This document shows, piece after piece, positions 1 to 64,000 of a stretch of 64,000 bases of DNA. The notes beneath the pieces are model-generated. The model was not told the DNA's origin and made no database searches. It saw only the letters and a list, made by a program, of their open reading frames with translations. The position numbers and the translations under genes are program-made. Origin of the DNA: Arctopsyche grandis (Eukaryota > Arthropoda > Insecta > Trichoptera > Hydropsychidae); contig NC_135361.1 of the NCBI RefSeq assembly GCF_051622035.1, positions 8,003,001-8,067,000 on the forward strand. The letters run 5' to 3'. The number at the start of each line of letters is the position of its first letter. Within the stretch, counting starts at the first letter, position 1.

Positions 1-214
1 ATAGTGGTGACAGTTTGCCAATTTGATGAGGAACCATTTCAACAATGAAATCAGATAAATTGACAAACTCTGATAGGAAACGATCGACTTGAAGTCACAA
101 ATATGCAAATCTGACCAGCAGCACTACATATAATACTCGGAATAAATTCTTTTCAATCGAGGTCAATCCTCGGGTGGTTAGCATTAGCGCAACCACCAAG
201 CTATGCTGCTGGCT
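1..214 (-). mobile_element. tRNA-derived SINE (partial, cut by window edge)
   Basis: This is the middle and head of a dispersed SINE that recurs near 24.3, 40.1, 41.3, 47.8, 48.3, 53.0 and 58.1 kb. Shared landmarks are the GTGGTGACA start, the AACCGTTTCAACAATGAAATC-like block, the TCTGATAGGAAACGATCGAC block and the terminal GCTATGCTGCTGGCT head. Read on the minus strand, the head resembles a tRNA A box. It lies in the intron just upstream of the first TPR-A exon in the window. Confidence 0.75.
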
Positions 215-268
215 AAATTTGATTTGTATAATATAACAATTGACCAGTATCTTTTTGCATATATGTAG

Positions 269-2325
269 GCTGTTGCGCTTGTTATGCCTCGCATGGAAAC
301 TACAGCGGCTGATGCTCAAGCTCTTCATCCACATCAGCAGGTACTTTTCTTTTTTCAATTAACACGATATATATCACATATCTTTATGAAAAGTAAAATG
401 AATGCCACTTTGTTCCCATCGTTACTTTTACAGCAAGCATCCAGTTCGTCTAATAATAATTCCAGTTCGACGGTTACCACGTCACATGGACCGGTCAGCG
501 GCAACAGTGGACTGGTGAATAAGGGCGAATTGCATAGGGCTTTTAAAAGACCTCGGGTATTGTCGGCCCAACCGCAGAAGACTATTCTTAAACGACTGAA
601 GATCCAGGTATTCATTTGAATTTAAATTTTTGTTTATTTTGAAAACTCATTTTCACTTTGTGTACGTAGTAACAATAGATGAAGTTTTGTTGAAGTTTAG
701 TCTTATCCAAATTTTTTTATTTGTTTGTAAAGGGTTTCCAAAGAGTTACTGAGAACGACGCAGACTATCAGATGCCGACGTCTTCACAGAGAGATCAAGA
801 AGATGAGATGGTCGGTTTTGGGGATTCCGACGATGAAGAAAATTATCAGGTTTGTAATGTTCGGTACTGTTGTGTTTAATTGTGGTAAATGAATTAATAT
901 TGTATCGTTTTTTTTTTCGTTATAGGATCCTATATATGAAGTGGAGGATGAGGAGAATGATATCGACGATAAGGAAAGGCCGGCAACGGAAGCTAGAAGT
1001 GTTGCCGATTTAAATATACCGGAAGATCAAGAAGCTACTGGAAGTAATAATGAAGTCGATCTCGTCGACGATTCATCTCAAGTAATTTAATTTTTGCATA
1101 ATTTACATGTCGTTGTTGTAGTTTTGATTGTTGTTAAAATAATCTTGTTTGGGTTTGTATAGGAAGTGAGGAGTTCTCATCATGAAGATGTCGGTTCTAG
1201 AAGATGTGATGAAAGTCTCTCTGGAAATTTTCCGACTGTATCTACAATAGGAAATCCTATACAAGAACAACAGATCGAAACGATTTCTAGTGGAACAGGT
1301 TATTGTTTTGTTTAAAATTAAATTGAAACCTGTCAAAGTTTCATATTTGGCTCTCATTATCCTAATTACTCCTTCAATAAATCTTGTAATCTTAACCTAA
1401 AGATGTGTTTGATTATCCAAAATCGGTTTTTGTAGGAGTTACATCTGCAGCAACAGGTGGAACTTACGAAGAAGCTGATGATAGCATTGTACCTTCTACT
1501 CCAACGCTGTATATACCGGCGAGAAATGAGAGGTTAGTATATTATAATATATCAATTGCATCTATCTAACATATGTAGTCTTAAAATATGGTTATTTTTA
1601 GCGAAAGTAGTAATGCAGCTACTGGTGCCGTAGCTGACGATGCTCAAGCAGACGTTGCTCCACAACAGATGCCTCACGACCCTACATTACAAGGTAGTTA
1701 CATTCACTTCTTTTAATTCAAATATCTTATATTGTTTCTGCATGAAAAAATACTGTTTCAGGAACACCAGCTCTTTCGGCGAACATAGTTGTGACTCCAC
1801 AAAGCTCAGAAGCCGAAGTCGGCGGAAGTCTATCGAGTCGTAGCAATATAATCGATGACGAATCACCAACGGTCAGCTCGCAAAGTACGCCTTCGTCTTT
1901 CGTACCTCAGGTAATATTCAGCTCCCGGTGATCATATAAAAAGTGACGATGGATTAAAGGATGGTTTTAATGTAATATTCAGGTCGAAGAAGGCCGAGAA
2001 GCGGAGGCAAGTAGCACCGGAAGTAACAACACGGCGATAAGGGGCTCGTGGAGAGGATCTCGATCCATGCACCGCAGATCAATGTCTCCCCAAATTCATC
2101 ATTTAGCTCAACGTTCAACTGACCAGAGACCATCGCCGATTGTTTGGAACTCAGGTAAGTTTGTCGTTTGGTGTAATGGTTTTTATGAATACGTTAGTGG
2201 TGTTTAATTTGTCTTTTTTTTTTGTAGATATAAATATGAGGAGAGGATTTGCTCCGCAGAGAGGTTCGCCGAGAGGAGGCAGACATGTGATGAGACGACC
2301 GCCAAATTTTTATAAACGCTTTTGA
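269..2325 (+). CDS. Nucleoprotein TPR / Megator paralogue A, C-terminal part (5' end outside window)
   Basis: The last ten exons of a TPR (Megator) gene: 269-340, 434-607, 733-849, 926-1081, 1163-1298, 1436-1532, 1602-1693, 1762-1910, 1983-2154 and 2228-2325. All introns are GT-AG, phases are consistent, and the exons give 420 residues ending in TGA. TPR is the coiled-coil filament protein of the nuclear pore basket; this part is its disordered C-terminal tail. The match is to TPR-B on the opposite strand: exon 1 shares the PRMET block, exon 2 the SSSTVTTS block and KRP basic motif, exon 3 the TSSQ-DQ-D and SDDEEN block, exon 6 the YEE-DD-IVPSTPTLY block. The last two exons are rich in Ser, Arg and Gly (RGSWRGSR, RGSPRGGR), as expected for a TPR RG tail. 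AT-rich DNA with AATAAA-like signals follows near 2473. The coiled-coil part is not visible. Both genes look intact, so this is inferred to be a real gene rather than a pseudogene. Confidence 0.85.
655..690 (+). repeat. Short remnant of the dispersed ETS-motif repeat's flank
   Basis: The TPR-A intron contains GTACGTAGTAACAATAGATG followed by AAGTTTTG. The same string borders the 145-bp-period repeat at 43.9 kb and, inverted, at about 57.1 kb. It is probably a small relic of that element. Confidence 0.5.
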
Positions 2326-2952
2326 AGAAGATAAATTAGTTAAATTTCAAAATAGTCTGTGTGCATGTATTTGCCTCGGAAATGTTTACTATTATATGTA
2401 TGTAAAAAAACATAAGTTATATTGTGATATTCTTTTGTTTATTTTTTACTCGATTTCTTACGTTAAGTAGATTAAATAAATAATAACATTACAGTATTTT
2501 AATAATACAAGTAATATAATATAATAATTATTTACATTTTGAATTATAAATTTGAAATGATTGAGAAGAAAATAAAGAACGGTAAATTATTATAAGTACA
2601 TTTTTTATAAATATATTAAAAAATCCCATATAATGTTCAATATAGACAAAATTTGTGACGAAATTTCATCAGGGGAAAATAAAGCTTTGTCATTTATTTG
2701 TCTTTTCGTATAAAAAAATTTATTTGAAAGTTTTCATTTTTACGAGGTTTTATTAAATAACTAGTGTGTCAACTCTCGTATTAAACTTAATACACAACAG
2801 ACCCCAAATATGTATAGTGATAAATAAATATATAGAAACTTTATTGGTATCAATATTATTAAAAAAATACTGTGTTTTTGTTTTTAAAAAATAAGTAAAT
2901 ATACAAATGTGGAAAAAATGAAGAATCCGATTTTTAAAATGCAATGGCGGAT
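2326..2952. other. AT-rich intergenic segment between convergent genes
   Basis: Very AT-rich DNA with several AATAAA-type sites on both strands serves as the 3' flank of TPR-A (+) and of the CFAP100-like gene (-). I see no coding potential beyond short AT-rich ORFs and no recognisable repeat. Confidence 0.6.
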
Positions 2953-4323
2953 CTATGCAAATGTTCTTTGCGTCAATGTCTTCTTCAAATGCCTGCTAAG
3001 CGTTTCCAATCTCTTCAATTTTTTAGCCGCCTCTTGTGCAGTCTTCATAATAGTGATATCGTCTTTATAACATTGCCTCTGCGTAGATTTGGTCGACTCT
3101 AAGTTAATGTAGTCCAATTTGATCATATTAGCTTCGTATTCATTTTCCAAAGTCTCCATGAGTGCGATCGTCTCGAAACTCAAGTCCTTGAATATCAATT
3201 TATCGTAAATATCTTGGACGCAAATATCAAGCTTCAACACTTCTTCGGAGCAGAGCATGTTGCGTAAAATATCGTTTATTATCGCAATAATTTTCTGCTT
3301 CAACTCGCATACTCTAGCCTCCTCCCATTTTATGGTGGTCGTCATGTTTTCGATGAGCTCTCCGATGTCGTCGAATTCGTTATGAATATTATCGATAGAC
3401 GTGTCGACGTTGGATCTGACTTCTCCGCGACTCTTGGTCAACCTTTCAGCGTTTGTCCAGGATGTTAAGTTTTGCATTTCGATGCTTGCAAACAGCCTTT
3501 TCAATTCTGAAGGTTCTTTGAAGTACAACTGAGGCTCTTTGGACTCGCTCAGTTCCGTCTTCAGTGTTGATATCAAATTCACAAGACTCGATTCGGGTTG
3601 TTTTACGCTTTTATCATGGATTTGATTCGTTTTTTTAGCTTCGTCGTCTTGAAATGTGTCCGAAGAGTGTAAAGTCAACGGCGAAATCTGATACAGAAAC
3701 TTTTGATAAGTCGTTGCAAAGTTGAACTTCTCTCCGAGCACATAGATCTTGGATTTCAACGTCATCAGCTGAGTGTTTAAATTCCTGCACGAATTCTGCT
3801 TCTCCTCCAAATGCAAACCTTTCGTCATCGACTTTTTCAACATCTGCATGGAGCCGTCGTAATTTTCAGCTAGAAATTCTTCAAAGTTGTCTACGAACTT
3901 GTTATGGTGTCGACACAAAGTATTGAATATCTGCTTTTCCAATTTGAAGTTCTGTTTGATCTTCAGCAGCTCGTCGTTTACATACCCAGCTTTCAGTAGC
4001 AATACGGAACATTTCTTAGACTCGGCAGCGCAATCTTTCGCACTGGCTTTTTGCTTCGTCTGATCGAATTTGAGGATGGAATAGAAGTCGGGGTCAATAT
4101 CGAGGATGGTCACGAAGTCGGGCTGCGGAGCTGCATCAGATTTATAGCGGTCATCGTCCAAATGACGGCACTTGAAATACGGATGAATGTCGGGAAATTT
4201 CATAGACTCCAATATAATGTCTTGTTTTAATTTCTTAGTGAGCCGCGGCTTCCCCATCTTTTGCATTTTAGAAGACGAGACAACTTCATCTTGAAATTTG
4301 ACGGATAAATTGTTGCTTTTCAT
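2953..4323 (-). CDS. CFAP100/CCDC37-like DUF4200 coiled-coil axonemal protein
   Basis: A single-exon ORF of 456 residues. The reading frame opens upstream, but the first ATG is at 4323, before KSNNLSVKF. Residues about 115-235 match the DUF4200 coiled coil shared by CFAP100 (CCDC37), CCDC38, CCDC42 and CFAP73: a heptad-rich helix, a FVDNFEEFLAEN block, a KSKIYVLGEKF block and then YQKFLYQISP, the family's typical YK-FLYKLSP end. The C-terminal third is further predicted coiled coil. In other organisms CFAP100 anchors inner-arm dynein in axonemes, so expression in testis or ciliated sensory neurons is likely (inference). The gene is intronless while its neighbours are intron-rich, which may point to a retrocopy or simply to a compact gene. 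Its first 114 codons and upstream DNA are duplicated at 5772-6114. CFAP100 versus CCDC38 cannot be settled by eye. Confidence 0.65.
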   Translation of the reverse strand: MKSNNLSVKFQDEVVSSSKMQKMGKPRLTKKLKQDIILESMKFPDIHPYFKCRHLDDDRYKSDAAPQPDFVTILDIDPDFYSILKFDQTKQKASAKDCAAESKKCSVLLLKAGYVNDELLKIKQNFKLEKQIFNTLCRHHNKFVDNFEEFLAENYDGSMQMLKKSMTKGLHLEEKQNSCRNLNTQLMTLKSKIYVLGEKFNFATTYQKFLYQISPLTLHSSDTFQDDEAKKTNQIHDKSVKQPESSLVNLISTLKTELSESKEPQLYFKEPSELKRLFASIEMQNLTSWTNAERLTKSRGEVRSNVDTSIDNIHNEFDDIGELIENMTTTIKWEEARVCELKQKIIAIINDILRNMLCSEEVLKLDICVQDIYDKLIFKDLSFETIALMETLENEYEANMIKLDYINLESTKSTQRQCYKDDITIMKTAQEAAKKLKRLETLSRHLKKTLTQRTFA

Positions 4324-4493
4324 TTTTAAAATAAATGCTCCCAAAATCACAAAACGTTATTTACAAACTATAATATTGACACTTTAATTGCTTTATTGAT
4401 AAAATTTGTTACTAAGCAACATTGTTTTGTTTGAAAGAGTGTTACCAGTCGAATAAATACAGTTTGCGACAGAACGTATTTACGCGGGAATAC

Positions 4494-4732
4494 GGTTCGG
4501 TGATTACTAGTCAAATGTGAACCGGTCACAGGACAACCAGTCGCTTTAGATCGGTCACACGTGATCACCCGTCACATTAAAACTGGTCACACCCTTAAAT
4601 CGGTCAACCAGTTTTCTCGTGACCGATTTTAGGGTGTGACCAGTTTTAGTGTGACGGATGATCACGTGTGACCGATCTAGAACGACCGGTTGTCCTGTGA
4701 CTGGTTCACATATGACTAGTAGTCCGTTTACC
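4494..4732. mobile_element. Palindromic foldback MITE (GGTTCGGTG family), copy 1
   Basis: This 239-bp element is almost fully palindromic. One end reads GGTTCGGTGATTACTAGT and the other end, inverted, GGTAAACGGACTACTAGT. It is flanked by the 8-bp direct repeat GGGAATAC (4486-4493 and 4733-4740). The size, structure and 8-bp duplication suggest a hAT-like nonautonomous element. Confidence 0.85.
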
Positions 4733-4740
4733 GGGAATAC

Positions 4741-5340
4741 AACTCTCTCGCTGGGAGAGTTACTGGCGTACAGGGATACGTTTGTTCGTTCTTCCAGGTG
4801 CGTTCGTTCCGTGGTGGGGGATCAAAGGGAACAGAATGGCTAACCTGGGATGTATTATAGTTGTCGTGAAGTTCCTGATTAGAATCCTCGTCTCGTCTAT
4901 AGATGCAGCGCAGCTGTTGTGAAGCTGACTCTCGGTTCACCTGGTCTGTCTTCCAGCGGCTGATGCTTCTAGGGCTTTCCGGAGCGCTTGGCTACCACGG
5001 AAAGGTTAACCCGCACGGGGTTAGGAAGCTGCGTGGAGATACAGGTGACGAACTGTTGGAACTCAGGTAAGGGAGTGATGATACACTCAATTGTCCCGCG
5101 GTTATTTAACAAGATGGCTGATATCTGGGCACGTTCGCGATGGGAACGGCTCGCGAGAGATTAGAGAGGGGGGGGCATGCCTGTACCCGTGGACGACCGA
5201 AATGCGAATGAATGAATAGCTCTCGTCTCCTGCTTTTCGCGGTAAAAACTCTCGGCCTGAGTGTGGCCACCCGAAATAAGGACTAATGTTGCCACTGATG
5301 GGACGGCTGGGAGAACGTCACGTTACAAGTTGTTATTAGG
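4741..5340. other. GC-richer block upstream of the CFAP100-like gene
   Basis: About 600 bp of clearly higher GC content than the surroundings, with no convincing long ORF and no recognised motif. It could be a solo LTR or a promoter-associated island; the ends could not be resolved. An identical copy lies at 6532-7131 as part of the tandem duplication. Confidence 0.4.
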
Positions 5341-5614
5341 AAGGAATCGTAAAAACAACTAAACAATATTTGTATGAACCAATTTTATTCAATTATAGTA
5401 AATACACCTTAAATAAAGTTAAAAAAAAAGTTGGCTTGAAGAGTTTCTTTACAAATATATATATATATATACAATAGATTATTTCATAATTAACGAGTGA
5501 CTGCTTTTCGAATGTCATAGATATTGGAATCATGCCTTCAGAGAACTGAATAAAAATTGATTACACAGCCTCTGAATATATGTCAAACTATACGATATAC
5601 AAATTAAAAAAAAA

Positions 5615-5721
5615 CTAGTCTTGGGCGAAAGATGCTTCTAAGTTTCTAACGGCTTCGTTTCCTTCTCCGTTGTCGAAATTGTCCAGATCGGATTCGCCCC
5701 TATTCGAAGATGATAAATCAT
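5615..5721 (-). pseudogene. Orphan copy of the last TPR-B exon
   Basis: The 1791-bp duplication copied the terminal TPR-B exon (35 codons ending SFAQD-stop) with its CTTTCAG acceptor. Here it sits directly downstream of the truncated CFAP100-like copy instead of TPR-B. It could serve as a terminal exon only for a chimeric transcript. Confidence 0.7.
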
Positions 5722-6114
5722 CTGAAAGACATAAAAAAAATTCACAGCAACACGACAACTTAAATTGAACTCATACCCAGCTTTCAGTAGCAATACGGAA
5801 CATTTCTTAGACTCGGCAGCGCAATCTTTCGCACTGGCTTTTTGCTTCGTCTGATCGAATTTGAGGATGGAATAGAAGTCGGGGTCAATATCGAGGATGG
5901 TCACGAAGTCGGGCTGCGGAGCTGCATCAGATTTATAGCGGTCATCGTCCAAATGACGGCACTTGAAATACGGATGAATGTCGGGAAATTTCATAGACTC
6001 CAATATAATGTCTTGTTTTAATTTCTTAGTGAGCCGCGGCTTCCCCATCTTTTGCATTTTAGAAGACGAGACAACTTCATCTTGAAATTTGACGGATAAA
6101 TTGTTGCTTTTCAT
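5638..6114 (-). pseudogene. Chimeric truncated CFAP100-like ORF created by the duplication
   Basis: The first 123 or so codons match the CFAP100-like gene at 4323 exactly. At the duplication breakpoint (5771/5772) the ORF runs into the last TPR-B intron and then, out of frame, into the last TPR-B exon, stopping at 5638. The result is a 158-residue ORF that lacks the entire DUF4200 coiled coil. Its upstream 1.7 kb equals that of the intact gene, so it could be transcribed. It is probably nonfunctional, or else an assembly artefact. Confidence 0.8.
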
Positions 6115-6284
6115 TTTTAAAATAAATGCTCCCAAAATCACAAAACGTTATTTACAAACTATAATATTGACACTTTAATTGCTTTATTGATAAAATTTGT
6201 TACTAAGCAACATTGTTTTGTTTGAAAGAGTGTTACCAGTCGAATAAATACAGTTTGCGACAGAACGTATTTACGCGGGAATAC

Positions 6285-6523
6285 GGTTCGGTGATTACTA
6301 GTCAAATGTGAACCGGTCACAGGACAACCAGTCGCTTTAGATCGGTCACACGTGATCACCCGTCACATTAAAACTGGTCACACCCTTAAATCGGTCAACC
6401 AGTTTTCTCGTGACCGATTTTAGGGTGTGACCAGTTTTAGTGTGACGGATGATCACGTGTGACCGATCTAGAACGACCGGTTGTCCTGTGACTGGTTCAC
6501 ATATGACTAGTAGTCCGTTTACC
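6285..6523. mobile_element. Palindromic foldback MITE, copy 2 (within the duplicated unit)
   Basis: Identical to the element at 4494-4732 at an offset of 1791 bp, including the flanking GGGAATAC repeats. It was duplicated with its surroundings and is not an independent insertion. Confidence 0.9.
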
Positions 6524-7405
6524 GGGAATACAACTCTCTCGCTGGGAGAGTTACTGGCGTACAGGGATACGTTTGTTCGTTCTTCCAGGTGCGTTCGTTC
6601 CGTGGTGGGGGATCAAAGGGAACAGAATGGCTAACCTGGGATGTATTATAGTTGTCGTGAAGTTCCTGATTAGAATCCTCGTCTCGTCTATAGATGCAGC
6701 GCAGCTGTTGTGAAGCTGACTCTCGGTTCACCTGGTCTGTCTTCCAGCGGCTGATGCTTCTAGGGCTTTCCGGAGCGCTTGGCTACCACGGAAAGGTTAA
6801 CCCGCACGGGGTTAGGAAGCTGCGTGGAGATACAGGTGACGAACTGTTGGAACTCAGGTAAGGGAGTGATGATACACTCAATTGTCCCGCGGTTATTTAA
6901 CAAGATGGCTGATATCTGGGCACGTTCGCGATGGGAACGGCTCGCGAGAGATTAGAGAGGGGGGGGCATGCCTGTACCCGTGGACGACCGAAATGCGAAT
7001 GAATGAATAGCTCTCGTCTCCTGCTTTTCGCGGTAAAAACTCTCGGCCTGAGTGTGGCCACCCGAAATAAGGACTAATGTTGCCACTGATGGGACGGCTG
7101 GGAGAACGTCACGTTACAAGTTGTTATTAGGAAGGAATCGTAAAAACAACTAAACAATATTTGTATGAACCAATTTTATTCAATTATAGTAAATACACCT
7201 TAAATAAAGTTAAAAAAAAAGTTGGCTTGAAGAGTTTCTTTACAAATATATATATATATATACAATAGATTATTTCATAATTAACGAGTGACTGCTTTTC
7301 GAATGTCATAGATATTGGAATCATGCCTTCAGAGAACTGAATAAAAATTGATTACACAGCCTCTGAATATATGTCAAACTATACGATATACAAATTAAAA
7401 AAAAA

Positions 7406-10400
7406 CTAGTCTTGGGCGAAAGATGCTTCTAAGTTTCTAACGGCTTCGTTTCCTTCTCCGTTGTCGAAATTGTCCAGATCGGATTCGCCCCTATTCGAAG
7501 ATGATAAATCATCTGAAAGACATAAAAAAAATTCACAGCAACACGACAACTTAAATTGAACTCAAACCGTCGTAATCAGAATATAGAAAAAGGCATCAAG
7601 TATAAAATAAGCTAATCTCGGCTAAGTAGTGATTTTACTTCAATTGCATACTTCGACTTTGATGTGAAGACAATTGCGCGGTGAGATCGGCATGCGTGTT
7701 TTCCAATACACCTCCAGTACCCTCAGTGTTGCTCGAGCTGAATGAAAAGCGTCCCGTTTGAGCATTTTCAGCTGTCGGGGATCTTACAGCCTCGCCGAAA
7801 CTTCATATAAAACAAATAAAATCCACACTAGTATTACATATCATCGAACGAATTATAAATATTCATCTATGAACAAATAAATACCCGTCATTTCTAGTCG
7901 GCATGTAAAGAGTCGGAGTAGACGGTACAATACCGTCGTCTCCCTCTTCGTACGTATGTCCGGTTACGTTAGAACTGATCCCACTTCCTGCAGCACGTAG
8001 GACGAAAAAAGTATGGGATGAATTAGCTAATCATTTAAAATAATCATTAGTTGGATAAATGCGAATTTAAGCTGTAAATAAAAAAAATAAAAACATAATT
8101 AATATAGCATATTGCAATGATTACCTGGATTGTTGGAAATCGATTGAGGACGTTCAGCTGAAGTTTGCAATGAAGGAATTGTCGTTGATGTTTTTTGCAC
8201 CTCTTCGTTGTTTTCCTATGTAAAAAGATTTTAATAATATACAAATTGTATATGTTACAGTCCCGAGTGTTCACTCCGATTTGTTCATAAACATACTAGT
8301 TTGTTCATACACGAACTATTGGTTTTATTAGTTTAAACAGTCAAAAGCTATCTTCAAATCACTCGGCTCATCAGGTGTCGCATGAAACTGTCAAAACGCC
8401 AAGTATTTAAAAGGGAAATCTACATTACAACGTTGCTATGATTCCCATTTTCGTTAATATTAAAAACATTGGAACCTAGGGAAAGCATTAATACATAGAA
8501 AATGATTGACAATACTTAAACTTGTGTCTAATAGTATGAACAACTATGTAGTTCTTTTGTGTACACTAAAACTGGTCAGAATGGTTCATGTATGAACAAA
8601 CTAGTATGTTCATGAACGAACGAAATGTGACATGTCAAATTTGTTTCAAAATCACACCTGTGAAGTATCATCGATCAGCTCCACGTTGGAGATGTTTGAT
8701 TTTTTATTCGGCGAATCAGAACCTTCTTCATCGTCCATTTCCTCATCACTGTCTTTTTGATAGTCAACTTCTCGATCTGACTCTTCATTCTCGACACCCT
8801 CTTCTTCTTCTTCAGCATTCATCTCTTCCTCTTCGACGATTTCTTCATTCTCTCCATCCTTCTCTTCGTCGTTGACTGCCTCATTTTCTTCATCTTCAAC
8901 TTCGTCATCGTCATCTTCATCATCGTCATCTTCCTCGTCGTCATTTTCTTCCTCTTCAACTTCGTCCTCCTCTTCCACCTCCTCGTCATCATTTTCACTT
9001 TCGTCTTGTGCAATATACAAATTCGATTCCTGAAACGAACACAATTAGTCACTCTAATATTATTTCGACCAGTACAACACATACTTTAAATTAAAACACA
9101 CCTCATAATCATTTTCTTCATCCTCCGAATCGACTACGATTACGCTATCGTCTTGATCTTTTTGTGAAGACGTTGAAACTTGATATTCAGCCTCACAACT
9201 AGTCTTCTAAAAATGAAAAACACATTAAAACCACACACATACATACGTAAAGGAATATTCAGACGACACTTACTTGCACTTTAGGACGTTTGAGGTTATG
9301 CTTCTCGTCTGAGAGATCATCACGTGACCTCTTCTGAGCCGTATTACTATTACCGCCATCACTGTCTTGCCTTTCAGCCACGTTTGAATACGACGTAGTA
9401 ACCGTGGAACTCGAGCCGTTATTAGAAGTCGAAGACAACTGAAAAATAAATCACCGATTATATAGCATGCGAGGGTTTTAATGTGAGCGAAGCCTTTAAA
9501 CAATGATACCGACTTGTGTCACGGTCGCATCCACGACAGGCGTTTCCATCCGAGGGGAGACCAAAGCGACAGTCTGAAACAATGAATTTCAATACATATA
9601 AGAACATGGCATATACGTTACATAATCACCGATATAATACAATCGATAAAATATACCTGACTAGATTCCGGCGGAGTCGAATGCTGCTGAAGCGGTTGAT
9701 GCAACCGATTGGCAGTGGAAGAGCTGCTCGGAAGATATTCCGTCGCGTGAGAACTGCTCGGAGAGGACGAGATGACATCGCTGATTACGTTACCTACAAT
9801 TGATCCGTTCACAGTAAGACGGAACGAAATTCACAATGAACAATTTGAATTTGAATGAACCTGTCGTGTGCGGAGATTGGTGCGAGGTGACGGTAGTCGG
9901 CAGAACGGCGGCCGTCCTGACGCCCGATATGGAAGTCATCGGCTTGATGGAAGCCAGCGGAGTGTCTCCGCCCATACGTCTGTTTGCGACCGACGTAGGC
10001 GTACCTGAATATTATACACACGTGTAAATATTGTACATTCTAATATGAGGATATGATAATAATATGTGGTTCTTACCAGCCATCGGTTTGATGTTGGCTG
10101 TGGGAGGTTCGCTTCCGGATTTCTCCCCTTGGTTCGAGCTGGTCGAAGGTTTCGATATGAGAGTGTCGACTTGTTTTTGAATTTGTGCATTTTTCTGCAC
10201 GAGTGCTTCAATCTGCTTGTTCAACTGAGCCACCTCGTTCTGTTGCGTTTGAAGCAACTGGGTCTTCTCCTTTTCCAATTTGACTATTCTGCCGTCGTAC
10301 TGCGATTTCAAGGCCGTCAGTCTCACGTCGTGCTCGTCTTTGTTCTGCTCGAACGCTTCGACCTTGGCTTTGACTTCGTTCAGTTCTTTAGTGAGATTTT

Positions 10401-13400
10401 CCTTCGACTCGGTCAGAATGAAGATTTTGGTTTTGGCTTGTTTGAGAGTGAGCTTGGCTTTCTCTTCCAATTCTTCGTTTTTGGTTCGCAGCGTTGCGAT
10501 TTCTTTCTGCAGCGTGTCGTACTTCTCGAGCGACGACGCAACTTGCACTTCTAATTCGGCCGTTTTTTCAGTGTTCGCTCTTTCCAGGTCTACAATCTTC
10601 TGTTCGAGTTCTTTTTGAGCGTCGGATTGTCCGGTGGAGAGCTGAGCGCTCTCCGCGACTGTTGACTCCAACTTCTTTTTATCCTCTTCGACGGATTTGA
10701 ACAAAGTTTCGTATTGGTTTTTGTATTGCTTTGCAATTTTGCGTATTTGAGTTTCTTTATTCTTAGATTCGGCAGCTAGATTATTGGCTGCGGTTATGTT
10801 TTCGTTCAGCTTTGAAATTTCTTCAGTTCTATCTTTCAACGTCGATTTGATATCGTTCAATTCCGAAGATAGCTTTGCAATATCATGCCTCAAATCGGCA
10901 GTTTGTTTCTTATTTTCATCGCTAAGATTTCCCAATTGACTATTCAGCGCGTGGACTTGTTCTTCCAATCTGCTCTTTTCCAATTTAGACATGACGGCTT
11001 CCTCTCTTAACTTTTTAACATTTTCCTTTTCATTGGTAAGCATTTTAGCCAACGATTCTCGTTCATTTTGAAGCCGTTTCCAATCTTCCGGGTTAGTTTT
11101 GTTTGTTTTTTCTAATAAAGTAGACACCCTTGTCTTCCACCGACTGCATTCTGCCGAAATACAATTTTTTTCAACTATTGTACTATTGATTCTTTTATTA
11201 AGTGTGACATTATTGCTTTGCAAAAGAGCTACACTCTCTTCTAATTCCTTCAACTTTTGTGATAGACTCTTTATAGTATCGAGCGATTTATCCCTCTCAT
11301 CCCGCAGCAGAGAATTACTCACAGTCATCTCATTCAACGATTCGAACTTTTGTACGATTTCAGAATGCGTCAAAGATACGTTGAGCTGGGACTCATCTTT
11401 GTTTCCATCTTGTGATTTTTTCAAATCGTTCAAGTCGGACTGTGCGGACTCAAGCTCCGACTTGATCTTTAGATTCTCCTCCCTCATCGTGTCCAACTTT
11501 CGACTGTGCACATCCCTTTCTTTTCTCAGGTACCGAATGATTTGAAGCAGGTGTGATTTGTTATCGCTGTCCAGCACAGAAGCATTAGCGGCGCTTTCTC
11601 CCAAGGACGATTCGTTCAGATCCTCGGGCTGTTTCAACTTCTTGGACATGATGTATTGAGCGTTGAACACTTCAATTTGATCGTGGAGAAGAGTGTTTTG
11701 GTGTTTCATTTCCACGAGCGCCAAATCCGACTGTTCCTTTTCAGCGAGCAGGCGCTGAACATTTTCCTCCCAAGACTTGGCATTCTCGTTGAAACGCTCC
11801 TCCGATTGGACGTTCGAGCAAGTCAACTCTGTTATCTGCTGATTGAGTGATATTACTTGAGTCTGAAGTTGAGAGTTCTTTTGAGTAGATTCCGCTAAAG
11901 AAACGCCTAATGCTGAATTTTCTTCACTCAATACGTTAATCCTATCGGTAGTTTTGAGGCATTCGGCTTGAACTTCATCCAACGATGACGTCTTCTCGAA
12001 CAATTGCAAGGAAATATTTTTAATATTATCTTCAGCCTGAACCAGTTGAGCTTTCACTTCGTTGATCAATTCATCTTGATTTGTATTCTGCAGCGAAATT
12101 TCAGCTTCCAATTCGCCACATTTGTCTTTCAAATTTGCCATGAAGCATTCATACTCGGCTAGTTTCGTATCGGTGACCGCTTTATAGATATTGAATTGAT
12201 CGTTCAACTTCTTCAACTCTTTTTCGGCGTTCTCCGATATAGCGGTGATGTTTTTAATATGCTCTCTGCTATCTATCAGCTGTTGCTGTATCGAATCAAC
12301 TTCCAATTGCTTCTCGTTAAGTTTACTATTGAGAGTCTTCAGCTGAGCTCTCGACTGGCCATGTTCACCAGCCAAGTCTTTCAATTCATTCAGTTGTTGA
12401 GACTTGATTTCAAGCTCTTGCCTAGCATTATTCAATTCTAGCTTCATCTTTTCAACCTCAGATTTATCTCCTACGTTGCCATTCTCTGCTGAAAATCCGA
12501 CCTGTTTCTCCTCGAGCTTTCGCCTCAAGAGCGAACACTCTCTAGTGAACTCGTCGAGTTTGTTTTCGAATTTGGTCTTATCATTTGTCTGTTTCTTCTC
12601 GACAATGTCTTTGATGGTTTCGAAATTGGCGATCAACGTAGACTGGTGCCGCAGCTTTTCGTTGAGTTCGTCCTTTTCTTTCAACAGAACACCCTTCAGC
12701 TCTTTCAAATATTGAGACTCCTTTTGCAAGTTGCCGAGAATGGTTTCGTTCTGCAATACCTTATTTTCAGATATGGAAACCTTCTGCTGCAAATACTTAT
12801 TGTTCATTTCATACTCGGCCAATTTAGTACTACACTTTCCGCTCTTGTCTTCCAAAATAGCGTTCTTTTTCTTTTGAATGGCAATTTCGTTCTGAAGTGT
12901 TTTATTTTTTTCGCTATGCGCTTCTGCGGCACAATAGAACTTTTTATAAGTTTCGCTAACTTCAGCCAATTCCTTCTTCAGCCTATCGACTTGAGCCAAA
13001 AGTGACTTCTCCTTTGAATCAGTCAAGCTTTCGTATTTCTTATGATGTTCCTGTTCGAGATGCAATTGCTTCTTGACATCTTCCAACTGTTCCTCTAATA
13101 ATTTCATCTTCATTTGACTGGACGCACTCTCGTTGTGAACCTTAGACTGGTCTGCAGACTCCTTATTGGCGGTGTCTAGTTCGTCGTTCTCACCAGTATC
13201 AATGTTCATTGAACTGTCACGAAGTTTTTCATGGTTAAGCTTTTTATACATGTCTCGTTGCCGAATCAAACCCGATATAGTCTTCATTTGACGCTCTTTA
13301 CAATTACTCAACTCGGCTATTTTATCGTTGAGCGATTCCAATTTAACTTGCAACTCTCCACTGTCGAATTGATCTTTGATGGATTCGCACTCTTCCTGCT

Positions 13401-16400
13401 TTTCGGTCAAATCTCGGACGAGCCTCAAAAGTTTTTGATTATTCGCTTGTATTTCCTGAATGTCGCCAAACGTGACTAAATTCTTGGATATAATTTGAGA
13501 CGAACTGAATTCCGAAGCGCTCGTACTCGTAGAAATATCTTTATCTCCGTACAGATTCCCACCTCGGCTCACTTCGACTTCCTTCAACAAGAAACAAACC
13601 TGCCGACCCAAATCTACTAGTTCGTCTTTGAGTCGTTTATTCTCGCGTTCAAAATGATTGGACAACTTCATGGATTCCGCATAGTCGTCTTTTAATTGGT
13701 TATATTCTAACTCTACGGTTTCCAATTGTTGAGTAATGACCGAATTACTGTCTAAGATCTGTTCGTTTTGGGATATTTGGCGTTGGATGAACGGAGCTTT
13801 CTCTTCGAGGTCGGACATTATCATATTGAGGGCTTCTTTGAGCTGAGCATTCTCGTTGGTTTCCCTGGCGAGCTCGTCCGAAACGTGCATCAACTGAGCG
13901 TATATTTCTTGAAGAGATAAACCAGACTTGATGAACTCGCGCGCGACTGCCGCAGTCGGAGATATATCTTTGAGATTTGAATGGATTCGTTCAGTTTTGG
14001 TGCATTTCGAATCCTGCCTAGCGTTCTCTAGATCTTCCTTCAGCGAAGCGATCATGCTGTTTTTCTGCATGATTATCGCTTCATGGTCCATATCCATTTG
14101 AAGATTCTTTGATTCGAGTTCTCCGTACTTTTCGACAGCTTCGTTTAGTAACTTTTGTAGTTCGGTCACGCCGTTGACGAGTTCAGTGCATTTTGAATCG
14201 GAGTCGTCGCGCATGTTTTTATAAACGTCAGCGATTTTGGTCTTCGAATCGAGTTTCTTCTGCAGCTCGTCACAGAGCTTATTCTCGGCTTCGCGCTGTT
14301 CGTCTAATTTTCTATGGAGATCTTCAACTTCGGCAATGAGCGTCAACCGTTCTCTTCTCAAATGCGCAATGTCTTCGTCGGCTATCGACACCTCTTCGGT
14401 CTTTTGCGCCAACTGAGTTTCAAGTGAGCCCACTTTCCAAAATTGGTTTATCCTAAATGTTTCAAGTTCCAAGTTTTTCTTACTCAATTCGGTGCTCAAA
14501 TTTTGGTTCGCCTCGTTGAGGATGGTCTTCTCCCGTTCCATGAGCTCTTCCCGGTACTGTAACGATAGTTCTTTGGTTTTGAGTTCGTCATTTTTGGAAA
14601 TGATTTCGCATTTGGAATCGATGGCGTTTTTCAGTTGTGTGGAAGTTTTAGAAAGCGTTTCGTTGAGGTTCACGATTTCTGAGTTTAGTCGTGAGATCAT
14701 ATCCATTAAGGTGTTGCATTCGCGAACTGCACCGTCTCTCTGTTGTTGATACGCTTCGGAGTTCTCTCTGTCTTTTCTTTGACGCTCTTCCGAAACAGCC
14801 AATTTACATGACAATTCGTGCAATTGACTTTTCAAATTGTCTATGGATTCAATTGGGTCTGCTTCAACTGGGTCTGCTTCCACTGGGTCTGCTTCCACTT
14901 GACTCACTTCCATACTTTCGACTATTTCTTCTTGGACATCTTCTTGTAGAATATCTAATAATAAAAGTTTAAAAAAATCAAACACTTAATTAAAACAGTC
15001 GACTTTATGAAAATAATTAATTTAAAATCAAAGTCCATTTTTTTTAATTACTTCGGAGAATTATTTAATTTGTTTTAGTATCTTTCTTGAAGAGCTGATA
15101 TATTTAGAAAACAATCGATCAATTTGAATGCTATTTTTTATTTTTTGGTATTCGCATCTATAGAATTGTTTAAATTTTCTCCAAATAATAAATAAAATCA
15201 TTTTTTTATATCAGTGATCTGATTTTACTCCGAAAATATGATATGATTTTCATCCTATAAATTCGGGTTCATTTCAGAATTAGGATTTGCTTCTGGAAAG
15301 TTCAAATTCATCACGTAAATGTGAACAAACTTACTATTTTGGACCTGAAAATGTGATTTTATCCCAAAATACATATGTATGAATTTTCTGATCATATTTT
15401 TTATGTCAATATAATATAAGCAGTTTCAATATCTGCAACTCTTGAAGAAAAAATTAAGCCCATCATAGAAGAAAACCAAACACTGAAGAAGGAAGTAGGT
15501 ATGCTAAAAACTAGAGTCCGACACCTGGAAAAAGAAGCCAGGAAGAACAATATAATTCTCCACGAAATTCCAGAGTCCGAGGCAAACAAACAAGAACTTA
15601 TGGAAAAAGTTCTGGAACTCCTAAACCATATGAGTAAAAAGGTCCAGTTAAACGAATAGGACATATGGGAGCTAAACCAAGTGACTCGCATAGGAAAAAA
15701 TGAAGATAAAGCAAGACCAATCCTTATACAATTAACGCTTGCATGGAGAACAATATAAATATTCAAAAACAATAAGCAATTCTCGGCAGGAATATACGCT
15801 ACCAACGATTTCCCTAAAGATGTCCTAGAAAAAAGAAGGGAATTGAAAATCAAATTCGCCTACATCCATTACGATAAACTGATAGTTAAGGACATAGTAG
15901 AAAATAGAAAGAGATCGCCTTCAAAGTCGACAAAATCAACTCCCACATTGGGCAATAAGCAGCAAGCACCGAGCAAGCTACATAAAACAAACAGCTTCAC
16001 AGGTACAAAAGCCAGATCTAATTCAGTCAGCAGCAACGGAAGCAAATATTAGCAATTAAAAGACTTCAGCAACTGGAAAGGAAACAGTAAAAACAACAAA
16101 AACTACCACAAGTCTCAACCCGGCTGGTCACCGTGGGACTTCCGACCAACACCAAAAGCAAACAAACGTAATCTCTATACATAGCAACCTACAACACTTT
16201 GACTTTGAGAATGGATGAAAAACTCTTACAATTAGAAATTGCTCTAAGAAACATCAAATAGGACGTAATAAGACTTGGCGAGGTGAGAAGATTGGGCGAA
16301 CAAATAGAGGAACACGACAACTATATATTCTACTACAAAGAAGAAACGAAGAGGCTATATGGAGTAGGATTCTTAATAAAGAAATTTATTGTAGGTCTGG

Positions 16401-16932
16401 AGGAGGCCTATGTGTCATCAGAACACGCTGATGAATATCAGCAATAAAGGCTTTGAAATCTTGAAAATATAAGCAGAACATATCAAATAATGATAGCCAG
16501 TATAATAGAATGTGAAGTGAAATTGTATCGATGTTTACCTGGTGCTGCGGCAGTCGTCTGTTCGTCAATTTTCACGTTCAATTCTTCTGTAGGTACATCT
16601 TGTGGTAGGGCATCGACTTGTTCCGAAACTTGAGGTTGTTGCGCATCTTGGGCAGTTGGAACGTTTTGGGGACTTTGAGGTTGGTTTTCTTCGGGGTGAG
16701 GTCCTTCTTGGGGTGTCTCTGAGGGGTTTTCCTGAGGCTGTGGGGAATCGTGTGTTGGAATCGCCGCGGGAAGGGTTGGTGTGGGTGTGGGTGTGGGAGT
16801 GGATGTGGGAGAAGTGGCAGTGGGCAAATGGGGAGAATGGGGCGAAGGGGGCGTGGGGGGCGCGGCGGGCGAAGAGGGCTGGGAGGGCGGGGACTGGGGG
16901 GCGTTCACCTCCTTATTAGCCTCTTCGTCCAT
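7406..16932 (-). CDS. Nucleoprotein TPR / Megator paralogue B
   Basis: Twelve exons, 5' to 3': 16932-16539, 14954-10077, 10004-9861, 9793-9657, 9573-9514, 9438-9274, 9206-9102, 9029-8658, 8215-8125, 7987-7885, 7800-7652 and 7512-7406. Phases are consistent and the product is about 2234 residues, close to usual TPR length. TPR scaffolds the nuclear pore basket, acts in mRNA export surveillance and binds spindle checkpoint proteins. Residues 132-1757 come from one large exon and are almost continuous coiled coil. They include the conserved SPTAAVAREF motif (about 463), KAP-like AP-I-RQ and RENKRLKDE blocks and an SKPSTSS tail. The first 131 residues are a Pro/Ser/Thr/Gln-rich segment unlike the coiled-coil start of known TPRs. 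The C-terminal region has an IKPM block, a basic KRP patch and a 124-codon, strongly acidic exon, and ends SFAQD without the RG-rich tail seen in TPR-A. The start at 16932 is the first ATG in frame. The last exon choice is supported by phase. Confidence 0.92.
8281..8620. mobile_element. TIR element (MITE) in TPR-B intron 8
   Basis: Terminal inverted repeats of about 40 bp at 8281-8320 and 8581-8620 share the core ACATACTAGTTTGTTCATAC. The interior is noncoding and AT-rich. The element nearly fills the intron between exons 8 and 9. No clear target duplication could be assigned. Confidence 0.75.
15410..16480 (+). mobile_element. Decayed non-LTR retrotransposon (ORF1 plus endonuclease start) in TPR-B intron 1
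   Basis: On the + strand, antisense to TPR-B, there is a degenerate ORF1: a coiled coil (LEEKIKPIIEENQTLKKEV), an RKNNIILHEIPES motif and GIYATNDFPKDVLEKRREL, broken by stops near 15657 and 15757. A basic Ser/Lys tail to 16050 follows, then the start of an APE-type endonuclease (LGEVRRLGEQIEE) near 16280. The layout fits an RTE- or CR1-like LINE. No reverse transcriptase remains. Confidence 0.75.
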
Positions 16933-17246
16933 TGCGAGTTGTTTCCACTTTGCAGGTTCAAAGCCGGTGCCGGGCTGCCGGCGCGCCAAACGACAAAAGC
17001 CAGCCGCTTAGCTTACTATTCAGCGTGACAGTTCGCCACTATAGCCAACCTACATATCTATAAGACTATAACTAAATATTTTGTTCGTATAAATGCCTTT
17101 TGTTTATTTCATAGGAATAAAAAAACGATCAGAATGATGTAGGATATAATATATTATGTTGTCAGACCAATGATCGAAGTGAAATATAGAAGAGTCTTGT
17201 AAAATTACACAAAAAATACGGTTATGTCAGTTTTTACAAACTTTTT
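16933..17246. other. TPR-B upstream region
   Basis: This contains the 5' flank of TPR-B, with a GC-rich patch around 16965-17010 directly before the coding start. The likely promoter lies here on the minus strand, but no TATA box or initiator can be assigned with confidence. The rest is AT-rich. Confidence 0.4.
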
Positions 17247-17579
17247 GGCCTCAAATGCACTTGCGATTTTCTGTCGCGCGATCGTTTTTTCGAGTGACAG
17301 CAACTATTGCACAAAAATATTACGGTGCACGCACTTTTTAAGTTTTAAATGGATTTTGCAGAAACGCGTTGTGCTGTGACTTTTTGACTTTGTTGTTGCG
17401 CTTAAAAGCAAAAGAAAAGCATAAATAACAATATTGGGTACATCCCCTTATTAGTCAGAGACTTCTAAAAGAACTATTTCATAGAAATCATCTCGATTTG
17501 ATAAGTGATCCCAAGAAATTTATCAAATCAATGATACTCTTCGTTACGTACTGAAGTACGACTAAAGGTCTGTTCATAC

Positions 17580-17741
17580 TGTGGCGGCTCGCTTATACGA
17601 CATGGTCGAGTTTGGTTGCCTTCCTGCGAGTGGGTACCAACTCGGCTGGGTTCGGAGAGCCGCTACTCACTCTTCCTTCAGCTGTCATATAATAAACACG
17701 TGCATCAACATGCCAGTCGTCTCATTCGTTCATCCCCCATA
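17580..17741 (+). mobile_element. Solo LTR, family A (162 bp)
   Basis: Begins TGTGGCGGCTCGC and ends CATCCCCCATA, with a central AATAAA signal. It is flanked by the 4-bp duplication ATAC (17576-17579 and 17742-17745). Its length equals both LTRs of the TRIM-like element at 18186-19256. Confidence 0.88.
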
Positions 17742-17785
17742 ATACCTATCCAGCACGACCCGTATCCTGCAAGTGCGTATAGTAT

Positions 17786-18171
17786 TGTTACGTACGCCGC
17801 GGATTGAGCGAATTGCACTTAGACCAACGGATATCTGTTATCGGGTTAACTAAGTGCTCGCACTTACTTCCAAAGATTATATCTGGACTCTAAGTGCATT
17901 TAGGCTAAACAATGACCGTTATTAGTTATTTCTCAGAATCGGTACGGGGAGACCCAATGACGTGGAAATACATATCCGAATACGTGACTATACAATAGGT
18001 AAACAGATTAGACGTCCTGAGAGATCTACCCTTTATAAGGCGGTACGTAGGCGATATCATGTCATTCTGGACTGAACACTGGCAATACGTGTATCTCCTT
18101 AATCATCAATAAATGCTGTGAGACGACTGTTGGCCTTTTACTTGGATCCTCCACCCACCCCGTACACAACA
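17786..18171 (+). mobile_element. Solo LTR, family B (386 bp)
   Basis: Starts TGTTACGTACGCCG and ends TACACAACA, with AATAAA near the 3' end and the 4-bp duplication GTAT on both sides (17782-17785, 18172-18175). Close copies lie at 49626-50008 (reverse) and 59600-59982. Confidence 0.9.
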
Positions 18172-18185
18172 GTATTCTTTGGTAC

Positions 18186-19256
18186 TATGGAGGATGAACG
18201 AATGAGACGACTGGCATGTTAATGCACGTGTTTATTATATGACAGCTGAAGACAGAGTGAGTAGCGGCTCTCCGAACCCAGCCGGGTTGGTCCCCACTCG
18301 CAGGCAGGCAACCAAACTCGACCATGTCGTATAAGCGAGCCGCCACATCACTCCCCCCCCAGCATCAGCGATACCAAAATTACAAAGAAACAAATTTTAC
18401 AAAAGAAAAAAAATTATTGTTACACAAAGAGAAAAAAATTATTAAGTGGGGAGAAAAAAAAAATGTTGACGTGGGTCATCCGCTGTATAGGTGTACCGCC
18501 CTGAATGGTACATTCGAGGGCGGTGACGTCGCGAGCAGGACGGTGGCTGGTCCGATGGTCGCGCCGATGCGATGCGATGCTGCGCCGGCGCCGCTCTTCC
18601 GAAGCTGATGTCGGTTGGTGGGGCGGCGGGGGCGGCAGGGGCATCGATGTGGTTGATGATACTCCGAGCTGGACTGTGAGTCGTTGTAGCTCGTGGAGGT
18701 GTTGTAGCGCTACCGCCCGTCTCGGCGTGACGACGCTCGTGTGGACGGACGGGGCCTTGATGATGATGATGGTGCTGAGGTGGTGTATGTCTTGTGGTGC
18801 TGGATGACCGTTCTATGTGTAGTGGATCGCGCATGACTCCACATCCAGCTGTCAAGATCGTCGTCTCATTCGCTCCCCCATTTTTTTAAAGCACCTGTCA
18901 TCGACGTTGTGGCTGGACGTCGGTAGGTAGGTAGGTAGCCGTGTCTGCTCGTTTATTGTCACCCGCGGGCCGCGACGCGTGTTGATGGCGATGGGGGCGC
19001 GGCGGGTAGCTTCCCCGCCTGGCTCGGCGAGGCAGGGATGAGCGGCATGTTGAAATTGATCGAGGCTGCGTGACTCGATGTCGGGGGTCACCAGTATGGA
19101 AGATGAACGAATGAGACGACTGGCATGTTAATGCACGTGTTTATTATATGACAGCTGAAGACAGAGTGAGTAGCGGCTCTCCGAACCCAGCCGGGTTGGT
19201 CCCCACTCGCAGGAAGGCAACCAAACTCGACCATGTCGTATAAGCGAGCCGCCACA
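18186..19256 (-). mobile_element. TRIM-like LTR retrotransposon (1071 bp, complete)
   Basis: Two 162-bp LTRs (18186-18347 and 19095-19256) enclose about 750 bp, with the 4-bp target duplication GTAC at 18182-18185 and 19257-19260. On the minus strand the 5' LTR is followed at once by CTGGTGACCCCCGAC, a primer-binding-site-like sequence. The 3' LTR is preceded by a G8-AGTGA polypurine tract. The interior is unusually GC-rich and has only low-complexity ORFs (His/Pro/Arg), with no recognisable gag or pol. This is the anatomy of a terminal-repeat retrotransposon in miniature, which would rely on enzymes supplied by other elements. Confidence 0.88.
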
Positions 19257-19418
19257 GTACATTATATGGACGTATTCATACTCCATTCGCACATGCGCAT
19301 TTACGCATTCATGCGCGTCCATATAGAATGTACCAAAGAATACTATCCGCACTTGCATGACACCTGCAGGATACGGGTCGTGCTGGATAGGTATGAACAG
19401 ACCTTATATTGTAAATTG
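19257..19418. repeat. Foldback hairpin interrupted by LTR insertions
   Basis: The loop and right arm of a palindrome. GTACATTATATGGACG pairs with CGTCCATATAGAATGTAC, and the arm continues outward through CCAAAGAATAC and CAGGATACGGGTCGTGCTGG to GAACAGACC. The matching left arm is spread over 17568-18185 because two solo LTRs and the TRIM-like element landed in it. Confidence 0.75.
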
Positions 19419-19430
19419 GGTACATTCCCT

Positions 19431-19650
19431 GGTAAACGGATTACTAGTCATATGTGAACCGGTAACAGGATAACTGGTCACTCTAGATCGGTCACACGTC
19501 GTCACCCGTCACACTAAAACTGGTCGCAAGAAAACTGGTCACACCCAAAAATTGGTCGCGAGAAACTGGTCACAGGTGACGACGTGCGACCGATCTAGAG
19601 CGACCGGTTATCCTGTTTCCGGATCACATTTGACTAGTATTCACCGAACC
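19431..19650. mobile_element. Palindromic foldback MITE (GGTTCGGTG family), copy 3
   Basis: Starts GGTAAACGGATTACTAGT and ends, inverted, GGTTCGGTGAATACTAGT. It is flanked by ACATTCCCT on both sides (19422-19430 and 19651-19659), giving an 8-9 bp target duplication. The related unfilled sequence occurs at 17442. Confidence 0.85.
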
Positions 19651-19685
19651 ACATTCCCTTAGTAGTCAAAGGCTTCTAAAAGGAC

Positions 19686-19839
19686 TATGGGGGATGAACG
19701 AATGAGACGACTGGCTTGTTAATGCACGTGTTTTATTTATGACAGCTGAAGGCAGAGTGAGGTGGCTAGCTCCGAACATAATCGAGTTGGTCCCCACTCG
19801 CAGGAAGGTGACCAAACTCGACCATGTCGTATAGCGACA
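19686..19839 (-). mobile_element. Solo LTR, family A, slightly truncated (154 bp)
   Basis: Resembles the 162-bp LTR of the TRIM-like element but has lost a few bases near the GCGAGCCGCCACA end. The 4-bp duplication GGAC flanks it (19682-19685 and 19840-19843), and the empty site is recognisable at about 17475. Confidence 0.82.
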
Positions 19840-20458
19840 GGACTATTTCATAGAATTCATCTCGATTTGATAAGTCATCCCAAGAAATTTATCAAATCAA
19901 TGGTTCGACACTCTTCGTTACATACTGAAGTGCGACTAAGCTGCAGCAAATGCGCGCGGGTTCATATAAAGTATTTAATTTTGTGACAATCACATTGCTC
20001 GAAGAGGCCAGTTGCATCTTTTTAGTAGCTGCGATTTTTTGGTCACATGTGCGTACGGTCGTACTTAAACCAGTGTGTTCTATAAGTACGACATAGTTTG
20101 TATCGCGCGGAAGAAAATCGCAAGTGCGCTTGGGGCCTTACCCACGCGAACTATAATACTAATAAGAACTCGAGTGCCAGATATTCTGTATTCGCGACTT
20201 TCGTAGCAACGATTGTCGTGTGCGCAATTTTGGACCTGCTTTCATGGTGACATTTTTGGCGAGTGAGGGCGCATTTATACATTATATGTATATCTATGTT
20301 GAAAAACAATACTTTTGTAACCTTATGAGTGTCGTAGTTAGAGCGTTGTTGTCTATGGATGGTTTGATGCGTTGTGTTTATACCATGCGGTAGATCTGTC
20401 AAAATTTGAAAGTCAGGTTAGGTTTTGTTTTGACTGCTGCGTGTCAAATCGGATAATC

Positions 20459-22508
20459 ATGGACGAAGAGTGTGACAATCCCTTGACCGTTCAAGCACGC
20501 TTCAAATCAGACACGGGAGAACATACGGGAAATCCACTGGATCTTCCTGTTAACATTAACCGAGATCAGCTACAGCTCATATGTAACGCACTCCTCGAGC
20601 AGGTGCGTTATTATTTCAAGTAGAATAATTTAAAGTTAACGTATCAAACGTAATGAGTATTTACATAATTCCAGGAGGACAATAATCCGTTTGTATTTTT
20701 CGTCAACAATGTGGAGATCACTTCAACTTTGGAAAAATGTGTAGAAACAAGCAAATTAAATTCTGAAGACGTCTTGGAAATTGTATATCAACAGCAAGCC
20801 GTTTTCAGAGTACGACCAGTTACAAGATGCACAAGGTATACATATTCTATATATATGTAATGTATATAGAATTGGAATTGTTAATATCTTTGTGTTATTT
20901 TAACATATCTAATAGCATTATTGATCGAATTGTATTCATCTATGTAATCTTTCAGCTCAATTGAAGGCCATGCAGAAGCCGTCATATCTGCTAATTTCAG
21001 TCCATGTGGAAAACATTTAGCGAGCGGTTCTGGAGATACCACTGTTCGATTTTGGGATTTAAATACTGAAACTCCATTGTTTCGATGTGAAGGTATATTA
21101 CACTATCACCTAAATAATTATTAATTGCATTGAATATTTTTAAATTATATAATAATAATACATTTATTTTAGGTCACAAGAATTGGGTGCTATGTATAAG
21201 TTGGTCTCCGGATGGTTTAAAACTGGCTTCAGCTTGTAAAAGCGGTAATATAATACTATGGGATCCGAACACCGGAAAACAAATAGGGAAAAATATGGTT
21301 GGACATAGGCAATGGATAACGTCTTTATCGTGGGAGCCCTATCACAGGTTGATCATTATTAATGACACAATATGTTTGTATTGAAGCAGTTTATTAATAG
21401 TTAAAATTACAGAAATCCAGAATGTAGAAGATTAGCCAGTTCATCCAAGGACAATGATGTTCGAATTTGGGATACAATCCTATGCCAGACTGTGCTTACT
21501 CTCGCCGGACATACGAAATCCGTATCGGTCGTGAAATGGGGCGGTTCCGGAGTTATCTACACAGCATCTCAAGACAGACAGATAAGAGTTTGGAGAGACA
21601 ACGACGGTGTACTGTGTCGAATTTTAGAAGGACACGCTCACTGGGTGAATACTTTGGCATTGAGCACAGATTTTGTACTCAGAACCGGTCCATTTCATCC
21701 GGTCATGGACTCGCATAAACAGCAAACGGCCGATAGTAAGTTCAACTATAACGTTTCGAAGATTTGGGTCATATCAAAGATTAAACCTTGATTTTTTTTT
21801 ATAGAAAACGAATTGCAAAAGATGGCGCAAGAACGTTACGACTCGGTAAGATCTAAAGGAGTCGAACGATTGGTGTCTGGTTCAGATGACTTTACGCTAT
21901 TTCTTTGGTTGCCGGAGACCGATAAGAAGCCACTGGCTAGAATGACGGGTCATCAGCAGCTTATTAATGATGTCAAATTCTCACCTGACACCAGGTTCGT
22001 GTATTAAAGTGAATCGCTTCATATGTAAGTTGGTGAATGTATAGTTTATTTGAAATTATTGTTTAGAATGATAGCTTCAGCGTCTTTTGATAAGTCGATC
22101 AAACTTTGGGATTCAATGTCTGGTAAATTCATTACATCTCTTCGAGGACATGTTCAGGCAGTGTATGTTATAGCTTGGTCGTCTGATTCGAGGTTAATGG
22201 TGAGCGGAAGCGCTGATTCAACGTTGAAAGGTAAATATATTTTACAAAATGGCAGTTGCCTGTGTATATAATTTTAATTGTGATTTATTTGTAGTTTGGA
22301 GTATGAAGACGAAAAAGCTTGAAACGGATCTTCCGGGACATGCCGATGCTGTTTTTGCTCTGGACTGGTCTCCGGATGGTGTTTGTGTAGTATCGGGAGG
22401 AAAAGACAAAGTTTTGAAATTGTAAGATTATTTTATTCGTATTTTTTACAATCAATATTTGATATAAACTGATTTTTCGTTTTTTTGATTTTCAGATGGC
22501 AGAGTTAA
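20459..22508 (+). CDS. NLE1: Notchless / NLE1, WD-repeat 60S ribosome assembly factor
   Basis: Nine exons: 20459-20602, 20675-20835, 20956-21092, 21173-21347, 21413-21735, 21805-21994, 22067-22230, 22295-22421 and 22496-22508. The product has 477 residues, near the usual length. The N-terminal NLE domain (about 1-100, with VQARFKSDTGE and LPVNINRDQL) is followed by eight WD40 repeats, many ending in the canonical W-D (VRFWD, IILWD, VRIWD, IRVW, IKLWD) up to a final LKLWQS. The protein recruits the Rea1/Midasin AAA+ ATPase to pre-60S particles and was first described as a Notch modulator in flies. The start is the only ATG before the conserved NPLTVQARF block. The gene converges on UTP3/SAS10, with 71 bp between stop codons; an AATAAA-type signal overlaps that gap. 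Confidence 0.97.
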
Positions 22509-22579
22509 TGAGATACATATTTACATACATACATTCAATTAATGTAATAAAAATAAACAATTTTTCTAACAATTGGGTT

Positions 22580-24019
22580 TTATCTTATTTTTATACTCTT
22601 CTTAACGTTGGATTTTATACCAGACATTTCTCCATCATATCTTGTCATTTCAGTGCGCACTTCTCTTATAGCACCCTTCCTCCTGATCTTGGCTTTTCTG
22701 TATTTGTTCCTGTGCTTCACTCTGGGATTTCTCTGCTCCTTTTTGCGACGAGGCGTCAATCCTTTATTTTTGGCCATTTGATAAGTGATAGCTCGCTTCT
22801 CGCCTCCTTCATCCATGGACACAATCTCATTACCATTCGGCACGGCGATGCTCTCCATATGATCGTCAATATCATCGTCGACTTTCATATCTTCGTCGCT
22901 GGAAGCGTCACCGTTAATATCGTCTTCATTATCATCAAATAAGTTTTCATCGTCCTCATCTTCTTTACCAGCTAGAGAGTTTAATAACTTTAGTTTTTTA
23001 GATTTCGATTGCTTCTGTTTTACAGCTGAATTTTGTTTTTTATCGACTTTAATTTTGAAGTCTTCACCATTTTCAACGGCGAGTAAAACTCTTTCGAGTT
23101 GCGGTTTAATAGACTCATCGTATACGGGTTCAATTTGATTTAACATTTGGCGATATTGATACAAGCGCTTTGTGACGGGATGATTTTGAATGCTGATTTT
23201 CTTTGTTTTTAATAGAAGATAGAAACTAATATTCGTGCAGTAGTTTAAAATGAGTTCATAGTACATGCCAACAAAATCAATAGCTTTACAACTTGGCAGA
23301 CGTCCTTCTTTCGACAATTTGATGATTGGTTTTAACACGCTTTGAGCTATAGTCAGTTTTTCTTTGAAGTCATTGACTAATCCGTTGAATTCTGGGGATT
23401 CCTTATTTAAAAGCTGCAACTTTTGTCGTTTGGACATTTGGGTGAGATCACTTTTGACAATGATCTCATTCTCGTTGTCTTTCTCCACGACATCGCCCTT
23501 TTTGGTTGAGAAGAAATCCAATGAGAAATCTTCGTCGCCGAGTTGTTCAGCCAATTTCTTTTGAAGAATTCTCGCTTCCTGCTCTTCCAAATTGGCGGCT
23601 TCCTCGTCTTTTCCGAATCCGCCATAGTCCTCGTCGATGTAATCCGTGGAGTAGAAGGCTCTTTTCTTTTGTCCCCATGCTTTTGGGTCGGGTAGATCAT
23701 CTCCAGAACCTTCCTGTCCTTCGACGTCACTATCGGCTACATCAGCTTTATCGTCATCGGATTCAGAAAAGGCGTATACTTCTTCGTCCCCACTCGATTC
23801 GGATTGTCCGCGTTGTCTTACAGATTTGAGTATCTGTTTCTCATCTTCAGAATACCCGTCTTCCGATTCCGAAGGTTCATAATTTCCTTTCAGATCGTAT
23901 TTTGAATCCAAACTAAAATTAAATATGTAAATATAAATATCGTTTTAAAACACGCAAGTAATTATCTGTATTTTAAAAATATAAATATGATATTAAACAG
24001 ACCTGATCTTCTCCGCCAT
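22580..24019 (-). CDS. UTP3: UTP3 / SAS10, small-subunit processome protein
   Basis: Two exons (24019-24003 and 23912-22580) encode 449 residues beginning MAEKIS-LDSKYD. The N-terminal third is acidic and serine-rich, as is typical. Residues about 190-290 form the Sas10/Utp3/C1D domain (SVLKPIIKL, GMYYELILNYCTNISFYLLL). The C-terminal end is the highly conserved Sas10 domain (KNKGLTPRRKKEQRNPRVKH, then GIKSNVKKSIKIR). It acts in the nucleolus with U3 snoRNA for 18S rRNA maturation. The second exon has no early ATG of its own, so the upstream mini-exon with ATG at 24019 and a GT donor is needed. The gene is convergent with NLE1 and has a CACGTG E-box just upstream (about 24038). Confidence 0.95.
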
Positions 24020-24286
24020 GGTACGCGGCTGCACACCACGTGCAAACTGACAGTTGTTGTCACAATAGGTCGTAAGTGATCAATTCATATGCATATGAAT
24101 TTTTTTCATTTCTCAAATAGGAGAAGCACTTTATAGAGTTGTTGACTATATGATACTAATTGTCACATAAACATATGTATATATGTACTATCATTCAAGA
24201 AATATTCATTTTTGAATAATGGAATTTTTTCTAAAAAATATCTTGTTCAAAAAGAATTCATTAATTTTATTTTTATATAAATATAT

Positions 24287-24633
24287 ACCATGAAAACCTA
24301 ATAAGTAAACTCCAATGCGCTTTCCTAGACAATTAATTACAAACATTGCAGCATTTTTTATTGCATAAATCGCTCTTTCAAGAGGCTGAAGAACACGAAA
24401 TTAACAATTAATTATATCTGATATCTGTGGATTTCGGCTTAGACATAATTTTTTACATATCGTACATAAATCAAATTCAGATATTTGTGACAAAGCGGGT
24501 GGGATGGTTTTTGCTAATTTGATGGAGGAACCGTTTCAACAATAGGAAACGATCAACTTGGAGTCACAAATATTCAAGTATGACCACCATTAAATAATAG
24601 CACGGGATAGAACCCGAGCCATACTGCTGGCTA
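24287..24633 (-). mobile_element. tRNA-derived SINE
   Basis: This carries the family tail (AACCTAATAAGTAAACTCCAA), the middle GTTTCAACAATAGGAAACGA block and the ATACTGCTGGCT head. It is in the minus orientation. Confidence 0.75.
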
Positions 24634-24790
24634 ATGGGTAAACGGATCATTTCACACATTGTGATCGCACACATGACAATCGTTACCACGAAAATCGTGA
24701 ATACGGAATATCTGGAATTTGAGTTCTCGTTAGTATGATAATCCGCATGCATTCCTTTCGATGGATGGAATTTTGGGTGTCAAATGTTCC

Positions 24791-25090
24791 GTGATTTTAG
24801 TGATTTGTGCGAGATAGCTTTGTGCGAAATAATCACCGAACCTATTCATGGGTTTAATGACGGACACAAGTGAAAAATAAAAGAGTAATCGATATTCTTG
24901 AAAAAATATATATTCTAAAAATGGTTTAGCTTTCCCTTTAGTGATTTTAGTGATGTGTGCGAGATAGCTTTGTGCGAAATATTCACCGAACCTATTCATG
25001 GGTTTAATAACGGACACAAGTGAAAAATAAAAGAGTAATCGATATTCTTGAAAAAATATATATTCTAAAAATGGTTTAGCTTTCCCTTTA
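24791..25090. repeat. 150-bp tandem duplication
   Basis: Two units, 24791-24940 and 24941-25090, both starting GTGATTTTAGTGAT and ending TTTCCCTTTA, with about three mismatches. They lie about 200 bp upstream of the NOL12 start codon. Confidence 0.9.
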
Positions 25091-25282
25091 CTAAAAATAA
25101 TCGGTAAGGGTAGGAAGGCGCCAAACGTTCATTGCACACAAGAAAAACAGCACGCCATCCCTTTTTATTGTTATTTCAGAATCATTTCATCTATTATAAA
25201 ACGAAAAGAAAATGTATTTGTTATTCAGCCACGGTTGATAAGTAATGTGTTTAGACCGCTACTTCATACAAACAATTGCAAA

Positions 25283-26182
25283 ATGTCACGAGGAGAGGCG
25301 GCTGGTAAAAGACGTCGTAAAAAGGCCCAAAAAAAAGTTAATCTAGTCTTCGATGAAACAAAACGCAAGTAAAATATCATTTTATTACATAAGCATCCTT
25401 TAAATTTAGATTAAATTTGAAAAAACTGCTTTTCAACACATTATCGTAACCTAACCTCACTTTCAGAGATTTCTTGAGCGGCTTTCAGAAGAGAAATCTT
25501 GAAAAAAAGAAGAAAGCCCACGAAGAACTAATACAAAAGCTCAAGGATGAAAAAAGACGTATTAAACAGGAAGTAAGTATCATGTCAATTATTCATTCAT
25601 CAGTTTTGTCAAAGACCATGTTTACCCTACAAGTTTATAGGAATGATCATATTTGTTTCCTTCTAGGCTAAAGAATCGTACAAAAAACTCGTAGTAACAA
25701 GAAGACCTATTCCTGAGTTGGAGAAATTATTCAGCAATGAGTTTGAAACGGAGGAGGCGTCTGTCAAAATAGTAGAATTGTCAACCGATGCTGACGGAGA
25801 TTCGAGTCAGTGGATAGGTCAGAATAAACCCCAGCAAGCTGTAGAGGACGAACCTTCTGAAGATGAAGATTCAGACCCAGACGAGGAAGAAATTCCTGGA
25901 ATGGAACTTAAGCAACGTCCCAAGAACGATGATTTGGAAATAAGTCAAGAAGAATCGTATAACGGCATGTCTAAAAAAGAGATTAATAAATTGATTAAAA
26001 ATGAAGCCACGAAGAAGATACAAAAAAGCAAAGTCTTCCGAACGAAGAATAAAGTAGAACAAGTGAAAAATAAAAAGAAATCGATGCTTTTGGCTAAAGA
26101 GAAGAAAAAATTTAACAAGAAGCATGTCAAAACAAAAAAGAAGTTAAATCGGAGTAAAAAATCTCAAGGAAAACGCAAATAA
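25283..26182 (+). CDS. NOL12: NOL12 / viriato / Rrp17-type nucleolar protein
   Basis: Three exons (25283-25368, 25467-25572, 25667-26182) encode 235 residues. The N-terminal nucleolar protein 12 domain is clear: NLVFDETKRKDFLSGFQKR followed by a long basic helix (KKKKAHEELIQKLKDEKRR). An acidic middle (DEPSEDEDSDPDEEE) and an extremely lysine-rich C-terminal tail follow. NOL12 (viriato in flies) binds RNA and acts in pre-rRNA processing and nucleolar integrity; the yeast homologue Rrp17 is a 5'-3' exonuclease. All splice sites are GT-AG and in phase. The start is the first ATG, in front of a basic SRGEAAGKRRRKK stretch. Confidence 0.93.
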
Positions 26183-27962
<1,780 letters not shown>

Positions 27963-30143
27963 TTAGACAAATTTCACACTTGTATGGCTTTCCCCTGTGT
28001 GACATCTCAAATGTAACACAAGTTGACTTTTTCGAATAAATGATTTTAAACAAATTTCACACTTGTAAGGCTTTTCACCAGTGTGAGATCTTAAATGCAT
28101 CACAAGACTATTTTTATGTTCATATGATTTTAAACAAATGTCACATTTGTATGCTTTTATCCCAGTATGCAATTTTTCATGTGACACGAGGTGAGATTTT
28201 CGAGAAAATGATTTTAAACAAATTTCACACTTATATTTTTTTTCCCCAGTATGTAATTTTTGATGTGTCTTGAGGGTTGATTTTCGAGAAAATGATTTTA
28301 AACAAATTTCACACTTGGGTGTCTTTTCCCCTGTGTGACATCTCAAATGTGACACAAGTGCAGTTTTGTTAGTAAATGATTTTAAACAAATATCACACTT
28401 GTAAGGCTTTTCACCCGTGTGAGATTTCAAATGTTTGACAAGTAAATATTTGTGAATAAATGATTTTAGACAAATTTCACATTTGTGTAGTTTTATCCCA
28501 GTATGTATTTTTTTATGTCTCTTGAGGTTACAATTTTGAGTAAATGATTCCAGACAAATTTCACACTTGTAAGGCTTTTCCCATGTGTGACATATCAAAT
28601 GTAACTCAAGTTGACTTTTTTGAATAAATGATTTTAAGCAAATTTCACATTTGTGTAGATTTATCCCAGTATGTAATTTTTTATGTGTCTTGAGGTTAGT
28701 TTTTTGAGTAAATGATTTTAGACAAATTTCACACTCGTGTGGCTTTTCCCCTGTGTGACATCTCAAATGTAACACAAGTTGAAATTTTTCAATAAAAGAT
28801 TTTAAACAAATATCACACTTGTAAGGCTTTTCACCCGTGTGAGATCTTAAATGTCTTACAAGTGTATTTCTTCGAATAAATGATTTTAAACAAATTTCAC
28901 ATTTGTGTAGTTTTATCCCAGCATGTATTTTTTTATGTGTCTCAAGGGTAGAATTTTGAGTAAATGTTTTTTGACAAATTTCACACTTGTAAGGCTTTTC
29001 ACCCATGTGAGATCTTAAATGTATCAGAAGTCCATCTTTTTGAAAAAATGATTTTACACAAATGTGACATTTGTGTAGTTTTATCCCAGTATGTAATTTT
29101 TTATGTCTCTCGAGGGTAGGTTTTTGAGTATATGATTTTAGACAAATTTCACACTTGTATGGCTTTTCCCCTGTGTGACATATCAAATGTATCGCAAATG
29201 CATCTTTATACATAAATGATTTTAAACAAATTTCACACTTGTAAGGCTTTTCACCCGTGTGAGATCTTAAATGTGTGACAAGTGTATTTCTTCGCATAAA
29301 TGATTTTAAACAAATTTCACATTTGTGTAGTTTTATCCCAGCATGTATTTTTTTATGTGTCCCAAGGGTAGAATTTTGAGTAAATGTTTTTTGACAAATT
29401 TCACACTTGTAAAGCTTTTCACCCGTGTGAGATTTCAAATGTTTGAAAAGTACATATTTTTGAATAAATGATTTTAGACAAATTTCACATTTGTGTGGTT
29501 TTATCCCAGTATGTAATTTTTTATGTCTCTCGAGGGTATTTCTTTGAGTAAATGATTTTAGACAAATTTCACACTTGTATGGCTTTTCCCCTGTGTGACG
29601 TCTCAAATGTATCACAAGTGCATTTTTTAGAATAAATGATTTTAAACAAATTTCACACTTGTAAGGCTTTTCACCCGTGTGAGATCTTAAATGTGTGACG
29701 AGTGTATTTCTTCGAATAAATGATTTTAAACAAATTTCACATTTGTGTAGTTTTATCCCAGCATGTATTTTTTTATGTGTCCCAAGGGTAGAATTTTGAG
29801 TAAATGTTTTTTGACAAATTTCACACTTGTAAGGCTTTTCACCCGTGTGAGATTTCAAATGTTTGACAAGTGCATCTTTTTGAATAAATGATTTTACACA
29901 AATGTCACATTTGTGTAGATTTATCCCAGTATGTAATTTTTTATGTCTCTCGAGGTTACATTTTTGAGAAAATGATTTTAAACGAATTTCACGCTTGTAA
30001 GGCTTTTGACTCGTATGAGTTCTTAAATGTCTGACAAGTGTATTTTTTCGAATAAATGATTTTAAACAAATATCACATTTGAACAGCTTCTCTCCAGTAT
30101 GTGATGTTTTGTGTGACACAAGTTCGGATTTATTGGGAAATGG
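27963..30143 (-). CDS. C2H2 zinc-finger array (25 fingers), separated from its ZAD exons by a TAG
   Basis: An open frame of 25 tandem 28-residue C2H2 fingers plus a broken leading finger, of the type KCEICLKSFxxKxxLxxHxxxHTGEK. It continues in the same frame as the ZAD exon directly upstream, from which one TAG (30144-30146) separates it; an AAG lysine is expected there by comparison with other fingers. Linkers alternate between TGEKP and the unusual H(A/T)GIKL. Finger 2 has both zinc-binding cysteines replaced by arginine (KREIR). Fingers 4-8, 9-13 and 14-18 form a five-finger repeat of 420 bp. The family is DNA-binding; ZAD-linked members are often architectural or transcription factors. 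The frame ends through a one-base deletion. Expression would need readthrough, an alternative splice or an internal start; otherwise it is a young pseudogene. Confidence 0.85.
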   Translation of the reverse strand, partial: PFPNKSELVSHKTSHTGEKLFKCDICLKSFIRKNTLVRHLRTHTSQKPYKREIRLKSFSQKCNLERHKKLHTGINLHKCDICVKSFIQKDALVKHLKSHTGEKPYKCEICQKTFTQNSTLGTHKKIHAGIKLHKCEICLKSFIRRNTLVTHLRSHTGEKPYKCEICLKSFILKNALVIHLRRHTGEKPYKCEICLKSFTQRNTLERHKKLHTGIKPHKCEICLKSFIQKYVLFKHLKSHTGEKLYKCEICQKTFTQNSTLGTHKKIHAGIKLHKCEICLKSFMRRNTLVTHLRSHTGEKPYKCEICLKSFMYKDAFAIHLICHTGEKPYKCEICLKSYTQKPTLERHKKLHTGIKLHKCHICVKSFFQKDGLLIHLRSHMGEKPYKCEICQKTFTQNSTLETHKKIHAGIKLHKCEICLKSFIRRNTLVRHLRSHTGEKPYKCDICLKSFIEKFQLVLHLRCHTGEKPHECEICLKSFTQKTNLKTHKKLHTGINLHKCEICLKSFIQKSQLELHLICHTWEKPYKCEICLESFTQNCNLKRHKKIHTGIKLHKCEICLKSFIHKYLLVKHLKSHTGEKPYKCDICLKSFTNKTALVSHLRCHTGEKTPKCEICLKSFSRKSTLKTHQKLHTGEKKYKCEICLKSFSRKSHLVSHEKLHTGIKAYKCDICLKSYEHKNSLVMHLRSHTGEKPYKCEICLKSFIRKSQLVLHLRCHTGESHTSVKFV

Positions 30144-30599
30144 CTATAAACAAATTTCACTATTCTTCCGGTGAGTTGTCGGTAGTGAAGGCTCATCGTC
30201 CCATATTAAATCTTCCAACAAAACTTCTTCAGTCTTGATCTTCCAGCAATCGTCAAGCCTGTTGAGTTGAGATGTTTCGTAGCTTCGAAAACAAACGTTT
30301 CGAAAGCCGATCAATAATTCCAGATTGGTCTTACACGAAAGACACACAGCGTCTGGCAACCCATCGCCTCTTTTAACCTGCGGATGAAATGAAAAAAGTA
30401 GAGGCGATTGGTCCAATTAATTGGGTCCACAATAATTGTAACCACCGACAGCACCGACATGAATTTGACAGCATGTCCGAATACGTTGCTCCAGACGCTC
30501 TGGATGAGGATCGCTCTGGAAGATGGAGACGGAAGACTCGGCCGGAGCTGGTCCAAGACAAAGCCTGCACTCCATCGTCTCTGCATTCATCGTCTCCAT
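30144..30599 (-). CDS. ZAD domain exons of the zinc-finger gene
   Basis: Two exons (30599-30459 and 30377-30144) encode 124 residues forming a complete ZAD (zinc-finger-associated domain). The four zinc cysteines are CRLC in exon 1 and CLSC in exon 2 (LPDAVCLSCKTNLELLIGF). The GTCGGT donor and CCGCAG acceptor are in phase. ZADs are insect-expanded dimerisation domains at the N terminus of C2H2 factors. After an acidic linker (LEDLIWDDEPS) the frame meets TAG at 30146, immediately followed in frame by the finger array. Taken alone the ORF encodes a ZAD-only protein. Either this is a ZAD-only product, a readthrough gene or a nonsense-disabled allele. Confidence 0.85.
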
Positions 30600-30683
30600 C
30601 GTGACAGCAACCAGACGACTTGCCTTCGCGACCGCTATTTTTTATTTTTGGTCTAAATTTGGTACTTGTTATACCAGAGAAAT

Positions 30684-30903
30684 GGTTCGGTGATTACTAG
30701 TCAAATGTGAACCGGTCACAGGATAACCGGTCGCTCTAGATCGGTCACACGTGATCACCCGTCACACTAAAACTGGTCACACCCTAAAAATGGTCACGAG
30801 AAAACTGGCCACACCCTAAAAGGTATATATGTATGTTTTCTCGTGACCAGTTTTAGCGTGTGACCAGTTGTCTCGTGACCAGTTTTAGCGTGACGGGTGA
30901 TCA
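30684..30903. mobile_element. Palindromic foldback MITE (GGTTCGGTG family), truncated copy 4
   Basis: Begins GGTTCGGTGATTACTAGT and runs through the shared GATCGGTCACACGTGATCAC and internal ACTGGTCACACCC blocks, including their inverted counterparts. The far end is cut off at 30903, where a CCAGTGGCG-type terminus begins. Confidence 0.75.
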
Positions 30904-32560
30904 CCAGTGGCGTAGCGTGAATTCCTGGTGCCCCCCCGCAAACTATTTTAAGGCGCTCCCCCCCCCCCTCCATATATTCATATTATTTACTTACAGCAAA
31001 ATAACTTTCCAAATTAATAATTTATACTATGGGGATTTATCTAGTTGTGAAGGTGTTCTTCACCACCAGTCCGCCATGTATTATAGACGAGTTCGTCTGT
31101 GTTTTAGTAGTTAATACTGCTGTTTGTTTGAATAAAGTTGTTTTATTGTTTGCCTAAATATTGTACAAGTGTATTAGAATATTTGGGGAAGTTTTCTTGA
31201 AGCGTCTGTTGGCTGTTGACTTGGTGTCGTGCGGCCGCTGGATCTGCAATGTGTCGTTGCTCTGGATCCGGCTATGTTCAGATGTCTCTGGATATGGCAG
31301 TGTGTTGCTGGCTCGACATTCGGCTATGTTCAGCAGGTCTCTGGATACGGTAGAGTGTTGCTGGCTCGACATTCGGCTATGTTCAGAAGGTCTCAGGATG
31401 CGACAGTGTGTTGCTGGCTCGTTCGGCTGGTCCGCTGCTGTGTGTCGGCGCTTGTTGCTGTGGGTCGACTGGTCTGCTGCTGTGTGTCGACGCTTGTTGC
31501 TGTGGGTCGACTGAAGTTGTTTGGGGTGGACCTCCTTTTATATTGTTTTTGGGCATCACGTGACTCGTTGTAGCTGGTGTTTATGCGTGTGCGAGGAATG
31601 TCTTTTTGTCGATTAGGGTGGAACTTGCTAGAACGTTTGGCACCGTTCCGCTCGATTTAGTTTAATGGCTGCAGGTGTTCTTCGACCGGTGCTGTTCCGC
31701 TCGACTTGTAGGGGTGGAACTTGCTAGAACGTTTGGCGATTGATTTCAAGAAGTGCACGTGGTGTTAACGTGTGCGAGTTATGCGAGGAATGTGGTTTGT
31801 TGTTGTGGAATATGCTCGAATGTTTGGCGTCGTTCCACTCGATTTATTTTAATGGATGCAGGTATTCTTTCGTTCTGCATGGGTTGTTGGGGTGGACGTT
31901 TCTCGAATGTTTCGATGACGATGACGATGACGAGATTCCTACAATACCTTTTTTACGTATCGGTATATGTACCTACATATATATCAAAGTGCATTAATAG
32001 TTTAATCTGGACAACCAAAAAGCAGTGCACAATCTGTTTAAAGTAACTGATGATGAATTTTCCTTAAAAACTTAAACTTAAAAACAGTGAAAAATTTATA
32101 AATTTTATTGGTTTTAGTCATATGTATAATTTTGTTTTATTGTTTACACATTGAAAAAGTATATACAAGAATAAGAGAGAATTCTCAGCAAATAGGTTTA
32201 AAAGTGGCATTGACGTTCAAAAGATGGAAAAAGACGGCAGTCTTACGACGGCCGTAAAAAAAATTTATTTTTGATTTTTAATATTTGCTAGACAATTAAT
32301 TAGAAGTATTTTAAAGCAATGAAATATAACAATTAATAGGAAAAATATCTAACTATTGATTCCAATACTCACTTTGAGCGTAACAATCCTAAATTTTGAG
32401 TTAAAGACCGCAAAAGCCAAAAAACTGAAAAAATCGCGGATTTTTTTAAACGCTCATATCTCGTAAACGATCACCCACCAACAAAAATCAATATCATATT
32501 CGAATTCAGTGGGTCAAACTTAGTAAAGATTGGCTAGTCTCCGCTCTGGTATTTATTTTT
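30904..32560. repeat. Repeat-rich intergenic region upstream of calypso
   Basis: It starts with a CAGTGGCGTAGCG terminus typical of a class II element. A 53-bp tandem repeat follows (units from 31284, 31337 and 31390), then a 42-bp repeat (two units, about 31424-31508) and longer imperfect repeats with GGGGTGGAACTTGCTAGAACG (about 31620 and 31712). An AATAAAG site lies at 31129. ORFs across the repeats are periodic and not protein-like. From 32000 on I see only AT-rich unassigned DNA. Confidence 0.6.
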
Positions 32561-32848
32561 GTTGCTCAGTGTAATCACCGAACCGAAAGGCTGATATATT
32601 TTAAAATATTTTCCCTATTTTTGTTTTAAATACAGTTTATTTTTGGTACGTTTTTTTTGTAACTGATAAATACCTTTGTCTATTTTATTAGTATTGTTTT
32701 TGAGTTTGCATTGTTTTTGCAAGCGTTTCAATAACAAAAACAAAGAAAGCAGTGCGCGTTCGCAATCGTGTGTTCGCGAACGGCTGTCATTTGAGTGTAC
32801 TGTCAATGCAGCGATCTGTCAATAGCGCAACAGTGTCGGCGGCGCAAA

Positions 32849-35800
32849 ATGCCGGTCGAGCTGAACAGCCTGCTGGAGGGTTGGCTGGAGCTGGAGAGCG
32901 ACCCCGGACTGTTCACGCTGCTGCTCGAGGACTTCGGCGTGAAGGCGGTGCAGGTGGACGAGATCTACGACCTGCACAGACCCCTCGAGCCGCCCGTCTA
33001 CGGCTTCATCTTCCTGTTCCGGTGGATGGAGGAGCGCCGCTGCCGCCGCCGTCCCGGAGACCAGCTCGAGCGCTTCGTCCGCGACGAGGACGCCGTCAAC
33101 AACATCTTCTTCGCCCAGCAAATGGTGCCCAACAGTTGCGCCACGCACGCCCTGCTCTCCGTGCTCCTCAACTGCCCCAACATACATCTCGGCGACACTC
33201 TCAGCCGACTCAAGGTAAACTCACCTCTATTGCCACACACGATAACGATTACTATCGCTCCACCTACATTTTTAAACGTTTCGACTAATCTGAATGAAAC
33301 CTTTCAAAGTTTCGTATACGTACTTTTAAATGTCTATAATAATTTACTTCTGTCACTTCGAGTGTTTCAAATGTTTGTTAATTTCAGATGCATTCGACCG
33401 GTATGAGTCCTGAAAATAAAGGTTGGGCCATAAGTAACACTCCTGAACTTGCTTGTGCTCACAATTCTCATGCTATTCCGCAGGCTCGGAAGAAAACAGA
33501 CAAACAGGCTGGATTATCTTCTGGAAGGTTTACAGGTGTTTTATTTTGAATGTTTTATTAATTATTTTATTAATCTTCTTTTCTTTATCCCGGCATATTT
33601 TCAAGAGTTTTCAGTTATATGTTTTGTAATATTTTCATAAATTTTGATTTTTTTTACTTTATCTATGTAATCGAGAACTGAAATTTTTTTACATGTAATA
33701 GAAATTATAAATTTTTTACCCTAATAATTTTTGAATATTTTTACCTGAACCGGAAGTAGTACTTTTACTCTAGAGAATCGAGGTTTTTATTTTTTTCTCA
33801 GAAACCTTTTGGTTTATTGAACTGAAATTTCATATCTAGAAGTTTCAGCTTAATACCAAATTATGTATAAAATTTGGTAAGCATCCGTCAACCAAAAGTG
33901 GCAGTTTACTCTTGTTCGATTTTTCTTCCACTATTTTTTTCGACCCCTTAAACATGTGTTCTCTTCACGAAAAAAATCAAGTATAATTCTTGTATCAATG
34001 TGATGAAAATAAAAAAGAATCACTAAATTTAATAAACCGGAAGTGGGATTTTTTCCTCTTAGAAAGGTTAAAAATGTTGTGACCACGATTCTTTCCACAC
34101 CCCTGAACGTATCAAGTTGAAAATTTATATTTGTATTCTTTATGTACTAATTTAGAGCCGATAAGGTTTTGGTCAGAATTCGTAAACCGGAAGTAGTATT
34201 TTTTTTAAAACAATATTTCATTATTTTATTTTGGCCTTTTAAATTATTTTTATTCTCTTGATATTTAATGTGTGTAATAATTATTGTGATTTTAAGTAAA
34301 AAAAAAAAATTTAACAAAATTCGACAACTGGAAGTAGAACTTTTGTCTTGTGTAAGTTTCTCTACATTTCAATTTGTATCGAAAATGCTCGAATAACCAG
34401 TATGTGTGAACGTGTATGTACATACATATGTTTAACTATCGAATTTTGTTTGTGACCTTCTTACATTCCTCAAATATATAGATAGAGTCACAGGTTGGTC
34501 ACAACCGAGTTTTTTATTGTTTTATTACTTAAAATTTCAACAGGGGAAGCATTTCATTTTGTAAGTTTCGTACCGATCAACGGACACCTTTTTGAATTGG
34601 ACGGCTTGAAACCGTATCCTCAGGATCACGGTCCATGGGCCGAAGAGGAAGATTGGACCGACAAGTTCAGGAGAGTCATGTCTGAAAGGCTCGGAATTGA
34701 CACCGGAGAACAGTACCACGATATTAGGTTTGTGTTGGAATATCTGCTATCGTTTTTGGTGCATTTTATTGAATTTTAAATTTATCGATCGGTCTTCCAG
34801 GTTTAATTTGATGGCCGTCGTACCCGATCGGCGATTGGCTCTTTCTCAAAAATTGAAGATTTTAGAATCGAACAAACATATTTTAAAGGATGCTTTAGTA
34901 CAGCTGGGTAAAATAGTAACCAATTGCAATATGTTTAATTCTATTCAGGAAGATATTAATAATAAGGAATATCAAAGTGATGGTATGTCGTTTATTTATT
35001 TGATATATACTTTTTTTTATCATTAATTCTCATTAATAAAGTTTTATTGTTTTCAGTTGACCAATTGACTGATGAGAATAAATCTATTTCAAATGAAAAT
35101 TCAACGGAATCTTCGTTGGATATGCAAATGCATTCTGAAATTCCTGTAATGGAGAGCGTTTCCCTTTCCCCTATGGATTTCACCACTCCTTTAAATTATC
35201 AGCTCTCGGAATATGACACGGTTAATTCTTCAGGTAATATCGAAACAGTATCATTTTTAAAGCAACTTTTTAGTAGATAGTTAACTAAAAAATACCACAT
35301 CAGTCATCATTCTATTTTCTGGCTGATGAAATATTATCAATTGCCAATTTTTTTCAATGTCATGTATGTACTTCCCCACTGGCTACATATGTAATTGTCA
35401 TCAAGTCAAGTTCAGAAAACTTTTTAATCACACATTTAAATAATTACCAGTAGGTTGTTTAGCCTAATGGTAAGAAAACACTTAAAAGTGCGGCATGGGA
35501 TGCGTAGGTGGACTTCAACTGTGAGAGGCGTATCTCCATATCATTATTATTCTTCTTATTGATGTATTGTCTGCATCCAGACGTCGGTGACCATCTCGTC
35601 GATTATTTGTAGATATCCGTATCAGGTTTCAGCGGCTCGGAACAGATCTTTGGAACAGAACTCTCATTTCGATCCACACGCGCATTTTTCGATGCCAAGA
35701 CGACTTCCATTTTCTTCCTTCTATTAATACCAATACGGATAAATTCGTATTTTGGACCCGTATTATGTGTCCGAGGTACTCCATCTTTCTCCGCTCGATG

Positions 35801-36999
35801 ACAGAAATAAATTTCCTGCCTCTTCCTATCATGCTGAGGACAGCTTCATTGGTGACTTTTTTGGTTCATGGGATCTTCAGCATACGCCTGTAGACCCAAA
35901 TCTCAAAAGCTTCGATGTGGCTGATCATCCTGGTCTTCAGAGTCCATGTTTCGCTTCTACATATGTCATCATTAATTGGTACGACGTTCTTCTTATTTTA
36001 ACAAGTCTCTCTTACATTTTTTAAAATATGGGAATCACCGTTATCGATTTACAAGGATAAAATTTCACCAAAAATACTCCAGGGGGTGAGGTTTGCGAAG
36101 GGTCGCGACTATACATATTTGGCCTACCACCTTGCAAAACAATCTAAAAAAACACGTGCTGCGTACCTCTCTGTGTCCCTACCTTAAGCCTACAGCGATA
36201 CTTAATTAATTTAAATATATTTTAGGCTCCAACAACCAACATGTATCTGCAGCATCAGTAGAAACAATCAAGAAATTCTTTATTGTTCGGTTAGCTGGCG
36301 AATTAGATAGTTGCATTCAAATTCCAAGCAAAGAAATGAAGGTATATTCTATGAACCACATTGGCGAACATACTATATTATGTTGAATATATAATCCTCG
36401 CATAGCATAGCATGGTCTTCAGAGTGTTTTCCCCATTGATTGTATATAAATTTTGATATTATATTTATCCTCTATACTTCACTTCCTATATATATATATA
36501 TATATAGCTTGGGCCGGATCAAGGATGTGTACAAGTGAAGACAGCCGACTGTGGAATGGTAACCATAGCCGAGTTGCCGGCTGAAGGCAGCGACGCACCA
36601 GTCTCCCCGCTGAGGAGTTCATTCTCTCAAGACGATTTGGTTGTTTTCTTAAAAGAACTCGATGCCGAAATTCAATCGTGCCAGCAGGCGATCCATGACG
36701 AGAATGACAAACGTGATATGTACAAGGTTTGTTCATGTTTCGGTGATGGATTTAATGTGTTTTGGTTTTTTAAATGAATCGTTTTTGTCTGTTTGCAGGT
36801 GGACGATGCTCGCCGAACACACAACTATGACGAGTTCATCTGTACGTTTCTGTCGATGCTGGCGGAGCGCGGACGGCTGGCCGAATTGGTCGCCCCACTC
36901 GTTGGAGCACCTCGTCGTCCCGCACCCCACTTGTCTCCGCAAACGAACTTCACCGCTGCGCCCCGTAGACGAAAACGCAACGGCAATAAGAGAAAATAA
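32849..36999 (+). CDS. calypso: Calypso / BAP1 ubiquitin C-terminal hydrolase (PR-DUB catalytic subunit)
   Basis: Eight exons: 32849-33214, 33388-33535, 34544-34727, 34801-34982, 35057-35233, 36226-36341, 36508-36726 and 36799-36999. The product has 530 residues. The UCH domain (about 10-245) has the oxyanion Gln91, Cys97 (NSCATHAL), His176 (AFHFVSF) and Asp191 (FELDGL), so it should be active. The C-terminal ULD-type segment ([23 protein letters not shown]) and the basic tail ([11 protein letters not shown]) match the ASX-binding and nuclear localisation parts of Calypso. With Asx it removes ubiquitin from histone H2A Lys118/119 in Polycomb repression. The start is the ATG before [19 protein letters not shown]. 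Exon 1 is much richer in GC than the later exons. Intron 2 carries a dispersed repeat and intron 5 a LINE fragment. Confidence 0.97.
33700..34440 (+). repeat. 145-bp-period repeat with CCGGAAGT motifs, in calypso intron 2
   Basis: ACCGGAAGT or a close variant recurs at 33749, 33891, 34036, 34186 and 34327, spaced 141-150 bp, each followed by a T-rich stretch. The order and sequence of the units match 43925-44850 and, inverted, 55730-57150, so this is a copy of one dispersed element made of diverged internal monomers. Confidence 0.8.
35452..36020 (-). mobile_element. LINE reverse transcriptase 3' fragment in calypso intron 5
   Basis: The minus strand encodes the C-terminal part of a non-LTR reverse transcriptase [23 protein letters not shown], then YRRMLKIP[14 protein letters not shown] and [13 protein letters not shown]. 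One stop replaces the usual Trp codon. The 35452-35560 part resembles a SINE-like head with TTTAGCCTAATGGTAAG. Inactive remnant. Confidence 0.8.
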
Positions 37000-38600
37000 A
37001 CTGATTGAATTTTTTTCGAAACTTTTTTAGATTTACCCAATCGTAGGTGCTATGATAAATTAGAAAGTATTATATTAATATTATTACAATGATGTAAAGG
37101 GGCATTTATATATTAGGAATTAAGTGTATGTAGGTGATTTAAAATTTTTGTATTGTATATAATTTTTTTTATTTATTATAGTAGTTATTTAATAGAGTTG
37201 AATAAACCTGGATTGATTTTTTTTAGTTTGAACCAAACTAAAGGCAGTTTGAGAGTCTATAACATATTTGAATATTTTTACAAAATTTAAAACAAAGTAG
37301 ATCTTCTCACTTTATATTTATATTGAGTTTTTAGATCATAAAAATATATTTTATAAGTCATTTATTTGTGATATTGAAAATTTCTTTCTTTTTTATGTTT
37401 ATTTTTACAATTGAACTGAACTGTTCAAAATTTGAGTTGATCCCGCCGTTTTATATTATAATTATTTTTATTGACACTATAATTTATTTGTTATTAATGT
37501 TTTCAAAGCACGATATTAACTGATAATGTTAAATTGTGTTTATGACATTTAGTTTGCCGCATATTTATGTATGTATATTTATGCTCGGTGTGTTTCAATA
37601 TCGGTACATACTCTAATTATTATTATAGTTTCCATACATATTTTATTATGTATTATTTAAATTGTAATTAATCTGGTCATTCTATTGTATACATACATAT
37701 ATGTATTTGAGAATAGTAATATAAAATGTAGCATATACTTACATATATACATAAATGTATAATTCGTACTGTTAAATTTTACTTAATATTTAATTTTGTA
37801 TTTTCTTAATGAATCTCATTGCAATAAAAGCTTTTTTGAAGTGTAATAGTATTGTTATTATCATTTAAAATATAGAACACTTGCACTATTGACTTGAGTG
37901 TAATAATTTCAATGGAAAGAACTCGCTTAGCAACAAACGTGCGGATGATTATAAAACGCCATGTTCACTTTCTCTTCGTCGAAAGACCAGGTCAAGGAAA
38001 ATTACAATACTTCAGATGTCTATTCGTTTACTAATTTCATACTAATCCTAGTGAAAATGAATAAGTTGATAAAAATAAATGCAAGTGAAACTGACTTATA
38101 TGCGCTAAATTCGTGCTCTGTGCCTATGGAATAATCACAGACATTTTGTATTTATTCATCATTCAACGAGTGTTGACTGCTTTATGATGATTATATCGAA
38201 ATGTGTACTTGATTGATCAATGACAATTTTTAACAAATGCTTTTTTTTTTTTTCATTTTACCGGTTTTTACACATTTAAGTCTTTAAAAAATTGTGGCGT
38301 ATAAAATTCCGTGTAAAAATCGCTGCGTGAAACTTACGCTTTTTGTTTATTGACCAATCAGTGAGCGTCGATCGTTCTTTATATTTATCGACCAATCGTC
38401 CTTCTTGTATATCAACCAATCACAGAGCTTGGATTGTTCTTTGTGTTTATAGTACACCATTTGGTGAATTTCTCATTTATGTAAATCATTCGGAATCGAT
38501 AAGGAATTTCAAGAATAATCTCATATGTAGTTGACATTTTGCAGTTTAGGTAAGTCTATTAGTCGAAGCTAGTTGGTAATCTTATGTATGTAAATATGTA
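37000..38600. other. Calypso 3' flank, AT-rich intergenic DNA
   Basis: Very AT-rich. A polyadenylation signal (GTTGAATAAAC) lies at about 37197, with further AATAAA sites near 37826. I see no coding or RNA features. Confidence 0.55.
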
Positions 38601-38603
38601 CGT

Positions 38604-38769
38604 ACCAGTGGCGTGCGGTGAAATTCTCTCTCTTTTTGTTGTACAGCCTTACTTAATGTGCACGGGCAGGATACAAGAGGAACAGCCTGTTCTTCTTGTA
38701 TCCTGCTCTCGCACATTAAGTAAGGCTGTACGATAAAAAGAGAGAGAATTTTACCGCACGCCACTGGTA
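38604..38769. mobile_element. Near-perfect 166-bp hairpin element (CCAGTGGCGTGCGG ends)
   Basis: The left arm starts CCAGTGGCGTGCGGTGAAA and the right arm is its reverse complement ending CGCACGCCACTGG. The arms meet at about 38687 with almost no loop. It is flanked by TACGTA/TACATA-type sequence. The same terminal sequence bounds the longer element at 39398-41192, of which this looks like a foldback derivative. Confidence 0.85.
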
Positions 38770-39397
38770 CATACATATGTAGATCCGGTGGTGTTACCCA
38801 TATATACTTTTATACTTTTTTTTTCATTCAAGGCACAATTATGTACATGAAAGTTCATTAAATTTTCAAGATTTGTATTATTTTTGACAAAAATTATATG
38901 AATTTTTAGATTAAATAACGGTTTCCGGAAACTTTTGATTTTTAACAACGGGTTTCCGGAAACCCATGGAAACCATTGGGGTGACACCACTGCATAGATC
39001 CTTTGGCATAAAATTGCATATGTATAGTTATTAAATACATACATATGTACATAGCTATACACGATTAAAAGTAGTCGTATTGCAAAGCCAAATTTGTAAT
39101 GGAGGAAATCCTCTATAATTATGTGCCTCAAATCCTTTGGACTGTGAAAAAAAGTCTTGCGGGTGCGTCGGTCCAATTTTTGCGAAATTTGGTCAAGGTT
39201 GAACGTGTCTGGGGTCAACTTGACCCCGAGCCTCGAATTCGCGGTCAACGAATCGCCCTATTGTTTTTGACGTATCAAATGTCGAGGTCTTTATCTCAAG
39301 TGCATACCGATTACGCAAAATAATCATACAGATCAATTCCGATCCTGCATCAAATGGATATACTACATACATATACTATATATGTATATATACATAC

Positions 39398-41192
39398 CAG
39401 TGGCTTGCGGTGAAATTCTCTCTGTTTTTGTCATAAAGCCTTACTTACGCGTGCGCGAGCAGAAAGTGTCGGTTTTAGGGGGGGGCTGAGTCGGGCGGCG
39501 CCCAAGGGCGCCATTTGATGCGCCGAATGCGCTCCAAAATTTTAAGTTAGAGCGCCGAAGGCTCTACAAAATTTAAGATCAGAGCGCTAATGGCGCTTCT
39601 ACGTTCCAAGTTCAAATATTTGTACTCGGCAAATTTTTTTCATTGGGCGAAGGCGCATTCCCCTTTATATTCTATTATGCTTATCAAAAAAAAATAGTTT
39701 TACATTTCACTGTGGCATCCACAATTTAAATCTTGTACTATATGACGCTGAGAAATCTTTTGCAACATCACAAACTTTTTTCGGTATTCTCCAAAGATTT
39801 TTTACCCTATTTTCAGTTTCAATATATCGCTGGAAGATTCTAACTGATCACGTGCAATTATATTCCTTAATAAAATAATTTGTCACATGATGGGAAGCGA
39901 AAATAGTAAGTTTCAGCTAAATATTTAGCAGTGAAATTACAAATAGAGTCGGTATTTAAACAATTAAAAAGAGAAACGGCAATTTGACAAAAATACACAA
40001 AACGCGTTTATCATTTGTCCTGCGAAATAGTTAGACGTCGGGTTTTTTAATCCTCTCTTAATCCTTAACATTTGTGTCAATGAAAGAAAGATTCGAGCAG
40101 TTTTTTTTTATTTTTTTTATTTTACAGATATACCAGGAAGGCCTTACAGGTAAATCCCAATGCACCTTCCTGGCCAATTACAAATACAAATGCAGCATTT
40201 TTTTTATTATAAGTCGTTGAATTGCGAGACACTGAAAAAACTCGCAAATTAACGAGACATCTATGAATTGTACATACATTTTTATTGTACATCCATCAAA
40301 TTTCAAATAGTGGTGACATAGTAGGTAGGAAGGATTTTTAGCCAATTTTTTTTTTTCCGGGAACCGTTTCAACAATGAAATCAGAGAAAATTGGCAAACT
40401 CTGATAGGAAACGATCAACCTGGAGTCACAAATCCAGGTCTGACCAACAGCATACTCTGAAAAATTCATTTTCATTCAGGGATAGAACCCGGCACCTTCT
40501 TGACGGTAAGCAGAAGCTTAACGTCCGAGCTATGCTGCTGGTTAGTTGAACGAATATTCCAAGACGTGGGGTTTTTCTAAACAATCTACCGGAAGGAAAC
40601 GAACTTCGTTAATATAATGCCGATCTTCGAATTATGCTCACCAAGAATTCAAAATCTGATATCAATAGTAATGAACTCTGAGATGAACTTATTAGTTAAA
40701 TAAGAGATATAAAAAATTACCACTTACACGAAAACCATGTGAAATGTAAAGTAGGTATGTAAAAAGCCTATCTTTCAAATGAAAGGTAAAATTAATCTAC
40801 TTATTTTATTATATTAAATTTCTTAAAACAACATTTACAATAATTATATCCGAACATTTGGGTTGCTATGCGAATTTTGTTAACATGGCTCGGAAAGTTC
40901 ACTTCTGAAATATAATTTTATTTATTTTTAACTCCACCAGTGGAAACCTTGTTAACCACTTTTCTGTCGGTCTCAAGTCCGGAAAAAGGTGAATGGAAAG
41001 ACATTTTTTTATATTTTTTCTATGGGCGCTTAGAAAAAATTGTCCGAGGGCGCCATACTGTGTAAGGCCGGCACTGAGCAGAATACGAGGGGATTTAGTA
41101 TGACGTCACCTGTTCCCCTTGTATCCTGCTCGCGCACACGAAAGTAAGGCTGTGCGACAAAAACAGGTAGAATTTCACGGCACGCCACTGGT
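39398..41192. mobile_element. TIR element, about 1.8 kb, with CCAGTGGC termini
   Basis: Left end CCAGTGGCTTGCGGTGAAA and inverted right end CCAGTGGCGTGCCGTGAAA, with about 65 bp of matching inverted repeat including GCCTTACTT and the CGCGAGCAG blocks. Both sides are flanked by TACATA. The interior has no transposase-like ORF but contains a SINE (40129-40543) and subterminal GGCGCC-rich repeats. Confidence 0.75.
40129..40543 (-). mobile_element. tRNA-derived SINE (full length)
   Basis: Tail ACCAGGAAGGCCTTACAGGT, central TCTGATAGGAAACGATCAAC block and head GAGCTATGCTGCTGGTT. Inserted inside the 1.8-kb TIR element. Confidence 0.85.
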
Positions 41193-41258
41193 ACATACAT
41201 ACATACATATGAAGAGGAAAGATAGTATATATGTAGTTTTTGCCCACTTGGATAAAAT

Positions 41259-41630
41259 ATATCAGAGGAAGGCCTAACAGGTAAACCCCAATGCGCCTTC
41301 CTAGCCAATTAAAAACATTGCAGCATTTTTTATTACATAAATCTTTAAACACGAAATTACCTATTAATTAATCCATAGACCATCCACATCCACAATCCAT
41401 TTTTACCTATTGTACATAAACCAAATTCAGATATTGGCGACATGGTGGGTAGGAATGCTTTTGCCAATTTGACGGAGTAAGCGTTTCAACAATGAAATCA
41501 GATAAATTGGCAAACTCTGATAGGAAACGATCGACTTGTAGTCACAAATATCTAAGTTTGACCAGCAGCATCAAAGATTAGCACGGGATCGAACCTGGTA
41601 ACCTCTCGGTGCTTAACATAACGCTTATGA
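41259..41630 (-). mobile_element. tRNA-derived SINE
   Basis: Same family: tail with GGAAGGCCTAACAGGTAAAC, central GATAGGAAACGATCGACTTG, and a B-box-like GGGATCGAACC near the head. It lies about 65 bp outside the 1.8-kb TIR element. Confidence 0.82.
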
Positions 41631-42680
41631 GTACATAAGCGCCAAATGATGGTGAATTTATATATTGCTATCAGTAAGTAGGGGACAGACGCATCATCGA
41701 GGGCACATAAAGTAATGTCGCGGGTTTCTTTTTTTTTGTACTGAAACCCAAGTGGTCGATGACTTTACCACGGCCAATGACTCGTGTTTCGCCTGTGTAT
41801 TGTTATTTACATTTTTTTTGCCATGATTTTTATTTTTTCTACATTTCTAAATGAACAGTGCAACAAACCCTATGATAAAATTGAACATAGCAGGCTTCGT
41901 CCAAATTCAGCCTTCTAAAGCCGCTCTCGGTACTAATTTCCCCCGAGCATTTGCGGAAAATTTAAATCGAATGAAAAGGCCATTGCATTCCAAATGCAAC
42001 CACGGTCGATTGCCTCATCTCGAGATGGCACACACTGAACAAATTGCATGTCTCAACGAACCGCTTTGTCCTTTTCATTCACGTAAAAAAAGCAATTTCA
42101 GTTTGTACACACTGTGTTTCAGCATCGCCGAGTCATAATATTCAGCTGAAAATCATTGCGCTCGTTGCGATACTCAGGTGACTCACTATACAAAATTTAC
42201 CGGAAGTTTGAATGACATGGTGCTAATGTGTTGCATTATTACCGGTCGATGGTTGGAAATGGCAATTTAACGACCATATCGATCGTAATGATAATTGCTT
42301 AAATTGCATATATGCGATTTTAACGACCTTCAATAGTTAACTCTTTGATCCATTAAAGGTAATTAGTGTTAATATGTGCTGTTACATTGGAAAAGATATG
42401 TGGATAATGATTCAGTTGGTTGAAAGAAAAACTTATTTATAATTAAGATGTACATACATTAATATATGAAATTTTTCCATTGAGATGGAAAGTCTTGGAA
42501 AAATATTGGAGTTAATCTTGTTGGTCTCAACGAAAAAATATTTTTTTAAATACCTCCTTTACGTTTTACTTACGATTACAATTCAGGAAAAAGTATACCA
42601 TATACCATATTGCTCATTTTGGTCATCAATATAAGTAAATGGAGCCTCCGTCATTACGATGGTGCAAATATATCGTGTAA
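41631..42680. other. Unassigned intergenic DNA with a small ORF
   Basis: A 95-codon ORF lies at 41851-42138 (+), beginning MNSATNPMIK, with no recognised domain. Its composition is mixed and less AT-biased than the surroundings. The last about 75 bp before 42680 recur at 52750-52830, next to another TIR element, so they belong to a repeat. Confidence 0.4.
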
Positions 42681-43924
42681 TGGTGCTTACGGACTAAACC
42701 AACGACGATTTTGGGCCAACTTTTTAACCAGCAGTAGCGTACAAAATATCGAAATAAAAATTAAATTTTAAAATTGAAATTAAATATCAAAATCAAGCTA
42801 AAGAGCGAGATTGAGCTAAAATTAGATCATCGTTGATGTTTTGAATTACAACAATGTTTTGAATTACGACGATACGCATTTAAAACCAGAGAAATATTAT
42901 AATTTCTCTGCTTACGAGCGAAAAAAAATATTGTTGAAGTCGTCACGAGATGTTACTGTATTTCCACGTGGATGATCGATAAAAAAAAAACAATTCATAA
43001 ATGGTCCGTACGCACCAAACCAACGACGATTTTGGGCCAACTTTTAAAACCAGTAGCGTACAAAATATCGAAATAAAAATGAAATAAAAAAATTGAAATT
43101 AAATATCAAAATTAAGCTAACGAGCGAGATTGAGCTAAAATTAGATCATCGTTGATGTTTTGAATTACAACAATGTTTTGAATTACGACAAAACGCATTA
43201 CAACCAGAGAAATATTATAATTACGAGCGAAAAAAACCTTGTTATTGTTTCTTATAAGTCGTCACGATACACTACTGTGTTTCCCCCTTCGGAAATATTT
43301 AACCAACGAAGATTTTGGGCCAACTTTTAAAACCAGTAGCGTACAAAATATCGAAATAAAAATGAAATAAAAAAATTGAAATTAAATATCAAAATTAAGC
43401 TAACGAGCGAGATTGAGCTAAAATTAGATCATCGTTGATGTTTTGAATTACAATAATGTTTTGAATTACGACGATGCGCATTACCACCAGAGAAATATTA
43501 TAATTACGAGCGAAAAAAACCTTGTTGTTGTTTCTTATAAGTCATCACGATAACTACTGTGTTGCCGTCGATGAAATATTTAACAAAAAAAATGTCGGTG
43601 ATTTGTCAAAGGGTTTTTTTTTCTTTCGTCGAAATAAAATTAATAATCACACATTATCCGATAAATTTTACCTCTGAGATAAATTTATCCGATAAATGTA
43701 TTTAATAATATTATTTCCCGACAAGACGATGGATTTTACTAACCTCTTTTTTTATCGAATGGGAGCGAATTCATGAATATACAAATACAATCTCAAATCA
43801 ACTCATACCGTATAATTGTTTTTCGCTCGTAAGCAGAGAAATGATATACTTTACTGTGATTGTGTATATACTTTACTGTGATTGTGTATATACTTTACTG
43901 TGTTATTGTATATACTTTACTGTT

Positions 43925-44850
43925 CTACTCTCTATTTTTACTTTATCTATGTACGTAGTAACAATAGATGAAGTTTCGTGATCATGTGAAAATTCGAACT
44001 CGAGATTTTGACTAATTCACACTCAGAATCCATTACTGATCACGTTTTCATGATCTAGAAAAAATGTGTGTGTGTCTGTCTATTTTGAGGATTTTTTGAA
44101 CACTTTTGATTTTTTTGATTTATACATATGTAAGTGGATTCTTTTTTTTAAGTTTTTGAATTCAATTATCTCCCAATCGAATCGGACTGAAATCTTTTTA
44201 AATGTGATAGAAATAATAATTTTTATAACCTTATATTTTTTTAATATTTTTATTTGAACCGGAAGTAATACTTTTAGTCTAGAGAATCGAGGTTTTTTTA
44301 TGTTTTTCTCAGAAACATTTTAGTTTACTGAACTGCAATTTAATATCTAGAAGTTTAAGCGCAATAAAAAGTTATATATAAAATTTGGTAATCATCCCTC
44401 AACCGGAAGTGGCAGTTTACTCTTGTTCGATTTTTCTTCCACTATTTTTTTTGAACCCTTAAACTTGTGTATTCACAAAAAAAATTCAAGTATAATTATT
44501 GTATCAATGTGATGAAAATAAAAAATATCACTAAATTTAATAAACCGGAAGTGGGATTTTTTCCTCTTAGAAAGGTGAAAAATGTTGTCGCCTGTTCTGT
44601 CCACACTCCTGAACGTATGAAGCTGAAAATTTATATTTGTATTCTTTATGTACTAACTTAGAGCTGCTAATGTTTTGGTCAGAATTTGTAAACCGGAAGT
44701 AGTATTTTTTTTAAAAACAATTTTTATTTTATTTTGACCTTTTAAATTATTTATATTTTCTTGATATTTAATGTGTATAATACTGATAGTGATTTTAAGT
44801 AATGAAAAAAAATTGAACAAAATCCGACAACCGGTAGTAGATCTCTTTTT
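43925..44850 (+). repeat. 145-bp-period repeat with CCGGAAGT motifs, second copy
   Basis: ACCGG(A/T)AGT occurs at 44258, 44402, 44544, 44692 and 44830, spaced 138-148 bp. The flank with GTACGTAGTAACAATAGATG is present, and the monomer order matches the calypso intron copy. Confidence 0.8.
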
Positions 44851-44927
44851 ATGGAACTGCAAAGACACTGTGTCAAAAAATCTTTAAAAATAAAATAAAA
44901 TAAATTAAATGATATTTTATTACATAC

Positions 44928-45296
44928 CAATGTGTCTGTTGTATCTAGTGTTGCACGCGGAGTAAATTTGTCGAGTAAAAACTTCATTTTTTCAAAACCA
45001 AACCACTTTGATTTATAAATGTCGTCACTTCCAGCGCCTGATTTTTTTGTAGCCTCACATCGTTGTCGCTCCCGTCTAAATGAGGTCATCAGAGACTCCA
45101 CTTTTTTCTTTATGTCGTTGGCATGGCAATTGAAAATATTTGCTATTTCCTTCAATTCATCATTTCTCTTGGTTTTTAATTTGTATTCTTTATGTGTCGG
45201 ATTCCAAAGCGACGGCTTTTCACGGTATAAGTCTATAAGTAATATAATATCTTCGTTTGTCCACTCTCTATTTTTTTTAATTAGAACTTTCTCCAT
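44928..45296 (-). CDS. MADF-domain protein, first exon (transposon-associated)
   Basis: A 123-codon exon beginning MEKVLIKKNREWTNEDIIL and ending at a GTATGT donor after DTTDTL. Residues about 12-110 form a MADF (Myb/SANT-like) DNA-binding domain with the expected tryptophans and hydrophobic positions: WTNEDIILLIDLYREKPSLW, KRNDELKEIANIF, VESLMTSFRRER and WFGFEKMKFL. Downstream exons cannot be found; the sequence after the donor is the CCGGAAGT repeat. It lies inside the TIR elements with TAA duplications, and PIF/Harbinger transposons are known to carry a Myb/MADF-like second gene, so it is probably transposon-encoded. It could also be a captured or domesticated host exon. Confidence 0.7.
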
Positions 45297-46662
45297 GTCG
45301 TACTAAAAATTTACGTAGCACAACACGTGTATCTTCAACACTCACAATATTGAAACTAATAATCTTGACTTCATCCTTCCGAACGCTTTGTAAGCCAAAA
45401 AAAAAAACAACCGGATGTGAAAGATAAAAAAAAATATCATTTCGACGAGAGAAACAATTGAAGACATTATCCGATAAAATTTACCTCTGAAATGATTTAA
45501 TTAATTGATTTATTACGACGAGAGAAACAATTGAAGACAAAAAAATTTCCTTTGATAAAACCGACAACGTCTCGGGTCGTCTCGGGTTGAAGACATCGAA
45601 GACGTCACCCATACTTACACATAATATATGCTCAGTAGCTGCGCATTACGGGGAAGTAAAAATAATAATTCTTTGATTTTTTTTTCGATCTTAGTGCGCA
45701 TCTACGTAAGTCAAAGCATCTTCGACAAACAAAAGTCGAGGATTATCTGTATGTGATTGTTGATGATCTAATTTTAGGTCAATCTCGAAAATTTATTTAA
45801 ATTGGGCATGTTCTGTTTTAACTTTCAATATTTTATTTTAATTTTAATATATTGATTATGATTTTATTTTGATATTTGAATTTAATTTTAATATAATAAT
45901 AATATTTTTAATTTTGATATTTAATTTCAATTTTTAAATTTAATTTTTATTCCGATATTTTGTACGCTACTGGTTTAATCCTGCTGGTTAAATCGTTGGA
46001 CCAAATTCGTCGTTGGTTTGGTCCGTACGCAGCAAAAAAAACGCGGTGTCGGATGTCGGTGATTTGTCAAAGGGTTTTTTTTCTTTCGTCGAAATAAAAT
46101 TAATAATCACACATTATCCGATAAATTTTACCTCTGAAATGATTTAATTACTTGATTTATTTCGACGAGAGAAACAATTGAAGAATAAAAAAATCCGTTT
46201 GATGTGACCGACAACACCCCGGGTTAGCTTCCATCGTTGGATCACCCATACTAATACATGATATATTCTCACTAACTGCGCATTACAGGGAAGTAAAAAT
46301 AATAATTCTTTGATTTTTTTTCGATCTTAGTGCGTATCTTCGTAAGTCAAAACATCTTCGACAAACAAAAGTCGAGGATTACCTGTATGTGATTGTTGAT
46401 GATCTAATTTTAGGTCAATCTCGAAAATTTATTTAAATTGTGCATGTTCTGTTTTAACTTTCAATATTTAATTTTAATTTTAATATAATGATTATAATTT
46501 TATTTTGATACTTGAATTTAATTTTAATATAATAATAATAGTTTTAATTTTGATATTTAATTTCAATTTTTAAATTTAATTTTTATTTCGATATTTTGTA
46601 CGTTACTGGTTTTAAAAGTTGGCCTGTGGGCCGTTCGTTGGCTTGGCGCGTACGCACCATAA

Positions 46663-47756
46663 GACACGTTTGTAATTTGCCCGCCGACATTCTATTTGAC
46701 GTTTACCGTTGACGTTTGTTTATTAGTTTTAAACATAGATGGCGATAGTAAAAAAAAAATATTGGTGTTTTTATTCAAAATAATAATTTTATATACAAAT
46801 TATAGAAGAGGTATGTTTTTAAAAAACTTTTTTTTTATTTATTAAACAAATGGTGCTGAAAGAAGATAAGTGGAAAAATTAATGATGCTGAGAAAGGAAA
46901 GGTTTATTTTCAATTGAAGTGATTATACCCTCTTGAGTGTCAGAAAAGCACGTATGCGTTATAGCTTAATGATTCCGAGAAAAGTTTGTCAACTTCCCAA
47001 TTTAATATTTTAGTCACATTATTTTTTATTTCGGTTCATTCGATGAGTTTTCCGTATTGCTCTGAATGAAATCTTTTGTGAACGAAAACAAAAGCAACTC
47101 GTTCCAAGAATGATAAAGAAAATAGCTTCCTCGAGAAATTATAAATATAAAGCGAAAAATGCAAGCGAATCGAGGAAGACGAAAGGGGGAAGGATTTAGT
47201 TGTTGTGTGATTGTTTTGTTTTGGCGCCAAAAAGCCGCAACGATGAATAAACTTTGATTTATATCGCAAGTTTATTATTTTGTGCACGTGGGAGCAACGG
47301 CTCTCTTGTCAAAAATTGGTATTCGGGCAAAAATGGTTCATTGCCACTAATGATTGGCTTTCGGCCAAAATTGTGCGATACGGCAACGGCACTTCGAATC
47401 GATCGCAACATTGCCCAGCCCGTTTCAGGATTCCTTTCCTTAAATGGCTTGCCAAAACTAATCATTCAATAAATTGGGAATTGTACACGCGGAACTGTTT
47501 TTCGACAGCATTTTCTTCCGGCAAATTGGATTTTCCGGTATTTAAACTAGCTTTTGACGTTTCGTTCAATACTGCCAACATAACAATTTCGCAAACATTG
47601 TAATGAAACCTAGAAAATTATTGATTTTTAAAAACTCTGATGAGAGAGATTATATTATACGTATGTTACATATATGTATGTAGCTAAATGCTCAAAAGCG
47701 TTATAATTTTCAGTTAAAATAATCGAATAAAAATTTTCGTTCATCGATTTATGTAA
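46663..47756. other. Intergenic DNA without recognised genes
   Basis: Overlapping ORFs of about 70-108 codons on both strands at 47036-47603 match no family known to me. The segment at 47230-47600 has higher GC and no repeat match elsewhere in the window, so it is single-copy here. Confidence 0.4.
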
Positions 47757-48213
47757 CCAGTAGCGTGGTCTAGTGGTGAATGTTGAATTATCTCGTACTT
47801 GATGTTACGAGTTCGATTCCCGCTAAGTCTCGCTATTGGCCAGACTTTGGTTTGTCAAGGTCGATAGTTTCTTATCAGAATTTGCCAATTTTTCTGATTT
47901 TCATTGAAACGATTCCTGTAAAATTGGCGTTTCCTTCCCAATTTTCTGTTGCGAACCTTTAGTTATTGTTATATCTTAGTTTTCGCCATATTGCTCACCA
48001 TAGATGTCTCTGTGGTTGTTTATCGAATATAAAATTCGTATTGTTACATGAAAGTTATTCATCGTTATTTATCGTATTAATACGATATTTGTAATATCTG
48101 ACGATAGATGTCAGATATTGTTTAGATTTACATGTATCTATGTAATAATTATGTGGACCAGAAAGGCGCATTTGGGGTTTACCTGTTAAGCCTTCTTGGT
48201 ATATTTGTATATA
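47757..48213 (+). mobile_element. tRNA-derived SINE (only copy on the + strand)
   Basis: The head AGTAGCGTGGTCTAGTGGTG has a tRNA A box and GAGTTCGATTCCCGC a B box, so RNA polymerase III could transcribe it. The body TTATCAGAATTTGCCAAT and the tail GGTTTACCTGTTAAGCCTTC match, in reverse, the other SINEs. The 3' half contains an extra, partly palindromic section around 48060-48130. Confidence 0.88.
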
Positions 48214-48318
48214 CATATGTATGTAAAAAAAAAAAAAAAAAATATCACCTCCCCTTTTTCACATTTGGTACACCCAGCGTGTATTTCAAGTATTATATTT
48301 TATTGTAAACATATGTAT

Positions 48319-48734
48319 ATACCAGGAAGGCCTGACAGGTAAACCCCAATGCATTTCCTGGCCAATTACAAACAATGTAGCACTTTTTCATTACACAAGT
48401 CACTGAATTACGAGACACTGAAAACTCGAAATTAGCGAGACATCTATTAATTTTAATTTGTTAAAGTAACATAAATTTTACTCCAATATTGGTGACATAG
48501 TGGGTAGGAAGGTTTTTAGCCAATTTAATCGAGGAACCGTTTCTAAAATGAAATCAGAAAAGTTGGCAAACTCTGATAGAAAACGATCGACCTGGAGTCA
48601 CATACATACATCTATGTATGACCAGCAGCATTAGAGATATACTCAGAATAAATTCTTTTCAATCGAGGTCAACTCACGGGATCGAACCTGGCGTGCTAGG
48701 CTAAATCCCAACCACCAAGCCATGCTGCTGGCTT
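48319..48734 (-). mobile_element. tRNA-derived SINE (full length)
   Basis: Tail ACCAGGAAGGCCTGACAGGT, central TCTGATAGAAAACGATCGAC, B-box-like GGGATCGAACC and head AGCCATGCTGCTGGC. It lies tail to tail with the + strand copy at 47757-48213, separated by about 105 bp that include a 17-A run. Confidence 0.88.
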
Positions 48735-49541
48735 TTGTTTTTAAATTGTATTTTTGTTTATTTACAGATAGGGAAGCGCTAAACTTTCAAGTTATAAAAT
48801 AAGAGCTATATGACATTACTCTACTATTTTTTGCCCTCGATGATGTTCAGTGAACGACGATCATTACTAATTGATAGCGATATATTATTTTGCTGTCAAT
48901 TGGTGTTAATGTGTTGTTTTAATTCAAGTATTCAATAACCATACTACAATGGTCAACAACTGTAGCATATCGCTCAAACTAACAGATTACTCTTTTTGTG
49001 TCCTAGTTTGTCGCGTCCACTTAAATCTAGTGTCGTCAACGTGTAAACTACTAGTACATTTCCTTTGGTTTGTGGTATTCACACTCGAATATACAATGAG
49101 TACTGCCAGTGCAGGACACTTGGGAAATACATAATCTTTATATTTCTATCAATGATATCTTGAATGATACTAATTTGTATGGGCACCAAATTGTGTGACA
49201 CCAAATTGTTTTATGGCGGTCCTCAAGCGGCTACACGCCTCATTGCAATTTCTTTATATATGCAGCTTTCTGTATTTATACAGCTACCGCGAAATCCGTC
49301 TGGTGCAGCTATATATAGCATCAAATATGAGCCATAATTGACTTTTGTTCGAATTCCTGGGAAATTTGTGTATGTAACTAAAGGTAAGAAGGTTAACTGA
49401 TTCAGTCAGATGGAGACGTAATTCAGAAACAATGTGTGAACTTAGCTTCCAATAAATTCCATGGGGAAGTTCATAGGAGAAAAAACACACACACACACTT
49501 GTTTTACTGCATCAGGTGACACCACCCCTACCGACGCCAAT
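48735..49541. other. Intergenic DNA, nothing recognised
   Basis: AT-rich single-copy-looking DNA with short ORFs only. A CA microsatellite lies at about 49485-49496. Confidence 0.5.
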
Positions 49542-49595
49542 GTATACCAGGAAGGCCTAACAGGTAACCCCAATGCACCTTCCCGGCCAGAAATA
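49542..49595 (-). mobile_element. SINE 3' tail fragment
   Basis: Only the conserved tail (ACCAGGAAGGCCTAACAGGT and CCTTCCCGGCCA) is present, so this is a strongly truncated copy just before a solo LTR. Confidence 0.75.
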
Positions 49596-49625
49596 TTATA
49601 CATTTGATACAAATCTTATTAGTAT

Positions 49626-50008
49626 TGTTGCGTAGGGGTGGGTGGAGGATCCAAGTAAAAGGCCAACAGTCGTTTCACAGCATTTATTGATGATTAAGGA
49701 GATACACGCAGTGTCACGGCTAAGTCCAGAATGAATTATATCGCCTACGTACCGCCTTATAAAGGGTAGATCTCTCAGGACGCCTAATCTGTTTACCTGT
49801 TGTATAGTCACGTATTCGGATATGTATTTCCAAGACATTGGGTCTTCCCGTACCGATTCTGAGAAATAACTAATAACGGTCATTGTTTAGCCTAAATGCA
49901 CTTAGAGTCCAGATATAATCTTTGGAAGTAAGTGCATGCATTTAGTTAACCGATAACAGATATCCGTTGGTCTAAGTACAATTCGCTCAATCCACGGCGT
50001 ACGTAACA
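49626..50008 (-). mobile_element. Solo LTR, family B (383 bp)
   Basis: Reverse copy of the LTR at 17786-18171, with ends TGTTGCGTAGG and, inverted, TGTTACGTACG. It is flanked by GTAT on both sides (49622-49625, 50009-50012). Confidence 0.9.
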
Positions 50009-50206
50009 GTATTATACTACGTAAATACATATTAAGTTACATCCACAGAGACATCTTTGGTCAAATTTGTAAATTTACATTTTTAAACAATTCAACAAAA
50101 TTCAAGATCGCTGAACACTCGAGATTTTGCGAGAAAATGGGTTAGGTTGCCAATTTGTTGGAACCGTTTCAATGCAAATCAGATAAATTATTTATTTATA
50201 TCATTT

Positions 50207-50441
50207 TAGCTATTTAGCTAATTTAAAAATACATTCTTAATTACTTAACTTAAAAATTTTATGTTTAACTTACATATATGTACTGTCCCTCGCAGAGGTG
50301 TCTCTTAGCACCTCGCAAGAATGCATCCACGGTCTTAGAAGACCTGACGCATTCAGGGAGGGCATTGAACATGAGCACGCCCCTGTGAAAAACACCCGCA
50401 GCTGTCTTCTTTTAACAAACCTCCTTTAGGTTTCCCTTTAA
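50207..50441 (-). mobile_element. 5'-truncated LINE, C-terminal end
   Basis: Minus-strand translation gives a typical non-LTR ORF2 end: GVFHRGVLMFNALPECVRSS followed by KTVDAFLRGAKRHL. An AT-rich 3' end follows. It lies directly against the left terminus of the TIR element at 50442. Confidence 0.75.
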
Positions 50442-52703
50442 TGGTCCGTACGCACCAAACCAACGACGATTTTGGGCCAACTTTTAAAACCAGTAGCGTA
50501 CAAAATATCGAAATAAAAATTAAATAAAAAAATTGAAATTAAATATCAAAATTAAGCTAACGAGCGAGATTGAGCTAAAATTAGATCATCGTTGATGTTT
50601 TGAATTACAACAATGTTTTGAATTACAACGATATTTTTTTAATTTTTTATTTATTTATTTAACATATTAGCCACAGTGACATTACAGAGATCTCCAACGC
50701 GTCGCTGTGGCCGGTCATTCAGTAATAATAACATGATAACAGTAATAATAACTTATAATAATAACAATATTAACACAACATCATTAAAATCATAAAATCA
50801 TAAAAAAAAGAAAAAACATAGATAAAGTAATAACAATCATTAATATTTATAATAGGCAAAATCAACCACTGGCATTCCTCAACAACCACTCAACCAGATT
50901 AGTATATTTTATATTGAAGAGGTCAATTTCACCAGAAATCCTGTTAAGCAGATATATCGCTCTAGATATAGGAGCCGTTGACAACATATTTGTGCGAGCC
51001 ACAGGAGGAACAAACAAATCACGATTTCTCAAGTCCCTGAATTTACAAGGTGCATTAAACCTAAATTCCTTTAGAACCTGAGGATTGTGTATTATCCCAT
51101 TCAACAGCTTAAAAAAGTGTCTTCCCAGTAACATATTCCGACGAGACTCCAATGAGTTGAAACCTAACGCCCCTAATAGGAATGCACTAGGATATAGCCA
51201 AGGATAATAACCATACTGTTTCAAATAAAGATATCTGAGAAACCGTTTTTGGATTCTCTCAATCTTCAATGAATGAGTTATATGGGTAGGATTCCATATA
51301 ATAGAAGAAAATTCTAGAATACTACGTACTAAAGATTCATAAAGAATTTTAAGCACCAACGTACTCTGGAAAGGTTTGCTAACTCTTAGTAAGAATCCCA
51401 GCATTTTTGTTGCACGCAAACAAATATTGTCTATGTGTCGTTTAAATTGAAAATTATTCGAGAACAAGACCCCCAAATCACAATATTCATCTACAAACTT
51501 TAATTCAACACCACTTAGGCGATATGGATAAATCAAGCGATTTGAAGATCTTGTCACATTGAGAACACAGCATTTTTGAATGCTTAAAAAATAATTTATT
51601 ATCGACAGACCAACTTGACAGCGCATCTAAGTCCAATTGGAGAAGGGCTGCGTCACTATGAGACTTAACTGTCTTAAAAAGCTTAAGGTCATCGGCGAAT
51701 AAAAGATAGTCTGAATACTTAATTATTTTTGAGATGTCATTAATGTAAATTAAAAAGAATCATGCACAGAGTCGTCAAGCCAGGTTTCCGTTAGTACCAG
51801 GATGTCAGCACATTGAATAGCCGAGTTAGAACCTAATTCATCCAGTTTAGATTTAAGGCCTCGTACATTTTGATAGAAAATGCTTATATTATGCATTACA
51901 ACCAGAGAAATATTATAATTACGAGCGAAAAAAACCTTGTTATTGTTTCTTATAAGTCGTCACGATACACCAATGTGTTTCACCGTCGATGAAATATTTA
52001 ACAAAAAAAATGTCGGTGATTTGTCAAAGGGTTTTTTTTTCTTTCGTCGAAATAAAATTAATAATCACACATTATCCGATAAATTTTACCTCTGAGATGG
52101 ATTTAATTATTTGATTTATTTCGACGAGAGAAACAATTGAAGACATTATCCGATAAAATTTACCTCTGAAATGATTTAATTAATTGATTTATTTCGACGA
52201 GAGAAACAATTGAAGACAAAAAAATTTCCTTTGATAAAACCGACAACGTCTCGGGTTGAAAACAATAACTCGGTCACCCATACTAACACATGATATATGC
52301 TCAGTAACAGCGCATTACGGGGAAGTAAAAATAATAATTCTTTGATTTTTTTTTCGAACTTAGTGCGTATCTACGTAAGTCAAAACATCTTCGACAAACA
52401 AAAGTCGAGGATTATCTGTATGTGATTGTTGATGATCTAATTTTAGGTCAATCTCGAAAATTTATTTAAATTGGGCATGTTCTGTTTTAACTTTCAATAT
52501 TTTATTTTAATTTTAATATATTGATTATAATTTTATTTTGATATTTGAATTTAATTTTAATATAATAATAATATTTTTAATTTTGATATTTAATTTCAAT
52601 TTTTAAATTTAATTTTTATTTCGATATTTTGTACGCTACTGGTTTAATCCTGCTGGTTAAATCGTTGGACCAAATTCGTCGTTGGTTTGGTCCGTACGCA
52701 GCA
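50442..52703. mobile_element. PIF/Harbinger-like TIR element with LINE insertion
   Basis: Left end TGGTCCGTACGCACCAAACC, right end (inverted) TGCTGCGTACGGACCAAACC, target duplication TAA at 50439-50441 and 52704-52706. Subterminal repeats are shared with 43002-46034. It is interrupted by a LINE at about 50636-51892. No transposase or MADF ORF is present. Confidence 0.82.
50636..51892 (-). mobile_element. Internally deleted Jockey/CR1-like LINE
   Basis: Read on the minus strand: an endonuclease start (SIFYQNVRGLKSKL, LVLTETWLDDS, about 51890-51750) is joined directly to the late reverse transcriptase region with the catalytic YLLFADDLKLF motif (about 51700). After a frameshift near 51590 comes an open 254-codon C-terminal ORF (51626-50862) with DLGVLFSNNFQFKRHIDNI and SIIWNPTH blocks. 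It ends in a TAAATAAATAAA tail. About 400 codons between endonuclease and the RT active site are missing, so it is inactive. Confidence 0.85.
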
Positions 52704-52749
52704 TAAGACGACTTTTTTATATCTCTTATCTCTTATCCGATCGTTTTCA

Positions 52750-53040
52750 TACTTTGCCATATTGCTCATTTTGGTCATCAATATAAGTAAAGGCATCATC
52801 CGCCATTACGATGGTGAAAAAATATCGTATTATTCTTACTCTACTTACAACTAGTTTGTCCTTATTTCTAGTATAAAAACTATGTACATATATCTCTATT
52901 CCTTACTGTATAATCCTTAAAGTACTTAGGTAATAACTTATGATCTAACTTATAGACACAAGACAATGTACTAAGATTTAAACTAATTCTAACACTCATC
53001 CATCCCAATTCATCTAACATACTCCCAATACTTTTTAATC
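52750..53040. other. AT-rich repeat-derived DNA
   Basis: The first about 80 bp (CATATTGCTCATTTTGGTCA and following) repeat the sequence left of the element at 42681. The rest is unassigned. Confidence 0.5.
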
Positions 53041-53182
53041 CCAAAATTGGTTAATTGGCAAACTCTGATAGGAAATGATCGACCCGGAATCACAAACATT
53101 GCCATGAGAAACCAGTGGGATTTGAACCTGTGACCACTTTGTTCAAAGTATTATATGCTAACCACTAGTCTATTATGCTGTT
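53041..53182 (-). mobile_element. SINE fragment (head half)
   Basis: Contains AATTGGCAAACTCTGATAGG and the following ATGATCGACC block, then a B-box-like stretch (GGGATTTGAACC) and a diverged head. Confidence 0.65.
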
Positions 53183-54419
53183 TATAGACAAACAATTTGA
53201 AATTCCATTAGAGCTCATTGACAGACTAACATGATGGGGTTCCTCAGTTGTTAAATACGTATTACGCTTCTTAACACATTTTATGCGGACAGCCGCATTC
53301 TGCTACTAGAATTTTGCATAAGAACACCTATGTATTTACACGAAATTTTAAAATACAAAAATTATGTTTTGAATTTTATTTGTGCATGTTGCTAAAATAA
53401 TCAGTTCTACCAATCCACAATTAAATATATTAACGAGTCATTGTTTGAACTTTTATGTAATATACGACTTAATGGAAGACAAACAAGTGTTGTCTTTCAA
53501 GTTATTGCAACCAGAAATGCACATTACGCGAGAGAGGTCAACTCGTTTCTGAGAATAATTAAATTGTGATTTATTACTTATACATTACCTTTGCGTGATA
53601 ATTTTAATGACACTTAACAACATCGTATAATTGAAAATGAATCAAATAGATTACGCCACCCTATATAGTATTTAGTGATACATTGTCAAGGGGTAAAATT
53701 ATGGCATACATTTCAATAATTTAAAATAGCCATTAACATTTATTTATGCACTCTGATGCACAATAATCTCAGTCATAATAAAACAGCACAAAACGATGCA
53801 TTCCAGATACGAATATAACTTAAAATGTAAACTGTTTATGTTTGAGCAACGAATTTTGGGACGAGAGAGAAAATATGCAATTTCACTTAAACCAGGGTCG
53901 AAATTTTCGTTGGGGGGGGGGACCTTCGATGAAATATTCCAAATTTCATTCAGTAAGATCATTCCAGATTGTATTTAACGGGTCGACGATATATCAAGGA
54001 TTATCAGAAGGTGTCGCTTCAGCATAAGAGTTTTGGACGTGTCCAGAATTTTATAATTCTCAAGAATTCAACGAGTGGCGCTGAAACGAAACACTCACCA
54101 CTGAAGTATGCGGCCGCTTTTCCGAGTAAAATCTATGGAAAATTATTAGGAAATATTTTAAATGGGTAAATATTTTGGATAACATCCAACGGATGTCTCC
54201 TTAGGAATTTTGTTGATTGTGGACGTCTACGGATTTGCGAAGTGTGAATTTGACAAGTTTGGCACATATTTTGAAATTGGTCTTTCGCAGTCGTGACGAC
54301 CACATTTGATATGCCGAACGATCCATCTGACAAATTGATCGCAAAAAACACGGCAAATATGCACATTACGTGATTTTATTCGATTTACATACATAATACA
54401 CAAGTGCAACATCTGTTTT
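53183..54419. other. Intergenic DNA, nothing recognised
   Basis: AT-rich sequence with overlapping short ORFs between 53744 and 54412 on both strands; none resembles a known family. A run of nine G residues lies near 53913. Confidence 0.45.
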
Positions 54420-55465
54420 TACTTATTGTGTTTTCGATAAAGCTAATTTGCGCGGATAAGTCCGTGCTAATCTCGCTCGAGATAAGGGTATTTATTGTTA
54501 TAGTTATGTTCATTTTGGTAGATTTAAAGATTGGGGAATGAGCATTAAGAATAAAAAATCGAATACTAATACTACTTCTATGTCTGCCACTGACGTTGTT
54601 TCATCATTAGAGCTGCGCCCAAGTGTTTCATTTGCTGATGTTTGTACGGGAGCTGCTAGATGTTTGAAGCCTGATATTAAAACTACGTCTGCAAGTATTA
54701 GTGAATCTTCTATGGAAACGGTCGCAGTGACGTCGATGTTTGCCTCTTCTCCTACATCTGCCTGCTCAAATGGTCCTGATAGTCGTGATTCTGTTGTGAC
54801 TGTGTTGGCTTCTTCTTCTGCTTCCTCTTCCGTTTCGTCTCCATTGGCTCAACCTCCGTTGGCTCAATCAAAACTGCCATTTCTTGTCTCAAAGAAAGTC
54901 ACGCGCCAAACTGGGAGACCGAAAATTGGTAATTTATTACCAAAATGCACGAGGTCTCAGGACAAAGCTGGCTGCGTTTAATTCAGCCGTTTCTACTACA
55001 TATTTGTGATGATATGGTAGCACTAACGGAAACATGGTTGACTTCATCATTTTTTGATGCTGAACTTTTTGATTCTTCCTGGAGGCTGCATCGTCGCGAT
55101 AGAGTAGATCGACGTGGTGGTGGTGTATTATTTGCTTGTCGTGATTGGTTTCGGTCAGTCCGGATGACAAATTTTGAAACTCTATCTGGTGAGGACTTAT
55201 GGAATTCATAACTTGAAAATCATAATCGAGAAAGAATATTACGAAATACAAAAACCTTGTAAACATAGAATGAATTCAAGACGATAAACGATATATAATA
55301 ATAATAATTATTATTTTTAGTTGTTTTTGTATATATATGTTTTGTTTTTGTTATGTCTAATTGATTATTTTGTTTCTTGTCTTTTCTGTTATATTTTTGA
55401 CCATTGTGGCGCATTAGGAATTCCTGTAATGCTACAACGGTCCAAACTTTAAATAAATAAATAAA
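54420..55465 (+). mobile_element. LINE with 5' region, ORF1-like segment, endonuclease fragment and 3' tail
   Basis: A Ser/Thr-rich ORF (54538-54981, starting MSIKNKKSNTNTTSMSATD) looks like an ORF1 N terminus. In another frame at about 54930, an APE endonuclease start follows (IYYQNARGLRTKL), interrupted by a frameshift and stops near 55008, then VALTETWLTSSFFDAELF and RRGGGVLFACRDWF. From 55200 the 3' untranslated tail follows, with CATTGTGGCGCATTAGGAAT and AAATAAATAAATAAAT. The reverse transcriptase is deleted. Confidence 0.8.
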
Positions 55466-55976
55466 TAAATGTTTTGGTGTTGATTTAAAGTATTTAGAAT
55501 GGATAAAAGGAATCCAGCAATTAAACGTCAAAAGTGAAATTGAAAAATATACAACGCATAGAATAAGTATGCTAATCTCCAGTGATTTATTTGTTGTTTC
55601 TCATTAATACGAAAGTGATTTATTTCCGATGAAGCTTTATAAACAATACAATTAATTATAAGATTGTGCTATCGTAAAAAAATTAAGAATAGTATTGTAA
55701 AAATTATATCATATATCTATGTAGGAAAGATTTTTTAACCTGAGAGTGTGTGGTTGGCGAACGTTAAGACGTACAAATAAATAGTTATAAATTTTCAGCT
55801 TGATACGTTCAGGGGTGTGGAGTGTGGACAAAATCGTGGTCACAACAATTTTGTACAACCTTTTTAAGAGAAAAAAATCCCACTTTCGGTTTATTCAATT
55901 TAATTTCATCGCATTGATACAAGAATTCCCTATATACATGAATTTTTTCGTGAAGAGCACAGATGTTTAAGAGGGC

Positions 55977-56015
55977 TGTACACCCGAAACCTTAATTTTG
56001 TTACCGTTCCTTTCT

Positions 56016-56088
<73 letters not shown>

Positions 56089-56535
56089 TGTATGTATATA
56101 TTGAGTGAATGCGACAATATATATCAATATATATATTGAGTGAATGCGACAGTTGCGCTTCGACCAGATAAAACGTGTTTTAAATTGACAAAATCGAGGT
56201 TTCGTATTCTACTATTTTCTCCTCCAAAACTGGACCAATTTTTAAAAAAATTTCATCATCGGTATGAGAAAGATATTTTCTGTGCATCTATCGGCGTATT
56301 TTTTTTTAAATCGACCGTTAAATAACCACGCTAGACTCTTTTCGTGGGTGTAAAAAAGACGCTATTTTATAGATGTTTGGCGGCTCCTAGCTCCTATAAA
56401 AAATAATTAATCAAAAAAATTAAACGATAGATGCACCCCAATGGTGGATATCCATAGCATATTAAAAAATAATTTCTCTAGTGCCATAATTGAGGTAGGG
56501 AGAAGTATAGTACGTTTGTGTGGACAAGGCGCTGC
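55977..56535. mobile_element. Insertion of about 0.55 kb inside the repeat, TTAAG-flanked
   Basis: Comparison with the uninterrupted copies places an insertion between GTTTAAG and GGGTC. TTAAG is present on both sides, consistent with a TTAA or TTAAG target duplication. The insert contains a long AT microsatellite (56021-56085) and noncoding DNA, with no obvious terminal inverted repeats. Confidence 0.6.
56021..56085. repeat. (AT)n microsatellite
   Basis: About 65 bp of uninterrupted AT dinucleotides, followed by a short repeated TATTGAGTGAATGCGACA. Confidence 0.95.
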
Positions 56536-57150
56536 TTAAGGGGTCAAGAAAAATAGTGGAAGAAAAATCGAACAAGAGTAAACTGCCACTTCCGGTTGGC
56601 GGATACTTACCAAATTTTATACATAACTTGGTATTAAGCTTTAACTTCTAGATATGAAATTTTAGTTCAATAAACCAAAAGGTTTCTGAGAAAAACATAA
56701 AAAAAATATCGATTCTCTAGAGTTAAAGTACTACTTCCGGTTCAGGTAAAAATAAAAGTATATAAAATGTATAATTTCTATTACATGTAAAAAAATTTCA
56801 GTCGAATTCGGTTAACGGCTTGGGAGATAATTTAATTCAAAAACTCAAAAAAAGAGGATACCTACGAGTATAAGGGGAGGTACCATTTACGGCCAACCTA
56901 AAATTTTGAAAAAAATTTACGTCATATTGGTAAGAATTTAAGTAACTGATACTAAGTTTCAATTCGATAGGACTAAAGATGTTCAAGAAATCCCCAAAAT
57001 ACACAGATACACAGACACACACATTTTTTCTAGATTATGAAAACGTGATCAATGATCGATTCTGAGTTCGGGTCAGTCAAAATCTCGAGTTCGAATTTTC
57101 GCATGGTCACAAAACTTCATCTATTGTTACCAAGTATGTACCTAGAAAAA

Positions 57151-58037
<887 letters not shown>

Positions 58038-58069
58038 TTATAGATTATAAATTTTTGAAATCAAATTAA

Positions 58070-58315
58070 AACAGTGGTGACATAGTGGGGAGGATGGTTT
58101 TTGCCAATTTGAAGAGGAACCGTTTCAACAATGACATAAATTGACAAGCTATAAATTGGCTAGCTCTGATAGGAAACGATCGACTTGGAGTCTCAAATAT
58201 CCAAGGCTAACCAGCAGCACTGCAAAAATTCTTCTTATAAAGAACTGACCTTGATTGAGAAGAATAAATTCTTTTCAATAGGGGTCAAGCCAGGTATCGA
58301 ACCCGGGAACCCCAG
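58070..58315 (-). mobile_element. tRNA-derived SINE
   Basis: GTGGTGACATAGTGGGGAGG start, AACCGTTTCAACAATGA, GATAGGAAACGATCGACTTG and a B-box-like GGTATCGAACCC at the head. It starts directly after the TA microsatellite. Confidence 0.8.
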
Positions 58316-59519
58316 ACATTCCGCGACTACAGGTTGGAAAAGTCGACGATGACGCAAAGCTCTACCACATTCAGGAGCCCAAAATTTAAGCTCCGAAAAA
58401 ATCGAAACTTCCCTTTAATACTTCAAAGAAGTGTTTGGAAATTGCAACAATCCTTTTCAAAAACAGATAATAAAGCATTATTAGAGCCGACCGAAAAAGT
58501 ATCAGTATGCAGTCATAAGCTATATTGAAAGGAAAAGTTGCCAAGAGACACTCCATTGACAACTTGTAGTTTTGTCAACTTCTTTGTCACGTCTTGACAA
58601 CTTCTCAGATCAACCTACAAGCAATCGAAAAACCCACATAAGAACATTGTATGTATGAAAATGCTTAACCATTGTTTGGTTTTCTTCAGCGCAATCCATT
58701 CGAGAGCGAGCACGCTTCGTTCCAAACAATGCACGAGTCCTGTAAATATACCCTGTGAAAACAGGATCAGTCACGTTTCATGAGAATTACTTTGTTTTAA
58801 ATTTAAACAAACACTCCGGGGGCTTCAACAGCGTCCCTCGGGGTGCTAGCTGTACGTGAGAATTGACGAAATATATGTATATTTTATTTACTCTCGGTAA
58901 AGCTTTATCCGATACATGTATTTGATGACAAACCCGAGCTTTGCTAACGCACTCCAAAGACGAGTCACTGTACAAATGTACACTGGCAGCTTTATTTAGC
59001 AAAGCAAATTACAAAATGTGGTGCAATATGACACGTGTCGCCTCGAAGCATTTGTTTGGTGTCTATAAATGGTACATGTTTGTATTGATTTAATAAATTC
59101 AATTATACTGATGCTTCAATACAACAATATTAACAATATTTAAGCCAAAGGTATTATATTATCAAGCTTAAATTATGTTTATCGTTGACAGCTTTATTAG
59201 TTCACTTTTTCGCAAACAATATAAAAAAAAATGTATACGAGACAGTCGTTGACGTTTCCTTTTGTTAATTTAAATTTGTCTTGAGATATGTAAGGTTTTT
59301 CTCCAACCTTTGTCTTCTCGTTTGCTTTTCAACTGGCTATTGAGAAGCAAACTAGAGTAAAATGCTATTGTTCAGACTAATTGAATGATGGTCGGCTTTC
59401 GTGGTGTTACGACCAAAAATTGAAAGTCGCTCATCTCTTTGTTTTTACTGACCACTTCTGCATTTTTTCGTTTCCTATATAGGAAAGAGTATGGGTATTA
59501 CCCATATCACTATCATATT
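58316..59519. other. Intergenic DNA, nothing recognised
   Basis: No convincing ORF or repeat match; moderately AT-rich. Confidence 0.45.
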
Positions 59520-59595
59520 GTTATATTTTTTGACCATTGTGGCGCTTTAGGAATTCCTGTTATGCCACAATGGTCTGTTTAGAATAAATAAATAA
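59520..59595 (+). mobile_element. LINE 3' tail fragment
   Basis: GACCATTGTGGCGCTTTAGG and AATAAATAAATAAAT match the tail of the LINE at 55400-55465. The solo LTR inserted directly after it. Confidence 0.75.
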
Positions 59596-59599
59596 ATAT

Positions 59600-59982
59600 T
59601 GTTACGTACGCCGCGGATTGAGCGAATTGCACTTAGACCAACGGATATCTGTTATCGGTTAACTAAGTGCATGCACTTACTTCCAAGGACTATATCTGGA
59701 CTCTAAGTGCATTTAGGCTAAACAATGACCGTTATTAGTTATTTCTCAGAATCGGTACGGGGAGACCCAATGTCGTGGAAATACATATCCGAATACGTGA
59801 CTATACAACAGGTAAACAGATTAGGCGTCCTGAGAGATCTACCCTTTATAAGGCGGTACGTAGGCGATATCAGGTAATTCTGGACTGAGCACTGACAGTG
59901 CGTGTATCTCCTGAATCATGAATAAATGCTGTGAAACGACTGTTGGCCTTTTCTTGGATCCTCCACCCACCCCTACGCAACA
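59600..59982 (+). mobile_element. Solo LTR, family B (383 bp)
   Basis: Starts TGTTACGTACGCCG and ends CCCTACGCAACA, flanked by ATAT on both sides (59596-59599, 59983-59986). It has the AATAAA signal followed by GCTGTGAAACGACTG, as in the other copies. Confidence 0.9.
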
Positions 59983-60139
59983 ATATCTTTTGAGCAAGCT
60001 TGGGTATACATATTTCGCTTGAACTTCGGAGAAACTTCATTAATTCGTTTTGTTTTCTAGCTTCTACGTGGTAATATGTCACACCCATCGTTGCTGGAAT
60101 AATTGAATTTTATGTCCATAATAATTATGTGCTTGCGTG

Positions 60140-60675
60140 ATGGTTATACCTCTGCCCGCACAGGATGGCTCCTATTCCAAGAGCTATCCGACTTCTTAAT
60201 GAAATTGTTGCTTTTGTGTCTGATATGATATTTTAGGTTATCAGAGATTATTTTAACCTACATATTTGTCTGATAGTCTGCGCTTATCGTTATTTTCATA
60301 ATTCGGTGGTGATTTTTGAATTTTGATAAAATAAATAGAAGACTGAATTTTGATCTTCTCTCTTCTATTTGGGCTTCACGGGGATATTTTGTATTCACGG
60401 CTGGTTCTTGTATATACATATGTATGTATTTATGTTGGTGCTGACTGTTGATGAAAGGCATTACCAATTTTTCTCCTTATATTGAACTATTACTAAATAT
60501 TTATTGACTACTATGCTGCTATTGTTTTTTTTATGTATTGTGTGTATAAATATGTATTTTATTTCTGTACAATTAATATATATGTATATATTTGTTTCTT
60601 CTCTGTTTTATTTTCGATCATTGTGATGCATTAGGAATTCCTTTAATGACCCAGTGGTTTAAACTTGAAATAAAT
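60140..60675 (+). mobile_element. 5'-truncated LINE C terminus and 3' tail
   Basis: Translation of about 60150-60235 gives MAPIPRAIRLLNEI, matching the C-terminal APISRAIYLLNRI block of the LINE at 50.9 kb. The conserved tail follows near 60617 (ATCATTGTGATGCATTAGGA). Inactive. Confidence 0.65.
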
Positions 60676-61559
60676 ATTTTTTATATGAAAACATACTGCA
60701 GCCATACTTGTAGTATTTGTCTCTTGAATTTGAGATTTTTAAAATCACTAATAAATTTTCTATGCTTGTTTGTGTTCAATAGCCAGCGTAGCGAGATTTT
60801 TTAGTCTGGATTCTTCGATTAAGTTTCTTTTGTAATATTTGTTGACTTGCTGAAGGACCTCTCGACATGCGCCATAGTAATTGTTCTGAAAATTTACCTT
60901 GTAAGCAACCATATTTAGTAATGAATCTTATTAAAACATTCTTAATAAATTATTTGTTTAAAAATGACGTTACGTGAATTAAGTGGGCACCAAATCGCTC
61001 TGAACAATTGAAAGTGAAGCAAAATAGTATTTTATGTACATGTGTATGATTTGAGTCATTTTTATTACTTTCGATATTTTTAAGTTGGACAGTGATTGAG
61101 TGTATGGAGATTTGGGCCCCCTGTCAAGTTAGGCCCTCATGCTTAGCATGACTTAGCTATGAGGTAGCTACGCCACTGTGTCGAACGTCTGCCGGTACAT
61201 TTATAGCTCACAAAACGACTTGTAATACACCTATTTATATACAGCCCTAATGATTATAATATCTAGATAAATTGATTACCCATAAAAATATTAGGATATT
61301 TATTCATAATTTAAAAATCTCTATATTTCTTGTCCGTGGTGTCAATTCAAGCTTTACAACAACAAAAAATCGTACCGGCATTATGTATTAGAAGAATATT
61401 TTGTTGGAAACTCGTCGTTACGGAAATTGGATGACACTTTTGCAATTTTTCTGCCATACATAGTACTAACAAGCGGGAACGAAAATCGAACATCGATAGT
61501 TGAATAGGCGTCCATTGAGAGTTTTCCAGCGAGATTTTCCGAGCGGGAAAAGCGCACAG
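60676..61559. other. Intergenic DNA with a class II terminus
   Basis: AT-rich. GGGCCCCCTGTCAAG to TAGCTACGCCACTG (about 61116-61176) resembles, inverted, the CAGTGGCGTAACTAG and GGGCCCGCATGC sequence at 63171-63190. Confidence 0.5.
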
Positions 61560-62005
61560 GTCTTGTATAATATTAGTCAGTAGAGTGGGAGAGAGAGGTA
61601 GAACGGCCGAAAGGGAGAAAGAGAAGCAGAAGGCGCATGCGCGAAGCGGCAACCCCCACTTTTCCCTCAGTTTGGCTCAGTCCGTTGGTCGCTAGTGTCG
61701 TGTCGAGCGTCGGGACGATAAGACGCTGCGAGGCGTTCGCGCACACGCACACGCACACGTTTAGGTGTAGGTGTAGGTGTGTCGGCTCAGAGATCAGATG
61801 CGCACCAATTGCACTACCATTTTTCTCCACGACATTTCCAAGACTCAGACCCCGGGAGCCAGGAGTGCTCGACTGCCTCCAGAACCAGAACCAGGACCGG
61901 GACTGACACCGACACACCGACACCGACACCGACACTGACACCGAAGAGCCAATCGGCTCAGACCACCACTCACACACGCGCCCGCCCGTCTACCCTACCT
62001 ACCAG
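61560..62005 (+). promoter_or_regulatory. Probable promoter and noncoding first exon of a gene extending to the right
   Basis: A GC- and CpG-rich island in AT-rich DNA. It has a GAGAGAGAG stretch (61590), two TCAGT initiator-like sites (61667, 61678), CACACG and GACACC repeats, and an exon-like end at CCTACCAG followed by GTAACC (donor at 62006). No long conserved ORF is found, so the exon is probably untranslated and followed by a long first intron that runs past the window end. Evidence is compositional only. Confidence 0.5.
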
Positions 62006-64000
62006 GTAACCACTGACTACTATCGCTCACCTCTTTCAATCACTGCTACCAACGTGATTCATTCGCTCGCGATTTTCATTTGTTTCCAAATGTTTTTTAT
62101 TTAACCGATCGATTTTATTCAAACTGTACATTTCCGGGTACGAATTTTGCATCTCGTCATGTGCGATGTATTTATCTTTTGGATGTTTTCTTTTCACGCG
62201 ATCGCGTGCCATTGCGAGAGATTGACAGCGCGAACGTATGGCGTTCGGTGAAAACCTGTTCGCCAGTGTTCCTCGTTGCACAATTCGCTTTTTATGTATC
62301 GGTTTCATTGTTATCGCGGATTACAAGCTTTTTATTGTTTTTTTTTTTTTATAACAATGATGCAATGTTTGTTAACTGTTACGCATAGTTTTACTTATTT
62401 CAAGTGCATCGTTATCTTATTATATTTTAACTAGGTGTTATCGATTTTGTTTTGGGCCGCAGTCAAATGAAGATTGATGAAAATTAATTAATTAAATTAA
62501 GATTTTAATTTTTATATGTAATGGTACACATATAGAATAAAAATGCCATTAAAAGAGAAATAGAGTTAAATAAAAATAAAAATAAATTCCAACAGATTGT
62601 AACATAAAAAAAAATGACAATGAATCAACCACAGATTTACTTCTTCAAATTAGCCCTAAAAGCACTGATTCACCTATAATAAATGAGATATTTTATAATA
62701 TACTGATAATATTTTCCTTTGAATTGTTGACGAAGTATTAATGTATTTGAATTGGAATCGATATAATCCGGCTTAATTTTTCAGCCGAATATTTTTTAGT
62801 ATCTTCATATTTTTGGTCGAAGCAATATATAATTCAAGGCAAATTTCCGCCCACCGGATATAGTCGTTTATTTAATTTTTTGCCGTTTAATTATTCATGA
62901 AACATCACAAATTGATTATACATTTTATATTATACTTTTGAATTTTGCTGTATACAGGAAAAGGAAGTTTTTGCTAATATGAATATTTTATAACATTTAC
63001 ATATGCATATATTCTGATTAATTGCTTGAATACCTATAATATGTTAGATTTGTGGTATTGATGACAATATTAGAAACATAATAAATTGAGGAAAAATAGA
63101 GAAAAGTAAAAATATAAAATTTCTATTTGGATTATATGTATTATACATACATATAGTCAGTGGCGTAACTAGAAAAATTGGGCCCGCATGCAAATGTTAG
63201 AAAAAGGCCCCCTTTAGTATTCTTGTTATTAAAATTAAATTGGTAATTATTTAATTGTAATTATTAGTCGCAAATTATGCAATTACATATTTCAAAGACA
63301 TTTTATTTTAACATCGTTTTTATAGATAATTGCAGACAATTATTTTTACTGTACCATAACGGAAAACTATCGAATGTCGTGAGAAGGAGTACAGATGGGT
63401 GAAAATTCGACACGCAATGTGTCGCATATCAAATTTGGAGTATTAAATTTTAAATATTGTTTCCTTTAGTCATTTTAATAATTTAAAATGACTTTCAAGA
63501 TTTTTATTTGAAAAATATCTAGTATTTTTTTTATTTGAAAACCTTTTGGACCCCTTAATTTAAAATGCCCGCATGCACCGCATGCCCGTGCGGCACAGTA
63601 GACACAAATTTGTGCGTCCCAAGGTTCAATGCGACAAGAGTATTTTAATGATTCCCAAGTGAGGATAGACATAGCATTATGTCTGTAGCATCGCTATATT
63701 GGTAGTTTTTTGCGTCGCGCCAGTATGCACGTGGTCGTAAAGTGTTATTTGAAAATTTTCCATACATTAACATATATGTATAAACCGCTTATTATTAAGT
63801 CCACAGATATTTAATCTTGTCTATTATCGGTATTCAATTATTAATATACAAACAAAGAAATATAAACATGCACTCCACCATTGTGATTGTACAATAATAA
63901 TAATTAGCAATCAAATCTAAACGCCATATTTGTTGAGGCATTACCCGACTGTTTGCGTACCATTTTATAATAGGCATTGTGATAGATATATTTTAAATGA
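62006..64000. other. Possible first intron, no coding sequence seen
   Basis: Moderately to very AT-rich. A CAGTGGCGTAACTAG class II terminus with GGGCCCGCATGC lies at 63171, and a GCATGC-rich stretch at 63566-63595 may be its partner region. No exon is recognised. Confidence 0.5.

Follow-up and report, generated by a model that had tools for sequence, protein, structure and literature searches.

Three diverged TPR/Megator paralogues in the caddisfly Arctopsyche grandis and a possible division of nuclear-basket work among them

The window analyzed here is a 64,000-nucleotide stretch of the Arctopsyche grandis genome (C7:8003001-8067000), taken from a 475.7-Mb assembly of 189 contigs that was also searched as a whole; positions given without a contig are those of the window. 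Two genes for TPR/Megator proteins face each other within 17 kb of it: the last ten exons of the 15-exon TPR-A on the plus strand (269-2325) and the complete TPR-B on the minus strand (16932-7406). A sequence-only reading of the window had claimed this convergent arrangement of a C-terminal ten-exon portion and a complete second gene, and our gene models agree with it. The exon borders of both genes were chosen by hand for GT/AG splice sites and frame, and all introns in the models are GT/AG. The TPR-A exons in the window (269-340, 434-607, 733-849, 926-1081, 1163-1298, 1436-1532, 1602-1693, 1762-1910, 1983-2154, and 2228-2325) read as a single open frame, 420 codons followed by a stop, and the exon at 1436-1532 bears TYEEADDSIVPSTPTLYIPARNE. 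These last 420 residues match no Pfam family and no PDB sequence at E ≤ 1.

TPR-A extends 8.3 kb upstream of the window, where exons 1 to 5 are found on the same strand (C7:7994735-8002366). They include the giant coiled-coil exon 2 (C7:7995650-8000488), located by a profile search with PF25785, and this rules out TPR-A as a mere C-terminal fragment; the upstream coiled-coil exons, whose absence would have counted against the earlier reading, are present. The full TPR-A model has 15 exons (C7:7994735-8005325) encoding 2211 amino acids with a single stop at the end, exon 1 being a prediction based solely on an ATG, a splice donor, and a matching phase. Directly before exon 2, a short open frame (C7:7995297-7995518) repeats approximately 20 residues of that exon (DKFQCLEILESQLADMKKEL) and appears from its sequence to be a small local duplication.

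TPR-B comprises 12 exons on the minus strand (16932-16539, 14954-10077, 10004-9861, 9793-9657, 9573-9514, 9438-9274, 9206-9102, 9029-8658, 8215-8125, 7987-7885, 7800-7652, and 7512-7406) and encodes 2234 amino acids with no internal stops and one terminal stop; frame and splice sites are the sole basis for its first and last exons, the first being placed at an ATG with a donor in the matching phase. Exon 2 (14954-10077) is a single coiled-coil exon of 4878 bp with matches to PF25785 (TPR; E = 3.7e-27), PF07926, and PF25481. The exon at 7987-7885 bears TYEEGDDGIVPSTPTLYMPTRND, the block most alike between TPR-A and TPR-B. In the gene model, TPR-B starts with a 131-residue proline-rich segment, its acidic exon is expanded, and its end is truncated. 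The first 597 residues gave no matches to PDB sequences at E ≤ 0.01. Within intron 1, on the plus strand, broken retroelement-like frames are seen at 15420-16470, which we presume to resemble an RTE-type LINE.

The interval between TPR-A and TPR-B contains an exact tandem duplication of 1793 bp (3981-5773 and 5772-7564), with 0 mismatches and 2 bp shared at the break. It repeats the last exon of TPR-B and the 5' end of a DUF4200-type gene, a single-exon frame of 467 codons on the minus strand (2953-4356; 30.1 bits, cut-off 29.7). A search of the assembly with the 1793-bp unit returned two full copies; its interior includes a palindromic repeat (query 514-752) that is ~94-96% alike elsewhere in the assembly, and a multicopy repeat of ~600 bp, for which 40 of 1975 candidates were scored. 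This duplication is a separate local event and not the origin of the A/B pair. Elsewhere in the window, a zinc-finger frame of 726 codons (27963-30143, minus strand) encodes ~20 C2H2 fingers (21 zf-C2H2 stretches) in a long tandem repeat.

The sequence-only reading had counted two TPR genes; TPR-A and TPR-B are real, but the count was too low, for the genome searches give three. The third gene, TPR-C, is complete, with 13 exons on the minus strand of the same contig (C7:12810558-12802118), 4.8 Mb from the window genes, and encodes 2172 amino acids with one terminal stop. A PF25785 profile search of the assembly gave three matches, corresponding to A, B, and C (5 of 5 candidates scored), with the TPR-C match at C7:12808212-12808517, and PF07926 identified the same three genes (23 of 23 scored). 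When exon 2 of TPR-B (29 of 33 candidates scored) or of TPR-C (29 of 100 scored) was used as the protein query against the assembly, only A, B, and C were found. A fourth copy, very diverged or badly broken, is unlikely. In a bacterial and archaeal collection no relatives were confirmed. Exon 1 is unrelated in sequence among the three genes; in TPR-C it contains VLTPREASNLSANVTRKLDSHLENM, which we assume to be akin to the start of vertebrate TPR. A cuticle-protein-like frame is present close to TPR-C. On a different, 42.7-Mb contig, a mitochondrial-type COX1 (C1:36084329-36085669) is open under the invertebrate mitochondrial code and represents either mitochondrial DNA copied into the nucleus or a misjoin. 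A tRNA scan returned 0 genes.

The relationship between the window genes was assessed exon by exon. The TPR-A tail matches TPR-B with a blastp E value of 2e-14, and in an exon-by-exon matrix five of the eight same-rank pairs (A exons 1, 2, 3, 6, and 7) scored better than all 300 shuffles, pair 4 was weak (p = 0.037), and pairs 5 and 8 showed no likeness (p = 0.75 and 1). Of the 72 off-rank pairs, 4 had p below 0.05. Intron phases could be compared at seven sites and are identical at every one (0,0,0,0,1,2,1). The one-to-one exon alignment claimed earlier is therefore upheld in structure, whereas for some pairs it is not borne out by sequence likeness. The common intron phases also rule out a retrocopy origin. 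Exon 2 is 4839, 4878, and 4833 bp long in A, B, and C, is entered in phase 1 in each, and holds 1610-1625 complete codons per gene, in proteins of 2172-2234 amino acids. The layout, an exon 2 of ~1600 codons followed by a tail, with an acidic exon in TPR-B, is TPR-like; the coiled-coil nature of the three proteins was read from family matches and sequence rather than predicted by a program.

Aligned amino acid identity is 39.8% (805/2021) for A-B, 36.0% (738/2049) for A-C, and 32.8% (654/1995) for B-C. Among the three pairs, synonymous differences reach 0.79-0.80, beyond correction, against nonsynonymous differences of 0.40-0.45. Raw counts of identity at four-fold sites are 78/220 (0.35, with 0.26 expected by composition) for A-B, 56/191 (0.29, with 0.27 expected) for A-C, and 39/157 (0.25, with 0.26 expected) for B-C, and synonymous sites are saturated or nearly so. 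Nonsynonymous change far below synonymous change indicates amino acid constraint, and since the frames are intact over ~6.5 kb apiece, all three genes have apparently been kept by selection. Three intact frames of 2172-2234 codons rule out pseudogenes. A, B, and C are almost certainly old paralogues that have all been kept. The earlier view that TPR-A and TPR-B go back to an old duplication of which neither copy was lost, and do not reflect an assembly echo, is borne out by their 39.8% identity, near-saturated synonymous sites, intact frames, and common phases.

The most likely branching order, only moderately supported, is that C separated first from an A/B ancestor, and that A and B then arose as inverted neighbors. 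Parts of the alignment conflict with grouping A and B to the exclusion of C. Columns 1350-1499 bring B and C together (46%, versus 39-40% for the pairs with A), as do two short stretches (107 and 73 bp) of 81% DNA likeness, and in PF07926 the A-C pair is the most similar (39% versus 23-26%). Recent gene conversion between A and B in columns 1650-1799, where they are 70% identical, is ruled out by four-fold sites, at which A-B identity across columns 1650-1949 (24/66) is not above the gene-wide 78/220.

The copies differ in which conserved pieces they retain. In exon 2, PF25785 scores 83.3, 95.3, and 38.8 bits in A, B, and C, all above the cut-off of 27, whereas PF07926 scores 75.1, 29.1, and 84.9 bits, so that A and C are above the cut-off of 36 and B is below it. 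PF25481 reaches 23.0 bits in B and 26.9 in C (cut-off 27), and A has no match at E ≤ 0.1. The assembly-wide profile searches agree in rank order (PF25785, 89, 102, and 44 bits; PF07926, 82, 35, and 90 bits for A, B, and C), the 35 bits of TPR-B rising to 39.2 when neighboring pieces are added. Copy-specific changes in B and C run in opposite ways in the two domains, with 8 in B and 20 in C in PF25785, and 32 in B and 16 in C in PF07926 (Fisher p = 0.0019, which is optimistic because both domains were chosen after the scores had been seen). Across the whole alignment, copy-specific changes number 205 in A, 263 in B, and 325 in C. B and C differ at a nominal p < 0.05 in 4 of 17 alignment windows: columns 1650-1799 (B 11, C 39; nominal p = 9e-5), 600-749 (B 10, C 31; nominal p = 0.0015), 1800-1949 (B 6, C 19; nominal p = 0.015), and, in the opposite direction, 150-299 (B 25, C 12; nominal p = 0.047).

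Losses in the tails also differ. In TPR-C the PPTANIKPM motif is degenerate and there is no TPLASIKPM exon; the TPR-A tail is without the GFGEAV block; and TPR-B has no counterpart of TPR-A exon 5, and its last exons with the basic end are absent from the model. In the models, the introns at the sites of the missing C exon, A block, and B exon span 69-85 bp, too short to hide them. The missing end of TPR-B could in principle be located further downstream. In each of the three copies, a different conserved piece is gone or eroded.

We consider partial subfunctionalization of nuclear-basket scaffolds to be the best explanation of A, B, and C, with a probability of roughly 60%, and give about even odds that it is the reason three copies were kept. 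The genes would encode TPR (Megator/Mlp) paralogues acting as nuclear-basket scaffold proteins, each still a coiled-coil strut, with the ancestral work partly split among them. A and B would retain the better-conserved PF25785 region, which we take to be the pore-anchoring part of TPR, and A and C would retain PF07926 and the C-terminal tail, with B bringing its proline-rich start, enlarged acidic exon, and short end. The basket might then vary with the mix of copies at a pore, with the tissue, or with the stage of the cell cycle, as a comparison with yeast Mlp1/Mlp2 and Alm1/Nup211 would suggest. More tentatively, and somewhat against the odds, three diverged scaffolds with reciprocally lost modules may give the pores a minimum of two and conceivably three basket types, or the genes may have divided pore work from spindle-matrix work. 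The sequence-only reading had proposed two types of pore or a germline-specific role, both of which are conjectural. Counting against subfunctionalization, NUP50 has a single match in the assembly, so this basket partner was not duplicated alongside TPR. Nup153 and zf-C3HC models gave no matches, but as their controls were silent as well, these results are uninformative. The Nup98-type PF04096 has two matches (C45:25348-25740 and C3:26243341-26243538), one of them short and with an internal stop, and a second or broken Nup98-type copy is possible.

The unrelated first exons, the proline-rich start, enlarged acidic exon, and truncated end of TPR-B, and the excess of copy-specific change in TPR-C could instead reflect neofunctionalization, in which a single copy remains the housekeeping basket TPR and two have taken on new tissue-restricted work, for example, in the germline or the spindle matrix; Drosophila Megator reportedly has a role in testis stem-cell division, which would fit. 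Every copy is, however, short of some conserved piece (A lacks the PF25481 match and GFGEAV, B is weak in PF07926, and C is weak in PF25785), leaving no obvious unchanged housekeeping copy, and we regard neofunctionalization as unlikely. A need for more TPR, with drift in the coiled-coil sequence tolerated, is less probable still: coiled coils bear much change, and identities among A, B, and C are only 25-30% across columns 750-1049, but region-wise change in opposite directions and differing missing pieces exceed uniform drift, and the copies are old, as the saturated synonymous sites imply. The zero-mismatch 1793-bp duplication might itself be an assembly error and could raise suspicion that the genes are an assembly echo or haplotig; with 60-67% of aligned residues differing between the copies, and with A, B, and C at separate sites on one 33.7-Mb contig, their identity of 33-40% rules this out for practical purposes.

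TPR serves as a basket strut and in mRNA export control, chromatin organization, and the spindle checkpoint, jobs that are hard to separate with one gene. If partial subfunctionalization is true, the three natural copies, each with a different piece missing or eroded, would amount to a ready-made dissection of TPR, part by part and job by job, allowing these jobs to be mapped to protein parts in an animal, and differences in basket composition among pores would become directly testable.

To our knowledge, TPR is usually present in one copy in animals; a spider paper is said to use the phrase "nucleoprotein TPR-like". Among the matches listed in a literature search of partial coverage, no title or abstract opening described a duplicated TPR in an animal. 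A review describes Tpr, Nup50, and Nup153, all proteins of the basket, as highly conserved within Metazoa (PMC8421043). Human Tpr has a coiled coil of ~1600 residues followed by an acidic non-coiled end, and its pore localization, via Nup153, needs two coiled-coil residues, L458 and M489 (PMC3258255). A, B, and C resemble animal TPR/Megator in having a ~1600-residue coiled coil and then an acidic non-coiled end, and in exceeding the PF25785 cut-off in all three copies and that of PF07926 in A and C. They are unlike it in that one genome carries three diverged copies, and the conserved piece that is lost or eroded differs from copy to copy. The fungal Mlp1/Mlp2 pair is of separate origin. Budding yeast Mlp1 and Mlp2 are paralogous TPR homologues that form basket struts, current models placing Mlp/Tpr coiled coils in the struts and their ends in the distal density (PMC11416316); both sets are TPR paralogues, a fungal pair in one case and three far-diverged copies in the other. 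The two fission yeast TPR orthologues, Alm1 and Nup211, provide a fungal case in which the basket differs from pore to pore, approximately half of the pores being without an Alm1 basket (PMC8967992).
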